NCBI GenBank assembly: GCA_037200445.1 | Contig: JBBCGH010000001.1 | Location: 5,019,162 to 5,083,161, forward strand | DNA from: Alphaproteobacteria bacterium | GTDB taxonomy: Bacteria > Pseudomonadota > Alphaproteobacteria > Rhizobiales > Xanthobacteraceae | Reading direction: 5' to 3' | Length of the DNA: 64,000 nt | Part shown: one piece after another, positions 1 to 64,000 of the stretch | Layout of the letters: the number at the start of each line of letters is the position of its first letter | Numbering within the stretch: position 1 is the first letter of the stretch | Program-made: the position numbers and the translations under genes | The notes under the pieces: generated by a model | The model's input: only the letters and a program-made list of their open reading frames with translations | What the model was told of the DNA's origin: nothing | Databases searched by the model: none

Positions 1-4
1 GCTA

Positions 5-67
5 TCCGGGATCCAGTAAACACCGACCGAGCTAAATCGCGCCGACCGCGTTTACTGGATCCCGGGT
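5..67. repeat. Intergenic palindromic repeat, family A copy 1
   Basis: The arms CCAGTAAACAC and GTTTACTGG face each other around a variable core and sit inside an outer CCGGGATC/GATCCCGGG pair. The same inverted arms recur at five other intergenic sites in the window. No coding sequence is involved. It lies downstream of the indolepyruvate oxidoreductase gene. Confidence 0.75.
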
Positions 68-70
68 CTC

Positions 71-110
71 GCCATAGCGCGTCGCTGACGCGCGCAAACG
101 CGCCTATGGC
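71..110. repeat. Intergenic palindromic repeat, family E copy 1
   Basis: The element reads GCCATAGCGCG...CGCGCCTATGGC, so its ends pair. A related element with the shared blocks ATAGCGCGTCG and AAACGCGC lies at 63724-63766, next to the cytochrome P450 end. It is a short non-coding repeat of unknown function. Confidence 0.6.
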
Positions 111-133
111 TCGCCCGGGATGACATCCCCGCC

Positions 134-3100
134 CTACTCCGCGGCCTTGAGCACCGGCGCCTGGCCGGAACGGAACTGCTCGAGCAGCGCCGCCTCGTCG
201 GCCTTGGCGGCAGTGAGATGCCGGGCCTTCACATGACCGAAGCCGCGGATTTTTTCCGGGATGTTCGCAAGCCCGACCGCGATGTGGTGGTTGTCCGGCG
301 TCAGCCTTTCCATGATCTCGCCGAGCAGCGCCTCATAGTCGGCGATCAGCTGGCGCTCCGTCCGGCGCTCCTCCGAATAACCGAAGACGTCGAACGGCGT
401 GCCGCGCAGGACCTTGAGCTTCGCCAGCACCCGAAACGCCGGCAGCATCCACGGGCCGAACGTCATCTTCTTCGCGACACCCGTCACCGGGTCCTTCTTC
501 GCAAGCAGCGGCGGCGCGAGGTGGAACTTGAGCGTGAGATTGTCGCCCGCGACCTCGTTCTTGACCTGGGCGAGGAATGACGGCTCGGCGTAGAGCCGCG
601 CCACCTCGTACTCGTCCTTGTAGGCCATCAGCTTGAACAAATAGCGCGCGACCGCGTCGGCGAGGCCGGTCTTGCCCGGCGCCTTCGCGGCTTCGGCGGC
701 CTTCACCTGATCGGTGAGCTTCTCGTAGCGGGCCGCGTAGTCGGCGTTCTGGTACGCGGTGAGGAATTCGACGCGCCGCGCCACCATCTCGTCATACGAT
801 TGTGACAGCCGCCGCGCGTCGCTCGCCGCCCCCGGCGCAGGCTTGATCAACGCCTCGACCGACGCCGCATCGAATGCGGCGCGGCGCCCGAACTGGAACG
901 CTGCCAGGTTCATCGGCACCGCTTCGCCGTTGAGCTCGATCGCCTTCTCGATCGATTCCGCCGAGAGCGGCAACGCACCGAGCTGATAGGCGTAACCGAC
1001 CATGAAGATGTTCGCGCCGATCGAGTTGCCGAGCAGCGCGGTGGCAAGCCGCGTCGCATCGACGAAGTTGGTCTTCTCCGCGCCCGCCGCGGTGCGAATC
1101 GCGCGCTTCAGACGCTCGGTCGGCAGCGAGAAGTCGGCGTTGCGGGTGAAGTCGCCCGGAAGGATCTCGGCGGTGTTGATCACCATCGTGGTGCCGCCGA
1201 GCTTTGCGGTCGACAGGATTTTCTTGTTGCCGACCACGACCATGTCGCCGCCGAGCACAAGGTCGCATTCGCCGGCAGCGACGCGGATCGCGTGAATGTC
1301 CTCCGGCTTCCTGGCGATGCGGATGTGGCTGTAGACCGCGCCGCCCTTCTGGGCGAGGCCGGCCTGATCGATGATGCCGACGCCCTTGCCCTCGAGATGC
1401 GCCGCCATGCCGAGCACGCCGCCGATGGTGACGATGCCGGTGCCGCCGATGCCGGTCACGATGATCGAATAGGTCTCCGCGATCTCAGGGTGAGCAGGCT
1501 CGGGCAGCGCCGGAAGATCAGCCGGCGCATCGACACCCTTGCCGCGCTTGAGCTTCGCGCCCTCGACGGTGACGAAGGACGGGCAGAAACCCTTCAGGCA
1601 GGAGTAATCCTTGTTGCACGACGACTGGTCGATGGTGCGCTTGCGGCCCCATTCGGTCTCGAGCGGCTGCACCGACACGCAGTTCGACTGCACGCCGCAG
1701 TCGCCGCAGCCCTCGCAGACGAGCTCGTTGATGACGACGCGCTTGTCCGGATCGGGGAACTGGCCGCGCTTGCGGCGGCGCCGCTTCTCGGCCGCGCAGG
1801 TCTGGTCGTAGATCAGCACCGTGAGACCGGGCACGTCCGCGAGGCCCGTCTGCACCGCCATCAGGTCGTCGCGATGATGGATCGTGATGCCGGGCGGCCA
1901 GTCGGTATTCTTCGGATATTTCCATGGCTCGTCGGTGACGACGACGATCTTCTTCGCGCCCTCGGCCGCGACCTGGCGCGCGATGATCGGCACCGTGAGC
2001 CCGCCGTCGTTGCGCTGGCCCCCGGTCATCGCGACCGCATCGTTGAACAGGATCTTGTAGGTGACGTTCACGCCCGCCGCCGCCGAGGCGCGGATCGCCA
2101 GATAGCCGGAGTGATTGTAGGTGCCGTCGCCGAGATTCTGGAACACATGGCGGCGCTTCGAAAACGGCGCCTCGCCGATCCAGTTCGCGCCCTCGCCGCC
2201 CATGTGAGTCCAGCCCAGCGTGTTGCGATCCATCCACTGCGACATGAAATGGCAGCCGATGCCCGCATAGGCGCGCATGCCCTGCGGCACCACAGTCGAC
2301 GAGTTGTGCGGGCAGCCCGAACAGAAGTACGGCGTGCGCGCCGACACGTCGGTCATGGCGGCGACCGCGCTCTGCGCCTGCTTCAGCCGCGATACCTTGT
2401 TGGCGATCTCCTCGACATGCCCGCGGCGCAGCACGCGCTCGCCGACCGCGATCGCAATGTCATGCGGATCGAGCGCTCCCTTCACGGGAAAGAGCCAATC
2501 TTCCTTTTCGTCGCGCTTGCCGATCACCACCGGCTGGTTCGCGGTGCCGTACAGCTCCTCACGCACCTGCACTTCGATCAGCGAGCGCTTCTCCTCGACC
2601 ACGATGATGAGGTCGAGTCCCCTGGCGAAGTCGCGCAACTCCGCACGCGAAATCGGCCACGGGCAGCCGATCTTGAACAACCGGATGCCGAGGTCGTTGC
2701 ACTTCACCTCGTCGACGCCGAGCTGATCGAACGCCTGGCGCACGTCGAGATAGCTCTTGCCGACCGTGACGATGCCGATCTTCGCATTCGGCCCGCCCGA
2801 CGTGATGATGCGGTTGAGCTTGTTCGCCTTGACGAAGGCCAGCATCGCGTCGCGCTTGTAGTCGTGCAGGCGCGCTTCCATGTCGAGAATGCCGTCGACC
2901 AGGCGGATGTTGAGCCCGCCCGGCGGCATCTTGAACGCGTCGTCGCCCGGAATGACGATCTTCAGGCTGTCGAGCCCGGCTTCGACCACGCCGGTCGATT
3001 CCACGGTCTCATGCATGCACTTCAGCGCGACCCACGAGCCGCAAAAGCGCGACATTGCCCAGCCGTAGAGCGCGTAGTCGACGAACTCCTGCACGCCCGC

Positions 3101-3619
3101 CGGGTTCAGGATCGGGATCATCACGTCGACGAAGTGGAACTCGGACTGGTGTGCGGTGGTGGAGGATTCCGCCGTGTGGTCGTCGCCCATCAGGGCGAGC
3201 ACGCCGCCGTTCTTGGAGGAGCCGGCGAAATTGGCATGGCGGAACACGTCCCCGGTACGGTCGACGCCCGGGCCCTTGCCGTACCACATGCCGAACACGC
3301 CATCGTATTTGCCTTCGCCGCGCAGTTCCGCCTGCTGCGTGCCCCAGATGGCGGTTGCGGCAAGGTCCTCGTTCAGGCCGGTCTGAAACAGAACGTTGTG
3401 ACGATCGAGCGCAGCCTTGGCCCGCATGAACTGCTGGTCGAGCCCTCCAAGCGGCGAGCCGCGGTAGCCGGTGACGTAGCCGGCGGTGTTGAGGCCCGCG
3501 AGGCGGTCGCGTTCCTGCTGCATCAGGGTCGCGCGGATCAGCGCCTGATAGCCGGTGACGAACACGCGGCCCTGGGAAAGGTCGTATTTGTCGTCGAGAG
3601 TGACGTTCTTCAGCGTCAT
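134..3619 (-). CDS. Indolepyruvate ferredoxin oxidoreductase, fused alpha/beta type
   Basis: The 1161-residue protein belongs to the large fused 2-oxoacid:ferredoxin oxidoreductases, which oxidatively decarboxylate aryl pyruvates (indolepyruvate, phenylpyruvate) to acyl-CoA with TPP and Fe-S clusters. In order it has an IorA-like TPP-binding region (about residues 1-620, with GYRGSPLGGLDQ near the start and GDGTYNHSG in the TPP fold), a cysteine-rich cluster-binding stretch (CEGCGDCG...C...CLKGFCPSF, about 645-710), an IorB-like gamma domain starting at GIGGTGIVTIGGVL, and the C-terminal DUF6537 region. The start at 3619 is preferred over an in-frame one 48 bases upstream because GGAG lies six bases before its ATG. 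It is monocistronic. The family call is secure; the substrate is inferred from the family. Confidence 0.93.
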   Translation of the reverse strand: MTLKNVTLDDKYDLSQGRVFVTGYQALIRATLMQQERDRLAGLNTAGYVTGYRGSPLGGLDQQFMRAKAALDRHNVLFQTGLNEDLAATAIWGTQQAELRGEGKYDGVFGMWYGKGPGVDRTGDVFRHANFAGSSKNGGVLALMGDDHTAESSTTAHQSEFHFVDVMIPILNPAGVQEFVDYALYGWAMSRFCGSWVALKCMHETVESTGVVEAGLDSLKIVIPGDDAFKMPPGGLNIRLVDGILDMEARLHDYKRDAMLAFVKANKLNRIITSGGPNAKIGIVTVGKSYLDVRQAFDQLGVDEVKCNDLGIRLFKIGCPWPISRAELRDFARGLDLIIVVEEKRSLIEVQVREELYGTANQPVVIGKRDEKEDWLFPVKGALDPHDIAIAVGERVLRRGHVEEIANKVSRLKQAQSAVAAMTDVSARTPYFCSGCPHNSSTVVPQGMRAYAGIGCHFMSQWMDRNTLGWTHMGGEGANWIGEAPFSKRRHVFQNLGDGTYNHSGYLAIRASAAAGVNVTYKILFNDAVAMTGGQRNDGGLTVPIIARQVAAEGAKKIVVVTDEPWKYPKNTDWPPGITIHHRDDLMAVQTGLADVPGLTVLIYDQTCAAEKRRRRKRGQFPDPDKRVVINELVCEGCGDCGVQSNCVSVQPLETEWGRKRTIDQSSCNKDYSCLKGFCPSFVTVEGAKLKRGKGVDAPADLPALPEPAHPEIAETYSIIVTGIGGTGIVTIGGVLGMAAHLEGKGVGIIDQAGLAQKGGAVYSHIRIARKPEDIHAIRVAAGECDLVLGGDMVVVGNKKILSTAKLGGTTMVINTAEILPGDFTRNADFSLPTERLKRAIRTAAGAEKTNFVDATRLATALLGNSIGANIFMVGYAYQLGALPLSAESIEKAIELNGEAVPMNLAAFQFGRRAAFDAASVEALIKPAPGAASDARRLSQSYDEMVARRVEFLTAYQNADYAARYEKLTDQVKAAEAAKAPGKTGLADAVARYLFKLMAYKDEYEVARLYAEPSFLAQVKNEVAGDNLTLKFHLAPPLLAKKDPVTGVAKKMTFGPWMLPAFRVLAKLKVLRGTPFDVFGYSEERRTERQLIADYEALLGEIMERLTPDNHHIAVGLANIPEKIRGFGHVKARHLTAAKADEAALLEQFRSGQAPVLKAAE

Positions 3620-3836
3620 TGGGTCTCCGAGCGGCGGCTGGCGGGGCGGGCTTCCGGCCGGGGGCACGCCTCAAGGGATAACGCGGCTGACGCCAATCTA
3701 GGCGGCGAGTCGCAAGAATAAAAGCGGCAGCAGGACTGTCATTTCAACTTTGGAGCGTCGTTTCGTCGGGTGTGCGGCGAATACAAGGAAATTGCGGGAA
3801 CGGGCGCGGCCCCGAAATTTGGCGCAACGCAGCAAC

Positions 3837-4466
3837 TCAAGCCTTCGCGCTCGGTCTCGCCGACACCGCCGCATACCAGCGGCGCAGATTCGCGCATTCG
3901 TCCGGCACCGTGATCTTGGTCCAGCCGGCCAAATCGATCAGCACCATCGTCGAGATATCCGCAATGGTGTAGCGGCTGCCCGCGACGAATTCGCGCTCCG
4001 CGAGCCGTGCATCCATGGCTTGAAAGAAATGTCCCAGGCGCGCCCGGCCACGCTCCGCGAGTTCCGGGATCTGCGCATAGTTGTGCGGGCCGGGCAGCGC
4101 CCGGTCCTTGAGGCCCTTGGCGACATTACGAAGCGAATCCATCGCAGCGAAGAAACCGTCCCGCTCGATTCCGCGATTGAGCGCGGTCACCACCGCGCGC
4201 TCCTGCGCCGTGCTGCCGATCAGCACGGGCTCCGGATGGAGCTCTTCGAGATAGCCGCAGATCGCGACCGCGTCCGCGATCACGGTGCCATCGTCGAGCG
4301 CGAGGGCGGGCACAGTGCAGTCCGGATTGATCGCGCGGAACGCGGCCGTGAACTGCTCGCCGTTGCGCAGGTCGACCTGCACGGTGTCCAGCGCGATCCC
4401 TTTCTCGGCCGCGAAAATGCGCACCCGGCGCGGGCTCGGTGCGGTGGTGCAGTCGTAGAATTTCAT
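3837..4466 (-). CDS. Glutathione S-transferase family protein
   Basis: This 209-residue soluble protein has the two-domain GST layout. The N-terminal thioredoxin-like half starts MKFYDCTTAPSPRRVRIF and carries the cis-Pro motif TVPAL (about residues 51-55), with the glutathione-contacting DAVAICGYLE after it. The C-terminal half is helical and ends with a typical YTIADISTMVLIDLAGW helix (N-cap box). Length is normal. It is the last gene of a minus-strand run after the TRAP transporter and an SDR enzyme, separated from the SDR by a palindromic repeat, so co-transcription is uncertain. The GST may detoxify or isomerise a substrate imported by the TRAP system; that is inference. Confidence 0.9.
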   Translation of the reverse strand: MKFYDCTTAPSPRRVRIFAAEKGIALDTVQVDLRNGEQFTAAFRAINPDCTVPALALDDGTVIADAVAICGYLEELHPEPVLIGSTAQERAVVTALNRGIERDGFFAAMDSLRNVAKGLKDRALPGPHNYAQIPELAERGRARLGHFFQAMDARLAEREFVAGSRYTIADISTMVLIDLAGWTKITVPDECANLRRWYAAVSARPSAKA

Positions 4467-4479
4467 GATTTTCCTTTGC

Positions 4480-4547
4480 GCATGATCTTGTCCGAAAACC
4501 GGTGCCCATCCCGGACCACGTCCGGGATATGCTTTTCGGGATCATGC
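4480..4547. repeat. Intergenic palindromic repeat, family C copy 1
   Basis: The element is bounded by GCATGATC and GATCATGC, and contains TCCGAAAACCGGTGCCC and an internal ATCCCGGA/TCCGGGAT hairpin. Related copies lie at 9148-9196 and 60801-60871. All three share a TCCGAAAACCGGT core (as CCGGTTTTCGGA in some orientations) and ATGATC-like ends. Confidence 0.75.
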
Positions 4548-4550
4548 GGC

Positions 4551-5324
4551 TCAAGCTCCCGACAGTCCCACACTCTGTCCGCCGTCAATCACGACCGTGG
4601 TCCCGGCCATGAAGCGCCCGGCATCCGAGACGAGCAGCAGCAGCACGCCATCGAGATCGCCCAACTGGCCAATCCGGCCGGCCGGGATGCTGCGCGTCAG
4701 CGCGGCGTTGTCCTTGAGATACTCTTCGTTGATCTCGGTGGCGAAGAAGCCGGGCGCGATGGCGTTGACGCGCACGCCGCGGAACGACAGCTCGAGCGCC
4801 AGCGCCCGGGTGAGCTGCACCACGCCCGCCTTGGCGACCGAGTAGGCGGCGACGCCCTTCGAGACGCTGAAGCCGAGGATCGACGCGATGTTGACGATCG
4901 CGCCCTGCTTCTTGGCCGCGATCATGCGCCGCGCAGCCTCCTGCGCCCAGTAGTGTACCGCATCGAGATTGGTGCCGAGCACGCGCCGCCAGGTTTCCTC
5001 GGGCATCTCATGGACACGGTCAGCGTGTCCGACGCCGGCATTGTTGATCAGGATGGTGACGGTGCCGAACGCCTTCTCGGCGGCATCGAACGCGTGCGCC
5101 ATCGCGGCGCGATCGAGTACGTCGGCTTCCACGACGGCCGCCCGTCCGCCCGCGGCGTCGATCTTCTTCTTCAGTTCATTGAGGCGCTCGATCCGGCGCG
5201 CCACGAGCACGACCTTCGCGCCATTCTCGGCAAGTGTTTGCGCAAAATGCGCGCCGAGTCCGCTCGACGCGCCGGTGACCAGCGCAACGCGGCCGGAGAT
5301 ATCGAAAAGTTGCGAGGCCTTCAT
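4551..5324 (-). CDS. SDR family NAD(P)-dependent oxidoreductase
   Basis: The 257-residue protein is a classical short-chain dehydrogenase. The dinucleotide-binding motif TGASSGLG lies near residue 15, NNAG near the middle, and the catalytic Ser and YSVAKAG (Tyr-x3-Lys) follow NIASILG. The start at 5324 is chosen because GAGGAG lies six bases upstream; the frame extends 48 bases further without a comparable site. It starts 10 bases after the TRAP large permease ends, so it probably belongs to the same transcript. The substrate, probably an alcohol or 3-hydroxyacyl compound, cannot be told from sequence. Confidence 0.92.
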   Translation of the reverse strand: MKASQLFDISGRVALVTGASSGLGAHFAQTLAENGAKVVLVARRIERLNELKKKIDAAGGRAAVVEADVLDRAAMAHAFDAAEKAFGTVTILINNAGVGHADRVHEMPEETWRRVLGTNLDAVHYWAQEAARRMIAAKKQGAIVNIASILGFSVSKGVAAYSVAKAGVVQLTRALALELSFRGVRVNAIAPGFFATEINEEYLKDNAALTRSIPAGRIGQLGDLDGVLLLLVSDAGRFMAGTTVVIDGGQSVGLSGA

Positions 5325-5334
5325 GGCATGCTCC

Positions 5335-6876
5335 TCACGAGCCATACAACAGATGCGGCAACGCGGTCGCAAGCCCCGGCGCGAACCAGAGCACGATCAG
5401 CATCGCAAGCTGGATCAGCACGAACGGGATGATCCCGACATAGATGTGCCGAGTGGTGATCTCGGGCGGCGCGACGCCGCGCAGGAAGAACAGCGTCGGC
5501 CCGAGCGGCGGGTGCATGTAGGAGGTCTGCAGGTTTACCGCCATCATGATACCGAGCCAGATTGGATCGACGCCCGGCATCTGCAGCAGCGGCGGTGCGA
5601 CGATCGGGATCACCACGAAGATGATCTCGAAAGCGTCCATCACGAAGCCGAGCAGGAACATGGCGATCATCACTGTCAGGATCGCGCCGGCCGCGCCGCC
5701 CGGTAGATTGCCCAGCGCGCGATGCACCATGTCGTCGCCGCCGAGCCCGCGGAATACGAGGCTGAACAGCGTCGCGCCGATCAGGATGGTGAAGATCATC
5801 GACGTGGTCTGGGCGGTCTTCACGATGGTCGGCACCAGATAGCCGGCGCGGTGCACGGCGCGCAGTGCCGCGAGAAGGCCGAGCGCGAGCGCCATCATCA
5901 CGATCAGCGCAAGCGCAAAGCCGGGCCCGTCGCGAAGGTCGAGGAGCGTGCGTAAGACCATCAGCGCGGCGAAGGCGCCGAGGCATAGCGCGGCGGACCC
6001 TTGCGCACGCTCGCGGCGCAAGGCAGCGAGCAGCACCGCGCCGACCGCGCCCACGGCGGCGGCTTCGGTCGGGGTCGCCAGCCCGATCAGGATCGAGCCG
6101 AGCACCACGATGATCAGCAGCACCGGCGCGACGAGTGCCTTCAGCACCCGCGCGAACGCTCCCTCCCCCGGCGCGCTCTCGCGGATTGGCGGCACGGCGG
6201 CGGGGCGGCAAATGGCAACCGCGACGATGAAGGCGAGGTAGAGTGCGACTAGCGTCAGCCCTGGCACGATCGCGCCGGCGAACAGGTCGCTGACCGAAAC
6301 GGAGTCCGGCGCAAAATTGCCCTTGGCGAGCTGTGCGGCTTGATAAGAATTGTTCAGCTGATCGCCAAGCAGCACCAGCACGGTCGCGGGCGGCATGATC
6401 TGCGCGAGCGTCGCGGTGGCCGCCACCGTGCCAGCGGCAAGGCGCCGGTCGTAGCCGTGGCGCAGCATGGTCGGCAGCGTGATCAGCGCGATGGTGACCA
6501 CCGTCGCACCCACCACGCCCTTGGCGGCTGCGAGCAGCACGCCGACGAGCACGACGGAGATGCCGAGGCCGCCCGGCAACGAGCCGAACAGGCGGCCCAT
6601 GGTTTCCAAGAGGTCCTCGGCGATGCGCGAACGCTCCAGCATCACGCCCATGAAAATGAACAGCGGGATGGCGAGCAGCACCGTGTTGGTCATCACGCCG
6701 AACATGCGCTGCGGCAGCGCGTGCAGGAGTCCGATGTCCATTGCGCCGAGGAGATGCGCGAGGAGCGCGAAGGCAAACGACACGCCGCCGAGCGTGAGCG
6801 CGACCGGGTAGCCGGCGAACAGCAGCGCGCAGACGGCGACGACCATCAGGATGGCGAAGAGTTCAGGGAGAAGCAT
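5335..6876 (-). CDS. TRAP transporter large permease (DctM family)
   Basis: The 513-residue integral membrane protein is the ion-coupled translocation subunit of a tripartite ATP-independent periplasmic transporter. It begins with the typical LFAGYPVALTLGGVSFAF segment and has at least twelve hydrophobic helices. It is longer than the usual roughly 430-residue DctM because of an extra hydrophobic stretch after residue 300, as in some aromatic or dicarboxylate TRAP permeases. Its ATG shares one base with the TGA stop of the small permease (TGATG), indicating coupled translation. No DctP-type binding protein is encoded next to it. Confidence 0.95.
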   Translation of the reverse strand: MLLPELFAILMVVAVCALLFAGYPVALTLGGVSFAFALLAHLLGAMDIGLLHALPQRMFGVMTNTVLLAIPLFIFMGVMLERSRIAEDLLETMGRLFGSLPGGLGISVVLVGVLLAAAKGVVGATVVTIALITLPTMLRHGYDRRLAAGTVAATATLAQIMPPATVLVLLGDQLNNSYQAAQLAKGNFAPDSVSVSDLFAGAIVPGLTLVALYLAFIVAVAICRPAAVPPIRESAPGEGAFARVLKALVAPVLLIIVVLGSILIGLATPTEAAAVGAVGAVLLAALRRERAQGSAALCLGAFAALMVLRTLLDLRDGPGFALALIVMMALALGLLAALRAVHRAGYLVPTIVKTAQTTSMIFTILIGATLFSLVFRGLGGDDMVHRALGNLPGGAAGAILTVMIAMFLLGFVMDAFEIIFVVIPIVAPPLLQMPGVDPIWLGIMMAVNLQTSYMHPPLGPTLFFLRGVAPPEITTRHIYVGIIPFVLIQLAMLIVLWFAPGLATALPHLLYGS

Positions 6877-7424
6877 CAGGCGGCAGCTCTCGCGGTGCGC
6901 TTGCGGCCAATGCGCAGCATCGTCAGCATTGCGATCGACTTGATCGCCTGCGAGACACCCTGCAACGCCAGCAGTAGCGCGAATACCGGGATCAACGTCT
7001 TGAGCAGGAACACGAGCGGGAGGCCGCTGGTCTCGCGCGAGCGCTCAAGGATCGCCCAGGAGCGCGTCACATAGGGCAGCGAGAACCACAGGATCGCGAA
7101 CGCAAATGGCAGCAGCAGCAACAGCGCGCCCAGCAGATCGACCCACGCCTTCGCACGCGGCGACGCATCCGCGTAGAACACGTCGACCCGTACATGCCCG
7201 CCTTCTTTCAGCGTCCAGGTGGCAGCCAGGAGGAACAGCGCCGCGTGCGCGTACAGGATCGACTCCTGCAACCAGATCGAGCCTAAGCCCAGCACATAGC
7301 GCAGCAGCACAACCGCGAACCCAATCAGCACGATGGCAAGCGCGCACCACGACGCCGCGCGGCCGATGGCCGTGTTGATGCGGTCGATGACGGCTGCCAC
7401 CCGGATGATTTGCCCGGCGCTCAT
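6876..7424 (-). CDS. TRAP transporter small permease (DctQ family)
   Basis: The 182-residue protein has four predicted membrane helices, with the DctQ features of an Arg-containing second helix (RYVLGLGSIWLQE) and a charged loop with HVRVDVFYADASPRAKAWVDLLG. It is the first gene of the minus-strand TRAP operon and overlaps the large permease by one base. Its start codon lies only 31 bases from the divergent nitrile hydratase alpha gene, so the two promoters must overlap each other or extend into the neighbouring coding regions. Confidence 0.93.
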   Translation of the reverse strand: MSAGQIIRVAAVIDRINTAIGRAASWCALAIVLIGFAVVLLRYVLGLGSIWLQESILYAHAALFLLAATWTLKEGGHVRVDVFYADASPRAKAWVDLLGALLLLLPFAFAILWFSLPYVTRSWAILERSRETSGLPLVFLLKTLIPVFALLLALQGVSQAIKSIAMLTMLRIGRKRTARAAA

Positions 7425-7455
7425 TGCTATATACTAACCCAAAACGAGGTTCCGC

Positions 7456-8103
7456 ATGGCGCACGATCACGACGACCACGACCATCATCACGACCATGAC
7501 CATGACCACGGCTCGGAATTGTCCGAGATGCAGATCCGCGTGCGCGCGCTGGAATCGATCCTGACCGAGAAGGGTTACGTCGATCCGCCGGCGCTCGACG
7601 CCATCATCGAGGCCTATGAGACCAAGATCGGCCCGCACAACGGCGCGCGCGTCGTCGCCAAGGCCTGGTCCGATCCGGCGTTCAAGAAGGCGCTGCTGGA
7701 AGACGCCACCAAGGCAGTCAGCACGCTCGGGCATGTCAGCCGCACCGGCGATCATCTGGTGGCGGTCGAGAACACAGCCTCGCGCCACAACATGGTCGTG
7801 TGCACGCTCTGCTCCTGCTACCCGTGGGAAATGCTCGGGCTGCCGCCGGTCTGGTACAAGGCCGCGCCCTATCGCTCGCGCGCCGTGAAGGACCCGCGCG
7901 GCGTGCTCGCCGACCTGGGCCTCACGTTGCCGAAGGATACCGAAATCCGCGTGTGGGATTCGACCGCGGAGACGCGCTTCCTCGTGCTGCCGATGCGTCC
8001 GAAGGGCACCGAAGGCTGGAGCGAGGAGCAGCTCGCTGAGCTGGTGACGCGCGACTCGATGATCGGCACGGGCTTCCCCAAGACTCCGGGCGCCCCGTCA
8101 TGA
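7456..8103 (+). CDS. nthA: Nitrile hydratase, alpha subunit (cobalt type)
   Basis: The alpha subunit of nitrile hydratase converts nitriles to amides. The metal-claw motif C116-T-L-C119-S-C121 is visible; Thr between the first two cysteines is the established signature of the cobalt, not iron, class. Two of these cysteines are normally oxidised to sulfinic and sulfenic acids. At 215 residues the length is normal. Residues 3-18 are almost entirely His and Asp, a possible metal-gathering tail. The gene overlaps nthB by four bases (ATGA) and is the first of a three-gene operon with nthB and the accessory gene. Confidence 0.97.
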
Positions 8104-8759
8104 ACGGCGTCCACGACATGGGCGGCATGGACGGGTTCGGCAAGGTCGAGATCGAGCCGAACGAGCCGGTGTTCCACGAGAAATGGGAAGGCCGGGTGAT
8201 GGCGCTGGTGCGTGCCATGGGCGCGGCCGGCGCGTTCAACATCGACACGTCGCGATTCCATCGCGAGGCGCTGCCGCCGCACGTCTATCTGTCGAGTTCC
8301 TATTACAAGAAATGGCTGCTTGGGCTGACCAGCAATCTCGTCGCGAAAGGTTTCATCAGCCGAAGCGAAGTCGAGACCGGCCATGCGATCGAGCCCGCGA
8401 AGCCGCTGAAACGCGGCAGGCTGGCGCTTGATCAGGTCTCTCGCGTGATGACGCGCGGCACTTTCACGCGCGACGCGCAGGCACCGGCAAAGTTCAAGAT
8501 CGGCGACCGCGTGCGCTGCCGGAATATCAATCCCGTCACTCACACACGCCTGCCGCGCTATGTGCGCGGGCACGTGGGCGTGATCGAGCTCAATCACGGC
8601 CCGCAGGTGTTTCCGGATTCGGCGGCGACGGACCGGGGCGACGATCCACAGTGGCTCTACACGGTGGTGTTCGATGCCCGCGAGCTGTGGGGCGCTGACG
8701 CCGACCCGACCGTGAAGGTCTCGATCGACGCGTTCGAGCCATATCTGGAGCCCGCCTGA
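8100..8759 (+). CDS. nthB: Nitrile hydratase, beta subunit
   Basis: At 219 residues this is the partner of the alpha subunit in the heterodimeric hydratase. It begins [19 protein letters not shown], the conserved beta-subunit N terminus that wraps over the active site, and ends with the SH3-like barrel ([33 protein letters not shown]...), which is also the domain shared with cobalt-insertion activators. It overlaps nthA by four bases and the accessory gene by one (TGATG), so the three are translated as a unit. Confidence 0.97.
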
Positions 8760-9139
8760 TGGATGCAGCAGCGGCACAGCGCGCCGCGCGAGAGGTTCCC
8801 AGCATCCCGCGCGATGCGGACGGCCCGGTCTTCCGCGAACCGTGGGAAGCGCAGGCCTTCGCGATGGCGCTCGCGCTGCACGAGCGCGGCCTGTTCAAGT
8901 GGCCCGAGTGGGCGGCGGCGCTTGCCGCCGAGATCGAGCGCGCGCAGGCGGCAGGAGATCCCGACACCGGCGAGACCTACTATCGTCACTGGCTCAATGC
9001 GCTGGAGCGCCTCGTCGCCGAGAAGGGCGTCACCGACGCCACGACCCTTGCACGCTACCAGCATGCCTGGGATCATGCGGCCGACCGCACGCCGCACGGT
9101 GAGCCGATCGAGATCCAGCCTTCAGATTTTCACGACTGA
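8759..9139 (+). CDS. Nitrile hydratase accessory (activator-type) protein
   Basis: This 126-residue protein resembles the N-terminal, non-barrel part of nitrile hydratase beta subunits (VFREPWEAQAFAMALALHERGLFKWPEWAAALAAEI, then YYRHWLNALERLVAEKGV). Small proteins of this kind in nitrile hydratase operons help deliver cobalt to the alpha subunit and exchange it into the enzyme. It follows nthB with a one-base overlap. The family is clear; the metal-delivery role is taken from characterised homologues. Confidence 0.9.
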   Translation: MDAAAAQRAAREVPSIPRDADGPVFREPWEAQAFAMALALHERGLFKWPEWAAALAAEIERAQAAGDPDTGETYYRHWLNALERLVAEKGVTDATTLARYQHAWDHAADRTPHGEPIEIQPSDFHD

Positions 9140-9147
9140 CAACTCGT

Positions 9148-9196
9148 GCGTGATCCCCGAAAAGTGGATACCGGTTTTCGGATCAAGGATCACGCA
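9148..9196. repeat. Intergenic palindromic repeat, family C copy 2
   Basis: The element runs from GCGTGATCCCCGAAAAG to CCGGTTTTCGGATC and GGATCACGC, with inverted ends. It separates the nitrile hydratase operon from the metallo-hydrolase gene and could act as a 3'-end hairpin, though no T-tract follows. Confidence 0.7.
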
Positions 9197-9210
9197 CAAA
9201 GGATAAAAGC

Positions 9211-10086
9211 ATGACCATCACGACCGTCGGCGCGGCCAAGATCACGCGCATCGAGGAAACCTACGGCTTCTTCTTCGAGGCGAAGCAGTTCTTCGCCGAC
9301 TGGCGCGAAGAGATCGTCGCCGAGCACATGGGCTGGATGGTGCCGGATCACTACGACCCGAAATCCGGCTATCTCAAGCTCAGCATCCACTCATGGCTGC
9401 TCGAAATCGGCGGCAGAAAGATCCTGATCGATACTTGTGTGGGCAATCATAAGCCCCGCAAGCACCGCCCGTTCTGGGACAATCTCAATACGCCCTACAT
9501 CGAGAAGCTCGCGGCCACCGGCGTGAAGCCGGAGGAGATCGACATGGTGATGTGCACGCACCTGCACGTCGATCATGTCGGCTGGAACACGAAGCTCGAC
9601 AACGGGCGCTGGGTGCCGACCTTCCCGAACGCCAAGTACGTCTGGAGCAAGACCGACTTCGAGCATTTCTCCGCGCTCGACCGCGATCCCGAGAAACCCG
9701 CCATCGGCGGCGCGATGCGCGACAGCGTCTACCCGATCGTCGAGGCGGGGCTCGCCCAGATGGTCGACGGCACCGAGACCATCGAAGAGCATCTGTCGCT
9801 CACGCCTGCGCCCGGGCATTCGCCGGGCCATGTGCTGATCAACCTCACCTCGCAGGGGAAGCAGGCCTACTTCTCGGGCGACATCATCCATCACTTGATC
9901 CAGGTCTATCATCCGGCCTGGAACAGCTTCGCCTGCGCGGACCAGCCGAAGGCGCGCACATCGCGGCGCATGACGCTGGAAAGATGCGCCGGCTCAGGCG
10001 CGCTGCTGCTGCCGCAGCATTTCGGCGCCCCGCACATCTGCCACATCGACGCGAAGGGCGACGGCTTTGCGCCGCGCTTTGTGTAG
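9211..10086 (+). CDS. MBL-fold metallo-hydrolase
   Basis: The 291-residue protein is a metallo-beta-lactamase-fold hydrolase. It has the zinc-binding motif H117-L-H119-V-D121-H122, a later His in APGHSPGH, an Asp in FSGDIIHH and a final His in LPQHFG, so a full dinuclear site is present. It resembles the lactonase/AttM-like branch that acts on small esters or lactones. No signal peptide is seen, so it is cytoplasmic. It lies 71 bases after the nitrile hydratase accessory gene, behind a family C repeat, so it may or may not be co-transcribed. The substrate is unknown. Confidence 0.92.
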   Translation: MTITTVGAAKITRIEETYGFFFEAKQFFADWREEIVAEHMGWMVPDHYDPKSGYLKLSIHSWLLEIGGRKILIDTCVGNHKPRKHRPFWDNLNTPYIEKLAATGVKPEEIDMVMCTHLHVDHVGWNTKLDNGRWVPTFPNAKYVWSKTDFEHFSALDRDPEKPAIGGAMRDSVYPIVEAGLAQMVDGTETIEEHLSLTPAPGHSPGHVLINLTSQGKQAYFSGDIIHHLIQVYHPAWNSFACADQPKARTSRRMTLERCAGSGALLLPQHFGAPHICHIDAKGDGFAPRFV

Positions 10087-10890
10087 TCAGAAATTGCAGC
10101 GGCCCACGTAGCCGTTCGACACCGGCTGCTCGGCAGCGGAGGGCGGCGTCGGGTGGCCGTCATAGAAGCTCGCGATCTGGTTGGCGACGCCGAACTGCGT
10201 GCCGCCGAGCCGCTTCACGTTGATCAGCCGCAGGATGTTCCACTCGTCGTGCGAGCCGTAGCTGAAGGCGATCGAGGCCTTCAGTCCGTAGTAGTTGCGG
10301 AAGGTCGCCTTGCTGATTTTCCCTTGCGCCACGGCGTTACGCAGCCCCTCGTCGGCCGCGTAGCGCTGGTCGAACAGGGCGTCGATCTTCTCCATGTCGC
10401 CCTCGCCGGTGAGGCCGAGCGCGCGGGCGAAATCCGAGGGGCCCGAGAAATAGAAGAAGTCGAAATCGTCGCCGGTGCCGCTCGGCCCTTCGAGCGCGCG
10501 CGTCCATTGCAGCATATAATCGGCGCCGTTCGCGCCGCTCGGCAGCGAAAACCGCGAGTCGCCCGGATTGAGAATCCAGAGCGACTTCTCGCCGAAGCGC
10601 TTCTCGACCGCCGCCTTGGTTTTGGCTGCGACATCGACGTTGACGCCGTAATAGGCGCCGCCAACGGTCGAGATCGGAATGCTCAGGTAACCGACCGCCT
10701 TGCCGGCGCTCTTCTGCTCGGCGATCGCCTGGCGGACCTTGCTGACATTGGTGTCGATCGCGCCCTTGAGACTCTGCTCCACGCAGTAGCAGATATTGAT
10801 GGCGGTGCACTCCGTCGCGCGGTCCGCATGCGCGGCCCCAGAAACCACCGGCGCGGCGCAGAGCGCCAGCATGATCGCAAGCTTTCGCAT
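10087..10890 (-). CDS. Secreted protein of unknown function
   Basis: The 267-residue product has a clear signal peptide (MRKLAIMLALCAAPVVSGAAHA) and a mature region starting with ATECTAINICYC, which holds three Cys close together; one more Cys lies four residues from the end (VGRCNF), suggesting a disulfide-stabilised periplasmic protein. No catalytic motif was recognised. The start at 10890 has GGAG six bases upstream, whereas the longer in-frame start would place 13 residues before the signal peptide. It converges on the metallo-hydrolase gene, with the stop codons adjacent. The function is not known. Confidence 0.8.
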   Translation of the reverse strand: MRKLAIMLALCAAPVVSGAAHADRATECTAINICYCVEQSLKGAIDTNVSKVRQAIAEQKSAGKAVGYLSIPISTVGGAYYGVNVDVAAKTKAAVEKRFGEKSLWILNPGDSRFSLPSGANGADYMLQWTRALEGPSGTGDDFDFFYFSGPSDFARALGLTGEGDMEKIDALFDQRYAADEGLRNAVAQGKISKATFRNYYGLKASIAFSYGSHDEWNILRLINVKRLGGTQFGVANQIASFYDGHPTPPSAAEQPVSNGYVGRCNF

Positions 10891-10960
10891 TCGAGACTCC
10901 CTGCGGGACACAGTCGGCCCAGACATCATACTACCCTTGGCTGTTGACGGGAAAGCGACG

Positions 10961-12178
10961 TCAGGGCGCTGACATCCCGGGCGTGCGCACGTGCTCGGGG
11001 CGGACGCCGAGACCCAGCAGACGGGCCGGAATGCGGCGCAGCGTCGGGTAGCGCGCGAGCAGCCTCACCGGCAGAGGCGCCGCGAGTTCCCCTTGCGCCT
11101 GCAGCGCGCGGCTGATGACCCGCTTCTGCAGAAACACCTGGATCGCCTGCGTGAGGCGCGCCGGAAACTCGCGCCGCTTCTGCACGCGCGCGAGGTCATC
11201 CTCGTCCACGGGCCCGCGCCGCAACGGCTCGGACAGGATGTTCGCCGCCGCCACAGCGTCCTGCACCGCGAGATTGATCCCGACCCCGCCGATCGGCGAC
11301 ATCGCGTGCGCGGCATCGCCTATGAAAAGCAGCCCCGGCCGGTGCCATGTCGGCATGCGATCGACCGCGACGGTCAGGAGCTTGATCTGATCCCAGCTCG
11401 TCAGTTCGCCGACACGGTCGGCAAAGAACGCCATGCTGGCGATCACGCCCTGGCGAAACGCGTCGAGCCCGGCGCGCCGAATGTCTTCGATCGTGCCCTT
11501 AGGGATCACGTAGGCGCATTGCCAGTAATCGCCGCGATCGATCAGCACGAAGATCCGGCCGGCCTCGAACTTGCCCCTCGACTGGTCCGGATCGCTCGCG
11601 TGATGCGGCAGCTGGAACCAGAGCACGTCCATTGGAGCGCCGTACTCCTCGACCTGCATCCCGGCACTCGCGCGCAGCGTCGAATGACGCCCATCGCAAC
11701 CGATGACAAGACCGGCGCGGATGTCGAGCGGACCTGCCGGACTTTTCGCGCGCACGCCCACTGTGCGCCCGCCCTCCTCGATCAGGTCGACGGCTTCGGT
11801 CTGCATGCGCAAATCGAATCCCGGATAGCGCTTGCCGTGCTCGGCGAGGAAATTGAGGAAATCCCATTGCGGCATCAGCGCGATGAACTTGCAGCGCGTC
11901 GGCAGGTGACCGAAGTCGACGAAGGTGAACTGCTCGCGCCCAAACGCACCGCCGAGGGTGTGCGCTTCGCTATGCGGCAGCTTGAGGAATTCGTCGAGCA
12001 GGCCGAGCTCGTGCATGATCTCGAGCGTCGAGGGGTGCACGGTATCGCCGCGGAAATCGCGCAGGAAGTCGGCGTGCTTCTCCAGCACCGTGACATCGAC
12101 GCCGGCACGCGCGAGCAGGAAGCCGAGCATCATGCCGGCCGGCCCGCCCCCCACGATGCAGCAGCGCGTCTGCGGCAT
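10961..12178 (-). CDS. FAD-dependent oxidoreductase / aromatic-ring hydroxylase type
   Basis: The 405-residue flavoprotein belongs to the PHBH-like (UbiH/MhpA) monooxygenase family. The N-terminal Rossmann motif CCIVGGGPAGMMLGFLLARAG is at about residues 6-26, and the FAD-binding GDAAHAMSPIGGVGINLAVQDA is at about residue 290. The start at 12178 places the Rossmann fold at the N terminus; about 105 further in-frame codons upstream are shadow sequence over the nickel/cobalt transporter gene. It follows that transporter by 23 bases and is probably the third gene of the DUF1007-NicO transcript, although no functional link is obvious. Its aromatic substrate is unknown. Confidence 0.92.
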   Translation of the reverse strand: MPQTRCCIVGGGPAGMMLGFLLARAGVDVTVLEKHADFLRDFRGDTVHPSTLEIMHELGLLDEFLKLPHSEAHTLGGAFGREQFTFVDFGHLPTRCKFIALMPQWDFLNFLAEHGKRYPGFDLRMQTEAVDLIEEGGRTVGVRAKSPAGPLDIRAGLVIGCDGRHSTLRASAGMQVEEYGAPMDVLWFQLPHHASDPDQSRGKFEAGRIFVLIDRGDYWQCAYVIPKGTIEDIRRAGLDAFRQGVIASMAFFADRVGELTSWDQIKLLTVAVDRMPTWHRPGLLFIGDAAHAMSPIGGVGINLAVQDAVAAANILSEPLRRGPVDEDDLARVQKRREFPARLTQAIQVFLQKRVISRALQAQGELAAPLPVRLLARYPTLRRIPARLLGLGVRPEHVRTPGMSAP

Positions 12179-12201
12179 CCGAGCCCCCGCTTCTTCCGGG
12201 A

Positions 12202-13356
12202 TCAGGCGATCCCGACCATCCGCTCGTTCACCATATAACCGGCGAGCAGCGCAACGCCGAACAGCAGCACGAAGGCCGCTGCCGCAACCTCGACGCCGCG
12301 CAACGCAAGCGAACCATAGCCGGTGCGGGTCGCCGCGATGCGCGCGGCGATCCCCGTTGCGGTGACCGTCAAGGTCGCGATGGCCGCGACCGTGATGGCG
12401 GTGCCGAGCCCCATCACCAACGTCGCCGCGATGCCGGCCCAGAAGATGCCCTGCGCAAGGGCGAACACCAGCACCAGGATCGCGCCGGAGCACGGCCTTA
12501 GGCCCACGGCGAAGATCGCGATCAGACCGCGCTTCCAGCCGCCGGGACCGGCAAGCTGATCCGGCGTCGGCCCATGCGAATGGCCGCAGTGCTCGTCATG
12601 CACATGGCCTGCCTCGCCGTGCGCGGGATTGCCGTGCGCATGATCGTGGTGCGCGTGGTCGTGATGATCATGCGCGTGATGGTGATCGTGATCATGGTGA
12701 CCGTGATCATGATGGCCATGGTCATGCGCATGGCCGTGGTGATGCGCATGCGCCTCGGTCGCAGCCGCACCCAGGGTCTTCGGCGCCCGCAGGAACTGCC
12801 ACTCGGCAAGGAAGGCACGCCCCTTGGTGTAGAGGAGCCGCGCGCCCATCAGGGCGATCAGCAGGTAGCTCGCAATCTCGATCCACCACACGGCGTTGCT
12901 CATGGTCTTGGCGGTCGCGCCGAGCAGCGCCGCCGCGATACCGACCACCGCGATGGCCACCAGCGCCTGCACCAGCGCCGAGGCGAACGAGAGCGTGATG
13001 CCGCGCTTCCAGGTTTCTTCGTTGGCGACGAGATAAGACGAGATCACAGCCTTGCCGTGGCCGGGGCCCGCCGCATGGAAAATCCCGTACGCGAAGGAGA
13101 GCCCCATCAAGAGCCACGCGGCGCTGCCGTCGGTCTTGGCGTTGCGGATCGCGCCGGAGAGCAGCCGGTAGAATTCGGCCTGCCTGGCGAGCAGCCAGCC
13201 GGTGATGCCTTCGGGCGGAGGGGGAGGAGCCGGCAGGCCCTTCGGCGCACCGAAGGGACTTTGCGCGAACGCGTCGGCGACGCCGAGAGCAAGCGCTGCA
13301 CACATCAGCGCGAACAGGATCAGTTGTACCTTGCGCCCCCCGGCCAAGGTTTTCAT
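12202..13356 (-). CDS. Nickel/cobalt transporter (NicO/RcnA family)
   Basis: The 384-residue inner-membrane protein has an N-terminal signal-like helix, a periplasmic proline-rich stretch, then six or so helices including the family motif FHAAGPGHGKAVISSY and the conserved GLRPCSGAILVLVFA. Between the two helical halves is a loop of about 60 residues that is nearly half histidine, typical of Ni/Co carriers. The start ATG overlaps the stop of the upstream DUF1007 gene (ATGA), and this pairing with DUF1007 is the usual one for the family. Cobalt supply to, or relief from, the nearby nitrile hydratase is an attractive but unproved link. Confidence 0.93.
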   Translation of the reverse strand: MKTLAGGRKVQLILFALMCAALALGVADAFAQSPFGAPKGLPAPPPPPEGITGWLLARQAEFYRLLSGAIRNAKTDGSAAWLLMGLSFAYGIFHAAGPGHGKAVISSYLVANEETWKRGITLSFASALVQALVAIAVVGIAAALLGATAKTMSNAVWWIEIASYLLIALMGARLLYTKGRAFLAEWQFLRAPKTLGAAATEAHAHHHGHAHDHGHHDHGHHDHDHHHAHDHHDHAHHDHAHGNPAHGEAGHVHDEHCGHSHGPTPDQLAGPGGWKRGLIAIFAVGLRPCSGAILVLVFALAQGIFWAGIAATLVMGLGTAITVAAIATLTVTATGIAARIAATRTGYGSLALRGVEVAAAAFVLLFGVALLAGYMVNERMVGIA

Positions 13357-13997
13357 GGGCACTTCACCGTTATCTTGTTTGCGAACTGGGCACCGTAGTT
13401 ACTCGAAGGTCCGAGACTATTGAAGAACGCTTCGCCGGGCTGCCCCTTCGAAGCGGTCTGGCCGCCCTCGCCCGGGCGCAGCACGGCAAGCTGGCAGGCC
13501 GCAGGCGCATTCACGAGCTTGACCGGGTCTTTTTGCGCGAACGAGAAATCGACGAACCAGCTCGGGTCGTACATTTCGACGTTCAGGCTCTGCGCCTTCA
13601 TGGGCGTCTTGAACGGCAAGGTGAAGTGCAACGTCAACAGCCCGTCGGTGAATTCGAGCCAGTAGTCGGTCGGCTGGCCGAGATCGGCCTTCTTCCCATT
13701 CGCGTGCGCGATGGTGAAGTAATCGTAGTCCTTGAGCGACTCGACGTTCACCTGCGCCAGCGGCGCAAGCTCTTCGCGCGTGAACTTGCCCTTCTCCTTG
13801 CTCTCCAGACCCTGCGTCGCGAAGGTCGAAAACATGTCGTCGAAGGTCCAGGCGTGGCGCACGCCGGTCGCGGTGCCGTCGGGAGCGTAGACGAGCTCGC
13901 TCGACATCGTCACCCAGACGTGCGGGTGCGCGCGGGCCGCGCTCGCGGCGAACAGCGCCAGCGCGGCAACAAGCAGGAAGCGAAGAACAGAGGTCAT
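13353..13997 (-). CDS. DUF1007 family periplasmic protein (Ni/Co transport partner)
   Basis: The 214-residue protein has a signal peptide (MTSVLRFLLVAALALFAASAARA) followed at once by HPHVWVTMSSELVY, the metal-ligand-like start that defines DUF1007 proteins. These are regularly encoded just before NicO-type transporters and are thought to present nickel or cobalt in the periplasm. The start at 13997 matches the signal peptide; longer in-frame starts would bury it. The stop overlaps the transporter start by four bases. The family is well supported; the metal role is by association. Confidence 0.9.
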   Translation of the reverse strand: MTSVLRFLLVAALALFAASAARAHPHVWVTMSSELVYAPDGTATGVRHAWTFDDMFSTFATQGLESKEKGKFTREELAPLAQVNVESLKDYDYFTIAHANGKKADLGQPTDYWLEFTDGLLTLHFTLPFKTPMKAQSLNVEMYDPSWFVDFSFAQKDPVKLVNAPAACQLAVLRPGEGGQTASKGQPGEAFFNSLGPSSNYGAQFANKITVKCP

Positions 13998-14142
13998 GCG
14001 TCGAACCAGGCGCCCCCGATTGCACCGCGCGACCGAACCATACCACCGAGTGGGGCGGAAAGGAGGCACTTCCTCGTGAGCAGAGCGGCCCATGCAACTC
14101 TTTTGCCGCAGCAGAGTTTCACACCCGAACCAGGAGGAATTC

Positions 14143-14475
14143 ATGGCCAATTCGAGCTTTGAGACATTCAAGCAAGGCGGCGAGGCAATCGATGACGCCG
14201 CCAAGAAAACCGGCCGCGAGGCCCAGGGTCTCTACGAGCAGGCGAAAAGCAGCGCGTCCGACGCCTATGACAGCGCGGCCGGATACGCCGGCGATGCGGT
14301 TACCCGCGTGCAGGACAGCGCCGCCGAACTCGACACAATGGTGAGCGAGCAGGTCGGCCGCCATCCCAAGGCCATGGTGGCGCTCGGCATCGGCATCGGC
14401 TTCGCGCTCGGCATCCTGTTTGCCTCATCGCGCACGCGCGAGCCGAGCTGGCGCGACTACGCGCGCTGGAGCTAG
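14143..14475 (+). CDS. DUF883/ElaB-like membrane-anchored stress protein
   Basis: The 110-residue protein has a long amphipathic helical part rich in Ala, Ser, Asp and Gln (about 1-75), then one C-terminal glycine-zipper helix (AMVALGIGIGFALGILFAS) and a basic-aromatic tail. This is the layout of YqjD/ElaB (DUF883) proteins, which are membrane-anchored and in E. coli bind stationary-phase ribosomes. A strong AGGAGG lies six bases before the ATG at 14143. Its stop shares the palindrome CTAG with the stop of the convergent gene. Confidence 0.85.
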   Translation: MANSSFETFKQGGEAIDDAAKKTGREAQGLYEQAKSSASDAYDSAAGYAGDAVTRVQDSAAELDTMVSEQVGRHPKAMVALGIGIGFALGILFASSRTREPSWRDYARWS

Positions 14476-15380
14476 CGCGCGGACTGACGCGGCCGACTAG
14501 CCAGACTTTGGTCCACGCAGTCCTCGTAGGCATGCAGCTGTGAGACGAAGCCTCCCGACTTCAGGCTGTCCGCGAGCCGCGTGAACCCCGCCCGCGAGAC
14601 CTCGGGGGTACGCGCCCACAGGTTCGCATCCCGGTAGCGTTGAAGCGAACTGGCCAAGAGCTCGCGGGACACGTCCGGATAGTACGGCGCGACCGCATCG
14701 GCCAGTTCCGCGCCGCTATGCTCCGCGACCCAGGTCAAGGTGCGGCGCGTGGCCCGCACCATGGCCTCGATGGCCGGGCGGTTACGGCGAATGCTGTCCC
14801 GGCTGGCAAGGAACGTGGTGTAGACGGTTGGCCCGCGAGAATTCGCCGCGTAGAGCACTTCGGCGCCGGTCCCGGTCGCCATCGAGACGTACGGCTCGAA
14901 CATCTGCACCACGTCCAGCTCGCCCCGGCGCAGTGCCTCCAGATTGTCCCCCATCGTCCGGCCGGTCAGGCGATTGGTCTTGTCCGGATCGATGCCGGCA
15001 AGCCGCAGATCATGCTGGAGGCAGAGCCACGGGGTCGGCACTTCCGAGACAGTCCCGAGCCTGAGCCGCAGAAGATCGGCGAGCCGAAATGCCGCGGGGT
15101 CGGTCTTGCCAACCAGAAAGAATGGATCGCGCGCCACAACCTCGCAAAAGCAGACCATCGGCGAATTCGCCTTCTCGTCGTGAGCCTTCATGACTCGCAT
15201 TGGCCCACCCCAGGAGATATCGATCGATCCGTCGAGCAGACCCGCCCCGGCCGCCCCTGGTGCTGACGAGTCGAGCAGTTCTACCTCCACCCCTTCGGCG
15301 GCGTAGTATCCAAGCGCGTGCGTCGCATAGAATGGCGCGTAGAACACCGCGCGAAAATTTTCCGAGAGCTTGACGTGCAT
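14472..15380 (-). CDS. ABC transporter substrate-binding protein-like (NMT1/THI5 type), no signal peptide
   Basis: The 302-residue protein has the periplasmic-binding fold of the NMT1/SsuA class (YAPFYATHALGYYAAEGVEVELLDSS, then GLLDGSIDISWGGPMRVMKA). The start at 15380 has GGAG six bases upstream and gives MHVKLSENFRAVFY, with no signal peptide or lipoprotein box, so the product should remain in the cytoplasm unless another start is used. No permease or ATPase is adjacent. It could be a cytoplasmic THI5-like enzyme or ligand sensor. It diverges from the Bug protein gene with 69 bases between the starts. Confidence 0.8.
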   Translation of the reverse strand: MHVKLSENFRAVFYAPFYATHALGYYAAEGVEVELLDSSAPGAAGAGLLDGSIDISWGGPMRVMKAHDEKANSPMVCFCEVVARDPFFLVGKTDPAAFRLADLLRLRLGTVSEVPTPWLCLQHDLRLAGIDPDKTNRLTGRTMGDNLEALRRGELDVVQMFEPYVSMATGTGAEVLYAANSRGPTVYTTFLASRDSIRRNRPAIEAMVRATRRTLTWVAEHSGAELADAVAPYYPDVSRELLASSLQRYRDANLWARTPEVSRAGFTRLADSLKSGGFVSQLHAYEDCVDQSLASRPRQSAR

Positions 15381-15449
15381 GGACACTCCGAGCGTAGGGT
15401 GAGGGAAAGCTCCCGCGGGCAAGCGTCAGGCAGGGCATGAGGAGCAGCA

Positions 15450-16427
15450 TTGAAAAGCTTGCCAAGATTTCTGCTCATTGTCGCGGCGTTTGTGATCGCC
15501 TGGGTCCATGTCTCCCATGCGCAGGCGAACTACCCGAACCGCGCCATCCAGCTCGTCGTGACGGTCCCGCCGGGCGGCGCCGCTGACAATATCGCGCGAG
15601 TCATCGGGGCAAAGCTCGCCGACGCACTGGGCCAACCCGTCATCATCAACAATCGAGCCGGCGCCGGCGGCACCACGGCCGCCGCGCAGGTCGCGAAGTC
15701 CGACCCCGACGGGTACACGGTGCTGCTGAATACGATAACGACCCACGGCATCGGGCCGCACCTCTATCCAAACCTGCCGTACGATCCGGTGAAGGACTTC
15801 GAGCCGGTCATCCTGATCGCGAAACTGCCGCTGATCATGGCGATCAACGCAGACGTCCCCGCCCGAAACGTGCAGGAGGTGATCGCGCTGGCGAAGGCAA
15901 AGCCGGGCGAACTCACGTTTTCCTCCTCCGGCACCGGCGGTGCCCCGCACCTCGCGGGTGAGTTGTTCAAGAGCATCACCAAAACGGAGATACAGCACGT
16001 GCCCTACCGGGGCAGCGGACCGGCGGTCGTCGATCTCATCGCCGGGCGTATCACCATGATGTTCGACGCCACCCCGTCGCTGTGGCCTTTCATCCAGTCC
16101 GGACAGCTCCGCCCGCTCGCGGCCGCGAGCCCGCAACGGCATCGCCTCCTCCCCGACGTTCCCTCATTTGCGGAGCTCGGTTATCCCGCGATGGATATCG
16201 CACTGTGGTACGGCGTTGCGGTTCCGGCCGGCACGCCGGCGCCGATCGTGCAGCGGCTCAATGCAGAATTCGACAAGATTCTCCAGATGCCGGACGTTCG
16301 CACGAACCTGAGCGATCAAGGCGCCGACCTCCAGGGCGGCAGCTCGGAAGACTTCGGCACCTTCATGCGCAACGAATCCGCGCGCTGGAGCGTGGTGGTG
16401 AAGCAGGCAGGCATCAAGCCGGAGTGA
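15450..16427 (+). CDS. Tripartite tricarboxylate transporter binding protein (Bug/TctC family)
   Basis: The 325-residue protein has a signal peptide (MKSLPRFLLIVAAFVIAWVHVSHAQA) followed by the Bug signature YPNRAIQLVVTVPPGGAADNIAR and the second conserved block HVPYRGSGPAVVDLIAGRI. Such proteins capture carboxylates or other small acids in the periplasm. The start is TTG, with GAGGAG about six bases upstream; no ATG fits. No TctA/TctB membrane subunits are nearby, which is common because Bug proteins outnumber their permeases in many genomes. Confidence 0.93.
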   Translation: MKSLPRFLLIVAAFVIAWVHVSHAQANYPNRAIQLVVTVPPGGAADNIARVIGAKLADALGQPVIINNRAGAGGTTAAAQVAKSDPDGYTVLLNTITTHGIGPHLYPNLPYDPVKDFEPVILIAKLPLIMAINADVPARNVQEVIALAKAKPGELTFSSSGTGGAPHLAGELFKSITKTEIQHVPYRGSGPAVVDLIAGRITMMFDATPSLWPFIQSGQLRPLAAASPQRHRLLPDVPSFAELGYPAMDIALWYGVAVPAGTPAPIVQRLNAEFDKILQMPDVRTNLSDQGADLQGGSSEDFGTFMRNESARWSVVVKQAGIKPE

Positions 16428-16507
16428 GGACGGCTACAGCGGAGCTGAACGCGGCATGTCGATTGCCGATCGCAAGGTGATGGGGAAGGTGATTTTAGAG
16501 CCGTAGC

Positions 16508-16553
16508 CATCCCGGGGCACCGTACAGCGAGGCCCCCGGAATTCATAACCACC
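16508..16553. repeat. Intergenic repeat, family B partial copy
   Basis: CATCCCGGGG ... CCCCCGGAATTCATAACCACC resembles one arm of the longer family B elements at 28891-29010 and 51392-51511, which also read (C)CCGGGATCCATAACCAC. The opposite arm is missing. The rest of 16428-16622 shows no gene. Confidence 0.5.
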
Positions 16554-16622
16554 GCCGGTTCTTGAATCGTGAGGGACGCGGACGAGGTCTGGCTGGCGGA
16601 GATCGGCAGACGCCTCGCGTGA

Positions 16623-17057
16623 TTAAGCAGCGTCCAACGCGGGATCTTCCTGCTCTGCCTCTACGCGATCGAGATCGTCTCGCCCCACGTTCGCGAAGTT
16701 GCGAGCTATTGCTGCTAGTCGCCTTATTTGCCGCCGCTTCAATTCAGTGGCTTTCCAGCGATGCAACGTCTCAAGAAATTCCTGTGCATCTTCGTCAAGA
16801 TCGACGCGAAACGGATATGCAATGGCAAGAAGCTCCTGAATAGAATAGCCGTTGTAGCTCTTGTAGGTTTTTGAATATTCGATAAGTCGGAGTAGGATGG
16901 CCCATTGTGCTTCGCTGTAGAGAAAGTCTGGAGGACGCTGCGCATTGTCCAGTAGAAAAATCTCCTCCCATTCGCTCCAGTCTGCATGGCGTTTCCGCAA
17001 GAGATTTACGACCTTCGCGTGGAATTCGTCTAGTTCGCGACTGCGTCGCTTGGCCAT
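16623..17057 (-). CDS. Hypothetical protein, low-GC orphan
   Basis: The 144-residue, highly charged protein (MAKRRSRELDEFHAK at the start; many Arg, Glu, Trp and Tyr) appears to be all-helical and soluble. No family was recognised. A credible ribosome site GGAAG lies just before the ATG. Base composition is visibly closer to 50% GC than the surrounding DNA and codon use is mixed, suggesting recent acquisition. It lies in the same islet as toxin-antitoxin genes and a RelE remnant on the same strand, so a defence or addiction context is possible, but nothing in the sequence shows it. Confidence 0.55.
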   Translation of the reverse strand: MAKRRSRELDEFHAKVVNLLRKRHADWSEWEEIFLLDNAQRPPDFLYSEAQWAILLRLIEYSKTYKSYNGYSIQELLAIAYPFRVDLDEDAQEFLETLHRWKATELKRRQIRRLAAIARNFANVGRDDLDRVEAEQEDPALDAA

Positions 17058-17311
17058 TTTCTTCCAAGTCCCGCTAGACTATTTGTGCAAGTTCGAGAGC
17101 ATTCCAATCGTACTGCGTTAAATGGCCTCCCATTCTCAGCATTTTCAAAACCAGGTAGCGGCAGCCTTTCACATTTCGGAATATTTCCGAACCGGGGTCG
17201 CGGCCGAAGAACTTCGCGCGGATGGAGCCTATCTTGGCCGACAGATCGGCTCGCCCCAGATGACGGCGTCCACCGGCGCGCCATGCGGCGATCGCGGCGC
17301 AGCGATACATC

Positions 17312-17467
17312 TCACGTCGGTACCGTCGGTACCGTCACCACCAGCACCACGAACCGGTCATCATCGATCGCGGCGACGATGCGGTAATTGCCGACGCGAT
17401 AGCGCCACCCCCTGCGGTCGCCAGTCAGCGCGTGACCAAGCGCGACGCGGTCCTCGGCCCGGAACAA
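17312..17467 (-). pseudogene. RelE/ParE-family toxin remnant (C-terminal part)
   Basis: Read on the minus strand this stretch encodes DRVALGHALTGDRRGWRYRV then GNYRIVAAIDDDRFVVLVV, which closely follows the RelE-family C-terminal core (ALTGD..GxWRYRVGdYRii..IdD..lvVlVv). The N-terminal half of the toxin is absent: the frame is open only from about 17467, next to a REP-like hairpin. At the end the expected GHRREVYR is reached only after a one-base shift (RREMYR in the next frame), near a duplicated GGTACCGAC. No antitoxin was identified. It is a decayed gene. Confidence 0.65.
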
Positions 17468-17484
17468 CGGCCGTGGAGCAGAAT

Positions 17485-17510
17485 GGCGGATTACGCTTCG
17501 CTAATCCGCC
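17485..17510. repeat. REP-like hairpin
   Basis: GGCGGATTACGC and GCTAATCCGCC pair around TTC and are followed by CTACG. Short hairpins of this form are common between genes in alphaproteobacteria. It abuts the truncated end of the RelE remnant, so the truncation may have involved it. Confidence 0.65.
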
Positions 17511-17590
17511 CTACGGTTTCGGCGCTTGCCACGTCCCCGCCGCGCACAAATCGGCAATCGGGCACATCCACGTTGCGCGCGCGCCCCGCG

Positions 17591-17950
17591 CTACGACCGC
17601 TCCAGCGCGCGTGCCACCGCGTCAGGGTCGCGCGCGATGATGGTGAGCAACACCTGCGCGGCCTTGTCAGGACGGTGGGCGCCTTGCTCCCAGTCCCGCA
17701 CGGTCCCAAGCGGAAGATGAAACCGCGCCGCGAACTCTTGCTGCGTCAGCTTCAGCTTGGTGCGCAGCGCGCGCACGCTGGGCAGGCGGCGGGCACGCGC
17801 AAGCTGTGCCTTCGTCGCCGGTGGCGCGTCTGCGTCCGAAAGCGCGGCGCGGTGGCGGTCTGCCTCGCTCATGGCGTCGAAGGCGTGCCATTCGCTCTTG
17901 GGCGGCTTCTTCGGATCGAGCTTAAATTTCGTGATACTTCCTCTTTTCAT
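17591..17950 (-). CDS. HTH-domain antitoxin/repressor of a BrnT-type toxin pair
   Basis: The 119-residue protein has a basic, toxin-binding-like N terminus (MKRGSITKFKLDPKKPPKSEW) and a C-terminal XRE helix-turn-helix (LRTKLKLTQQEFAARFHLPLGTVRDWEQGAHRPD, about residues 62-95). The gene overlaps the upstream toxin gene by 29 bases, typical of a toxin-antitoxin operon in which the antitoxin follows and also represses the promoter. Classical BrnT partners (BrnA) carry a ribbon-helix-helix-like domain, so the XRE domain makes this a variant pair. Confidence 0.85.
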   Translation of the reverse strand: MKRGSITKFKLDPKKPPKSEWHAFDAMSEADRHRAALSDADAPPATKAQLARARRLPSVRALRTKLKLTQQEFAARFHLPLGTVRDWEQGAHRPDKAAQVLLTIIARDPDAVARALERS

Positions 17951-18188
17951 GCGGTTCCGCTCCTCTTGCGGATATGATCCGGACCACGTCGCCTCTCATT
18001 GCGTAGCTGACGAAGAGCATTCGGCCGTCGACCAGACCGATGGCGTTGAAGCGCAGCTCGCCGCCGGCATCGAGATCCTCAAATTCGATCAGATGCGAGT
18101 CCAGGAACACCCTCGCGGCGGTTCGGAAGTCGACGCCGTGTTTCTTCCGGTTGGTCCGCTCCTTGGCGTTGTTCCACTCGAAGTCCAT
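17922..18188 (-). CDS. BrnT family toxin
   Basis: The 88-residue protein matches BrnT, a RelE-fold ribonuclease toxin. It starts with the signature FEWNNAKERTNRKKHGVDFRTAARVFLD, followed by R-x-x-A-x-G-L-V-D-G-R-M-L-F-V-S-Y and the terminal RIISARGAEPHEKRKYHE, which holds the conserved Arg and Tyr residues of the active face. Length is typical. It is the first gene of the pair and overlaps the HTH antitoxin by 29 bases. It is expected to cleave RNA when the antitoxin is lost. Confidence 0.92.
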   Translation of the reverse strand: MDFEWNNAKERTNRKKHGVDFRTAARVFLDSHLIEFEDLDAGGELRFNAIGLVDGRMLFVSYAMRGDVVRIISARGAEPHEKRKYHEI

Positions 18189-18276
18189 CGCGAGCCTCGG
18201 CCAGCACGATACTGATAACCAGTACCTGGTTCAAGGCCCGATCGCGCCCGAAAGCGGACGCTCCTCACGTGCGTGT

Positions 18277-19872
18277 CTAGACCCCCGCCGCCCCGCCATC
18301 GGCGCGCGGGTCGTGCACGCCTTCCAGCGTCCCGTCAGGATGCAGCACGACCGCGCCCGCGTGGCCCATGGTGTCCGAATAGGCCTCGCCCAGCACCTCG
18401 ACATCGTGACCGGCTGACAGCAGCCGGTCGATCAGGCCTTCATCGAAGCGGGACTCGAGCCGCAAGTTGGTGTGCGGCGAACCCCACGTGCGACCGAGCA
18501 GCCAGCGTGGCCGGTCGACCGCCTCTTCCAGCGGCTCTCGATAGAGCACATGGCGCGTGAACAGCGCGGCTTGCGTTTGCGGCTGCCCGTCGCCGCCCAT
18601 CGCACCGTAAGCCATGACCCGGCCGTCGCGCAGCACCGCGATCGCGGGGTTCAGGGTATGGAACGGCTGGCGGCCGGGCTGGAGCAAATTCAGGGCGCCG
18701 CGTTCCAGCGAGAAGCTCGCGCCGCGGTTCTGCATCAGAACACCGGTCGCGGGCAGCACGCAGCCTGACCCGAACTCCCAGTAGAGAGACTGGATGAACG
18801 ACACGACAAGGCCCGAGGCGTCGGCCGCGCCCATCCAGACGGTGTCGCCCGCGCCCAACGGTGCGGGCCACCTGGCGGCCTTGCGGCGGTCGATCTTGGC
18901 GACCTCGGCGTCGAGGAAAGCCTTCTCGAGATAGCGCGCCAACGGCTGCGTGATCCGATCCGGGTCGGTCACCACGCGGTCGCGCACCAGGAACGCGCGC
19001 TTGGTCGCCTCGATCAGCCCGTGCACGTGATCGAAGCCTTCGGCCTCCGTGACACGCAGCCGCTCGAACAGCGCGAGGATGATCAGCGAGGCGAGCCCCT
19101 GCGTCGGCGGCGGCGTGTTGGTGAGCGTGCCGGCTTCCAACCCGACCGACAGCGGCTCCTCGACCTTGGCCTCGCAGCGTTCCAGGTCGGCGCGGGTCAC
19201 CGGCGCGCCGATGCGCTCCAGGTCGGCGGCAATCTCGCGCCCGACGTCGCCGCGGTAGAAATCGCCGAGGCCCGCATTGGCGAGGTGATCGAGCGTGGCG
19301 GCGAGCGTCTGTTGCTTGAGCGTCGCGCCCTCGGCCGGCGGCTTGCCATCCACAAGGAAGGTTTGCCTGAAGCCCGGTGCGTCACTGCACTCGGCAAGCT
19401 TCTCGGCGGTGAGCCGCGTCTGGCTGCGCGTCACCGTATAGCCCTCGCGCGCGTGGCGGACCGCGGGAGCGAGCAGCACGTCGAGCGGCAGCTTGCCGCC
19501 GTAGGCCTCGGCGGCTTGCAGCGCGCGCGTCCACGTGGCGACAGCGCCCGGTACGGTGAGTGCGGCAAGCGGGCCGCGCGGGGGAATCGCGTCGTACCCC
19601 TGCTCGCGGTAAAGCGCCGGCGTCGCCTTGGCGCCCGCCGGGCCTGCGCCCATGATGGCGCGCACACGCCCCGAAGGCTCGCGGATCAGCCAGAAGGCGT
19701 CGCCCCCGATGTGGTTCATGTGCGGGTAGACGGCGGCAACCGCGGCCGCCATCGCGACCATCGCCTCGATCGCGTTGCCGCCCTCGGCGAGCATCATCCG
19801 GCCGGCCTCGGCGCCCGCATGATGCGGCGCCGCCACGACGCCCCGGCGGTGTCCGGCGCTGTGCAGGTTCAT
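18277..19872 (-). CDS. Gamma-glutamyltransferase family protein
   Basis: The 531-residue protein is a member of the Ntn-hydrolase gamma-glutamyltransferase family. It starts with the typical GVVAAPHHAGAEAGRMMLAEGGNAIEAMVAMAA and HIGGDAFWLI, and contains NTPPPTQGLASL. The expected autoprocessing site reads GAGDTVWMGAADASG, keeping the Thr that becomes the new N-terminal nucleophile. No signal peptide is seen, unlike classical periplasmic GGT, so a cytoplasmic acylase-type role is more likely. Its ATG overlaps the stop of the M3 peptidase gene (ATGA), which implies linked peptide breakdown. Confidence 0.92.
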   Translation of the reverse strand: MNLHSAGHRRGVVAAPHHAGAEAGRMMLAEGGNAIEAMVAMAAAVAAVYPHMNHIGGDAFWLIREPSGRVRAIMGAGPAGAKATPALYREQGYDAIPPRGPLAALTVPGAVATWTRALQAAEAYGGKLPLDVLLAPAVRHAREGYTVTRSQTRLTAEKLAECSDAPGFRQTFLVDGKPPAEGATLKQQTLAATLDHLANAGLGDFYRGDVGREIAADLERIGAPVTRADLERCEAKVEEPLSVGLEAGTLTNTPPPTQGLASLIILALFERLRVTEAEGFDHVHGLIEATKRAFLVRDRVVTDPDRITQPLARYLEKAFLDAEVAKIDRRKAARWPAPLGAGDTVWMGAADASGLVVSFIQSLYWEFGSGCVLPATGVLMQNRGASFSLERGALNLLQPGRQPFHTLNPAIAVLRDGRVMAYGAMGGDGQPQTQAALFTRHVLYREPLEEAVDRPRWLLGRTWGSPHTNLRLESRFDEGLIDRLLSAGHDVEVLGEAYSDTMGHAGAVVLHPDGTLEGVHDPRADGGAAGV

Positions 19873-21908
19873 GCGGCGGCGGCGAGCAGCCCGCGCTTCT
19901 TGAGCAGCGGATCGACCGACGGCATCCGGCCACGGAACGCCCGGTACGCCTCGGCCGGGTCGCGCGCCCCGCCGGCCGCATAGATGTGGTCACGCAGCCG
20001 TTTTGCGACCGCGGCGTCAAACACGTCGCCGGTCTCCTCGAAGGCGTTGAACGCGTCCGCATCCAGCACCTCGGACCACAGGTAGCTGTAATAGCCGGCC
20101 GCATAGCCATCGCCCGAGAAGATGTGCCCGAAGTGCGGCGGGCGATGCCGCAGCACGACCTCCTCGGGCATCTGCATGCGCGCGCGGGTCTCGGCCTCGA
20201 CCTTGTGCGCGTCCTTGGCGCCGCCGAGATGAAAATCGAGGTCCACATAGGACGAGCCGAGATATTCGGCCGTCATGAAGCCCTGGTTGAAGGTGCGCGA
20301 GGCGATCAGCCGGTCCATCAGGGCCTGCGGCATCGGCTCGCCGGTTTTGTAGTGCCGCGCGAACTTTTCGAGGATCTCCGGCCGGTCGAGCCAGTGCTCG
20401 TAGAGCTGCGAGGGCAGTTCGACGAAGTCCTGCAGCACACCCGTGCCGGAGATCATCGGATAGGTCACGTCCGACATCAGCCCGTGCAGGCCATGCCCGA
20501 ACTCGTGGAAGAGCGTGCGGGCATCGTCGAAGGAGAGCAGGGTCGGCTCGCCCTTGGCCCCCTTGTTGAAGTTCATCACGTTGACCACGAGCGGCCGGAC
20601 CTCGCCGTCGAGGCGCTCCTGGTCGCGCAACGATGTCATCCAGGCGCCGCTGCGCTTGGAGGCCCGGGCGAAATAGTCGCCGAAGAACACGCCGACATGC
20701 CGTCCGTCCGGCCCGGTCACCTCCCAGACCCGCACGTCCGGATGATAGACCGGCGCGTCGGCACGCGGCGTGAAGGTGAGGCCGAAGAGCCGGTTCGCCG
20801 TGTAGAACGCAGCCTCAATGATGGCTTCGAGCGGCAAATACGGCTTGATCTCGCTTTCGTCGAGGTCGAAGCGCGCCTTGCGCAGCTTCTCGGCGTAGTA
20901 GCGCCAGTCCCAGGGCGCGAGGCGGAAATTTCCGCCTTCGGCGGCCGCGATCTCCTGCAGGGCGTCGCGCTCCTCGGCCACGCGGCGGCGCGCCGGCGCC
21001 CAGACGGCGTCGAGGAGGCCGGTCACGGCGGCCGGCGTTTTCGCCATCGTGTCGTCGAGCTTGTAGTCCGCGAAACTCGCATAACCGAGCAGGCGCGCCT
21101 TCTCGTCGCGCAGGCGGGTGAGTTCGGCGATGATCGCGTTGTTGTCGGTGGTCCCACCGGTATCACCCCGGGCAACCCAAGCGCGGAACGCCTTCTCGCG
21201 CAGCTCGCGCCTCCCGGAGAACTGCAGGAACGGTTCGACGCTGGAACGGCTCAAGGTCACCGCATGGCCGGCGAGGCCACGCTCCTCGGCGTCTCCGCGC
21301 GCCGCCGCGCGCGCAAAATCCGGCAGCCCGGCGAGATCGTCCTCGCTGAGTGGCAGCACGTACGACTGCTCGTCGGCCAGCACATTCTGGCCAAACGCCG
21401 TGCCGAGGCTCGCGAGCCGGTCCCCGATCTCCTTCAGCCGCTCCTTGGCGGCGGCAGGAAGGCCCGCGCCCGCGCGACGGAAGAGCGCGTGGTAGCGCTC
21501 CAGCACTCGGGCTTGCTCGGGCGTCAGGCCGAGGTCGGCAGCGCGCCGATGCAGCGAATCGATGCGGCCGAACAGCGCCTCGTTCAGGTGAATCTCGTTC
21601 CAGTGGCGGGCGAGCTTGGGCGCCATGTCGCGCTCGATCGCCTGGATTGGTTCGCTCGTATGGGCGCCGGCCAGCACGTAGAACACATTGCTGACCCGCG
21701 CGAGCAGCCGCCCCGATCGCTCCAGCGCCGCCACGGTGTTGTCAAAATCGGGCTCGGCGCGGTCGCCGGCGACGGCGTCGACCTCGACCCGGTGCGCCGC
21801 CAGCGCCTGCTCGAACGCAGGCGGGAAATGCTCGGGCCTAATCGCCGCGAGCGGCGGCACTGCGAACGGTGCGGTCCAGTCGGCGAGCAGCGGGTTGTTC
21901 TGGCTCAT
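19869..21908 (-). CDS. M3 family metallopeptidase (peptidyl-dipeptidase/oligopeptidase A type)
   Basis: The 679-residue cytoplasmic zinc peptidase carries the catalytic H468-E-F-G-H472 in LFHEFGHGLHGLMS, with the third ligand expected at Glu in DFVELPSQLYEHW. The N-terminal part starts NPLLADWTAPFAVPPLAAIRPEHFPPAFEQAL, as in Dcp/OpdA. The family degrades short peptides, often removing dipeptides. It is the first gene of a two-gene operon with the gamma-glutamyltransferase, overlapping by four bases. Confidence 0.95.
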   Translation of the reverse strand: MSQNNPLLADWTAPFAVPPLAAIRPEHFPPAFEQALAAHRVEVDAVAGDRAEPDFDNTVAALERSGRLLARVSNVFYVLAGAHTSEPIQAIERDMAPKLARHWNEIHLNEALFGRIDSLHRRAADLGLTPEQARVLERYHALFRRAGAGLPAAAKERLKEIGDRLASLGTAFGQNVLADEQSYVLPLSEDDLAGLPDFARAAARGDAEERGLAGHAVTLSRSSVEPFLQFSGRRELREKAFRAWVARGDTGGTTDNNAIIAELTRLRDEKARLLGYASFADYKLDDTMAKTPAAVTGLLDAVWAPARRRVAEERDALQEIAAAEGGNFRLAPWDWRYYAEKLRKARFDLDESEIKPYLPLEAIIEAAFYTANRLFGLTFTPRADAPVYHPDVRVWEVTGPDGRHVGVFFGDYFARASKRSGAWMTSLRDQERLDGEVRPLVVNVMNFNKGAKGEPTLLSFDDARTLFHEFGHGLHGLMSDVTYPMISGTGVLQDFVELPSQLYEHWLDRPEILEKFARHYKTGEPMPQALMDRLIASRTFNQGFMTAEYLGSSYVDLDFHLGGAKDAHKVEAETRARMQMPEEVVLRHRPPHFGHIFSGDGYAAGYYSYLWSEVLDADAFNAFEETGDVFDAAVAKRLRDHIYAAGGARDPAEAYRAFRGRMPSVDPLLKKRGLLAAAA

Positions 21909-22012
21909 TGTGCGGGCACTCCTTAGCCCTATCTAATGGGCCACTAAGCCGCGTCAAACCAGCACAAATGGCGGGCTTGATCCTCCCGCCCCTTTCGTAT
22001 TCATTGCGCGCC

Positions 22013-22277
22013 ATGCTCGACGCCACCAATCGCCCGCGCGGCCAGCGCCGCATCAACTGGGTCAACGTCTCGACCGTGCTGTCCGCCGCGATTCCTGATC
22101 GCCGCGGAGGTGTTCGGCGCCGCGTTTGCCGGCGGCTGGGCCTTCGGCAACCTGTTCGGGCTCGGCGAGTACGGCACCTACATCCTGCAGATCCTGTTCT
22201 TCGCGCTCGGCATCGCGATCATGGCGGCCTTCGTCCGCTCCGGCATGCGCATCGAGCCTTTCACCACGCGCGACTGA
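22013..22277 (+). pseudogene. Small two-helix membrane protein, frameshifted
   Basis: The first frame starts MLDATNRPRGQRRINWVNVS. After about 22093 the sensible reading continues one base later as AAEVFGAAFAGGWAFGNLFG ... FFALGIAIMAAFVRSGMRIE and stops at 22277. Reading GCGATTCCTGATC as GCGATTCTGATC would give one intact 87-residue protein with two hydrophobic helices. The indel is one C. It could be a true mutation or a sequencing error. The product has no recognised function. Confidence 0.6.
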
Positions 22278-22419
22278 GTCGCCGCGCGCGTCGCGAAGAG
22301 CGCCTCTCAACAATTCGCTAACGAGATTTCGCGAGCGCGCGAAAAAATTGCTTGCGTTCGGAGAACAATTTTCTTATTTCACACTTGCCCAATTTCGCAC
22401 GTGCCTGTGGCCGTGTGTC

Positions 22420-22779
22420 GATCGGTAGGCAGCGGGACAAGAGGCCCGCCAGTCGCCTGGGGAGCTGAGAAGCTCCTCAAGAGATCTGATCGGCAGCCGG
22501 AGGCGAAACCGGCGCACCCCGCGCTCAACGGGGGACGCGGCTTAAAGCAACGACGGAGCGGGCTTTTTTGGCAACACCGGCGCCAATGCCGGACGTGACT
22601 GAAAAGGCTTGTCCTTCTTTGCCAACAGTGCGGAACGGGTCCTTCCCTCATCCGGACTAAGGCAGCAATCGACGTGGTGTAAGCGCGTCCGCTTGTCCGA
22701 GCGGCTGCGCGAAACGCCACAGGAGGTTCACCTTAAGCCGCGGCGAGAGCCGCGCATACCGGATAGGGAATTCTTCGGA
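22420..22779 (+). promoter_or_regulatory. Structured leader upstream of ornithine decarboxylase (speF-type candidate)
   Basis: The 500 bases before the decarboxylase start hold no credible gene. From about 22420 the sequence is a chain of stable hairpins: GGAGCT/AGCTCC with a GAGA loop (22461-22476), GCCGG/CCGGC (22495-22512), CCCCG/CGGGG (22517-22533) and CCGGCGCC...GCCGG. Alphaproteobacterial ornithine decarboxylase genes are known to carry a long conserved leader (the speF RNA motif, Rfam family of that name), so this is probably that element. I could not align it to the model. Nothing was seen between 22278 and 22420. Confidence 0.45.
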
Positions 22780-23910
22780 ATGACAGCTCGCATTCGCGAC
22801 TTCCTGCGCAACCGCACCGACGAGGGGCCCTGCCTCGTCGTCGATCTTGACGTGGTCCGCGACAACTACCAGGCCTTCGCCAAGGCGCTGCCCGATACGC
22901 GCGTATTCTACGCCGTAAAGGCAAACCCGGCGCCGGAGGTGCTGTCGCTGCTTGCCTCGCTCGGCTCCTGCTTCGACACCGCCTCGGTCGCCGAGATCGA
23001 GATGGCGTTGGCGGCGGGCGCCACGGCGGACCGCATCAGCTTCGGCAACACCATCAAGAAGGAACGGGACGTCGCGCGCGCCCATGCGCTCGGCATCCGT
23101 CTCTTCGCGGTCGACTGCCTCCCCGAGGTCGAGAAGATCGCGCGGGCCGCCCCCGGCAGCCGCGTGTTCTGCCGCATCCTCTCCGACTGCATCGGGGCGG
23201 AGTGGCCGCTCTCGCGCAAGTTCGGCTGCGAGCCCGGGATGGCGGTCGACGTGCTCGAGCATGCGCTCAAGCTCGGCCTCGAGCCCTACGGCGTGTCGTT
23301 CCACGTCGGTTCGCAGCAGCGCAACCAGCATGCCTGGGACCGCGCACTCGCGAGCGCCGCTGCGGTGTTCCGGGAGTGCGGCGAGCGCGGCATGAACTTG
23401 CAGATGGTCAACCTCGGCGGCGGCTTCCCGACCAAGTACCTGAAGAACGTGCCGACGGTGAAAACCTATGGCAACGCCATCTTCAAGGCGCTGCGCAAGC
23501 ATTTCGGCAACCGCATCCCGGAGACGATCATCGAGCCGGGCCGCGGCATGGTCGGCAATGCCGGCGTGATCGAGGCGGAAGTCGTGCTCGTTTCCAAGAA
23601 GAGCGCGGAGGACGACGTGCGCTGGGTCTACCTCGACATCGGCAAGTTCGGCGGCCTCGCCGAGACGATGGACGAGTCGATCCGCTACCCGATCCGCACT
23701 ACGCGGGACGACGCCGAGATGGCGCCGTGCGTGCTCGCGGGCCCGACCTGCGATTCGGCGGACGTGCTCTACGAGCGGGAGCCGTACATGCTTCCCGTCA
23801 GCCTGGAGATCGGCGACAAGGTGCTGATCGAGGGCACGGGCGCCTATACGGCGACCTACTCGACCGTGGCCTTCAACGGCTTCCCGCCGCTGAAGACGGT
23901 CCACATCTGA
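22780..23910 (+). CDS. Ornithine (lysine/ornithine) decarboxylase, type III PLP fold
   Basis: The 376-residue enzyme makes putrescine from ornithine. It has the alanine-racemase-fold features: PLP lysine K47 in FYAVKANPAPEVL, the phosphate loop in NLGGGFPT, EPGRGMVGNAG, and catalytic C324 in GPTCDSADVLYE. HVGSQQRN is typical of the bacterial ODC/LODC group rather than diaminopimelate decarboxylase. The ATG at 22780 is chosen because the in-frame sequence upstream is non-conserved leader. It heads a polyamine cluster with an acetyltransferase and homospermidine synthase. Confidence 0.94.
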   Translation: MTARIRDFLRNRTDEGPCLVVDLDVVRDNYQAFAKALPDTRVFYAVKANPAPEVLSLLASLGSCFDTASVAEIEMALAAGATADRISFGNTIKKERDVARAHALGIRLFAVDCLPEVEKIARAAPGSRVFCRILSDCIGAEWPLSRKFGCEPGMAVDVLEHALKLGLEPYGVSFHVGSQQRNQHAWDRALASAAAVFRECGERGMNLQMVNLGGGFPTKYLKNVPTVKTYGNAIFKALRKHFGNRIPETIIEPGRGMVGNAGVIEAEVVLVSKKSAEDDVRWVYLDIGKFGGLAETMDESIRYPIRTTRDDAEMAPCVLAGPTCDSADVLYEREPYMLPVSLEIGDKVLIEGTGAYTATYSTVAFNGFPPLKTVHI

Positions 23911-23917
23911 CATCGCC

Positions 23918-23945
23918 GGGAGTCGCTTAAGGCGGCTCCCCTTCC
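23918..23945 (+). terminator. Hairpin after ornithine decarboxylase
   Basis: GGGAGTCGC and GCGGCTCCC form a nine-pair stem (one G-T) with a TTAAG loop, directly after the decarboxylase stop. The following tract is CTTCCCC, poor in T, so termination may be partial and let the acetyltransferase be read through. Confidence 0.5.
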
Positions 23946-23996
23946 CCACCTTTCGAACTGATGGCGCGCTCGGCTGAGCGCGGGAAGGAGTTGGCC

Positions 23997-24563
23997 GTGG
24001 CCACGATCCGCAAGGAGCTTGTGAAGGATATCGGCACCCGCGAGGCGCTGCTCGATCAGTGCTTCGGTGAGGCGCGTTTCGCCAAGGCCTCCGAGCGGCT
24101 GCGCGAAGGCCGCCTGCCGGCCGACGGACTGTCATTTGTGGCGGCCGAACGCGGCCGTCTCGTCGGCAGCGTGCGGCTGTGGCACGTGACGGCGGGGCCC
24201 GGCCGCCCGGCCCTCCTGCTCGGGCCGCTCGCCGTGCATCCGGATGTCCGTTGCCGCGGCATCGGCGCCGCCTTGATGCACCGCGCGATCGAGGACGCGG
24301 CGCGGCTTGGCCATCGCGCGGTGCTGCTGGTCGGCGATGCGCCCTACTACGGCCGCTTCGGCTTCTCGGCCGGGAAGACCGGCGCCCTGGGGCTGCCCGG
24401 CCCCTACGAAAAGGACCGGCTGCTGGCGCGCGAGATCGTCGACGGCGCGCTCGACGGCGCGCGTGGCCTCATCAGCCCGACTGGTGTCCGGGCGCTGATC
24501 CCGGACCTCGCAAGCCTGATCGCGGGCCTTCGCCGCAACGAGGCTGCGGCGCACGCAGCCTGA
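23997..24563 (+). CDS. GNAT family N-acetyltransferase
   Basis: This 188-residue acetyltransferase of the YhbS-like type has the acetyl-CoA motif LGPLAVHPDVRCRGIGAALMHRAIEDAARLGHRAVLLVGDAPYYGRFGFS. The GTG at 23997 is preferred because AAGGAG lies six bases before it; an in-frame ATG at 23961 would add 12 residues without a good ribosome site. Its position between ornithine decarboxylase and homospermidine synthase suggests a role in polyamine acetylation or in tuning polyamine pools, but the substrate is not shown by sequence. Confidence 0.9.
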   Translation: MATIRKELVKDIGTREALLDQCFGEARFAKASERLREGRLPADGLSFVAAERGRLVGSVRLWHVTAGPGRPALLLGPLAVHPDVRCRGIGAALMHRAIEDAARLGHRAVLLVGDAPYYGRFGFSAGKTGALGLPGPYEKDRLLAREIVDGALDGARGLISPTGVRALIPDLASLIAGLRRNEAAAHAA

Positions 24564-24580
24564 GCCAATCGCCATCAACC

Positions 24581-24616
24581 GAGGACGCCGTGCTCCCGGT
24601 GCGGCGTCCTCTTCCG
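24581..24616 (+). terminator. Rho-independent terminator after the acetyltransferase
   Basis: GAGGACGCCG and CGGCGTCCTC form a perfect ten-pair stem, followed by TTCCGTTT. It separates the acetyltransferase from homospermidine synthase, which therefore probably has its own promoter between 24617 and 24669. Confidence 0.7.
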
Positions 24617-24668
24617 TTTGAATGACGTGGCGGGTATGACCCGCGCAAATTTCTGGAGGCTTTGAACC

Positions 24669-26105
24669 ATGACCCAGTGGCCGGTGTACGCCCGGATCAG
24701 CGGGCCCATCGTGATGGTCGGCTTCGGCTCGATCGGCAAAGGCACGCTGCCGCTGATCGAGCGGCATCTTGCCTACGACAAGTCGCGCATCACGGTGCTC
24801 GATCCCAAGGATGAAGGCCGCAAGGCGCTGTGCGAGAAGCACGGCGTGCGCTTCATCCAGCAGGGTCTGACCAGGGACAATTATCGCGAGTTGCTGATGC
24901 CGCTGCTCACGCAAGGCGGCGGACAGGGTTTCTGCGTCAACCTATCGGTCGATACGGGTTCCGTGGACATCATGGAGCTCTGCAACGAGCTCGGCGCACT
25001 CTACATCGACACGGTCAACGAGCCCTGGCTCGGCTTCTATTTCGACGCCACGAAGGGCGCGGCGGCGCGCTCCAACTACGCACTGCGCGAGACGACGCTC
25101 GCCGCCAAGAAGGCGCGCCGCGCCGGCTCGACGACGGCCGTCTCCTGCTGCGGCGCCAACCCGGGCATGGTCTCTTTCTTCGTGAAGCAGGCGCTGCTCG
25201 ATATCGCGTCGGACCTCAAGCTCAACGTCCCCGAGCCAAAGACCAAGGCCGAATGGGCGGACCTGATGCGGCAGGCCGGCGTCAAGGGTATCCACATCGC
25301 CGAGCGGGACACGCAGCGCTCGAAGAACCCGAAGCGCCCGGAGGTGTTCGTCAACACCTGGTCGGTCGAGGGCTTCCTGTCGGAAGGCATGCAGCCGGCC
25401 GAGCTCGGCTGGGGCACCCATGAAAAATGGATGCCGGCGAATGCGCATACCCACGAAGCCGGCAGCGGCGCGGCGATCTACCTGATGCAGCCCGGCGCCA
25501 ATACGCGCGTGCGCACCTGGTGCCCGACGCGCGGCGCGCAGTACGGCTTCCTCGTCACCCACAACGAGTCGATCTCGATCGCCGACTATTTCACGGCGCG
25601 CGATGCCACCGGCGCAGCGATCTACCGGCCGACGTGCCACTACGCCTATCATCCGGCGGACGACGCGGTGCTCTCGCTGCATGAGCTTTTCGGCTCCGGC
25701 AAGATGCAGGAGAAGCACCACATCCTCGACGAGAACGAAATCGTCGACGGCATCGACGAACTCGGCGTGCTGCTCTACGGCCACGGCAAGAATGCCTACT
25801 GGTACGGCTCGCAGCTCTCCATCGAGGAGACGCGGGGGCTCGCGCCTTACCAGAATGCCACCGGCCTGCAGGTGACCTCCGCGGTGCTCGGCGGCATGGT
25901 CTGGGCGCTGGAACACCCGAATGAGGGCATCGTCGAAGCCGACGAGATGGACTTCCATCGCCTGCTGGACATCCAGCGGCCCTATCTCGGCCCGGTGAAG
26001 GGCTTCTACACCGACTGGACGCCGCTCTCCGGCCGGCCGGGCCTTTTCCCGGAGGAGCTCGACACGAGCGATCCGTGGCAGTTCAGGAACGTGCTGGTGA
26101 GCTGA
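24669..26105 (+). CDS. hss: Homospermidine synthase
   Basis: The 478-residue NAD-dependent enzyme joins putrescine units (or putrescine and spermidine) into homospermidine, the characteristic long polyamine of many rhizobia. The N-terminal Rossmann region reads GPIVMVGFGSIGKGTLPLIERH, and the family blocks NLSVDTGSVDIMELCNELGALYIDTVNEPW and STTAVSCCGANPGMVSFFVKQALL are intact. GGAGG precedes the ATG. The gene completes the route from ornithine together with the decarboxylase upstream. Confidence 0.96.
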   Translation: MTQWPVYARISGPIVMVGFGSIGKGTLPLIERHLAYDKSRITVLDPKDEGRKALCEKHGVRFIQQGLTRDNYRELLMPLLTQGGGQGFCVNLSVDTGSVDIMELCNELGALYIDTVNEPWLGFYFDATKGAAARSNYALRETTLAAKKARRAGSTTAVSCCGANPGMVSFFVKQALLDIASDLKLNVPEPKTKAEWADLMRQAGVKGIHIAERDTQRSKNPKRPEVFVNTWSVEGFLSEGMQPAELGWGTHEKWMPANAHTHEAGSGAAIYLMQPGANTRVRTWCPTRGAQYGFLVTHNESISIADYFTARDATGAAIYRPTCHYAYHPADDAVLSLHELFGSGKMQEKHHILDENEIVDGIDELGVLLYGHGKNAYWYGSQLSIEETRGLAPYQNATGLQVTSAVLGGMVWALEHPNEGIVEADEMDFHRLLDIQRPYLGPVKGFYTDWTPLSGRPGLFPEELDTSDPWQFRNVLVS

Positions 26106-26133
26106 TCGGTCCACCACACGCACCGAAAGAGAA

Positions 26134-26158
26134 AGGCGAGCAGCATGCTCGCCTTTTT
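26134..26158 (+). terminator. Rho-independent terminator after homospermidine synthase
   Basis: AGGCGAGCA and TGCTCGCCT form a perfect nine-pair stem with a GCA loop, followed directly by a run of T. It is the clearest intrinsic terminator in the window. Confidence 0.85.
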
Positions 26159-26261
26159 CGTGCTCTGCCGCAGATTGATCTTTTCGAGAGATCACCGCAG
26201 GCTGCGGCGGGGAGAAGGACCGGGTGGTATCTGGGTGGAGTAGAAGGTTCGCGAGGTCTGG

Positions 26262-26777
26262 ATGAAGTTTCTCGCCATTGTTGCGTTTCTTGTTTCTCTG
26301 AATGCCTCTGCTTGGGCGGCTCCCGCCGTCAACGAGCCGAGCGCCATCGGCCTGTGGGAACAGGTCGATGAGAAATCTGGCAAGCCGGAAAGCTGGTTCA
26401 GCATCGCCGAGAAGGACGGCGTCTATACCGGCACCGTCGTGAAGATGTTTCAGAAGCCCGGCGACCCGCCGCCCGAGTCATGGCGCTGCACCAAGTGCGA
26501 GGGCGCGAAGAAAAATGCCCCTGTGCTGGGCCTCGCCCTGATCGAGGGGATGAAGCGGACCGGCTTGAAGTACGAAGGCGGGACCATTCTCGATCCGCGC
26601 GACGGGACTGCGTATCGCGCCCTGATGGAAGTGAGTCCGGACGGCAAGAAGCTCGAAGTGCGCGGCTTCTGGGGCGTCGCACTGCTTGGCCGTAGCCAGA
26701 CGTGGAACCGGTTACCCGACAACGCGATGGACCCGCCTGCGCCAGCACCGGTCCCGCCGAGAGGCCAGAAGAAGTAG
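26262..26777 (+). CDS. DUF2147 domain-containing periplasmic protein
   Basis: The 171-residue product has a signal peptide (MKFLAIVAFLVSLNASAWAA) and then the DUF2147 pattern: IGLWEQVDEKSGKPESWFSI, a CTKC pair, LIEGMKRTGLKYEGGTILDPRDG and LEVRGFWGVALLGRSQTWNR. The fold is a small lipocalin-like beta barrel; related proteins are secreted and of uncertain role, possibly binding lipids or polyhydroxyalkanoate-related ligands. The C terminus is proline-rich. It converges with the WD40 gene. Confidence 0.88.
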   Translation: MKFLAIVAFLVSLNASAWAAPAVNEPSAIGLWEQVDEKSGKPESWFSIAEKDGVYTGTVVKMFQKPGDPPPESWRCTKCEGAKKNAPVLGLALIEGMKRTGLKYEGGTILDPRDGTAYRALMEVSPDGKKLEVRGFWGVALLGRSQTWNRLPDNAMDPPAPAPVPPRGQKK

Positions 26778-26789
26778 ACCGCAGACGAA

Positions 26790-27797
26790 CTACGCGAGGT
26801 CCGCTATGCCCGCCTCGCCATCCTCAGTCCCGAACGCGAGCCGCGCGCCATCCGCGCTCCAGGCGAGCACAGACACCGGGGCGCTGCCCGGTTTCTTCGC
26901 CAGGATCTCGGCGCCGTCCTCCATGCGGCAGAGCATGATCAGGCCGTCCTCGAAGCCAACCGCGACGATCTCCTGTTTCGGATGGCAGGCAACCGCAACA
27001 GCGCGCTTGCTGTAGGGCGCGAGCATGCGCGGCTGCTTGCCCATCGGCCCGTCCTTCGACTGAAACGGCCACATGATGAGCTGCTCGGAGCCAGAGGTCG
27101 CGAGCCACTTGCCGCCCGCGGTCCACGCACAAGAACGTACCTTGGCCGAATAGCCGGACATGCGCATGTCCTTCGCGTCGGCAAGGCGCCAGCCGTGCAG
27201 CATCGGCTCCTGCATCGCAGTGACAAGGAAGCGCCCGTCCGGGCTGAAGGTCACATCGAGATGCGAGCCCTTCCAGGCGAAGGTCTCGGGCGCGGCTACC
27301 GCGTTGGGGAACCAAAGCGTCACACCGCCATAGTGCGCGATCGCAACGCGCAGCCCCTTGGGCGAGAACGCCAGCCCGCCCGCGCTCGACGGAAGCTCGA
27401 GCGATTTCACCTCGCCTTTGCCGCTGCGCACAAAGGCCTGCTTGCCGGCCGACCACGCGACCGCACCATCGGGCCCGAGCGCCACGCGGTCGATCCAGCG
27501 ATGCTTGGGATCGGTCGCAAGCGTTTCGGCTTTGCCTTGCGCGTCGATCGCGACGACACTGCCGTCATCGCCGCCGGTGACGATGCGCCTGCCATCCGCC
27601 ACCGCGGACAGAATGCCGCCGGCATGAACCGCAACGCGCTGCTCGCTGCCGTCCGCCGCCACGAACAGCACTGTTTCCTCGCCGAGCACGAACGCGGCAC
27701 GGTCCTTCGTGAAATGCACCGCGACGACCGGCGCGCCGGCTGCAACCGGGTTCACGCGATCGGCGACCGACGGAATGCTGTTCTGCGTGTCGGACAC
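26790..27797 (-). CDS. WD40 repeat protein paired with a CobW-type zinc chaperone
   Basis: The 335-residue cytoplasmic protein has about seven WD-like blades, such as GGILSAVADGRRIVTGGDDGSVVAID, SHLDVTFSPDGRFLVTAMQEP and VSVLAWSADGARLAFGTEDG. No signal peptide is present. It begins six bases after the CobW-family GTPase gene ends, so the two are one operon. WD40 proteins beside CobW/COG0523 GTPases recur in alphaproteobacteria; the WD40 product may be a scaffold or a client for zinc delivery, which is inference. Confidence 0.88.
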   Translation of the reverse strand: MSDTQNSIPSVADRVNPVAAGAPVVAVHFTKDRAAFVLGEETVLFVAADGSEQRVAVHAGGILSAVADGRRIVTGGDDGSVVAIDAQGKAETLATDPKHRWIDRVALGPDGAVAWSAGKQAFVRSGKGEVKSLELPSSAGGLAFSPKGLRVAIAHYGGVTLWFPNAVAAPETFAWKGSHLDVTFSPDGRFLVTAMQEPMLHGWRLADAKDMRMSGYSAKVRSCAWTAGGKWLATSGSEQLIMWPFQSKDGPMGKQPRMLAPYSKRAVAVACHPKQEIVAVGFEDGLIMLCRMEDGAEILAKKPGSAPVSVLAWSADGARLAFGTEDGEAGIADLA

Positions 27798-27802
27798 GGG
27801 GA

Positions 27803-28846
27803 TCAGTACGCCGCGACCGTGCTCTCAAAGCCCTTGCGGATCTTCTCCTCGGGCAGATTGCGCCCGATGAACACCACGCGGCTTACGCGCTTCTCGTCCG
27901 CGCGCCATTCGCGCTGATGATCGCCGTCGAGCATCATGTGCACGCCCTGGAACACGAAACGCTGCGGATCGTCCTTCAGCGCAACGATCCCCTTGCAGCG
28001 CAGGATGTTCGGCCCCTCGGCCTGCGTCAGGTTCTGGATGAACGGGAAGAACTTGTCGGGATCGAGCGGTTGATCGGTCGAGAGCGAAATCGATTGCATC
28101 TCCTCGTCGTGATAGTGCTTCAGCCCGCCGTGCGTATGGGAGTGGCCATCGTGATGGTGGTGATCATGGTCGTGGTGGTCATGATCGTCGGCGGCATCGA
28201 GGAATGCCGGCTCGATGTCGAGAATGCGTTCGAGATCGAACGCCTTGCGGTCCAGCACCTCGTTGAGCGGGATCTGCGCACGCTGGGTGCGATGCAGCTT
28301 GGCGTAAGGATTGATGCCGCGGATGCGCGCCTCGGTTTCGCGCAGTTCCGCGTCGCTGACGAGGTCGGTCTTGTTGATCAGGATCACGTCCGCGAAGGCG
28401 ATCTGGTTCTTCGCCTCCGGTGCATCCTTCAGCCGGTCGCGCAGCCACTTGGCGTCCGCGACCGTGACCACCGCGTCGAGCCTGGTCTTGTTGCCGACGT
28501 TCTCGTCGACGAAGAAGGTCTGCGCCACGGGCGCGGGATCCGCGAGGCCGGTCGTCTCCACGATGATCGCGTCGAATTTGCCCTTGCGCCGCATCAGCCC
28601 GTCGATGATGCGGATCAGGTCACCGCGGACGGTGCAGCAGATGCACCCGTTGTTCATCTCGAACACTTCTTCGTCCGCCCCGACGATGAGATCGTTGTCG
28701 ATGCCGATCTCGCCGAATTCGTTGACAATCACGGCGTATTTCTTGCCGTGCGGCTCCGACAGGATGCGGTTGAGCAACGTGGTCTTGCCGGCGCCGAGGT
28801 AGCCGGTCAGCACCGTGACGGGGATTTTCTCTGCTGTTTCAGGCAT
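27803..28846 (-). CDS. CobW/COG0523-family GTP-binding metallochaperone
   Basis: This 347-residue G3E GTPase has the Walker [16 protein letters not shown] (about residues 15-29), the metal-binding C68-I-C70-C71 motif, [11 protein letters not shown] as switch region and LINKTDLV as the guanine-specificity site. Residues around 217-250 form a His/Asp-rich loop before the CobW C-terminal domain. Such proteins move zinc (sometimes cobalt) to target enzymes. The WD40 gene follows at once, and the zinc ABC transporter lies upstream across a palindromic repeat, which favours zinc. No Zur box was found before this gene. Confidence 0.93.
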
Positions 28847-28890
28847 CTGTGCACTCCGTAGGGCACAGATATAGGCAATCCGCCTCGCTT

Positions 28891-29010
28891 GTCATCCCGG
28901 GCGAGCGGAGCGAGGCCCGGGATCCATAACCACAACTCTCTTGGCTCGCGCGAGAACCGCTAGTCCTGTGGCTATGGATCCCGGATCGTCCTTCGGCCGT
29001 CCGGGATGAC
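28891..29010. repeat. Intergenic palindromic repeat, family B copy 1
   Basis: The 120-base element starts GTCATCCCGGGCGAGCGGAG and ends with CCGGGATGAC, with inner inverted arms GGGATCCATAACCAC and TGGCTATGGATCCC. The same layout recurs at 51392-51511. It lies between znuA and the CobW gene, and may end the znu transcript. Confidence 0.8.
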
Positions 29011-29012
29011 AG

Positions 29013-29900
29013 CTAGCTCATCAGCGCTTCGGCAAGCTGCTTTATGTTGTGGCGCATCATGTCGATGTAGTTCGGCGCCGGGCCTTGTCCGTCGGTCAGC
29101 GCATCCGAATAGAGCGTGCCGCCGATGCGCGCGCCGCTCTCGGCGCCGATGCGCTTCAACAACCGGTCGTCGGTGATGTTCTCGAGGAATACGGCCGGGA
29201 TTTTCTGCTTCCTGATCTGGGTGATGATCCGGGCGACATCCCTGGCCGACACTTCCGACTCGGTCGACACGCCTTGCGGCGCGATGAACGACACCCCATA
29301 GGCCGCCGCGAAGTAGCCGAACGCATCATGCGTGGTGATGATGCGGCGCCGGTCGGCCGGGATCTTCTCGATCGCGGCCTTCACCTCGGCGTCGAGCGCG
29401 TCGAGCTTGCCGAGATAGGCGGTGGCGTTCGCCTCATAGGCGCTTTTTCCGGCCGGATCGGCCGCCACCAGCGCGTCGCGGATATTCGCCACGTAGATTT
29501 TCGCATTCGGCACCGACTGCCAGGCGTGCGGGTCGATCTCGGCGTGCCCATCCTCCTCCATCTTGCGCGGCTTTACGCCTTTGGTGGCGACGATCATCGG
29601 CGCCCTGGTGCCGGACGCCTTGATCAGACGCGCGATCCAGCCCTCGAAGCCCAGGCCGTTGGTGAAAACGACCTTGGCCTCCGCGAGCGCTTTCGCATCA
29701 CTGGGCGAGGGCTGATAGACGTGCGCGTCCGCGTTCGGGCCGACCAGCGCCTGCACGTCGACCCGGTCGCCACCCACGTTCTTCACGAAGTCGGCAAGGA
29801 TCGAGAACGTCGCGACGGCCTTGAGCTTCTCCTGCGCCGGCGCGGCAGTGATCGCGAGCAGCAGAGCTGCGGCGGCGAGAACGATGCGTCGTATCAGCAT
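29013..29900 (-). CDS. znuA: Zinc ABC transporter substrate-binding protein
   Basis: The 295-residue periplasmic protein has a signal peptide (MLIRRIVLAAAALLLAITAAPAQ) and the cluster A-I binding fold with conserved ligand histidines in NADAHVYQPSPSDA, EIDPHAWQSVPNA and ITTHDAFGYFAAAYG, and an acidic ligand near ENITDDRL. Compared with enterobacterial ZnuA the His-rich loop is short (EEDGHAE). Zinc rather than manganese is inferred from the Zur-like operator at the head of the operon. It starts seven bases after the permease gene ends; about 60 further in-frame codons upstream are shadow sequence. Confidence 0.92.
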   Translation of the reverse strand: MLIRRIVLAAAALLLAITAAPAQEKLKAVATFSILADFVKNVGGDRVDVQALVGPNADAHVYQPSPSDAKALAEAKVVFTNGLGFEGWIARLIKASGTRAPMIVATKGVKPRKMEEDGHAEIDPHAWQSVPNAKIYVANIRDALVAADPAGKSAYEANATAYLGKLDALDAEVKAAIEKIPADRRRIITTHDAFGYFAAAYGVSFIAPQGVSTESEVSARDVARIITQIRKQKIPAVFLENITDDRLLKRIGAESGARIGGTLYSDALTDGQGPAPNYIDMMRHNIKQLAEALMS

Positions 29901-29907
29901 GGGACCC

Positions 29908-30777
29908 TCACGCTTCGAGATGGCGGCCCGGGAAAGCCAGGCGCAGCACGCCGCCCACGCGGCCGAACAGCACCGAGACGGCGTAGAGCGCGCCCGCGAC
30001 CAGGATGATGGCGGGACCGGACGGAGCGCCGACATGGAAGGAGAGCAAGAGGCCCGCGTAGCCGGAGATCGCCCCGGCCGCGACGGCAATCAGGATCATG
30101 GCGGTGACATCGCGCGCCCAGAAGCGCGCCGTGACCGCAGGCAGCATCATGATGCCGACCGCAAGCAGCGTACCGAGCGCGTGGAAACCGCCGACCAGGT
30201 TCATCACCACCAGCGCCAGGAATGCGATGTGCGCCGTTGCCCCAGCGCGGCTCACCGAGCGCAAGAAGCCGGGGTCGACGCATTCGAGAACGAGCGGTCG
30301 ATAGATCACGGCGAGAATTGCCAGCGAGAGTGTCGTGATCCCGGCGATAAGCAGCAGCGTCTGGTCGTCCAGCGCGAGCACGCTGCCGAACAGGAAGTGC
30401 AACAAATCGATATTGGTGCCCTTGAGCGACACGATGGTGACGCCGACCGCGAGCGAGATGAGGAAGAACGCCGCGAGCGACGCATCCTCCTTCAGCTCGG
30501 TGACGCGTGCGACGACGCCGGCTCCGACCGCGATCACGAAGCCCGCGATCAGCCCGCCTGCCGTCATGGCGAACAGCGAGAGGCCCGACACCAGAAAGCC
30601 GATTGCGGCGCCGGGCAGGATCGCATGCGCCATCGCGTCGCCGACCAGGCTCATGCGCCGCAGCATCAGGAACACGCCGACTGGCCCCGCACCGAGCGCG
30701 AGCGCCAGCGTGCCGACCAGCGCGCGGCGCATGAAGGCGAATTCCACAAACGGAGAGATGAGCGTGTCGTAGATCAC
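29908..30777 (-). CDS. znuB: Zinc ABC transporter permease
   Basis: This 289-residue ABC-3 family permease has about eight hydrophobic helices and the family stretches RRMSLVGDAMAHAILPGAAIGFL and GTLLAVGIMMLPAVTARFWARD. The GTG at 30777 is chosen because it overlaps the ATPase stop by four bases (GTGA), the usual coupling in this operon type. It works with the ATPase and binding protein on either side to import zinc. Confidence 0.92.
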   Translation of the reverse strand: MIYDTLISPFVEFAFMRRALVGTLALALGAGPVGVFLMLRRMSLVGDAMAHAILPGAAIGFLVSGLSLFAMTAGGLIAGFVIAVGAGVVARVTELKEDASLAAFFLISLAVGVTIVSLKGTNIDLLHFLFGSVLALDDQTLLLIAGITTLSLAILAVIYRPLVLECVDPGFLRSVSRAGATAHIAFLALVVMNLVGGFHALGTLLAVGIMMLPAVTARFWARDVTAMILIAVAAGAISGYAGLLLSFHVGAPSGPAIILVAGALYAVSVLFGRVGGVLRLAFPGRHLEA

Positions 30778-31508
30778 GCCGCGCACGCCTCGGCGTTCTC
30801 GTCGAACGCCTCGCACATCCGCCGCGCCTTCAGGAGGTTCTCTGCCGTCAGCACCTCGCGCGTCGCGCCCCAGGCGACCGGCTCGCGCGCCAGCAGCAGC
30901 GCCTCGGGGAACATCGACTTGACCAGATCGAGATCGTGCAGCGCCGCAATGACGGTGCGCTTCTCGGCGTGCCAGCGCATCACAAGATCGCAGAGATCGG
31001 CGGCCGTCTTGGTATCGATCGCGTTGAACGGCTCGTCGAGCACGATCACGCGCCCGTCCTGCAGCAGCAACCGCGCAAACAGCGTGCGCTGCATCTGCCC
31101 GCCCGAGAGGGTGCCGATCGTTCGCTCTTCGAAGCCCGAGAGGCCGACGGCCGAAATCGCGTCGCGCACCTTGCCGCGCTCACGCTTGCCGATGCCGCCG
31201 AACAGGCCGGCTTCGCGCCACAGGCCCATCGCGACCATGTCGTAGACGCTGATCGGAAAGCTGCGGTCGATGTCGGCGACCTGCGGCAGGTACGCGATGT
31301 CGCGCGCACGCAGGCCGCACAGATCGATGCCGCCGGCGAGCGGCTTGATCATTCCGACGATGCCCTTGAACAGCGTCGACTTGCCGGCGCCGTTCGGGCC
31401 GACCACAGCCATCAGCGCGCCGGCGTTGACCGCGCCGTTCAGGTGATGAACGGCCGGATGCCGGTCGTAACCGAGCGTCACATTGTCGAAGGCGAGCGCA
31501 GCGCTCAT
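30774..31508 (-). CDS. znuC: Zinc ABC transporter ATP-binding protein
   Basis: This 244-residue ATPase has Walker A GPNGAGKSTLFKG, Q-loop YLPQVADIDRSFPISV, signature LSGGQMQRTLFARLLLQ, Walker B VIVLDEPFNAID and the switch His in ALHDLDLV. The ATG at 31508 overlaps the stop of the upstream 51-residue His-rich gene (ATGA). A His or Cys-rich tail as in E. coli ZnuC is reduced to a short ending, CEAFDENAEACAA. Confidence 0.93.
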   Translation of the reverse strand: MSAALAFDNVTLGYDRHPAVHHLNGAVNAGALMAVVGPNGAGKSTLFKGIVGMIKPLAGGIDLCGLRARDIAYLPQVADIDRSFPISVYDMVAMGLWREAGLFGGIGKRERGKVRDAISAVGLSGFEERTIGTLSGGQMQRTLFARLLLQDGRVIVLDEPFNAIDTKTAADLCDLVMRWHAEKRTVIAALHDLDLVKSMFPEALLLAREPVAWGATREVLTAENLLKARRMCEAFDENAEACAA

Positions 31509-31660
31509 GACGCCATGGCCCAGATGACCGCGCCCCACAGCACCGCAATTAGCACCGCGACTGCCGCGAGCCTCTCCAGCGCCGACAGGCGCAGGATCGA
31601 TGGCGACACGGTCGCGGCCGGATGCGCGTGGCCCGGATGATGGTGATGATGCGGCTCCAT
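31505..31660 (-). CDS. 51-residue His-rich single-span membrane peptide, first gene of the znu operon
   Basis: The peptide starts MEPHHHHHPGHAHPAATV and ends with one membrane helix (LERLAAVAVLIAVLWGAVIWAMA). Its stop overlaps the znuC start by four bases (ATGA), and its ATG lies three bases after a Zur-box-like palindrome, so it is clearly the first coding unit of the zinc operon. There is no Shine-Dalgarno sequence, so the message may be leaderless. It may gather zinc at the transporter or act as a small regulatory subunit. I know of no named family. Confidence 0.75.
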   Translation of the reverse strand: MEPHHHHHPGHAHPAATVSPSILRLSALERLAAVAVLIAVLWGAVIWAMAS

Positions 31661-31663
31661 AAG

Positions 31664-31683
31664 GAATGTTATATTATCACATC
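31664..31683 (-). promoter_or_regulatory. Zur-type operator at the znu operon start
   Basis: Minus strand reads GATGTGATAATATAACATTC, an almost perfect inverted repeat matching the known Zur consensus (GATGTTATAATATAACATC-like). It ends three bases before the first ATG of the operon and contains a GATAAT/TATAAC -10-like element, so a bound Zur would cover the promoter. Expected effect: repression when zinc is sufficient. Confidence 0.8.
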
Positions 31684-31718
31684 GGATGGAAGTCCAGACA
31701 CCGGAGGCCGGCCGGCGG

Positions 31719-32501
31719 TCATGTCGGCAATTCGAAGCGCTCCGCGTCCCCCAGCAGTTCCACAAGCGCCCGCGCGCCGTGATCGAGCGCCGCCTCTCCC
31801 TTCGCGGCCGTGGCGAGCGAAGCATCGCCCACCGCCCCGGACGCATTGAGGTCCTGCGTCATCCAGCCGAAGCCGACCGGGAAATCCGCTCGCAGGTGCT
31901 TGTACGCCCGCTCCATCGCGACGGTCGCCGGGATGAAGTTCGCGGTCTTCTCGCGACGGACGAGATCGGGATACGCGGCCAGCATGATCGAGGTCTCGAT
32001 GTCGCCGCCGTGGATGCCGTGCGTGTGCTCGGCCTCGCCGAACAGCCCATCCGGATAGCCGAACCGGCCCCATGAGGTGTGCAACGCGACCATACCATGG
32101 CGCACGCGCAGCTGCCGCGCCGCGAGATCGATCAGCGCGATGTTGCCGCCATGGCTGTTTATGATGACGAGCTTGGCGATGCCGGCGCGGTGTACGCTCT
32201 CGCCGATCTCGATAAAGGTGGCGAGCGCCGTCTGCGGCGAGAGCGTCAGCGTGCCGGCAAACGCCCGGTGTTCGTCCGAGGCGCCGACCTGTTGCACGGG
32301 AAGAAACGCGACGGATGAATCGTCGCGCAACAGCGCGCGCACGCGCGCCAGATAGGCCTCCGCGATGTAGGTGTCGGTGCCGACCGGCAGATGCGGCCCG
32401 TGTTGCTCGACCGCCGCCACCGGAAGCACCGCGATGCGCGGGCGGGAAAATTCTTGCGCCGTCAGGGAAAGCCAATCGGTCACGCGTTGCTCCGCTGTCA
32501 T
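31719..32501 (-). CDS. Creatininase family protein
   Basis: This 260-residue metal-dependent amidohydrolase has the creatininase-family start IAVLPVAAVEQHGPHLPVGTDTYIAEA (metal-binding Glu and His), the central NSHGGNIALIDLAAR, and HGGDIETSIMLA. Relatives act on creatinine, formamidopyrimidines or are maturation enzymes for peptide cofactors. The start at 32501 gives the family N terminus; upstream frame lies in a repeat. It reads toward the znu operon and ends 36 bases before the operator. The substrate is unknown. Confidence 0.92.
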   Translation of the reverse strand: MTAEQRVTDWLSLTAQEFSRPRIAVLPVAAVEQHGPHLPVGTDTYIAEAYLARVRALLRDDSSVAFLPVQQVGASDEHRAFAGTLTLSPQTALATFIEIGESVHRAGIAKLVIINSHGGNIALIDLAARQLRVRHGMVALHTSWGRFGYPDGLFGEAEHTHGIHGGDIETSIMLAAYPDLVRREKTANFIPATVAMERAYKHLRADFPVGFGWMTQDLNASGAVGDASLATAAKGEAALDHGARALVELLGDAERFELPT

Positions 32502-32540
32502 GCCCCGCCCCCGATCAAGTCGGGGGTAAACTCCAGCAAG

Positions 32541-32622
32541 GCACCCAGTAAACACAGATCCAAATGAGTGACACAAATTTTGGTCAGTGTTTACTGGATC
32601 ACCCGCTTTCGCGGGTGATGAC
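32541..32622. repeat. Intergenic palindromic repeat, family A copy 2
   Basis: CACCCAGTAAACAC and GTGTTTACTGGATCACCCGC flank a variable core, followed by the small hairpin CACCCGCTTTCGCGGGTG. It sits between the divergent creatininase and binding-protein genes and so near both promoters. Confidence 0.75.
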
Positions 32623-32665
32623 GACCAAGTATGTTGCGCGCAAATTCAACCCATCGGAGTTCAGC

Positions 32666-33664
32666 ATGTTGTTGACGCGCCGCATGTTCGCTGGCCTTGC
32701 GCTCGCGGCCCTCGCCGCCCCCGCTTACGCCCAGCAGCCCGACAAGGTCTCGTTCGGCACCAATTGGGTGGCCGAAGCCGAGCACGGCGGCTTCTATCAG
32801 GCGGCCGCGGACGGCACCTACAAGAAATACGGGCTCGACGTGACGATCGTGCCGGGCGGCCCGCAGGTGAACAACCGCATGCTCCTCCTCGCCGGCAAGA
32901 TCGACTTTTTCATGAGCGCGAACTGCCTGCAAAGCTTCGACGCGGTCGCGCAGAACATTCCGGTGATTGCGGTTTCGGCGATCTTCCAGAAAGACCCGCA
33001 GGTCCTGCTGGCGCATCCCGGCGCCGCGGAGAAGTTCGAGGACCTGAAGAAGCTCACGATCCTCGTCTCGTCCGAGGGCCTGCAGACCTATTACAAGTGG
33101 ATGCAGGCCGAGTTCGGCTTCTCGGAGAGCCACACCAAGCCCTACACGTTCAACCCGCAGCCGTTTCTGGTCGACAAGAACAGCGCGATGCAGGGTTATG
33201 TGACGTCCGAGCCCTTCGCGGTCGAGAAGGCCGGCATGAAGCCGAAGATCTTCCTGCTCGCCGACCAGGGGTTCAACACCTACTCGACCCTGATCGAGGC
33301 GCGGCGCGAGACGGTGGAGAAGCGGCCCGATCTGGTTCAGCGCTTCGTCGATGCGTCGGCGATCGGCTGGTACAATTATCTCTACGGCGACAACAAGGCC
33401 GCGAACGAGCTCATCCGCAAACACAATCCGGAAATGAGCCAGGAGCTGCTCGACTACTCGATCGCCAAGATGAAGGAATACGGCATCGTCGATTCCGGCG
33501 ACACGCTGAAAGACGGCATCGGCGCGATGACCGACGCGCACATGGCGAGCTTCTTCGACAAGATGGTGAAGGCCGGCGTGGTCAAGCCGGGCGTGGATTT
33601 CCGCAGGTCCTACACGCTGCAGTTCGTCAACAAGGGCGTGGGGCTGGAGCTGCGAAAGAATTAG
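32666..33664 (+). CDS. ABC transporter substrate-binding protein (NMT1/THI5 type)
   Basis: The 332-residue protein has a twin-Arg-like, cleavable signal (MLLTRRMFAGLALAALAAPAYA) and the THI5/NMT1 fold: FGTNWVAEAEHGGFYQAAADGTYKKYGLDVTIVPGG, then LLLAGKIDFFMSAN. Such proteins bring pyrimidine precursors, riboflavin, nitrate or sulfonates to ABC importers. No permease or ATPase lies nearby. CGGAG six bases before 32666 sets the start; 34 in-frame codons upstream run through a repeat. The ligand is unknown. Confidence 0.9.
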   Translation: MLLTRRMFAGLALAALAAPAYAQQPDKVSFGTNWVAEAEHGGFYQAAADGTYKKYGLDVTIVPGGPQVNNRMLLLAGKIDFFMSANCLQSFDAVAQNIPVIAVSAIFQKDPQVLLAHPGAAEKFEDLKKLTILVSSEGLQTYYKWMQAEFGFSESHTKPYTFNPQPFLVDKNSAMQGYVTSEPFAVEKAGMKPKIFLLADQGFNTYSTLIEARRETVEKRPDLVQRFVDASAIGWYNYLYGDNKAANELIRKHNPEMSQELLDYSIAKMKEYGIVDSGDTLKDGIGAMTDAHMASFFDKMVKAGVVKPGVDFRRSYTLQFVNKGVGLELRKN

Positions 33665-33675
33665 CCCTCTCCTTC

Positions 33676-33772
33676 GTCATGCCCCGCGAAAGCGGGGCAC
33701 CCAGTAAACGCAGATTGTTCCGTAACACGGCGGCCGCTGTTTACTGGGTCGCCCGCCTTCGCGGGCGATGAC
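33676..33772. repeat. Intergenic palindromic repeat, family A copy 3
   Basis: This is a full copy: GTCATGCCCCGCGAAAGCGG, CACCCAGTAAACGC, core, GTTTACTGGGTCGCCCGC and CTTCGCGGGCGATGAC. Each outer arm folds on itself as well as pairing with the other. It lies between two convergent genes and could serve as a bidirectional end signal. Confidence 0.8.
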
Positions 33773-33773
33773 G

Positions 33774-35120
33774 TCACGGGAGAAGGAGCTTCACCACCAC
33801 ACCCAGCCCCGCCATCACGCCCACCACCTCGATCAGGCTGCGGTGCAGCCGGAATGCCAGCACTGCCGCGATGATCGCGAGCGCCGTCGCCTTGAGGTCG
33901 AGCGCCAGCGGATCGAAGGCGAACCAGCGCAGCGGTCCGAAGTGCCGTTCGGTCACCGAACCGAACAACACATGCAGCGCGAACCAGACCGAGAGATTGA
34001 GGATCACGCCGACCACCGCCGCCGTGATTGCCGCGAGCGCACCCGAGAGATGGCGGTTGGCGCGCAGCGGCTCGACGAACGGCGCGCCGGCAAAGATCCA
34101 CAGCATCGAGGGCGCAAACGTAACCCACGTGGTCATCGCGGCGCCGAGAACGCCGGCCGTCACGGCAGAGAAGGGCGCCGCCTCACGGAACGCCGCGAGA
34201 AAGCCGACGAACTGCGTCACCAGAATGAGCGGTCCCGGCGTCGTTTCGGCAAGGCCCAGCCCATCGACCATCTCGGGCGCGGTCATCCAGCCGTAGGTCT
34301 CGACCGCCTGCTGCGCCATGTAGGCGAGCAGTGCGTAGGCGCCGCCGAAGCTCACCACCGCGAGCTTGGAGAAGAACGTGCCGATACTGACCAGCACGTG
34401 GCCGGGTCCCAGCGCCAGCGACGCAAGCGCGACCGGCGCCCACCAGACGATCAGGCCAATCACCGAGGCCAGAAAGAATTGACGCCAGCGGGTTGGGTCC
34501 GCGGGCACGGTGCCGATTGTCTCGCTCTTCAGCCCCACCTGCTCCGGCGCGCGGCGCGCGACCAGATAGCCGATCAGCGCCGCAAGAACGACGATCACCG
34601 GAAACGGCGCATTGAGGAAAAAGATCGCCACGAACGCCGCGCCCGCGAGCCCGTAGAGCAGCGGCGTTTTCAGCGCGCGCTTCCCGATGCGCAGCAGCGC
34701 CTCGATCACGATCACCAGCACGGCCGCCTTGATGCCGAACAGCGCGCCGTCGATCCATGCGACACCACGGCCCAGCGCGTACAAGAGGCTCAAGCCGAGC
34801 ATCACCAGCGCGCCGGGCAGCACGAACAGGATGCCGGCCGCCAGGCCGCCGCGAACGCCGTGCAGCAGCCAGCCGATGTAGGTCGCGAGCTTCGTCGCCT
34901 CGGGCCCGGGCAGCAGCATGCAAAAGCTCAACGCGTGAACGAAACGCGCGTCGTCGATCCATTTCTTCTCGTCAACCAGCATGCGATGCATCATGGCGAT
35001 CTGCCCGGCCGGGCCTCCGAAGTTGATGCACCCGATCTTCAGCCACAGCCGGAACGCTTCGCCGAAACTCGGCGAAGCCACCGCGGCATCCGCTGACAAC
35101 GTCTCGCTTTGAACCGCCAT
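33774..35120 (-). CDS. chrA: Chromate efflux transporter
   Basis: This 448-residue CHR-family transporter exports chromate using the membrane potential. Two homologous halves are seen: FRLWLKIGCINFGGPAGQIAMMHRMLV with LSFCMLLPGPEATKLATYIGWLLHG in the first, and FFSKLAVVSFGGAYALLAYMAQQAV with LAETTPGPLILVTQFVGFLAA in the second. About twelve membrane helices. Its start follows the rhodanese-ChrB stop by a single base (TGAGATG), so the two are one operon under the leader RNA at 35949-36020. Confidence 0.95.
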   Translation of the reverse strand: MAVQSETLSADAAVASPSFGEAFRLWLKIGCINFGGPAGQIAMMHRMLVDEKKWIDDARFVHALSFCMLLPGPEATKLATYIGWLLHGVRGGLAAGILFVLPGALVMLGLSLLYALGRGVAWIDGALFGIKAAVLVIVIEALLRIGKRALKTPLLYGLAGAAFVAIFFLNAPFPVIVVLAALIGYLVARRAPEQVGLKSETIGTVPADPTRWRQFFLASVIGLIVWWAPVALASLALGPGHVLVSIGTFFSKLAVVSFGGAYALLAYMAQQAVETYGWMTAPEMVDGLGLAETTPGPLILVTQFVGFLAAFREAAPFSAVTAGVLGAAMTTWVTFAPSMLWIFAGAPFVEPLRANRHLSGALAAITAAVVGVILNLSVWFALHVLFGSVTERHFGPLRWFAFDPLALDLKATALAIIAAVLAFRLHRSLIEVVGVMAGLGVVVKLLLP

Positions 35121-35121
35121 C

Positions 35122-35947
35122 TCACGCCGCCTTTGCGGGCCAGTTGTGCCGCTCCTCGGCCGCGTGGCGCGACCAGGCGAGCAGCGCATCGTAGACCGCA
35201 AAGCCTTGCGCGATCATGCCGTAATCATCATCGCCAGCAAGCGCCGAGAGGCCGAGCGAGACCGCATGCAGCCCGGCCGCTTCCGGCGCGAGATCGTACC
35301 GGGCGGTATCCGCGCCGCGCACGATCAGCGCAACGCGGGCAAGATGCGGGTCACCTTCCAGGCCGAAGAGCTTCAGCATCGTGTCGAATGAGCAGCGCTC
35401 GCCTTCGTGGCTGATCTCGACGCCCTCGATGTCGAACGGGATCGCACCGATATCGTCCGCGATGTGCTGCACCTCGCCTGGATCGACATAATAGATGCGC
35501 GCCTGTGGATCGATGAAGCGGCGGATCAGCCACGGACAGGCGACGCGGTCGATCTTCGGCCGGCGCCGCGTCACCCACAGGCTGGGCAATTTCGGCGCGA
35601 AGCGCTCCAGCGTGGCTTTGGTGACCAGCGGCAGGCCGGCTTCGCTCCACGCCTTGCGCCCACCCTCCAGCACCTGTGCGGACACGCCGCGCGCACGCAG
35701 CTCCGCGGTAATCATCTGGCTCAGATTATGCCCGAAGCGGCAGGCCAGCACGATTCGGCCGGCCGGCCGGCAAGCCCGGTACCCACTCCATGTAGGTTTC
35801 CGGCTTACGCCACTGCGCGGTCGGAATGACTCCCGGACCCGCTTCGTAGATTTCGCGGCGGCAGACGTCGAGAATTGTCGGCGCATCGGCGGTGCCGATC
35901 TTTGACCAGAGTTCTTGCGGTGAAACAAAAAAGCTCGCGGAAGACAT
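35122..35947 (-). pseudogene. Rhodanese-ChrB fusion, chromate resistance regulator/sensor, frameshifted
   Basis: The N-terminal frame reads MSSASFFVSPQELWSKIG ... ILDVCRREIYEAGPGVIPTA ... EWVPGLPAGRP, a rhodanese start. Near 35760 the sense moves by one base to IVLACRFGHNLSQMITAEL (rhodanese active-site loop with Cys), then the ChrB domain LWVTRRRPKIDRVACPWLIR ... YYVDPGEVQHIADDIGAIPF to the stop at 35122. CCGAATCG in place of CCGATCG would restore one protein of about 274 residues. The break could be real or an assembly error. It leads the chrA operon. Confidence 0.8.
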
Positions 35948-35948
35948 A

Positions 35949-36020
35949 GGTCTCCTCCTGTTCGAGGAGACGGCGCTTGGGCCTCGCGAGCCTGACGGGG
36001 CGACCGTCGAAAAGCCCCGT
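35949..36020 (-). promoter_or_regulatory. Riboswitch-like leader RNA, copy 1 (rhodanese-ChrB/ChrA operon)
   Basis: On the minus strand: ACGGGGC ... GCCCCGT closes an outer helix, a GGCTCGCGAGGCC hairpin follows, and GTCTCCTC/GAGGAGAC forms a perfect eight-pair stem that contains the Shine-Dalgarno GGAGGAG just before the ATG. GACGG inside the first domain can instead pair with CCGTC at the base of that stem, freeing the ribosome site. It is nearly identical to copy 2 apart from loop bases. It may correspond to the published chrB candidate RNA class. Confidence 0.75.
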
Positions 36021-36060
36021 ACGCGTAGAATACTAGATAGACGCTACAAGAAGCAATCAA
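36021..36060 (-). promoter_or_regulatory. Likely promoter of the chromate operon
   Basis: TTGATT (36055-36060) and TCTAGT are 17 bases apart on the minus strand and end 12 bases before the leader RNA. The -35 hexamer overlaps the stop codon of the upstream gene. Copy 2 has an analogous TTGAAT-17-TAAATC. Confidence 0.45.
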
Positions 36061-36440
36061 TCGCGACAGGGGCAGGCTGCGATGTTACGCAGCCAGTAGG
36101 CCTCCACGGCCTCGTCGGCCCAGAAGGCCACCGACACATCCACTGACTCCGGCTTCCAGACAAAGCGCTCGGTGAAATCGACTTCGGGCGCGTTCTCCTT
36201 CATCCGCGAGAACAGGATTTCGAAGCGGCCCGAATTCGTCGCACAGCGCGATGCATCGACCGCCAGCGTCGCCGACCAGATACGCTCCATCGTCTCGGGC
36301 TGGACCTGCGAAAACCGGACCTGCTTGAAGGCGAGGACCGGCTTGCAGAGTGGCGCCGCGATGGCAGGCGTTAGCCCGACGCCGGCACCAAGCAGAGCGA
36401 CCATCAGATTGCGGGAAAGAAAAAAGCTCGTCGAAGCCAT
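36057..36440 (-). CDS. Secreted protein of unknown function under chromate-type leader RNA
   Basis: The 127-residue protein has a signal peptide (MASTSFFLSRNLMVALLGAGVGLTPAIAA) and a mature part with Cys near the start (PLCKPVL), one in the middle (SRCATNSG) and a CPC pair at the end, so disulfides or a metal site are possible. KQVRFSQVQPETMERIWSAT and VDVSVAFWADEAVEAYWL are its most distinctive parts. The first residues MASTSFF nearly match MSSASFF of the rhodanese-ChrB protein, because the leader duplication includes the first codons. GGAGGAG precedes the ATG. The function is unknown; co-regulation with chromate export is implied. Confidence 0.8.
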   Translation of the reverse strand: MASTSFFLSRNLMVALLGAGVGLTPAIAAPLCKPVLAFKQVRFSQVQPETMERIWSATLAVDASRCATNSGRFEILFSRMKENAPEVDFTERFVWKPESVDVSVAFWADEAVEAYWLRNIAACPCRD

Positions 36441-36441
36441 G

Positions 36442-36513
36442 AGGTCTCCTCCGCGTGAGGAGACGGCGCTTGGGCCTCGCGAGCCTGACGGGGCGACCGT
36501 CGATGAGCCCCGT
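36442..36513 (-). promoter_or_regulatory. Riboswitch-like leader RNA, copy 2 (secreted protein gene)
   Basis: It has the same helices as copy 1: outer ACGGGGC/GCCCCGT, the GGCTCGCGAGGCC hairpin, and GTCTCCTC/GAGGAGAC hiding GGAGGAG, with ACGCG as loop in place of GAACAG. Stems are conserved while loops differ, as expected of a folded RNA. TTGAAT-17-TAAATC upstream is a likely promoter, with transcription starting near the first helix. Confidence 0.75.
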
Positions 36514-36640
36514 GGCACGCGATTTAGATGAATTCCGCGCACGATTCAAGGCGGCCTGCTACACCCCTGCCCTGACAATTCGCCGCTCGCAACCGCCGCC
36601 GCGCCTGGGCTAGGACATGGCGCATTCGAGGAAGGCCGCC

Positions 36641-37396
36641 ATGCCCAACACCATCGACCTCGCCAACCGCTTCGCCGTGGTCACCGGCGGCGCGCAGGGG
36701 ATCGGCCGCGCCATCACGGAGCGGTTCCTCGACTCGGGCGCTGCGGTCGCGATCTGGGACCGCGACTTGGGCCTGGCCGAGAAGGTGGCCCGGGAACTCG
36801 CCAATCGCGGCCAGACCCTGGCGGTCGCCTGCGATGTGACCAAGCTCACGGACGTCGAGCGCGCGCGTGACGACACCGTGAAGGCCTTCGGCCGCCTCGA
36901 CATCCTGGTGAACAACGCCGGCATCGCGGGCAAGAACGCCACCACATGGGACTACCCGGTCGACGAATGGGCGGCGGTGATGCGCATCAATCTCGACGGC
37001 GTGTTCCACTGCTGCCGCGCCGTGGTGCCGCAGATGATCGCGCAGAAGTACGGCCGCATCGTCAACATCGCGTCGATCGCCGGCAAGGAAGGCAATCCGA
37101 ACGCCTCGGCCTATTCGGTATCGAAGGCCGGCGTGATCGCGCTGACCAAATCGCTCGGCAAGGAGCTCGCCGGCCACGATATCGCAGTGAACGCCATCAC
37201 GCCGGCCGCCGCCAAGACTGCGATCTTCGACCAGATGACCAAGGAGCATATCGACTTCATGCTCTCCAAGATCCCGCGCGCGCGCTTCGTGAAGGTCGAA
37301 GAAGTAGCCGCACTCGCTGCCTGGTGCGCGTCGGCGGATAACTCGTTCACCACGGGCGCGGTGTTCGACATTTCCGGCGGGCGGGCGACGTATTGA
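36641..37396 (+). CDS. SDR family oxidoreductase
   Basis: This 251-residue short-chain dehydrogenase has FAVVTGGAQGIGRAI at the N terminus, DILVNNAGIAG, the catalytic Ser in NIASIAG and YSVSKAG (Tyr-x3-Lys). It resembles 3-oxoacyl-ACP reductase/sugar-acid dehydrogenase members. GAGGAAGG just upstream favours 36641 over an ATG 24 bases earlier. The transporter gene that follows overlaps it by four bases. Confidence 0.92.
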   Translation: MPNTIDLANRFAVVTGGAQGIGRAITERFLDSGAAVAIWDRDLGLAEKVARELANRGQTLAVACDVTKLTDVERARDDTVKAFGRLDILVNNAGIAGKNATTWDYPVDEWAAVMRINLDGVFHCCRAVVPQMIAQKYGRIVNIASIAGKEGNPNASAYSVSKAGVIALTKSLGKELAGHDIAVNAITPAAAKTAIFDQMTKEHIDFMLSKIPRARFVKVEEVAALAAWCASADNSFTTGAVFDISGGRATY

Positions 37397-38292
37397 CCCC
37401 GCAGGAGAAAGCTCAGCGCGACAGGCTGACCGCGATCGGACTGATGTGCTTCGCGGTGTTTTTGTTTGCCGGGAACGACGCGACTGCCAAATACCTCAAC
37501 GGCCACATGCATACCGTGCAGGTTGTGTGGGCGCGCTACATGTCGGCCTTCGTGCTGGCGCTGATCCTGTCCAATCCGTTCACACGCCCGGAGATCATGC
37601 GCACGCAGCGGCCTTGGCTGCAGCTCGGACGCTCCACGCTGCTGCTGATTTCCACCCTGCTCAACTTCATCGCGCTGCGCTATTTGCAGCTCGATCAGGC
37701 GGTCGCGATCATTTTCTGCACGCCGTTCATCGTGGCGGCGCTCGGCGGTCCGATGCTCGGCGAATGGATCGGCTGGCGGCGCTGGATCGCCATCATGGTG
37801 GGCTTCTGCGGCGTGCTGCTGGTGACGCGGCCGGGCGCCGGCGGCATCCATCCCGCAGCCCTGCTCGTCGTGGGTTCCGCGGTTTGCTACTCGATCTACT
37901 CGATCTCGACGCGCGTGCTCGCGCGCACCGACCGCGACGCCACCACCAACTTCTATTCGAACCTCGTCGGCGCGATCGCGATCTCGATCGCGGTACCGTT
38001 CGTGTGGACGCCGCAGAGCGACCCCAAGGTCATCCTGCTGATGTGCTCGATGGGCTTATTCAGCGGCTTCGGCCACTACCTGTTGATCCGGGCGCACCGC
38101 CGCGCCCCCGCCGCGGTGCTGGCCCCTTTCATCTACAGCGAGATCGTGTGGATGATCGCGCTCGGCTTCCTGGTGTTCGGCGACGTGCCGAACCACTGGA
38201 CGCTCGCCGGCGTCGCGGTGGTCATCCTGTCCGGGCTTTACCTGCTCTACCGTGAGCGCGTGATGGGCCCGCGCCGCAGTACACTCGATTGA
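37393..38292 (+). CDS. DMT superfamily (EamA) transporter
   Basis: The 299-residue membrane protein has ten helices in two EamA repeats (AIGLMCFAVFLFAGNDATAKYL in the first, YSIYSISTRVLARTD and GFGHYLLIRAHRRAPAAVLAPFIYSEIVWMIALGFLVFGD in the second). The TTG at 37393 is used because it overlaps the SDR stop (TTGA) and gives the full first helix. Members export metabolites or amino acids; this one is coupled to an SDR enzyme. Confidence 0.9.
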   Translation: MTPQEKAQRDRLTAIGLMCFAVFLFAGNDATAKYLNGHMHTVQVVWARYMSAFVLALILSNPFTRPEIMRTQRPWLQLGRSTLLLISTLLNFIALRYLQLDQAVAIIFCTPFIVAALGGPMLGEWIGWRRWIAIMVGFCGVLLVTRPGAGGIHPAALLVVGSAVCYSIYSISTRVLARTDRDATTNFYSNLVGAIAISIAVPFVWTPQSDPKVILLMCSMGLFSGFGHYLLIRAHRRAPAAVLAPFIYSEIVWMIALGFLVFGDVPNHWTLAGVAVVILSGLYLLYRERVMGPRRSTLD

Positions 38293-38338
38293 TTTTGTGC
38301 CCTCCCCTGATACAAATCGATGAACCAATCCCTGCGGT

Positions 38339-38424
38339 CGTCATCGTCCGCGAAGGCGGACGATCCAGTAATCACGGCCTGTCCGGTGTTTACTGGGTGC
38401 CCCGCCTTCGCGGGGCAGGACGAG
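38339..38424. repeat. Intergenic palindromic repeat, family A copy 4
   Basis: GTCATCGTCCGCGAAGGCGG, CGATCCAGTAATCAC, core, GTGTTTACTGGGTGCCCCGC and TTCGCGGGGC. It lies directly before the E1 alpha gene. Confidence 0.8.
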
Positions 38425-38459
38425 CGAGAGGCCAGAACAAATCGTTAGAGGTCCCCAGA

Positions 38460-39509
38460 ATGGCGAGGAAACCTGCCCGCGCGGCCACCCGCGCACCGGC
38501 AACGAACGGCCGCCGCCCGAACGACGATATCGGCGAGGAGGTGCGGCTGAAGCTCTATCACTCGCAGTTCCGCATCCGGCAGGCCGAGCAGCGCGCCTAC
38601 GACCTGTTCCTGCAGAACCTCGTGAAAGGCACGAGCCACCTCTCGCTCGGCCAGGAAGCGATTGCGGCGGGGTTCGGCTGCGCCATGAAAAAGGGCGACC
38701 ACACCTTCTGCACCTACCGCGGTCACGCGCATACATTGGCGCGCGGCGTCCCGGTCGAGAAAGTGCTCGGCGAGCTGATGCAGCGCGACAACGGCCTGAT
38801 GCGCGGCAAGGGCGGTTCGATGCACCTCACCTCCGCGGAGCACGGGGTCATGGGGTCCTACGCGATCATCGGCGCGCATCTGCCGATCGCTTGCGGCGCA
38901 GCGCTGCGCGCGCAGTACAAGGGCGACAAGGATGTCACGGTCTGCTTCTTCGGCGACGGCACCACCAACATCGGCGCCTTCCACGAGGCGCTGAATTTCG
39001 CCGCGATCTGGAAGCTGCCGGTCGTGTTCGTGTGCGAGAACAACTACTACATGGAATACACGCCGATCGGCGACATCACGGCGGTGCCGAGCCCGGCGGG
39101 TGACCGCGCCTCCGCCTATGGCCTGCCGAAGATCGTGATCGACGGCAATGACGCGGACGCCGTCTATCGCGCCGCGCAGGAGGCCTTCGCCAAAGCCCGC
39201 GCGGGCGATGGGCCATCCCTGATCGAGTGTCTCACCTATCGCCATTCCGGCCACTCGCGCGCCGACCCCGGTGCTTATCGTCCCAAAGGCGAACTCGAGC
39301 GCTGGAAGAAGGACAGGGACCCGATCAACATCTATCGCGAGCGCATGAAACAGTTCGGCATCACGCAGGCCGACGTCGAGAGGGTCGAGGCCGAGGTGAA
39401 CCACGAGGTCGAGAGCGCGACCGAGGCCTGCAAGGCCGCGCCCAATCCGCCGATGGATATCCTGTTCACCGACGTCTACGCCGATGGAGGCTGGGCATGG
39501 CGGAACTGA
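38460..39509 (+). CDS. Pyruvate/acetoin dehydrogenase E1 component, alpha subunit
   Basis: This 349-residue TPP-dependent E1 alpha subunit has GTSHLSLGQEAIAAGFGCAM, RGKGGSMHL, and the TPP/Mg motif GDGTTNIGAFHEALNFAAIWKLPVVFVCENN. The active-site loop RHSGHSRADPGAYR is present. The first 30 residues are a basic, Ala-rich extension. It overlaps the beta gene by 13 bases. The substrate could be pyruvate, acetoin or a branched 2-oxoacid; the linked genes do not settle it. Confidence 0.93.
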   Translation: MARKPARAATRAPATNGRRPNDDIGEEVRLKLYHSQFRIRQAEQRAYDLFLQNLVKGTSHLSLGQEAIAAGFGCAMKKGDHTFCTYRGHAHTLARGVPVEKVLGELMQRDNGLMRGKGGSMHLTSAEHGVMGSYAIIGAHLPIACGAALRAQYKGDKDVTVCFFGDGTTNIGAFHEALNFAAIWKLPVVFVCENNYYMEYTPIGDITAVPSPAGDRASAYGLPKIVIDGNDADAVYRAAQEAFAKARAGDGPSLIECLTYRHSGHSRADPGAYRPKGELERWKKDRDPINIYRERMKQFGITQADVERVEAEVNHEVESATEACKAAPNPPMDILFTDVYADGGWAWRN

Positions 39510-40477
39510 CGTATCGCGAAGCGGTCGCACGCGGCATCGCGCAGGAGATGACACGCGATCCGGACGTGATCTTCTTCGGCGAGGACGTCGGCAAAGCCGG
39601 CGGCGTGTTCAAGTCGACCGTCGGGCTGTACGACCAGTTCGGCCCGCGCCGCGTGCGCGACTGTCCGATCTCCGAACAGGCGATTCTCGGCGCCGCGATG
39701 GGCGCCGCCATGACCGGCCTGAAGCCGATTGCCGAGATCATGTTCTCGGACTTCTTCGCGGTCTGCTTCGACTATATCGCGAACGAATTTCCCAAGAGCC
39801 GCTACATGAGCAACGGGCAGCTCAAATGTCCACTCGTCGTGCGCACCGCGAACGGCGCGGGCTCGCGCTTCGGCGCGCAGCATTCACAGAGCGTCGAGAA
39901 CTGGGCGATGATGATCCCCGGCCTGAAGGTGGTCGCGCCCTCGACGCCGCGCGACGTCATCGGCCTGCTCGCCGCCGCCGTGCGCGATCCCGACCCGGTG
40001 ATCTTCTTCGAGCACAAGTCGCTCTATCCGATGAAGGGCGAGGTGCCGGACGGCGAGATCGTCGACACGCTCGGCACCGCGAAGATCCTGCGTCCCGGCA
40101 AGGACGCCACGATCCTGGCGCTCGCCCTCATGGTTCCGCGTGCGCTCGAAGCCGCCGACAGGCTGAAGGCGGAACACGGCATCGACGCGGAAGTTGTCGA
40201 TGTGCGTTCGCTCGTCCCGCTCGACACGCAGACCATCATGGGTTCCGTCGGCCGCACCCACCGCTTGTTTACCGTGGAAGAAAACCCACGGTTGTGCGGC
40301 TGGGGCGCCGAGATCGTGTCGATCGTCGCCGATGAAGCCTTCTACGATCTCGACGGCCCGCCGGTGCGCATCACGACGCCACACATTCCGCTTCCCGCCG
40401 CCGACGCGCTGGAAGACGCCGTGCTGCCGACGGTGGAGCGGATCGCCGAGACGGTGCGGCGGAGTTTGCAGAGCTAG
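39497..40477 (+). CDS. Pyruvate/acetoin dehydrogenase E1 component, beta subunit
   Basis: This 326-residue E1 beta subunit starts MAELTYREAVARGIAQEMTRD and has FFGEDVGKAGGVFKSTVGL, CPISEQAILGAAMGAAM, AQHSQSVENWAMMIPGLKVVAPSTPRDVIG and the C-terminal transketolase domain from PGKDATILALALMVPRAL. GGAGG seven bases upstream sets the start inside the end of the alpha gene. Alpha and beta form the heterotetrameric decarboxylase. Confidence 0.95.
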   Translation: MAELTYREAVARGIAQEMTRDPDVIFFGEDVGKAGGVFKSTVGLYDQFGPRRVRDCPISEQAILGAAMGAAMTGLKPIAEIMFSDFFAVCFDYIANEFPKSRYMSNGQLKCPLVVRTANGAGSRFGAQHSQSVENWAMMIPGLKVVAPSTPRDVIGLLAAAVRDPDPVIFFEHKSLYPMKGEVPDGEIVDTLGTAKILRPGKDATILALALMVPRALEAADRLKAEHGIDAEVVDVRSLVPLDTQTIMGSVGRTHRLFTVEENPRLCGWGAEIVSIVADEAFYDLDGPPVRITTPHIPLPAADALEDAVLPTVERIAETVRRSLQS

Positions 40478-40486
40478 GAGCCAAAC

Positions 40487-41944
40487 ATGGCCATGTACGA
40501 CAACCTGCTCGCCAACGTCCCGACCGACCTCTGGATCGGCGGCCAGTGGCGCAAGTCCTCTGACGGTGCGCGCTTCGACGTGATCGATCCGGCGACCGAG
40601 AACAAGATCGCCTCGGTGGCGAGCGCAAGCGTCGAGGACGCGAAGGCCGCAATCGACGCGGCGAGCGGCGCCTTCGAGGCATGGGCCGGCAAGAAGCCGC
40701 GCGAGCGTGCGGAAATCCTGCGCAAGGCTTTCGAGCTGATCGTGCGCGACGCCGAGCGCTTCGCCAAGCTGATCACCATCGAGAACGGCAAGGCGCTCTC
40801 GGACAGCAAAGGCGAGGTGCTCTATTCGGCCGAGTTCTTCCGCTGGAACGCCGAGGAAGCCGTGCGCAACATCGGGCAGGTGTACATGGCGCCCGCCTCC
40901 GGCGCGCGCGTGGTGGCGCAGCACAAGCCCGCGGGCGTCGCCGTGCTGGTGACGCCGTGGAATTTCCCGGCCGCGATGGCGACGCGCAAGATCGGGCCGG
41001 CGCTCGCCGCCGGCTGCCCGGTCGTGCTCAAGCCCGCGAGCGAGACGCCGCTCACCATGCTGGCGCTGATGCCGCTGCTCGAAGAGGCCGGCGTTCCGGC
41101 CGGCGTCGTCAACGTGATTCCGTCACGCCGCTCCGGTCCCGTCGTTTCCGCGATGCTGCACGATCCGCGCGTGCGCGTCGTGTCGTTCACCGGCTCGACG
41201 GAAGTCGGCCGCAAGCTCCTGCACGAGGCCGCCGACAACATCCTCAAGCCCGCCATGGAGCTCGGCGGCAATGCGCCGTTCATCGTGTTCGAGGACGCCG
41301 ACATCGACGCGGCGATCGAAGGCGCGATGATCGCCAAGATGCGCAACATGGGCGAGGCCTGCACGGCGGCGAACCGTTTCTATGTGCACGAGAAGGTGCA
41401 CGGCGAGTTTGCCAGGAAGCTGACCGAGAAAATGTCTGCGCTGAAGATGGGCAACGGCCTCGACGAGGGCGTCGCGCTCGGGCCGCTGGTCAACGCCGAA
41501 GGCCGTGACAAGGTGGTGGAACTGGTCGACGACGCGGTGAAGAAGGGCGCGAAGGTGCTCGTGGGCGGCAAAAAGCCGGAAGGACCGGGCTTCTTCTATC
41601 CGGCGACTGTGCTCGATCAAGTGCCGGACGGCGCCAAGATGCTGAACGAAGAGATCTTCGGGCCGGTCGCCTCGATCCAGACGTTCAAGACGGAGGACGA
41701 GGCGATCAAGCGCGCGAACGACACCGAATACGGGCTGGTCGCCTATCTCTACACCAAGGACCTCTCGCGCGGCATGCGCGTGTCCGAGAAGCTCGACTTC
41801 GGCATGGTAGGGCTGAACCGCGGGCTCGTCTCCGATCCGGCCGCGCCGTTCGGGGGCACCAAGCAGTCGGGGCTCGGACGCGAGGGCGCGCACGAGGGGC
41901 TGCTCGAGTTCATGGAGACGCAGTACATCTCGGTGAGTTGGTAG
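40487..41944 (+). CDS. NAD(P)-dependent aldehyde dehydrogenase (succinate-semialdehyde type)
   Basis: The 485-residue enzyme has the ALDH-fold motifs TPWNFPAAMATRKIGPALAAGCPVVLKPASETP, FTGSTEVGRKLL, the catalytic Glu in MELGGNAPF and the nucleophile Cys292 in GEACTAANR. The last part EREGAHEGLLEFMETQYIS-like (REGAHEGLLEFMET) is typical of the GabD/succinate-semialdehyde branch. It follows the E1 beta gene by nine bases, so an aldehyde intermediate may be oxidised in the same pathway. Confidence 0.93.
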   Translation: MAMYDNLLANVPTDLWIGGQWRKSSDGARFDVIDPATENKIASVASASVEDAKAAIDAASGAFEAWAGKKPRERAEILRKAFELIVRDAERFAKLITIENGKALSDSKGEVLYSAEFFRWNAEEAVRNIGQVYMAPASGARVVAQHKPAGVAVLVTPWNFPAAMATRKIGPALAAGCPVVLKPASETPLTMLALMPLLEEAGVPAGVVNVIPSRRSGPVVSAMLHDPRVRVVSFTGSTEVGRKLLHEAADNILKPAMELGGNAPFIVFEDADIDAAIEGAMIAKMRNMGEACTAANRFYVHEKVHGEFARKLTEKMSALKMGNGLDEGVALGPLVNAEGRDKVVELVDDAVKKGAKVLVGGKKPEGPGFFYPATVLDQVPDGAKMLNEEIFGPVASIQTFKTEDEAIKRANDTEYGLVAYLYTKDLSRGMRVSEKLDFGMVGLNRGLVSDPAAPFGGTKQSGLGREGAHEGLLEFMETQYISVSW

Positions 41945-41963
41945 GGAGCGCACGAACTCTCGG

Positions 41964-42060
41964 TGTCATCGCCCGCGAAGGCGGGCGACCCAGTAAACAC
42001 CGGCGTCGCGAAACGGCACGGTCTGCGTTTACTGGGTGCCCCGCTTTCGCGGGGCATGAC
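41964..42060. repeat. Intergenic palindromic repeat, family A copy 5
   Basis: GTCATCGCCCGCGAAGGCGG, CGACCCAGTAAACACC, core, GCGTTTACTGGGTGCCCCGC and TTTCGCGGGGCATGAC form a full copy between the aldehyde dehydrogenase and E2-like genes of one apparent operon. Confidence 0.8.
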
Positions 42061-42081
42061 GAAGGAGAGGTTGGGGGAAAC

Positions 42082-43155
42082 ATGGACGTCCTGATGCCGC
42101 AGCTCGGCGAGACCGTGGCTGAAGGCACGATCTCGAAATGGTTCGTCTCGGCCGGCGATGCCGTGAAGCCGGGCGACAACCTGTTCGAGATCGAGACCGA
42201 CAAGGTGTCGATGGAAGTTCCGGCGATCGCGGCCGGCACCATTGCGGCGATCCACGTGCAGGCGGGTGAAGTCGCGCCGGTCGGGGCCGTGGTGGCGGTG
42301 ATTCAGGGAAGCGGCGAGACGGTTTCAGTCAGCAAGCCTCCTGCTCCCACGCCACCTCCCGCGAAGCCTGCTTCGGCCCCCGTTGCCGCCACCATCGCGC
42401 AAGCGGCGAAACCCGCTACCCCGATGGAGCCCTTCCGCGAGGTGCGCTCGCCGGCACGCAACTACGGGCCGGCGCGGCTCCCCGGCGGCACGGTGGTGAC
42501 GCCGCTCGCGCGACGGCTCGCAGGCGAAGCCGGGATCGACCTCACGCGCGTCAAAGGCTCCGGCCCGCACGGCCGCATCGTGGCGGCCGACATCGAGACG
42601 GCGGGGAAGGAGCCGGCCGCTTCCCAGACGCAAGTCACCGTCGCGCAGATCGTCCTCACCGCGGATATCGCGATCGGCCAGTCGCTCGCGCTCTGCGCCG
42701 AGGTGAACACGATCGAGCTCGCCGATGTGATCGTGAAAGCCTGGGCCATCGTTTTGCGCCGCCCCACGCCGGGTATGTCATCCGACATCGCACTCGTCAT
42801 CTCGGACGCACCGGTGCTGATCCACGACGCCGCCTCCCGTTCGCTAAGCGCGATAGCGGCCGCGCGAGATGAAAACAGCGGCGACGCGCGGGGCGCCGCG
42901 AGCGCGATCTTCATCACACAGGTTCCGGGCATCGCATCCGTCGCGCACGCCGTCCGTCCGCCGCAGACCACAATGCTGAGCATCGGGTCGCGTCGCCGCG
43001 CTCCGATCGAGACCGCGGACGGCTCGGTTGCCTTCGCCGAGACCGTGACGGCGACGCTCGCGTGCGACCCTAGCGCAATCGACGCGGCGCTCGGCGCGGA
43101 GCTGCTTTCGACCTTCAAGGGATTTGTCGAACGGCCGGTGACGATGCTCGTCTGA
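42082..43155 (+). CDS. 2-oxoacid dehydrogenase E2-like acyltransferase with degenerate catalytic domain
   Basis: The 357-residue protein has an N-terminal lipoyl domain (residues 1-78, lipoyl-lysine K41 in EIETDKVSM), a Pro/Ala linker, an E3/E1-binding domain (about 138-174, VTPLARRLAGEAGIDLTRVKGSGPHGRI), and a shortened C-terminal acyltransferase domain of about 150 rather than 230 residues. Where active E2 proteins have DHRxxDGA this one reads CDPSAIDAALGAELL, so the catalytic His and the Gly are gone. It probably serves as a lipoyl carrier or core adaptor rather than an acyltransferase. GGGGGA precedes the ATG. Confidence 0.85.
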   Translation: MDVLMPQLGETVAEGTISKWFVSAGDAVKPGDNLFEIETDKVSMEVPAIAAGTIAAIHVQAGEVAPVGAVVAVIQGSGETVSVSKPPAPTPPPAKPASAPVAATIAQAAKPATPMEPFREVRSPARNYGPARLPGGTVVTPLARRLAGEAGIDLTRVKGSGPHGRIVAADIETAGKEPAASQTQVTVAQIVLTADIAIGQSLALCAEVNTIELADVIVKAWAIVLRRPTPGMSSDIALVISDAPVLIHDAASRSLSAIAAARDENSGDARGAASAIFITQVPGIASVAHAVRPPQTTMLSIGSRRRAPIETADGSVAFAETVTATLACDPSAIDAALGAELLSTFKGFVERPVTMLV

Positions 43156-43161
43156 GCGTAC

Positions 43162-44229
<1,068 letters not shown>

Positions 44230-44467
44230 ACGCTTCCTCCCCGCTACCTCCCGCCTGGTAGAATGTTAGTTTGCGGGTGGCCCAAGTCATCGTTCGTGGG
44301 CGCCCTCAAGTCAATGCCAGCGCGCGCGTCCGTTCGAGGTTCGGCCGGATCGGCACACCGCCATTTTCCCGCTTGACGGGCCGCCCGCTCACGAGGAGTG
44401 TGAACCGCCCTGCCCTGCGGCCCGCGCGCCGGCGCGATGAAATCAGTTCACTGAAGGAGAAGAGTTC

Positions 44468-45439
44468 ATGCCCGGCGACAAAGCCGATGTGGTGATGTTC
44501 GGACCGAAGCCGATCATCGAGGACGCGCTGGAGAAGGCCGGCCACACCCTGCACCGCGCCTTCGCGGCTCCCGACCAGGAGGCCTTCATCAGCTCGATCG
44601 CCCCGAAGGTGCGCGCCATCGCGGCCGTCGCGGGCCACGGCCCGGTCGACAGCGCCATCATGTCGCGCTTTCCCAAGCTGGAGATCGTGTCGAGCTTCGG
44701 GGTCGGCTACGACCACATCGACGCCAAATGGGCCGGCGAGCACGGCGTCGTCGTCACCAACACGCCCGACGTGCTCAACGAAGAGGTCGCCGACACGGCG
44801 CTGGGCTTGACGCTCGCCACCGTGCGCCACCTGCCGCAGGCGGAGCGCTATCTGCGCACCGGCAACTGGCCGAAGCACGGCGACTACCAACTCACGCCTT
44901 CGCTGCGCGACCGCACCGCCGGCATCGTCGGCATGGGGCGGATCGGCAAAGCGATCGCGCGCCGTTTCGACGCCATGAAGGTACCGGTGGTCTATCACTC
45001 GCGCCGCCCCGCGGCGGACGTGCCCTACCGGCACTGTCCGAACATCCTCGACATGGCGCGCGACGTGACCCTGATGATTGTCATCACGCCCGGGGGGGCC
45101 GCGACGAAGAACCTCGTCAACGCCGAGGTGCTCAAGGCGCTCGGGCCGGAGGGCATCCTGATCAACGTGGCGCGCGGCTCGGTGGTCGACGAGCAGGCTC
45201 TCGTGAAGGCGCTCAAGGACAAGACCATCCTCTCGGCCGGCCTCGACGTGTTCGCCAACGAGCCGCAGGTGCCGCAGGAACTGATGGCGATGGACCACGT
45301 CGTGCTGCTGCCGCATGTCGGCTCCGCCTCGCACGCGACGCGGCGTGCGATGGATGAACTGGTCGCGAACAACATCATCTCGTGGTTCTCCGGCAAGGGT
45401 CCGATCACCCCGGTTGGCGAGACGCCGGTAAAGAAATGA
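44468..45439 (+). CDS. D-isomer-specific 2-hydroxyacid dehydrogenase
   Basis: The 323-residue enzyme has the family layout: GVGYDHIDAKWAGEHGVVVTNTPDVLNEEVADTALGLTL, the Rossmann motif GIVGMGRIGKAIARRFDAM, NVARGSVVDEQALVKAL with the active-site Arg, and the catalytic His near LLPHVGSASHATR. It resembles glyoxylate/hydroxypyruvate reductases. A clear GAAGGAGAAG ribosome site lies before the ATG. The preceding 238 bases after the ABC gene show no gene. Confidence 0.93.
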   Translation: MPGDKADVVMFGPKPIIEDALEKAGHTLHRAFAAPDQEAFISSIAPKVRAIAAVAGHGPVDSAIMSRFPKLEIVSSFGVGYDHIDAKWAGEHGVVVTNTPDVLNEEVADTALGLTLATVRHLPQAERYLRTGNWPKHGDYQLTPSLRDRTAGIVGMGRIGKAIARRFDAMKVPVVYHSRRPAADVPYRHCPNILDMARDVTLMIVITPGGAATKNLVNAEVLKALGPEGILINVARGSVVDEQALVKALKDKTILSAGLDVFANEPQVPQELMAMDHVVLLPHVGSASHATRRAMDELVANNIISWFSGKGPITPVGETPVKK

Positions 45440-45447
45440 CGCGCAGC

Positions 45448-45498
45448 GTCATCCCGGGCGCGTCGCAGCATGCAATGATGCGACGCAGACCCGGGATC
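45448..45498. repeat. Short family B-like hairpin
   Basis: GTCATCCCGGGCGCGTCGCA and TGCGACGC...CCCGGGATC form a stem of outer CCCGGG and inner GCGTCGCA/TGCGACGC pairs just after the 2-hydroxyacid dehydrogenase, a likely 3'-end structure. Confidence 0.6.
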
Positions 45499-45598
45499 GC
45501 CCGAACTCATTTGGAAAATCTGAGCTTGGAGCGGTTCCGCATCTGCGGTGCATCACTGTCGTGCTGCACCGCGTGCGGGACACGTGATAGACTCCCTC

Positions 45599-46282
45599 AT
45601 GCTTAAATATCTTATCGTTCTCTGTCTCATCGCGACGAGCGCCCTCGCGCAAGCCCCCGCTCCTCCCGCGCCCAGCGACGCCGCGCAAGCGCTGGTCGGT
45701 CCATGGGAGCTGTCCAATCCGGACCGCGACCGGCGCTGTACGCTCACCTTCAAGCTCGATGCCGCGCCGCAAGGCCGCGTCGTGACGCTTGGGCCCACAT
45801 GCGCGGCGGCCTTTCCGGACGTGCGCCCGACCGCGGCCTGGACCATGGGCGGCGACGATGCGCTGAAGCTCGTCGACGCGAAGGGCGTGGTGCTGTTCGA
45901 GCTGACCGAGGTCGAGAGCGGCATGTACGAAACGACGCCGAGCTTTACGCATTATTTCCTGCAGACGCTCGCGGCGACCAACAAGGAACGCATCACCGAC
46001 GACCTGTTCGGCGACTGGCAAATCACGCGCGGACCGGGCCGCGCCATCTGCGATCTCACGCTCGGCAACACCGCCTACGACCCGGACAGCTTCGTGCTCA
46101 CGCTGAAGCCCGGCTGCGATGCCTTCATCACGCGCTTTGCTCCGGTTTCCTGGAAGCTCGACCGCGGCCAGTTCGTGATGATCGGCCTTGGCGGGCAAGC
46201 GTGGCGCTTCGAGGAGAACGAGGCGAACATCTGGAGCCGCATCCCGGCCGCGCGCCCGCCGGTGCTGATGGTGCGGCCTTAG
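45599..46282 (+). CDS. Secreted protein with two AprI/Inh-type inhibitor domains
   Basis: The 227-residue product has a signal peptide (MLKYLIVLCLIATSALAQA) and two similar lipocalin-like modules: ALVGPWELSNPDRDRRCTLTF (about 30-125) and DLFGDWQITRGPGRAICDLTL (about 137-225), each with the W...C pattern of the AprI/Inh metalloprotease inhibitor family. Inh proteins protect the periplasm from secreted zinc proteases; the usual form has one domain of about 110 residues. No protease gene is adjacent. Confidence 0.85.
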   Translation: MLKYLIVLCLIATSALAQAPAPPAPSDAAQALVGPWELSNPDRDRRCTLTFKLDAAPQGRVVTLGPTCAAAFPDVRPTAAWTMGGDDALKLVDAKGVVLFELTEVESGMYETTPSFTHYFLQTLAATNKERITDDLFGDWQITRGPGRAICDLTLGNTAYDPDSFVLTLKPGCDAFITRFAPVSWKLDRGQFVMIGLGGQAWRFEENEANIWSRIPAARPPVLMVRP

Positions 46283-46833
46283 GCTCGCGGTGGATTGTCG
46301 CGACTAGACCCCAGCGTGCTCAGGACGAGGTCAGCCCGCTCCGCCACAGCGACCTTCGGCAGGACAAAGACCTCGTAGCCGAGCGATGGATAGGCCTTGC
46401 GAAGTCGCGAATATTCGGCAAGCGCTGCGTCGAAGCGATGTCGCCGCTCCGGGTCAGTGACGTAGATCTCCCTCCAAGGCGGCGCGAGGAACACACGCCG
46501 ATGGTAACGGTGCGATTGACGAAGCGGCTGCAATGCTGGTTCGCCCGTCAGGTGCTGAAGGGCCGCGGCGGCGTCGACCAAGCCTCTATCAAAAAACACC
46601 CAGCCTTTTCGCGCACTGGCAGAGGCTCGATCGGCCAGAGCCATCGTAACGGCGCGGCGTGCGAAGGCGGCCGCGTCGACCCAAGGAAGTGCCGAGCCGC
46701 CGCCTGTCAGTTCTTGCCTGACGATCCGCCGGCCAGGCTCCTCCACAACGGCGCGACCGCGCCGGCCAAGCTCGGCGAGCAATGCGGATTTGCCGCCGCC
46801 CGAACATCCTGAGATCACGACGAAACGGTCCAC
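46279..46833 (-). CDS. AAA family ATPase (AAA_28 type)
   Basis: This 184-residue P-loop protein has Walker A VVISGCSGGGKSALLAELGRRG at the very start, VVEEPGRRIVRQEL and WVFFDRGLVDAAAAL, as in the AAA_28 group of small nucleotide kinases/ATPases. The GTG at 46833, seven bases after GGGAG, puts the P-loop at the N terminus; a second GTG at 46875 would add 14 residues. It follows a GFA-family gene by 43 bases. Its substrate is unknown. Confidence 0.85.
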   Translation of the reverse strand: MDRFVVISGCSGGGKSALLAELGRRGRAVVEEPGRRIVRQELTGGGSALPWVDAAAFARRAVTMALADRASASARKGWVFFDRGLVDAAAALQHLTGEPALQPLRQSHRYHRRVFLAPPWREIYVTDPERRHRFDAALAEYSRLRKAYPSLGYEVFVLPKVAVAERADLVLSTLGSSRDNPPRA

Positions 46834-46876
46834 CTCGAGGCTCCCAGCGATCGCCGCGCCAACAGAACAATCCACA

Positions 46877-47359
46877 TCAGACCGAAGCAGGCGCGTCCGA
46901 TCGCTTCCTCTTCCCCGGCCGCGTCCACACCACGCCCGGATAGCCCTTGAGCGGCACCAGCCGCTCACCGCCGTAGGCCCAGTCCTGCGCCTCATCGATG
47001 CCGATGTGATAGATCGGCTGGCGTCCGGTGCGGCTCTCGAACAGCGCGCGCGGAATGTTGATCATGTGGCTCGAGCGCGCGCGTTCGTAGATCAGCGGCG
47101 TGCCGCAGCGCTTGCAGAAGCTGCGCGCGCCCCCGTTCGCCTTGTCGTCGTAGCGCGCGATCTCGCGCTCTCCCGCCGTGACGCGGAAACGCTTGCGCCA
47201 GCAGCCCACATAGGTCGCGTAGGCTGCGCCATGCGCGAGCCGGCTCGCGCGGGAATGATCATGCCAGGCCCAGAACGCCGGATAGTCGATCTCCAACGCG
47301 ACGGCGCCGCAGAGGCACCGGCCGGCGACGGTAGCGGGATTGGAGAAGTCGCGTTTCAT
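46877..47359 (-). CDS. GFA family protein (glutathione-dependent formaldehyde-activating fold)
   Basis: The 160-residue zinc-binding protein has the GFA cysteine pattern GRCLCGAVALEI, a central GCWRKRF in place of the usual CSxCR, and CKRCGTPLIYERARSSHMINIPRALF. The ATG shares one base with the LysR stop (TGATG), so it is translated after the regulator. Despite the name, most members have no proven formaldehyde activity. Confidence 0.88.
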   Translation of the reverse strand: MKRDFSNPATVAGRCLCGAVALEIDYPAFWAWHDHSRASRLAHGAAYATYVGCWRKRFRVTAGEREIARYDDKANGGARSFCKRCGTPLIYERARSSHMINIPRALFESRTGRQPIYHIGIDEAQDWAYGGERLVPLKGYPGVVWTRPGKRKRSDAPASV

Positions 47360-48264
47360 CACGAATCTTTCAATGTGGTCGCGCAAGCCTCGCGGACGCA
47401 GCCGCGCAGCCAGCGGTGCGCGAGATCGGCATCGAGCCGCGGATGCCAGAGCAGCGAAATCGTAAAGGAAGGCGTTGGAAACGGCAGCGCGAAGCTGACC
47501 ATCCCGGTGCGTAAACTACCGGTATGGCGCTCCGGCACGGTGGCGATCAGGTCGGAGCCGCGCGCGAGTGCAAGCGCGGCCGAGAAGCTTTCCACGAGGG
47601 TCACGACCTGCCGTTCCGCGCCGAGCATGCTCAAAGCTTCATCGATCGGTCCATTGTCGGGCCCGCTTCGCGAAACGCCGATGTGCCGCCCGCTCGCATA
47701 ACGCGCGAGCGTGACCTTGCCGTTGGCGAGCGCGTGACCCTTGCGTACCACGCCGACGAAGCGGTCATGGTACAGCGCTTGCGTGCGGACCTCCGGACCG
47801 GTCATCGTTCCCACCACGCCGGTCTCGAGATCGACCGAGCCGTCGCGCAACGGGCCTGAGTCGCGGTCCAGCTTCGGCAAGAAGCTCAGCCGTACGCCCG
47901 GCGCCTCTTTGGCGATGCGCGCGACCAGCTGCGGCCCGAAGTTCTCCACGAAGCCATCGCGTGTGCGCAGCGTGAAGGTGCGCGCGAGACGCTTGAGATC
48001 CAGCGTTTCGGCGGGGCGCAACGCCGCTTGCGCATCCTGCACAAGCTGCCGTACCTGCTCACGTAGTGCGAACGCGCGAGGTGTCGGCACAAGCCCGCGC
48101 CCGGCGCGCACCAGCAAGGGATCGCCGGTCGCGGCACGCAGCCGCGCGAGCGCCCGGCTCATCGCTGAGGCACTTAGATTCAGCCGCCTTGCGGCGCGCG
48201 CCACACTGCCCTCGGCGAGCAGAACATCGAGGGTGACGAGCAGGTTGAGGTCGGGCAGCGACAT
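47359..48264 (-). CDS. LysR family transcriptional regulator
   Basis: This 301-residue regulator has the N-terminal winged HTH (DLNLLVTLDVLLAEGSVARAARRLNLSASAMSRALARLRAATGDPLLVRAGRGLVPTPRA) and a C-terminal effector domain. It faces away from an MFS transporter gene, with 124 bases between the starts that contain an inverted repeat, the usual arrangement for LysR control of its neighbour. The start at 48264 gives the family N terminus. Confidence 0.94.
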   Translation of the reverse strand: MSLPDLNLLVTLDVLLAEGSVARAARRLNLSASAMSRALARLRAATGDPLLVRAGRGLVPTPRAFALREQVRQLVQDAQAALRPAETLDLKRLARTFTLRTRDGFVENFGPQLVARIAKEAPGVRLSFLPKLDRDSGPLRDGSVDLETGVVGTMTGPEVRTQALYHDRFVGVVRKGHALANGKVTLARYASGRHIGVSRSGPDNGPIDEALSMLGAERQVVTLVESFSAALALARGSDLIATVPERHTGSLRTGMVSFALPFPTPSFTISLLWHPRLDADLAHRWLRGCVREACATTLKDS

Positions 48265-48304
48265 GGCGCGACCATAACGCAATTCCGCCGATATGTGGCG
48301 TCAA

Positions 48305-48332
48305 ACGCACGGATAAAGTGCAAATCGTGCGT
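48305..48332. promoter_or_regulatory. Inverted repeat between LysR and MFS genes (candidate operator)
   Basis: ACGCACG and CGTGCGT face each other across 14 bases, in the divergent intergenic region. Spacing and position fit a LysR-type binding site, but the core T-N11-A was not used to prove it. Confidence 0.5.
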
Positions 48333-48388
48333 GTTCCGCCATGCCGGCCGCGAGTCTAGCTTCCGGGCAGCAATCCCGGAGCACGCCA

Positions 48389-49777
48389 ATGACAGATATC
48401 GCAGTCGCACAGGCCGATGCCCGCTCGGCACGCGGCGCGCTCGCAAGCCTCTCCCTCGCCATGCTGCTGTCCACACTCGGCACCAGCATCGCAAACGTCG
48501 CCCTGCCGACATTGACTGAGACGTTCGGTGCCAGCTTCCAGACTGTGCAGTGGGTCGTACTCGCCTATCTCCTTGCCATCACGACGCTGGTCGTTGGCGC
48601 CGGCCGGCTCGGCGACATTGTCGGGAGCCGGCGGTTGCTGATCGCGGGTTTTGCGGTGTTCACGGCGGGCTCCGCATTCAGCAGCGCAGCACCCACGCTC
48701 GAATGGCTGATCGCTGCTCGCGCCGTGCAGGGTATTGGTGCAGCGGTCATGATGTCGCTCTCGCTGGCGCTGGTCGGTGCGACGGTTCCGAAGGAGCGAA
48801 CCGGCAGCGCGATGGGCCTTCTCGGAACCATGTCGGCCATCGGTACCGCCCTCGGGCCCTCGCTCGGCGGCGTCCTGATTGCGGCCTTCGGCTGGCACGC
48901 GATTTTCTTCGTCAGCGTGCCGCTTGGGCTCGTCGCGCTGCTGTTGGCCTTTCGCTATCTGCCTGCCGATAGCGGCACGGTGGACAAGCGCTTCGACATC
49001 ATCGGCACGCTCGTGCTCGCGCTCACGCTCGCGGCCTATGCACTTGCAATGACGATCGGACGCGGCCAGTTCGGGCCGTTCAATGCTGCTCTGCTGCTGG
49101 CGTCCGCCGCAGGTGCCGCATTGTTCATCTACGCCGAGACAAAAGTCCCCGCCCCGCTGATCTCCCTCGCAATGGTCCGCGATCCCGCGCTACGCGGGAG
49201 TCTTGCGATGAGCGCGCTGGTCTCGACCGTTTTGATGGGAGCCTTCATCGTCGGCCCCTTCTACCTGTCACACGCGCTCGGGCTTGGGGCCGCGCTGGTT
49301 GGCGCTGTCGTATCCGCCGGGCCCATCGTTGTTGCGTTGACCGGCATTCCGGCCGGCCGGCTTGTGGATCGCTTCAGCGCACCGCGCATCACCGTCGCCG
49401 GGCTGGCCGGGATAACCTTCGGCTGCTTCACGATGTCCGCTATTCCTGAGACTCTCGGGATTCCTGGATACGTTGCGCCGCTCGTCATCATGGCGGCCGG
49501 CTACGCGCTGTTCCAGACCGCCAACAACACCGCTGTCATGGCAGAGGTTAGCGCCGGAGAGCGCGGGTTGGTCTCCGGCCTGCTCACGCTCGCGCGCAAT
49601 CTTGGACTTGTCACCGGCGCTTCCGCCATAGGCGCTGTGTTCGCCTTTGCGTCCGGAGATGTCACGGCCGCAACGCCGCAAGATGTTGCGGCGGGCATGC
49701 GTATCACCTTCGCGGTCTCGGGTGCGCTAAGTCTCATTGCGCTCGGGATTGCGACTAGATCAGCCGCAGCCCCTTGA
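48389..49777 (+). CDS. MFS transporter, DHA2-like drug exporter
   Basis: This 462-residue permease has about fourteen helices, with the early motif [25 protein letters not shown], the loop [16 protein letters not shown] (motif A), and [18 protein letters not shown] (motif C-like). It is probably a proton-driven exporter of toxic compounds, controlled by the adjacent LysR protein. GGAG eight bases upstream fixes the start. Its end overlaps the convergent radC gene by 23 bases. Confidence 0.93.
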
Positions 49778-50462
49778 GGCTCGCGTGCCCGTCCTTGCCG
49801 ACGATGATGTGGTCGTAGAGCTGCACGCCGAGCGGCTTGGCGATGGTCGCGACCTGCTTGGTCATCTCGATGTCGGCGGACGAGGGCGTCGGGTCGCCGG
49901 AAGGATGATTATGCACCAGAATGATCGCGGTCGCCGAGAGCTCGAGTGCGCGTTTGACCACCTCGCGCGGATAGACCGGGGTGTGGTCGATCGTGCCCTG
50001 CTGCTGCACCTCGTCGGCGATCAGCTGGTTGCGCTTGTCGAGAAACAGGATGCGGAATTGCTCCTTCTCGGCGAAGGCCTGCGCGGTGCGGCAATAATCG
50101 AGCACCGAAGACCATGACGAGAGCACCGGGCGCTTGCGCACCTGCCCCTTGGCGAGGCGCTGCGCGGCGGCGGCGACGATCTTGAATTCGGTGACCGCCG
50201 CCTCACCCAGCCCGCCGACCTCCTTCAGCCGCTCGGGCGGCGCCGAAATGACCTCGGCGAACGAGCCGAATTTATCGAGCAGCGCCTTGGCGAGCGGCTT
50301 CACGTCGCGCTGCGGGATCGCCCGGAATAGGATGAGCTCCAGCATCTCGTAGTCGGCGAGCGCGTCGGAGCCAGCCTCGCGGAAACGGGCGCGCAGCCGG
50401 TCGCGATGGCCATGAAAATGCGGCGGCGCTTCGGCGAGGCCCGAATTGCGTTTCTGCGGCAT
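49755..50462 (-). CDS. radC: RadC/JAB-domain DNA repair protein
   Basis: This 235-residue protein has an N-terminal helix-hairpin-helix-like region ([32 protein letters not shown]) and the C-terminal MPN/JAB metal domain with [22 protein letters not shown]. Historical links to recombination repair are weak, but the family is ubiquitous. It follows the map gene by 50 bases, a common alphaproteobacterial neighbourhood. Confidence 0.94.
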
Positions 50463-50512
50463 GCCGACAGCATGCCCGGAATAGCGGACTTTGCAATCGG
50501 CGCGCGAGCGAC

Positions 50513-51331
50513 TCAGTACGGCGGCTTGTGCCGCCCGGCCGGGGAAATGGTGAACACCTCGACGCCATCGGCCGTCACGCCCACGGTGTGCTCGAACTGC
50601 GCCGAGAGCGAGCGGTCGCGCGTCACGGCGGTCCAGCCGTCGGACAGAACTTTGACGTGCGGGCGGCCGAGATTGATCATCGGCTCGATCGTGAACAGCA
50701 TGCCGGGCTTGAGCACGATGCCCTCCCCGGCGCGGCCGATGTGCACAATGTTCGGCTCATCGTGGAACAGGCGGCCCAGTCCGTGGCCGCAGAAGTCGCG
50801 CACCACGCTCATATGCTGGGGCTCGACGAAGCTCTGGATCGCGGCACCGATGTCGCCGGTGGTGCGGCCGGGCTTCACCGCCGCGATCCCGCGCATCATC
50901 GCCTCGTAGGTCACCTCGATCAGCCGCTCGGCTTTGCGCGGGATGTTCCCAACCGGATACATGCGGCTCGAGTCGCCATGCCAGCCGTCCAGAATCAGCG
51001 TCACGTCGATGTTGACGATGTCGCCTTCCTTGAGCGGCTTCTCGTTCGGGATGCCATGGCAGACCACATGATTGATCGACGTGCAGGTCGACTTGTTGTA
51101 GCCGCGATACATCAAGGTCGCGGGCCGCGCGCCGTGATCCATCGCAAAGTCGAACACGAACTTGTCGATCGCCTCGGTCGGCAGCCCCGGCTTTATTACG
51201 TCACAGAGCTGGTCGAGGCACTCGGCCACGAGTTGGCCGGCCTTGCGCATGCCGGGAAGTGCCTCCGGGCCGTAGAGCTTGATCTGTCCGGTCTTGCGCA
51301 GCGGCGCAAAGGCGGCATCAATGTAGTTCAT
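50513..51331 (-). CDS. map: Methionine aminopeptidase, type I
   Basis: The 272-residue enzyme removes N-terminal Met from nascent proteins. The five metal ligands are seen in [19 protein letters not shown] (two Asp), [12 protein letters not shown] (His), FTIEPMIN (Glu) and AQFEHTVGV (Glu), with the conserved HG in [12 protein letters not shown]. Length is typical of the form with a short N-terminal extension. It is essential in most bacteria. Confidence 0.96.
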
Positions 51332-51391
51332 GGAGAAATGGCTCGATTCAGGGGCAATTTAGTCATTGACGAGCATGACGCAAGCGAGCTT

Positions 51392-51511
51392 GTCATTCCG
51401 GGGCGCCGCCCAGCGGCGAGCCCGGAATCCATAACCACCGGCAGATCGAAATTGCACGATTCGTGGTTATGGGTTCCGGGCTCCGCCCTTCGGGGGGGGC
51501 CCCGGAACGAC
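51392..51511. repeat. Intergenic palindromic repeat, family B copy 2
   Basis: The 120-base element starts GTCATTCCGGGGCGCCGCCC, has arms GGAATCCATAACCACC and GTGGTTATGGGTTCC, and ends CCCCGGAACGAC. It lies between map and the epimerase gene, matching copy 1 in layout. Confidence 0.8.
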
Positions 51512-51519
51512 CGCGTGTG

Positions 51520-52503
51520 CTACGCCGCGATCTTGCCGCCCAGTTCCTCGTCGATATGCACGCGGATGATGTCCTCGAACGTATCCTCGACCTTGAAGCC
51601 GAGCGAACGCGCGCGCCGCGCGTCGAACCGTGTCGGCCAGCCCGACACGATCTTCATGATGGTGGCGTCCGGCTCGCGGCGGATGCGCGCCACCACGGCC
51701 TCGCCCGCGACGCGGCGCAGCGCCGCGATCTGCTCGCCGACCGTGCAGGCGACGCCCGGCATGGTGAGATTGATGCGCGGCCCGAGTTGCTCGCGCGTGA
51801 GCGACGCCGCATGCACCAGGAAGCCCGCCGCCGAGCGCGGGCTTGCGTGCCAGTGCATCACGCTCTCCTCGACCGGCAGCACGGCCTCCTTGCCGGCAAG
51901 CGGCTCACGGATGATGTTGGAGAAAAAGCCCGAGGCCGCCTTGTTCGGCGTCCCAGGCCGCACGCAGATCGTCGGCAGCCGGATGCCGACGCCGTCGAGG
52001 AAGCCCTTGCGGGTGTAATCCATCAGGAGAAGCTCGCAGATGCCCTTCTGCGCACCGTAGGAGGTGAGCGGCGTGTGAAAAAAGTCGTCCGGGATTTCGC
52101 TCGGGAACGGCGAACCGAACACCGCGATCGAAGAGGTGAACACGAGCTTGGGATGGTAGCCGCCCCCCGCGCAGCGGATCGCCTCGAGCAGATAGTGAAA
52201 GGGCACGAGGTTGATGCGGTAGCCCTTCTCGAAATCGGCCTCCGCCTCGCCCGAGACGACCGCCGCCAGATGGAAGATCGCATCGGGGCGGCCCGCCACC
52301 AGCTTGCGTCCCGCATCCTCGCGGGAAACATCGAGCGCGTAGGCGTCCACCTTGCCGGAGAAACCAGCCGGCGCCGTTGGCGTCACGACGTCGACCAGTG
52401 TGAGCTTGTCGACCGGCCTGCCGTTGAGCCCCCCGTCGGCGACGAGACGCTCGGTCAGCTTGCGCCCGACCATGCCGGCCGCGCCGGTGATGAGAATGTG
52501 CAT
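51520..52503 (-). CDS. denD: D-erythronate dehydrogenase-like NAD-dependent epimerase/dehydratase
   Basis: This 327-residue extended SDR has MHILITGAAGMVGRKLTERLV at the N terminus, FHLAAVVSGEAEADFEKGYRIN, and the catalytic region SSIAVFGSPFPSEIPDDFFHTPLTSYGAQKGICE with Tyr-x3-Lys. The sequence style matches DenD, which oxidises D-erythronate in four-carbon acid-sugar breakdown. The other Den/Otn genes are not in this window, so the role is by family only. The start at 52503 removes about 50 shadow codons. Confidence 0.88.
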   Translation of the reverse strand: MHILITGAAGMVGRKLTERLVADGGLNGRPVDKLTLVDVVTPTAPAGFSGKVDAYALDVSREDAGRKLVAGRPDAIFHLAAVVSGEAEADFEKGYRINLVPFHYLLEAIRCAGGGYHPKLVFTSSIAVFGSPFPSEIPDDFFHTPLTSYGAQKGICELLLMDYTRKGFLDGVGIRLPTICVRPGTPNKAASGFFSNIIREPLAGKEAVLPVEESVMHWHASPRSAAGFLVHAASLTREQLGPRINLTMPGVACTVGEQIAALRRVAGEAVVARIRREPDATIMKIVSGWPTRFDARRARSLGFKVEDTFEDIIRVHIDEELGGKIAA

Positions 52504-52571
52504 TGGCGATCCTCTCCCGAGTTTCTCTTCACCCAGAGAGTTACACCGCGCGCGGGGCGAGGGAAAAGAGG

Positions 52572-53327
52572 CTAGTTCACCCGCGAGAAGAAGCGCGAGA
52601 GGCGCAGGCCCGACGGCCAGGTCCACACCGGGTCGTGGCGCACGATCGGATCCCACGAGCCGATGATCGCATCGACGCGGCCGACGAGGTTCTCGACCGG
52701 CACGAAGCCGACGCCGCCGGCCATGGGGGCGAGGCGGCTGTCCGCGGAATCGTCGCGATTGTCGCCCATCACGAAGATCTGGTCCTGCCCAACGACGAAC
52801 TCTTGCGTGTTATCGAGTTCGCCATCCCACCGCAGCTTGAAGATCGGGTGCTCGCGGCCGTTGAGCGTCTCGATGAAACGCGGCGCGGTCAGAACGCCGT
52901 TCTCGGTCTCCATCTGACCGACGCCGGCGCGCTGCAGCGGCGCCATCTTGCCGTTGAGCCAAAGCCGGCCTTCGCGCATCTGCACCCGGTCGCCGGGCAG
53001 GCCGACGACTCGCTTCACGTAGGTCTGGCTCGGATCGCGCGGCAGGCGGAACACTACGACATCGCCACGCTGCGGCAGCTTGCCGAGCAGGCGCTCGGTC
53101 GAGGCGGGCGCGAGCGGCACCGGCAGCGAATAGCGGCTGTATCCGTACGGGAACTTGGTGACGAGCAACTGGTCGCCGATCAGGAGGCTCGGCAGCATCG
53201 AGCCCGAAGGCACGTAATAGGCTTCGGCCGCGACCGTCTTGGTCAGCAGCACGATGGCGATGACAACGGCAAACTGGCCGAGCGCGCCGACAATACCGCC
53301 GCGTTCTTGCTTCTTGTCCGCATCCAT
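52572..53327 (-). CDS. lepB: Signal peptidase I
   Basis: This 251-residue membrane protease cleaves secretory signal peptides. One N-terminal helix (about 13-33) precedes the catalytic S43 in YYVPSGSMLPSLLIGD, and general base K105 sits in QTYVKRVVGLPGDRV; FVMGDNRDDSADSR closes the site. The usual lepB-rnc neighbourhood is absent, so this may be a second copy. GGAGACAGCCC lies before the ATG. Confidence 0.94.
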   Translation of the reverse strand: MDADKKQERGGIVGALGQFAVVIAIVLLTKTVAAEAYYVPSGSMLPSLLIGDQLLVTKFPYGYSRYSLPVPLAPASTERLLGKLPQRGDVVVFRLPRDPSQTYVKRVVGLPGDRVQMREGRLWLNGKMAPLQRAGVGQMETENGVLTAPRFIETLNGREHPIFKLRWDGELDNTQEFVVGQDQIFVMGDNRDDSADSRLAPMAGGVGFVPVENLVGRVDAIIGSWDPIVRHDPVWTWPSGLRLSRFFSRVN

Positions 53328-53417
53328 GGGCTGTCTCCGGGTGGAACCCTACCACAGCTAATATCAAGGCGGCGGAATTGCGACTGTTCCTGCACGCCGT
53401 GCATCACGAACCGGTGC

Positions 53418-53441
53418 ACCCTCCCTTGAAGAAGGGAGGGT
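53418..53441. terminator. Perfect hairpin beyond the SDR gene
   Basis: ACCCTCCCTT and AAGGGAGGGT form a ten-pair stem with a GAAG loop, two bases after the SDR stop on the minus strand. No T-run follows, so it may be a stabilising 3' hairpin or a dispersed repeat rather than a true terminator. Confidence 0.55.
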
Positions 53442-53442
53442 C

Positions 53443-54207
53443 TCACAGCGCAAACCCGCCGTCGGCGAGGTGAATCTGCCCCGTCGTATAGCTCGACTCG
53501 TCCGAGGCGAGGTAGACCGCGAGCGCCGCGATCTCCTGCGCGGTGCCGAGCCGGCCCATCGGCTGGCGGTTGATGAAATCCTGCCGCACCGCCTTTTCGG
53601 GACGGCCGGTGTTCTTCGCCAGCGTCGCGATGCGGTCGTCGAGCGAGGGGCTCTCGATCGTGCCGGGGCAGATCGCATTCACCCGGATGCCCTGCTTGAT
53701 GAAATCGGCGGCGACCGACTTGGTCAGGCCGACGACGGCGGCCTTCGTCGTCCCGTACACATAGCGGAACGGGATGCCGCGCACCGACGAGGCGCCCGAC
53801 GCGATGTTGATGATCGAGCCTTTCTTCCTCTTCAACATGCCCGGCAGAGCGGCCTTGATGGTGCGGTCCATCGAGCGGACGTTGAGGTCGAAGGCAAAAT
53901 CCCATTCCTGGTCGGTCGACGTCAGCACCGTGTTGTGGTGCACGTAGCCCGCCGCGTTCACCAGCACGTCGATGGGCCCGACTTTTTTACTCATCTCCCG
54001 GACCAGCGCATTCACGTCGGCGGTGGAGCGCGCATCGAGCTTCGCCACCGTCGCGCCCTTCAGGCCCTTCAGTTTTTTGAGATCGACATCGGTCGCGATC
54101 ACCTTCGCGCCTTCGGCGACGAACGCCGCCGCGATGGCGCGCCCGATCCCCTGCCCCGCCGCCGTCACCAGCGCGATTTTGCCTTTGAGGTCTTCCCGCC
54201 AAACCAA
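53443..54207 (-). CDS. SDR family oxidoreductase
   Basis: This 254-residue short-chain dehydrogenase has KIALVTAAGQGIGRAIAAAF, DVLVNAAGYVHH, the catalytic Ser region NIASGASSVRG and YGTTKAAVVGLTKS (Tyr-x3-Lys). The motif CPGTIESPSLDDRI resembles 3-hydroxybutyrate dehydrogenase 2 and 2-keto-3-deoxy-fuconate dehydrogenases. It follows the GNAT gene by 14 bases and ends a four-gene run. Confidence 0.92.
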   Translation of the reverse strand: MVWREDLKGKIALVTAAGQGIGRAIAAAFVAEGAKVIATDVDLKKLKGLKGATVAKLDARSTADVNALVREMSKKVGPIDVLVNAAGYVHHNTVLTSTDQEWDFAFDLNVRSMDRTIKAALPGMLKRKKGSIINIASGASSVRGIPFRYVYGTTKAAVVGLTKSVAADFIKQGIRVNAICPGTIESPSLDDRIATLAKNTGRPEKAVRQDFINRQPMGRLGTAQEIAALAVYLASDESSYTTGQIHLADGGFAL

Positions 54208-54221
54208 CCTCCTTTTGATTT

Positions 54222-54665
54222 TCAGAGGTGCTTTATCAGATTGACGCGCACGCGGTCACCCATGTCCTCGGTGCTCTCGTGCGCGTAACCGTGGCGGGTG
54301 TACCAGGCGATGTTGAAGCTGAGCGGCTGGCCCGTGTAGAGACGGATGCAGGTGCGGCCGAGGTCGCGGGCGCGGGTTTCGGCAAACGCGAGCATCGTGT
54401 TGCCGATGCCGCGGCCTTGCGCCGCCGGCGCGACTGCGACGCTCCAGATCAGGAGATCATCGGCGCGCGGTTCGAGGATGAGGACCCCGTCAAGGGCGCC
54501 ATCTTGCTCTGCGAGCCAGACCTCGTAGTCGCGAAAAATCTCCGTATAGTCCGCGAGTAGCGGCAGCGGCTCCACACCAAGCAACGGGCGGTTCTTCGCG
54601 TAAGCCGCGCGCTGCAGCGCCACGACGGCGGCAAGATCGTCAGGCGTCGCGCGCCGCAAAGTCAC
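54222..54665 (-). CDS. GNAT family N-acetyltransferase
   Basis: The 147-residue enzyme has the acetyl-CoA motif IWSVAVAPAAQGRGIGNTMLAFAETRARDLG and the C-terminal YTGQPLSFNIAWYTRHGY. The start is GTG, overlapping the upstream GNAT stop by four bases (GTGA). Substrate unknown. Confidence 0.9.
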   Translation of the reverse strand: MTLRRATPDDLAAVVALQRAAYAKNRPLLGVEPLPLLADYTEIFRDYEVWLAEQDGALDGVLILEPRADDLLIWSVAVAPAAQGRGIGNTMLAFAETRARDLGRTCIRLYTGQPLSFNIAWYTRHGYAHESTEDMGDRVRVNLIKHL

Positions 54666-55327
54666 GCCGCATTGAGCGAGGACAGGCTCACCTTCTGCCG
54701 GCCCTGTGCGTCGAAATTCTCAGGGGCGAGCCAGCGCTCGAACGCAGCTTTGCGCGCCGGCCATTCTGAGTCGAGGATCGAATACCAGGCGGTGTCGCGG
54801 TTCTCGCCCTTCACCACCTGGTGCTGGCGGAACAGCCCCTCGTACTTGAACCCGAAGCGCAGCGCGGCGCGCTTCGAAGGCTCGTTGCGGTTGTTGCACT
54901 TCCACTCGTAGCGCCGGTAGCCGAGTTCGAAGCCGTAGCGGCCGCAGAGATAGATCGCCTCGGTCGCGGCACGCGTGCGCTGGAGCGACGGCGAATAGGT
55001 GATGAAGCCCACCTCGAACACGCCGTGCGCCGGGCGGATTTCCATCAGCCAGAGATGGCCCTTGGCTTTGTTGTCGGCGTTGTCGATGACCGCATAGGGA
55101 ACGATGTCGGTGCGCTCAACCATTTGGCCAAGGAATTTCTCGTAAGCCGCGCGATCCCTCGGCTCCTCGACCGGCAGATAAGCCCACACGTCATGCGCGC
55201 CCACGAAAGCCGCCGCGATGTCGCCGCCGTGCCTGGCCACATCGAGCGGCTCCAGCCGGCAATACGCGCCTTCGAGCACCTTGCGCGGCGGAAACGGCGG
55301 CGCCTTCCAGTTCGAAAGATCGGTCAT
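54662..55327 (-). CDS. GNAT family N-acetyltransferase (RimJ/RimL-like)
   Basis: This 221-residue acetyltransferase resembles RimJ/RimL-type enzymes, with GVFEVGFITYSPSLQRTRAATEAIYLCGRYGFELGYRRYEWKCNNRNEPSKRAALRFGFKYEGLFRQ. It lies between the isocitrate lyase-like gene (two bases upstream) and the second GNAT gene (four-base overlap). Confidence 0.92.
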   Translation of the reverse strand: MTDLSNWKAPPFPPRKVLEGAYCRLEPLDVARHGGDIAAAFVGAHDVWAYLPVEEPRDRAAYEKFLGQMVERTDIVPYAVIDNADNKAKGHLWLMEIRPAHGVFEVGFITYSPSLQRTRAATEAIYLCGRYGFELGYRRYEWKCNNRNEPSKRAALRFGFKYEGLFRQHQVVKGENRDTAWYSILDSEWPARKAAFERWLAPENFDAQGRQKVSLSSLNAA

Positions 55328-55329
55328 GG

Positions 55330-56169
55330 TCAGTGCGACGCCCTGTCCTTGGTGAAGAACGCGTTGAGTTCCGCGCCGTTCGCCGCATCCTTGAAGCCCG
55401 TGAACGTGCCCTGCTCGGCGATTTCCTTGGCCATGCGCATGAAACCGCCCCAGGCCGAGCGCGCCAGTGCGCCACCGACGCTGATGCGCCGCACGCCCAT
55501 TGCGGCCAGGTCAGACACCGAATGGCCGAACGCCCCGCTGTTGAGAAAGTTCACCGGCTTGGGCGCGACCGCCTTGCACACGGCCTCGATCTGCTCGCGT
55601 GTCTTGATGCCGGGCGCATAGAGCACGTCCGCGCCCGCCGCCGAATAGGCCTTCAGCCGCGCAATCATCTGCTCGAGATCCGGCACGCCCGAGATGAAGC
55701 CTTCGGCACGGCCGGTGAGCATCACGTCGGGGGCCGCCTTGTCGATCGCGGCGCGCGCCGCCTTCATGCGCTCGACCGCGAACGGAATGTCGTAGAGCGG
55801 CTTCTCCTTGTTGCCGGTCGAGTCCTCGATCGAGAGGCCGGCGACGCCGGTCGCGCAACAGCGCGTCACGTTCTTCGCCACGCCTGCCGGATCGTCCGCG
55901 TAGCCGCCCTCGAAGTCGGCGTTCACCGGCACGTCCGTCGCGTCACAGATCTCTTTCAGATGCGCGAGCACGGTATCGACGCCGACGGCGGTATCGGCCT
56001 GCGCGACCGACCATGCGAAGCCCGACGACGTCGAGGCCAGCGCCTTGAAGCCGAGCCCTTGCAGGTAGCGCGCCGAGCCGACGTCCCACGGGTTGGGGAT
56101 CATCCAGCATCCGGACAAGTGCAGCTTGCGGAATGTGGCGCGCTTCTCGGCGACCGATGGACGGGGCAT
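55330..56169 (-). CDS. Isocitrate lyase/PEP mutase family protein
   Basis: This 279-residue protein belongs to the isocitrate lyase/phosphoenolpyruvate mutase superfamily: NPWDVGSARYLQGLGFKALASTSSGFAWS, the metal-binding VNADFEGGYADD, GVAGLSIEDSTG and LTGRAEGFI. The typical catalytic KKCGH loop of isocitrate lyase is not present, so carboxyphosphonoenolpyruvate mutase-like or oxaloacetase-like activity is more likely. The start at 56169 has GGAGGATCGCC before it. It leads the GNAT-GNAT-SDR run. Confidence 0.9.
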   Translation of the reverse strand: MPRPSVAEKRATFRKLHLSGCWMIPNPWDVGSARYLQGLGFKALASTSSGFAWSVAQADTAVGVDTVLAHLKEICDATDVPVNADFEGGYADDPAGVAKNVTRCCATGVAGLSIEDSTGNKEKPLYDIPFAVERMKAARAAIDKAAPDVMLTGRAEGFISGVPDLEQMIARLKAYSAAGADVLYAPGIKTREQIEAVCKAVAPKPVNFLNSGAFGHSVSDLAAMGVRRISVGGALARSAWGGFMRMAKEIAEQGTFTGFKDAANGAELNAFFTKDRASH

Positions 56170-56255
56170 GGCGATCCTCCTTCGTTTCCCCGGAACATGG
56201 ACCAATGGGAGGGAGCACGACAACGCATTCTTTTGATCGGTGGGATCAGCCGCCG

Positions 56256-57429
56256 TCATCCAGGCTTGGATTTTTCCTTCGCGCGCTCGGCGTTGCAGTA
56301 GGCGCACCATTCCTCCCACTCGGTTTTGGTCGCGCGCGCGGCCGCGGTCGCGGCCTTGAGCAGCCAGTCGCGCGGACGCGCGTCGAGATCGTCGGCGATC
56401 GCCTGGCGGCGGCGCGGCGTGCCGCGATGGATTGCCGCAAGATCGCGCCCCATGGCGTGCAGCATCCTTGGATTGACCAGCACCGACGGCGGCACCGTCT
56501 TGTGCGATTCATCGGTACTCTTGGCGGCCTTCGGCTTGGCTTCGACCTTGTAGTCGTTGGGCGAGAGCTTGCGCACCAGCACGCGGCCGTCGAGGTGATA
56601 GAACGCATCCGGACAGCGGTATTTTCCGCGCGCGATCTCCTCGCAGCGCAAGGCTTGCGAGCCGCCGTGGGCGCGCGTCCACCCCGAGCGCACGATCGCC
56701 TTCGCCTCACGGATGATGAAGTCACTGCGCCAACGCCCGACGCCGAAGTAGCGCGGACGCCCGAGGCTGCCGGTGCCGGCCGTACGCGAGAAGAATTCGA
56801 ACATCACACTCTTGTCGGGCCGCGCCGCATTGAGCGCTTTGACGTAACGCGGGCGCATCTTGCCCGCCGGTTTGACCTTCGATTTCTTGCCCAGCCTGTT
56901 GAGCCGCTTCGGATCGAATTTCTTCCAGAAGCTTTTGCGCTCGGCGTCGCTCACCACCACGATATCGCGCAGCCACTCGCTGTGGCGGTCGAGCACATAA
57001 GGCCTGGGATTCTCCAGGCCCTCGACATAGCCCTTGAGCACGTTGCCGCAGATCGCGCGCGGCGTCACCCCTCGCACCTGCGCCAGCATCGCGCTCACCG
57101 AGAGCCGCACGAGGTCGAGCGCGTAGGGCATCCGCGCCGCCTCGTCGTAGTCGTTCACGCCCCCAGACGAGCCGCCCCTCAGCGTCGCGCCAGGTGCCGT
57201 AGTTCTCGACGTGAAGATCGCCGACCGCGAGCACATGCGGCGCCCTCTTCAGGTCGGGGCAGATCTTGAAAATCGTTTCCGCCCAGCGCCAATAGGTCGC
57301 GCGCAAAAACTGAAACGGATCGGCTGCCATTTTGTCGTGTTTCGAGGCAAGATCATCGCGCACGATGTCGCCTTTGAGCTGCTTGCGCAGCCAGGCATCG
57401 TAACGTTCGACCGAGCTAATGATGTTCAT
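56256..57429 (-). pseudogene. DUF2252 family protein, frameshifted
   Basis: The N-terminal frame reads MNIISSVERYDAWLRKQLKG ... VGDLHVENYGTWRDAEGRLV WG. At 57162-57166 a run of five C (G on the minus strand) shifts the frame; one base fewer gives WGVNDYDEAARMPYALDLVR, continuing to the stop at 56256 as one protein of about 390 residues. The intact N- and C-terminal parts match DUF2252 (kinase-like fold; GDLHxENYG and VNDYDEA). A homopolymer indel suggests a sequencing error, though a real mutation cannot be excluded. Confidence 0.8.
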
Positions 57430-57540
57430 GCGCCCTCCAGAAGGCCGCACCGCGCCCGGATGACACGCTAGCGGCTTTGCGGCTATCTGGCGAGACGCCG
57501 CAGGAGCCGCCTATACTCGTGCGCCGCGAACGAGAGCCTC

Positions 57541-58248
57541 ATGCGAGAACTTAGCCCCACCGGAACGCTGCGCGTCGGGATCGTCTTCGCGCCCGTGATG
57601 TCGACCTTTTTCGTCGTCAAGGACGAGGCCGGCAAGCCGAAGGGCGTCACCGTCGATATCGGCGAGGCTCTGGGCAGGAAGCTCAAGGTGCCGGTCGAGT
57701 TTGTGCTCTATCCGAACTCAGGTCAGGTCACCGATGCGGTGGAATCCGGCGCGGTCGATGTGGGGTTCATGCCGGTGGATGAGCAGCGCAGAAACCGGCT
57801 CGCGATCGGGCCCGATTACGTGCGCGCCGAAAGCACCTACATGGTGACCGCCGCATCCGGCGCGAAGAGCGTCGCGGATGTCGACAAGACCGGCATGCGC
57901 GTGATCGGCATCGCCAATACGACGACAATTCGCGCGGCGGAGCGCACGCTGAAGAACACGACCATTTCGCCGGTGACGTCGGTCGACGACGCGATTGCGG
58001 CGATGAAGGAGGGCAAGGCGGACGCCTTCGCGCTCGGGCGCGACTCGCTTCCACCTTACGTGAAGCAGGTGCCGGGCTCGCGTATCACCGACGGCGAGTT
58101 CCAGCAGATCGGCATCGCGATCGCGACGCAGAAGGGCAAGCCCGCCGCGCTCGCCGCCATCACCGACTTCATGAACGAGGCGAAGAAGGACGGCACCGTG
58201 CGCAGGGCGCTCGACAGAGGCGGGTTTGCGGATCCGGTGGCGCCGTAA
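57541..58248 (+). CDS. Family 3 solute-binding-like protein without signal peptide
   Basis: The 235-residue protein has the bacterial SBP family 3 fold: GTLRVGIVFAPVMSTFFVVKDEAGKPKGVTVDIGEALGRKLKV, GAVDVGFMPVDEQRRNRLAIGPDYVRAESTYMV. No signal peptide precedes the start, and no in-frame upstream ATG supplies one. No membrane subunit is nearby. It may be a cytoplasmic ligand sensor or enzyme, or the true start may be outside what I can recognise. Confidence 0.85.
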   Translation: MRELSPTGTLRVGIVFAPVMSTFFVVKDEAGKPKGVTVDIGEALGRKLKVPVEFVLYPNSGQVTDAVESGAVDVGFMPVDEQRRNRLAIGPDYVRAESTYMVTAASGAKSVADVDKTGMRVIGIANTTTIRAAERTLKNTTISPVTSVDDAIAAMKEGKADAFALGRDSLPPYVKQVPGSRITDGEFQQIGIAIATQKGKPAALAAITDFMNEAKKDGTVRRALDRGGFADPVAP

Positions 58249-58260
58249 TCCCCCCAACTC

Positions 58261-58361
58261 GTCATGCCCCGCGAAGGCGGGGCACCTAGTAAACACGAGC
58301 GCTGCGGCTCAAGCGGCAGCGCCGGTGACTACTGGATCACCCGCCTTCGCGGGTGATGACG
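58261..58361. repeat. Intergenic palindromic repeat, family A copy 6
   Basis: GTCATGCCCCGCGAAGGCGG, CACCTAGTAAACACG, core, GACTACTGGATCACCCGC and TTCGCGGGTGATGAC. Some arm positions have drifted (CACCTAGTAAAC against TACTGG). It separates the binding protein from the convergent dehydratase. Confidence 0.8.
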
Positions 58362-58401
58362 ACGGAGAGTGCTGCACCGCGTGCGGGACACTGAGTTCCG
58401 C

Positions 58402-60246
58402 TCAGTGATTATCCCGCGGCACGCCGGAGAGCTGCGCCACCTTCTGATATTTCACCGCCGGCTTGAGCACCATGCCTTCGTCGAGCTGATCCACCATCGA
58501 GCGCTGGATCTCCTGCCACGGCGTCTGGCTCTTCGGGAAATGGTAGCCGCCGCGCTTCTGCAAGGCGGCGCGCCGCTCGGCGAGCTCGTCCTTGCCGATC
58601 AGGATGTTCGCCGTGCCCTTGTTGAGATCGATGCGCACGCGGTCGCCGGTCTTCAAGAGCGCAAGCCCGCCGCCGGCGGCGGCTTCCGGCGAAGCATTCA
58701 GGATCGAGGGCGAGCCCGACGTGCCGGACTGCCGCCCGTCGCCGATGCAGGGCAATGACGTGATGCCTTTCTTGATCAGCGCCGCGGGCGGCTGCATGTT
58801 CACCACCTCGCACGAGCCCGGATAGCCGATCGGCCCCGCGCCGCGGATGAACAGCATCGTGTAGGCGTCGATCTTGAGCGACGGATCGTCGATGCGGTGG
58901 TGATAGTCCTCCGGACCGTCGAACACGACGGCCTTGCCCTCGAATGCGTTCAAGTCCTTCGGATTGATGAGGTAACGGTTGCGGAATTCATCCGAGATCA
59001 CCGAAAGCTTCATGATCGCCGAGTCGAACAGGTTGCCCGAGAGCACCTTGAAGCCCGCCCGCTCCAGCATCGGCTTCTTGTAGGTGCGGATCACGTCGGC
59101 ATCCTCGATCTTCGCGCGCTTGACGTTCTCGCCCATGGTCTTGCCGTTCACCGTGAGCGCACCGTCGTGCAGCTTGCCGGCCTTGCGCAGCTCGTTCATC
59201 ACCGCCGGCAGGCCGCCCGCGCGGTAATATTCCTCGCCGAGATATTTCCCGGCCGGCTGCATGTTGACGAGCAGCGGGATATCCAGCCCCACTTTTTCCC
59301 AGTCCTCGACATCGAGCGGCACGCCGATATGGCGCGCGATCGCGTTGATGTGGATCGGCGCGTTGGTCGAGCCACCGATCGCCGAGTTCGCCATGATGGT
59401 GTTCTCGAAAGCTTCGCGCGTGAGGATGTCGGAGGGCTTGAGGTCCTCGTGCACGATCTCGACCGCCCGCACACCGGTCTCGTACGCGATCTGGGCGCGT
59501 TCCTTGTAGGGCGCCGGGATCGCGGCGCAGCCGGGCAGCGACATGCCGAGCGCCTCGGCGAGCGCGTTCATGGTCGAGGCGGTGCCCATCGTGTTGCAGT
59601 GCCCGACCGACGGCGCGGAGGCCGCCGCGATCTGCACGAACTCTTCCTGGTCGATGCGGCCGGCCGCGAGCTCCTCGCGCGCCTTCCACACCGCCATGCC
59701 GGAGCCGCAGCGCTCGCCCTTCCACCAGCCGTTCAGCATCGGGCCGCCGGAGAGCACGATCGCCGGAATGTTCACGGTCGCTGCCGCCATGATGCAGGCG
59801 GGCGTCGTCTTGTCGCAGCCGGTCATCAGCACGACGCCGTCGAGCGGATAGCCGTAGAGAATCTCGACCAGGCCCAGATAGGCGAGATTGCGGTCGAGCG
59901 CCGCGGTCGGCCGCTTGCCGGTCTCCTGGATCGGATGCACCGGAAACTCGAACGCGATGCCGCCCGCTGCGCGGATGCCTTCGCGCACGCGTGACGCCAG
60001 TTCGAGATGATGCCGGTTGCAGGGCGAGAGGTCGGAGCCGGTCTGCGCGATGCCGATGATCGGCTTGCCGGAGCGCAACTCCTTCGGGGTCAAGCCGAAG
60101 TTCATGTAACGCTCCAGGTAGAGCGCGGTCATACCGGGATTTTCCGGGTTGTCCCACCACAGCTGCGAGCGCAGCTCCTTGCCTTTCGGGTGCGGCGTCG
60201 CCGGCAGCTTGCCGTTCTTCCTGTTCGCCTTGTTGCTTTTGGCCAT
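58402..60246 (-). CDS. IlvD/Edd family dehydratase (sugar-acid type)
   Basis: The 614-residue Fe-S enzyme belongs to the dihydroxy-acid/6-phosphogluconate/arabonate dehydratase family. Cluster and metal motifs are seen: [55 protein letters not shown] and [15 protein letters not shown]. The opening ([24 protein letters not shown]) and length favour the sugar-acid (arabonate/xylonate) branch over IlvD for branched-chain amino acids. The start at 60246 removes 18 shadow codons. It diverges from the channel genes. Confidence 0.93.
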
Positions 60247-60353
60247 GCGTCTTCTCCCGGTGGGCGCTCCGGGCGCCACATTGGAACAGTTTGATTTCAT
60301 GTCGAGAATGCGCTGAATAGGCGAACCATTGCAAGGGAGCGCGGCACGCCGCC

Positions 60354-60800
60354 ATGTGGAGCCAGCTATTCTTTGGCGGCCTGGTCAGCCTCCTTAATTT
60401 TGGCATTCACGCATTGATGACAGGCTTCGTCGTCGAGGCGACGCGCCACACGGCGAAACGCACCGATCATCTGCACGCGTTCATGCGCCTGACCGCGCTG
60501 CTTACCGTGACGATGATCTTCCTGATGATCGCGCATGTTTTCGAGATCGGCGTCTGGGCTGTCTACTATGCCTGGGAGGGCGCAGCGCCGCACGGCACCA
60601 CACCCTTCGAGTTCGCGTTCGAGAACTACACCGCGCTCGGGTACGGCGAGCCTGCGCCGCCGCAAGGCAAGCGCCTGGTCGGCCCGATCACGTCGCTCAA
60701 CGGCCTGCTACTGATCGGCTGGTCGGTGGCGATCATCTTCGAGGTGATGCGCATGGCCCAGGTGCAGATCGGGCGCCTCGACGAAAAAGAGGAGAGTTAG
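60354..60800 (+). CDS. Small K+-channel-like membrane protein, diverged selectivity filter
   Basis: This 148-residue protein has three hydrophobic segments: an N-terminal helix (about 5-28), a second (44-70), then a pore loop (84-100) with YTALGYGEP, and a last helix (108-130). The TxxGYGD filter of potassium channels is changed to TALGYGE (T to A, D to E). The tail is acidic (RLDEKEES). A close paralogue follows at 60917, separated by a family C repeat. It probably assembles as a multimer. Ion selectivity is uncertain. Confidence 0.82.
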
Positions 60801-60871
60801 AGCATGATCCCGAAAAAGCCTGCCCCGAATTTAGTCCGGGGTGGGTACCGGTTTTCGGACAAGATCATGCT
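60801..60871. repeat. Intergenic palindromic repeat, family C copy 3
   Basis: AGCATGATCCCGAAAAAGCC ... CCGGTTTTCGGACAAGATCATGCT, with inner CCCCGAAT/GTCCGGGG-like pairing. It sits exactly between the two channel paralogues. Confidence 0.8.
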
Positions 60872-60916
60872 CAATCAAGATTTGCCTTCGCGGCGCGAAT
60901 CATCGATGCCGCTGCC

Positions 60917-61354
60917 ATGCACGGCCAGCTCACCGTCGGCGCCGTCTGCTGCCTCGTCAACATCGCGATCCACGCCGCGATCATGGCCTGGGTCGTGACC
61001 GCCGCGCGGCGCGCCTCGCGGGCAACGGCGGGCTTGGGCGCCATGCGGCATCACATCGCCGTCATGGGCGCCACTGTCCTCGTGCTCTTGATCGCGCATG
61101 TGCTCGAGGTGGGCGTCTGGGCGCTCGTCTATCGCCTGGTCGATCTCGTTCCCGCCGGCGACGGCTTCTATTTCGCGTTCGTGAACTACACGACGCTCGG
61201 CTACGGCGACATTCTCCCTCACCCGGAATGGCGCATGCTCGGGCCGATCACCGCGATGAACGGTGTGCTCCTGTTCGGCTGGTCGACCGCGGTGATTTTC
61301 GAGGTGCTGCGTACCTCGGCGGGTGCGCTGCGCGACCTGCCCACCCGCTCCTGA
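60917..61354 (+). CDS. Small K+-channel-like membrane protein, canonical filter
   Basis: This 145-residue paralogue of the preceding gene has the same layout: helix (about 5-28), helix (45-70), pore loop with NYTTLGYGDI, last helix (104-126). Its filter TTLGYGD is a proper potassium-channel signature. Shared stretches include IAHVLEVGVWALVY and GPITAMNGVLLFGWSTAVIFEVLR, like [14 protein letters not shown] and [24 protein letters not shown] in the first copy. The two probably arose by tandem duplication and may form mixed channels. Confidence 0.87.
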   Translation: MHGQLTVGAVCCLVNIAIHAAIMAWVVTAARRASRATAGLGAMRHHIAVMGATVLVLLIAHVLEVGVWALVYRLVDLVPAGDGFYFAFVNYTTLGYGDILPHPEWRMLGPITAMNGVLLFGWSTAVIFEVLRTSAGALRDLPTRS

Positions 61355-61432
61355 CGCCGCTTCCCGCCCGATTTGATTTTCGCGGCCGGATGCGCTCAAT
61401 TCCGCCGCGAAAATAAAGCCCGAGGAAGCGCC

Positions 61433-62614
61433 ATGCTGAAGACCGTCGCGAACTTCGACCGCATCGGCGAAGAGAATGCCTTCGCGGTGCTGGCGCGCGC
61501 GAACGCGCTAGCCGCGCAGGGCCGCGACATCATCAACCTCGGGATCGGCCAGCCCGACTTCAAGACGCCCGAGCACATCCAGGAGGCCGCCATCAAGGCG
61601 ATCCGCGACGGCCATCACGGCTACACGGCGGCGAACGGCATCCCGCAGTTGCGCGAGGCGGTCGCCGCAGATCTGCACAAACGTTTCGCCGTCGCGGTAT
61701 CGCCGGAGGAAGTGATGATCATGCCGGGCGGCAAGCCCACCATGTTCATGTCGATCCTGATGTTCGGCGAGGTAGGCGCGGAGATCATGTATCCGGATCC
61801 AGGATTTCCGATCTATCGCTCGATGATCGAGTACACCGGCGCCAAGCCCGTGCCGATTCCGATCCGCGAAGAGAACGGCTTTGCGTTCTCGGCCGACGAG
61901 ACGCTGAAGCTGATCAACGAGAAGACGCGCCTCATCATCATCAACTCGCCCGCGAACCCGACCGGCGGCGTGACGCCGAAGGCGGAGGTCGACAAGTTCG
62001 TCGCGGGCCTGGAGAAGTGGCCGAACGTCGCGGTGATGTCGGACGAGATCTACGACCAGCTCGTCTATGACGGCGAGAAGCACATTTGCCTGCTCTCGTA
62101 CCCCTCGATCCGCGACCGGCTGATCCTGCTCAACGGCTGGTCCAAGACCTACGCGATGACCGGCTGGCGGCTCGGCTACGCGGTGTGGCCGGGCAAGCTC
62201 TACGACTATGCGCGCAAGCTCTCGGTGAATCTGCATTCGTGCGTCAACGCGCCGACGCAGTTTGCGGGCCTCGCGGCGCTGCAAGGGCCGCAGGACGCCG
62301 TCGCGAAAATGGCGACGGAGTTCGACAAGCGGCGCAAGATCGTGGTGGACGGTCTCAACAAGCTGCCCGGCGTCTCCTGCATCATGCCGAAGGGCGCGTT
62401 CTACGCATTCCCGAACGTGAAGCGCACCGGCTGGAAGGCGAAGGCGCTCGCCTCATCGCTGCTCGATGATTCCGGCGTCGCGCTGATCGGCGGACCCGAC
62501 TTCGGGATTCTCGGCGAAGGCTATATGCGCGTGTCCTACGCCAACTCGACCGAGAACATCCTCAAGGCGCTCGACCGCATGGGCGAGTTCCTGTCGAGCC
62601 GCAAGGCGGCGTAG
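61433..62614 (+). CDS. Class I/II pyridoxal-phosphate aminotransferase
   Basis: The 393-residue enzyme has the fold-type I aminotransferase motifs: INLGIGQPDFKTPEHIQEAA, NSPANPTGGVTPKAEV, the PLP-lysine region LNGWSKTYAMTGWRLGYAVWPG, and the final Arg region GEGYMRVSYANSTENILKAL. It resembles aspartate/aromatic aminotransferases. GAGGAAGCGCC before the ATG at 61433 supports the start. It lies downstream of the channel genes with 78 bases between. Confidence 0.93.
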   Translation: MLKTVANFDRIGEENAFAVLARANALAAQGRDIINLGIGQPDFKTPEHIQEAAIKAIRDGHHGYTAANGIPQLREAVAADLHKRFAVAVSPEEVMIMPGGKPTMFMSILMFGEVGAEIMYPDPGFPIYRSMIEYTGAKPVPIPIREENGFAFSADETLKLINEKTRLIIINSPANPTGGVTPKAEVDKFVAGLEKWPNVAVMSDEIYDQLVYDGEKHICLLSYPSIRDRLILLNGWSKTYAMTGWRLGYAVWPGKLYDYARKLSVNLHSCVNAPTQFAGLAALQGPQDAVAKMATEFDKRRKIVVDGLNKLPGVSCIMPKGAFYAFPNVKRTGWKAKALASSLLDDSGVALIGGPDFGILGEGYMRVSYANSTENILKALDRMGEFLSSRKAA

Positions 62615-62635
62615 TGCAGGCCGCACGCTCCGAAA

Positions 62636-62687
62636 CCCTCTCCCCAACGGGAGAGAGGGTCGCCGCGCAGCGGCAGGGTGAGGGGGA
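62636..62687. repeat. Family D repeat, left copy
   Basis: ACCCTCTCCCCAACGGG ... GAGAGGGT, then a small hairpin GCCGCGCAGCGGC and AGGGTGAGGGGG. It is a 52-base element in inverted orientation to the copy at 63041-63092, 45 of 52 positions agreeing, with paired changes in the small hairpin. Confidence 0.85.
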
Positions 62688-62697
62688 AGGCCTTGGT

Positions 62698-63040
62698 CAA
62701 GTACGAGCGTCCGCCTTTGGGACATCCCGTGCGCGTGCCATGCGCGGTGCAATGACGACGCCGAGCGCAAGTTATGGTTACTCCTACGCGATCGCCGTCT
62801 TGATGGTGCGAAGTTTCGACGTCAAGCGCCGGTCGGCCCTTACATCGCTGACTTCGTTTGCCTGAGACGGAAAGTCATCGTAGAGGCGGACGGCAGCCAG
62901 CACTACGAGGACCAGAAGGACGTAGTCCGCGATCAATGCTGGCGCGTGAAGGTTATCGCGTCGTGCGCTATTCCAATCTCGACATTCTAAAAAATTCGGA
63001 GGGGGTGCTGACGGATTTATTGGTTCACCTGAGCAAGTAG
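62698..63040 (+). pseudogene. DUF559 (endonuclease-fold) protein, two frameshifts
   Basis: Three frames read in turn: TSRARAMRGAMT, then DAERKLWLLLRDRRLDGAKF RRQAPVGPYIADFVCLRRKV IVEADGSQHYEDQKDVVRDQ, then LAREGYRVVRYSNLDILKNS EGVLTDLLVHLSK. Together they give a normal DUF559 protein with the endonuclease-like FRRQxPxGPYIADFVC and EADGSQH. The breaks read as one missing G in ACGGACG (near 62757) and one in TGGCTGG (near 62937). No proper start codon was found. It lies between inverted family D repeats. Confidence 0.75.
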
Positions 63041-63092
63041 CCCCCTCACCCCGCGCCTTCGGCGCGACCCTCTCCCCCGTTGGGGAGAGGGT
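63041..63092. repeat. Family D repeat, right copy
   Basis: CCCCCTCACCCCGCGCCTTC, CGGCGCGACCCTCTCCCCCG, then TTGGGGAGAGGGT. It is the inverted partner of 62636-62687, starting just after the DUF559 stop. Confidence 0.85.
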
Positions 63093-63137
63093 TACGAGCG
63101 CACCGGCAGTCCGCGAAGCGCATAAGTGGAGAATAAT

Positions 63138-63686
63138 ATGCCCGATAAATTTCGTGTCACCTTCGCGTTAATCCTCACGGCAATATGTACCGCCGCGGCC
63201 GCGCAGGAGCCGATCGAGACACGCGGCGCGTGGCGCCTCATGGCCGACGGGTCCGACTTCGCGCTGCGCACGCCAGCCCTTGGGGCGGCGCCCGGCAGCA
63301 CGCTTTCGCTCCACTGCCGCAACGCGCAACAGTTTTACGCATTCGAAGTCAAAAGTCCTGCGCTTGCGGCCCGGCCGCGCGGCGAAGACATCCGCATCAG
63401 CTTCAAGGTCGACGACGACGATCAGGTCTGGTTCAACCTCGCAACCGGCCCCGAGGGCACGGTGCCGATCTCGCATCAGACCCCCTTCTGGATCATCCAT
63501 GCGGCGATTACCCGCAGCGGCGCGAAGGCCGTTGCGTTCACGGCCGCGGACCATAGCTGGCAATTCGCACTGGATGGCTTGAGGGATCTTGCGGACCGCC
63601 TGATCGAACGCTGTGGGTTCGACCCGCCGCGAGGGGCCGCCGAAAGGCGGGAGGAGCCGACGCCGGACCCACAGCCGAAACAGTAA
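63138..63686 (+). CDS. Secreted protein of unknown function
   Basis: The 182-residue protein has a signal peptide (MPDKFRVTFALILTAICTAAAA) and a mature part that may be beta-rich (SLHCRNAQQFYAFEVKSPAL, IRISFKVDDDDQVWFNLATG), with a proline-rich, charged tail. No family was recognised. GGAG seven bases upstream sets the ATG at 63138. Confidence 0.75.
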   Translation: MPDKFRVTFALILTAICTAAAAQEPIETRGAWRLMADGSDFALRTPALGAAPGSTLSLHCRNAQQFYAFEVKSPALAARPRGEDIRISFKVDDDDQVWFNLATGPEGTVPISHQTPFWIIHAAITRSGAKAVAFTAADHSWQFALDGLRDLADRLIERCGFDPPRGAAERREEPTPDPQPKQ

Positions 63687-63723
63687 CCCCCGCGCCCCCT
63701 TCGGCATGCCCCACGCGGGCTTT

Positions 63724-63766
63724 GCGATAGCGCGTCGAAGGCGCGCGTAAACGCGCTCAGCCCACC
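63724..63766. repeat. Intergenic palindromic repeat, family E copy 2
   Basis: GCGATAGCGCGTCGAAGGCG, CGCGTAAACGCGCTCAGCC. It shares ATAGCGCGTCG and AAACGCGC with 71-110. It ends just before the stop of the cytochrome P450 gene. Confidence 0.55.
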
Positions 63767-64000
63767 CTACGCCTCCCAGGTCACCGGCAGATTGAACAGC
63801 CCACGGAACGCCCAGCCGCCGATGCGGACCGGCTCGCGCTCATCGAGCCGCAAGCCCTTGAGCCGCGCGAACACGCTGGGCAGCGCCACGTCGGCGATCA
63901 TCGCGCGGGAGGCGGCGGCGCCGGCGCAAAAGTGCGGTCCCGCGCCGAACGCGATGCTCTTGCCCGTATCGCGCGTCAGATCGAATTGATCGGCGTTCGC
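63767..64000 (-). CDS. Cytochrome P450, C-terminal fragment (continues outside the window)
   Basis: The minus strand encodes the end of a P450: ANADQFDLTRDTGKSIAFGA GPHFCAGAAASRAMIADVAL, with the heme-thiolate motif FGAGPHFCAGA, then VFARLKGLRLDEREPVRIGG WAFRGLFNLPVTWEA and a TAG stop. The full gene starts beyond the right edge. Bacterial class-I P450s of this style oxidise small hydrophobic substrates with ferredoxin. Which subfamily cannot be told from the fragment. Confidence 0.9.
   Translation of the reverse strand, partial: ANADQFDLTRDTGKSIAFGAGPHFCAGAAASRAMIADVALPSVFARLKGLRLDEREPVRIGGWAFRGLFNLPVTWEA

Follow-up and report, generated by a model that had tools for sequence, protein, structure and literature searches.

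Two leader RNAs in a chromate module

Two leaders of 72 nt each lie on the minus strand of the window (the whole 64,000-nucleotide stretch of DNA analysed), both reaching from CGGGGC to the last base ahead of an ATG (Table 1). Copy 1 heads the gene of a small protein and copy 2 that of a rhodanese-ChrB_C protein, behind which a ChrA-type chromate transporter is encoded; no leader of the same sub-type (D, see below) was seen ahead of chrA, and a search of the window's own genome for D leaders returned only the window pair. At 35754-35755, about 64 codons in, the copy 2 gene has one base more than its counterpart in a genome of the same genus (G012), so that either the gene has decayed or the sequence is in error; because of this frameshift, selection on the copy 2 unit may be relaxed. 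Beyond chrA, the minus strand at 29013-31538 holds a ZnuA-type zinc uptake gene (Pfam) and frames that appear ABC-transporter-like by eye. A sigma-70 promoter scan of the leader region in the window returned no promoter, and boxes that resemble promoters to the eye were set aside.

Table 1. Positions of the leader elements and genes, in window numbering
Feature	Position	Strand	Basis or remark
Copy 1 leader	36512..36441	minus	ATG 36440
Copy 1 P1 hairpin ACGGGGC/GCCCCGT	36488..36513; arms 36513-36507 and 36494-36488	minus	in MFE fold
Copy 1 5' pseudoknot strand GACGG	36501-36497	minus	within P1 loop
Copy 1 P2 hairpin GGCTCGCGAGGCC	36473..36485	minus	sequence inspection
Copy 1 conserved CAAGC	36472-36468	minus	directly 3' of P2
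Copy 1 3' pseudoknot strand CCGTC	36462..36466	minus	partner 36501-36497; covariation
Copy 1 SD-sequestering stem	36444..36464; GTCTCCTC 36464-36457, GAGGAGAC 36451-36444	minus	fold and covariation
Copy 1 terminator-like 3' strand GGCTTCGACGAGCTT	36438-36424 (feature 36420..36438)	minus	MFE fold
Copy 1 six-U run	36425-36420	minus	first two U paired
Copy 1 gene	36057..36440	minus	127-aa protein, signal-like N terminus by eye
Copy 2 leader	36019..35948	minus	ATG 35947
Copy 2 P1 hairpin ACGGGGC/GCCCCGT	35995..36020; arms 36020-36014 and 36001-35995	minus	fold
Copy 2 5' pseudoknot strand GACGG	36008-36004	minus	
Copy 2 P2 hairpin GGCTCGCGAGGCC	35980..35992	minus	CAAGC 35979-35975 next
Copy 2 3' pseudoknot strand CCGTC	35969..35973	minus	covariation
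Copy 2 SD-sequestering stem	35950..35971; GTCTCCTC 35971-35964, GAGGAGAC 35957-35950	minus	fold and covariation
Copy 2 terminator-like 3' strand CGCGAGCTT	35939-35931, codons 3-6 (feature 35927..35939)	minus	MFE fold
Copy 2 six-U run	35932-35927	minus	first two U paired
Copy 2 gene (chrB)	35122..35947	minus	rhodanese and ChrB_C protein, frame broken
ChrA-type chromate transporter	33774..35120	minus	directly behind chrB

The original prediction had described two nearly identical minus-strand leaders of this length with like stems and differing loops, and this description holds: both were located and compared, both fold better than shuffled sequences, and all the elements that it named (ACGGGGC/GCCCCGT, GGCTCGCGAGGCC, GTCTCCTC/GAGGAGAC, GACGG and CCGTC) are present in each. 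The named stems are identical between the copies. The differences fall at two positions in the loop of the first hairpin, in the SD stem's terminal loop and at the bases adjoining the ATG. CCGTC occurs twice per leader, the second time 3' of CAAGC, and in copy 1 the final three bases of this pseudoknot strand are the initial three of the SD-sequestering stem. Folding of 100 nt of leader plus coding start gave −47.6 kcal/mol for copy 1 (z −4.04; 1 of 200 dinucleotide shuffles equally good) and −45.2 kcal/mol for copy 2 (z −3.57; none of 200).

Three features were absent from the original prediction: the frameshift, a likeness of the two genes over roughly their first eight codons (ATGGCTTCGACGAGCTTTTTTCTTTC / ATGTCTTCCGCGAGCTTTTTTGTTTC; the proteins are otherwise dissimilar), and a predicted hairpin between P2 and the first codons that runs into a U-run. 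In the MFE folds of both copies, P2 is opened and paired with the coding start, the hairpin ending inside UUUUUU. In copy 1 the 3' strand starts at the third base of the ATG and extends to codon 6, with one bulged A, and pairs with AGGCTCGCGAGGCC (36486-36473); that of copy 2 pairs with AGGCTCGCG (35993-35985). Both copies thus show the sequence features of an intrinsic terminator, a GC-rich hairpin and then a U-run, with the SD stem held in a long loop. A simple terminator scan of 35700-36700 flagged neither of these long-looped hairpins and returned one site, the copy 2 SD stem, against 0.9 expected by chance.

Relation to the chrB classes

The chrB motifs were reportedly named in a paper of 2017. 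The original prediction raised membership of this class as a possibility and proposed a covariance search against Rfam to check it. In a lax scan, copies 1 and 2 scored 31.6 (E 0.0018) and 26.5 bits, respectively, against RF03078 (chrB-a; cut-off 43.9), and 30.5 and 30.9 bits (E 0.0002 for both) against RF03086 (chrB-b; cut-off 36.5), so that chrB-a and chrB-b were the best matches, with scores below the cut-offs. No Rfam family exceeded its cut-off in either leader. The sole match in the window to do so lies elsewhere, at 22387-22567, and is the alphaproteobacterial small RNA ar45 (55.2 bits against a cut-off of 40, with long unaligned middle stretches). Hits to malK-III and sR51 (22.1 and 17.2 bits against cut-offs of 50 and 38, respectively) were dismissed as chance matches.

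Besides the window pair, the same genome holds three further chrB-b RNAs over the cut-off (65, 62.5 and 49.2 bits), and a chrB-a search of it gave none above cut-off. A very divergent chrB-like leader was also noticed by eye upstream of a TauE gene of this genome (locus L009, 3770-3851): it has CCGGGC/GCCCGG, a CAAC loop facing GUUG past CAAGC, and then ATGGATTTC of the TauE gene. It is not among the chrB-b or chrB-a matches in the genome, and RNAfold keeps its P1 at 77 nt and loses it at longer lengths.

Of 149 genomes surveyed in the window's bacterial family, a chrB-b match at E ≤ 0.05 is present in 59 and one above the cut-off in 38, with at most seven per genome. Simple patterns served to sort 101 leaders (99 matches of this survey plus the window pair) into sub-types to which we gave the letters A (39), B (28), C (11), D (13, the window type) and E (10, chrB-a). 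Left out of the sorted set were the rows with E above 0.007, which are the weakest, together with four near-duplicates of G106; some of the lowest rows kept (G096, G144, G146) look like chance matches. A covariance model built from the 13 D cores (the window copies and 11 relatives) found 85 matches of at least 55.6 bits in 61 of 391 family genomes, the next match scoring 40.9 bits. In a sample of 385 genomes of the class, only the window's own exceeded 55 bits, eight others reaching 26-40 bits. The range of chrB-b and chrB-a is wider, with matches at E ≤ 1e-4 in 24 of 289 genomes of the class and 31 of 299 of the phylum; the D, class and phylum searches used stricter filters, which lose weak matches. 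Sub-type D thus appears concentrated in the family of the window.

When 20 D loci were scanned with the chrB-b model, the D site itself passed the cut-off in three (L107, L108, L114), and one additional D site did so at 37.5 bits (G133:C16). The window copies also share the structural hallmarks of chrB-b, with P1, a P2 ending in CAAG, and a pseudoknot between the P1 loop and the sequence past CAAGC, and they stand ahead of a chrB-chrA pair, as expected of leaders of ChrB/ChrA-type genes. On these sequence grounds we group chrB-a, chrB-b and D as a chrB superfamily that shares one core. Membership of the window leaders is supported in this wide sense, by the lax matches, the common core and the pseudoknot; in the strict sense of the two Rfam cut-offs it fails, and the leaders are best described as divergent members.

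Covariation of the pseudoknot and the SD helix

The common core has fixed spacing: five pseudoknot bases, two bases and CCC, and further on CAAG, one base and the five partner bases. Only 4 of 182 rows could not be parsed in this way, and 163 unique leaders were obtained, including a few that are out of register. In these, 4.71 of the five pseudoknot positions are paired on average, as compared to 3.95 (sd 0.045) with shuffled partners, the highest of 1000 shuffles giving 4.09. Position 5 alone is occupied by U-A in 88 leaders, C-G in 29, A-U in 21 and G-C in 3. These observations support the pseudoknot across the sub-types. It is not new, since PMC7657543 already lists chrB RNA among the cases in which covariation reveals a new pseudoknot helix.

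In 80 D leaders, all 480 cells between the P1 loop and the strand past CAAGC are Watson-Crick or G-U, and so are 557 of 560 cells between that strand and the ribosome-site strand; a loop A always faces a partner U (39 of 39). The loop strand was chosen by pattern and the SD helix strand by best match, so these counts lean towards pairing. That one strand is tracked by two partners is as an either-or switch predicts, and the comparison supports the SD helix and the pseudoknot of D as two exclusive states competing for it. The alternative between a GACGG/CCGTC pseudoknot and the sequestering stem, which the original prediction had made to depend on covariation among homologues, is therefore backed by covariation that is indeed present.

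Predicted pairing of P2 with the first codons

To obtain the D set, 83 pattern hits were reduced by a register duplicate, one that was too short and one without a start, leaving 80; the synonymous-codon test covered the 56 unique leaders with a long ATG frame. At codons 2-8, P2 is matched more closely by the actual codons than by random synonymous replacements (mean z −0.89; 42 of 56 at p < 0.5 and 13 at p < 0.05), and a repeat gave −0.90 with 11 of 56 at p < 0.05. At codons 9-15 the sign is reversed (+1.13), and the next stretches gave −0.15, −0.34 and −0.01. The pairing between each leader and its own codons exceeds all 2000 swaps, and with the window copies omitted, mean z is negative in 14 of 15 genera, being positive in genus g9. 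One genus contributes 27 of the 56 leaders and D leaders are kin by descent, which makes the pooled p-values too small; 14 of the 56 show no bias (p ≥ 0.5). Serine is encoded by AGC in 29 of 35 cases at codons 4-5, as compared to none of 32 at codons 2-3, 1 of 70 at codons 6-9 and 211 of 526 from codon 10 onward. Synonymous codon choice at codons 2-8 thus favours P2 pairing in D.

The MFE folds point the same way: at least six coding bases pair with P2 in 46 of 58 long-frame D leaders, as compared to 17 of 58 controls in which a later stretch of the same gene replaced the coding start. At least five U occur in the next 8 nt in 13 of these 46 leaders, as opposed to 0.15% of ORF-body windows. 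The codon test was null in sub-types A (z +0.23, n 27) and E (z +0.13, n 10) and weak in B (z −0.59, n 20) and C (z −0.35, n 8), and we therefore assign the signal to D. Pairing of P2 with the start codons in all sub-types had been considered and was rejected, given the null tests in A and E. In A and B the Asp codon does track a P2 base (GAC in 21 of 23 leaders with CCGTCC, GAT in 25 of 26 with CCATCC, 16 rows lacking these motifs being set aside), a link that is tied to the gene family.

Tandem leaders and five-codon frames

A D leader begins 118-207 nt upstream of 11 of the 28 B-type leaders. Conversely, 22 D leaders open a frame of at most 50 codons; two of these continue into genes of the ChrB or ChrA type, and the remaining 20 occupy a tandem, TauE-side position. 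A B-like core follows 36-130 nt downstream in 18 of the 20, and the longest frame is TauE-like in 14, with L126 and L028 also preceding TauE genes. The mini-ORF has exactly five codons in 17 of the 20; of all 20 frames, three start with TTG and one with GTG. In nine leaders it reads M-x-x-G-P, where the codons GGG CCC or GGG CCT complement P2 and are followed by the stop and usually a U-run; in one leader the pair is compensatory, AGGCCC of P2 facing GGGCCU in the codons. Outside this M-x-x-G-P group no terminator can be seen, and in genus g34 the mini-ORF still has five codons, without a U-run. The five-codon frames may be relics of a gene start. Behind the second D leader of locus L045 (at 2354, minus orientation), the reading frame of a ChrB-type gene start is interrupted by a stop as its sixth codon (MAALS*), which coincides with the position of the mini-ORF stop.

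A simpler account would be that the role of D leaders is limited to opening and closing the ribosome site, that pairing of P2 with the codons lengthens the closed stem, and that the U-run is incidental to a Ser-Phe-Phe sequence. It agrees with the null codon tests in A and E, which have the same core and presumably function, and with the fewer than five U in the tail of 33 of the 46 P2-pairing leaders. However, Phe is TTT in 26 of 49 cases at codons 5-8, far over the ORF background of 66 of 413 from codon 16 onward, and the succession of GGGCCC, stop and U-run behind the M-x-x-G-P frames is terminator-like without an amino-acid reason. We consider this plain translational switch unlikely.

Genes behind the leaders

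First genes were counted by Pfam, omitting 24 leaders without a long downstream frame, rows below 30 bits outside D and E, and eight of 64 D frames judged mis-picked or tandem. The 30 proteins behind A leaders include DUF6815 (8), ChrB_C (7), rhodanese (7), MFS (3), ChrA (2) and GH59_C (2), with TauE and some others once each. TauE accounts for 24 of 25 behind B, and MatE for four and DUF6815 for one of nine behind C. Behind D (56 proteins) rhodanese (49) and ChrB_C (47) prevail, with ChrA and MFS at three each, and behind E (10) the counts are ChrB_C 8, rhodanese 7 and ChrA 2. The other three chrB-b RNAs of the window's genome precede an MFS transporter gene, a DUF6815 gene and a gene for a secreted, lectin-like protein (Pfam GH59_C, under cut-off) with superoxide dismutase and DUF1259 genes behind it.

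The frequency of transporters among these genes suggests that the ligand of the regulon is a toxic solute, for which chromate, sulfur oxyanions and organic compounds are all candidates; chromate is only one guess, since TauE/SafE, MFS, MATE and DUF6815 genes occur besides chromate transporters. Autoregulation, in which the rhodanese-ChrB_C protein binds the leaders and no small molecule is involved, would account for the prevalence of ChrB_C where D and E leaders are followed by a long first gene. However, all but one of the counted B leaders precede TauE, and of the 30 near-complete genomes that have chrB-b leaders above the threshold, four lack a ChrB_C match (G008, G019, G031, G100; 5 of 38 overall). 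The existence of genomes with such leaders and no ChrB_C match disfavours the protein as effector, and we regard this account as improbable.

For the product of the copy 1 gene, neither Pfam nor NCBIfam gave a match at E ≤ 0.01. A peptide-pattern search of genome contigs gave no relatives, and a whole-genome search found them in six other genomes of 100 (seven including the window's own). In G056 and G042 the relative, 54% identical over 102 residues, lies immediately downstream of a D leader and has a TauE-like gene behind it, as judged by translation likeness. Since these relatives also stand under a D leader, copy 1 is likely a real regulon member. That copy 1 is a mere recent duplicate of copy 2, placed by chance ahead of an unrelated gene, would fit copies that are near-identical into the first codons of proteins that then diverge, and seems very doubtful against the arrangement in G056 and G042, which are near-identical at this locus and may represent one event.

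Proposed mechanism

We think it probable, with moderate confidence, that the window carries two copies of a riboswitch-like RNA of the chrB class, sub-type D, which controls translation and adopts three states. In state 1, P1, P2 and the pseudoknot from the loop to CCGUC would combine into an H-type fold whose last strand is the one required for hiding the SD, leaving the ribosome site free and the gene read. In state 2, without the pseudoknot and presumably without ligand, GUCUCCUC would close on GAGGAGAC and hide the ribosome site. In state 3, as predicted for D, P2 of an untranslated message would open and pair with the first codons; in part of the D leaders, including both window copies, the hairpin would reach a U-run and RNA polymerase would stop inside the gene, unless an initiating ribosome prevents it. 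The pairings assigned to states 1 and 2 are borne out by comparison of leader sequences, as is the favouring of the state 3 pairing by synonymous-codon bias. A ligand, probably a toxic solute removed by the regulon, would drive the change of state and turn the genes on, and termination would take place at the hairpin. The length of the hairpin loop counts against the three-state reading. The description of D as a variant of the chrB candidate class with a three-state mechanism is plausible, and its pairings are supported.

As a more tentative extension, to which we lend somewhat less than even weight, the terminator may be operated by the ribosome: the switch would gate only the ribosome's start, the terminator would lie in the first five to eight codons of the gene, and initiation itself would be the antiterminator. 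On the TauE side, the gene would be replaced by a five-codon mini-ORF (for example, M-x-x-G-P-stop) ahead of a second chrB-class switch, with GGGCCC doubling as codons 4-5 and as the terminator stem. The D leader and the second switch, two sub-types in series, would then form a two-stage gate for TauE genes.

The third state, if true, would link translational with transcriptional control within the first codons. The chrB RNAs resemble riboswitches, and in the open-licence literature we found no report of a chrB ligand or of in-gene terminators under chrB RNAs; among the papers found there, PMC7657543 names chrB RNA in the relevant sense, and a term search of PMC3817168 brought up neither a leader nor an untranslated region. 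The core common to chrB-a, chrB-b and D, together with the predicted in-gene terminator of D, defines a regulon for a ligand search. One genome can hold five chrB-class RNAs, ahead of ChrB/ChrA, MFS, DUF6815 and secreted-protein genes, and relatives add TauE and MATE genes to the targets.

Comparison with known systems

The window copies share with chrB-b (RF03086) P1, a P2 ending in CAAGC, the pseudoknot from the loop to the 3' side, and ChrB, ChrA or TauE genes downstream. Their own features are a short GGC/GCC P2, the overlap of CCGTC with GTCTCCTC, and the hairpin between P2 and the codons with its U-run. Like them, chrB-a (RF03078) spans the entire leader up to the AUG, including the SD-side stem, whereas its pseudoknot is GCGAU/AUCGC and its 10 leaders show no signal of pairing between P2 and codons. 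In ribosome-mediated attenuation, the formation of a terminator depends on translation. The bmrCD system of Bacillus subtilis is reported to be a case of this kind (PMC4191407), and the D leaders would resemble it in that translation decides whether the terminator forms. In the D leaders, as a point of difference, a chrB-class RNA would cover the ribosome site, and the hairpin would lie in the first codons of the gene or in a five-codon ORF.
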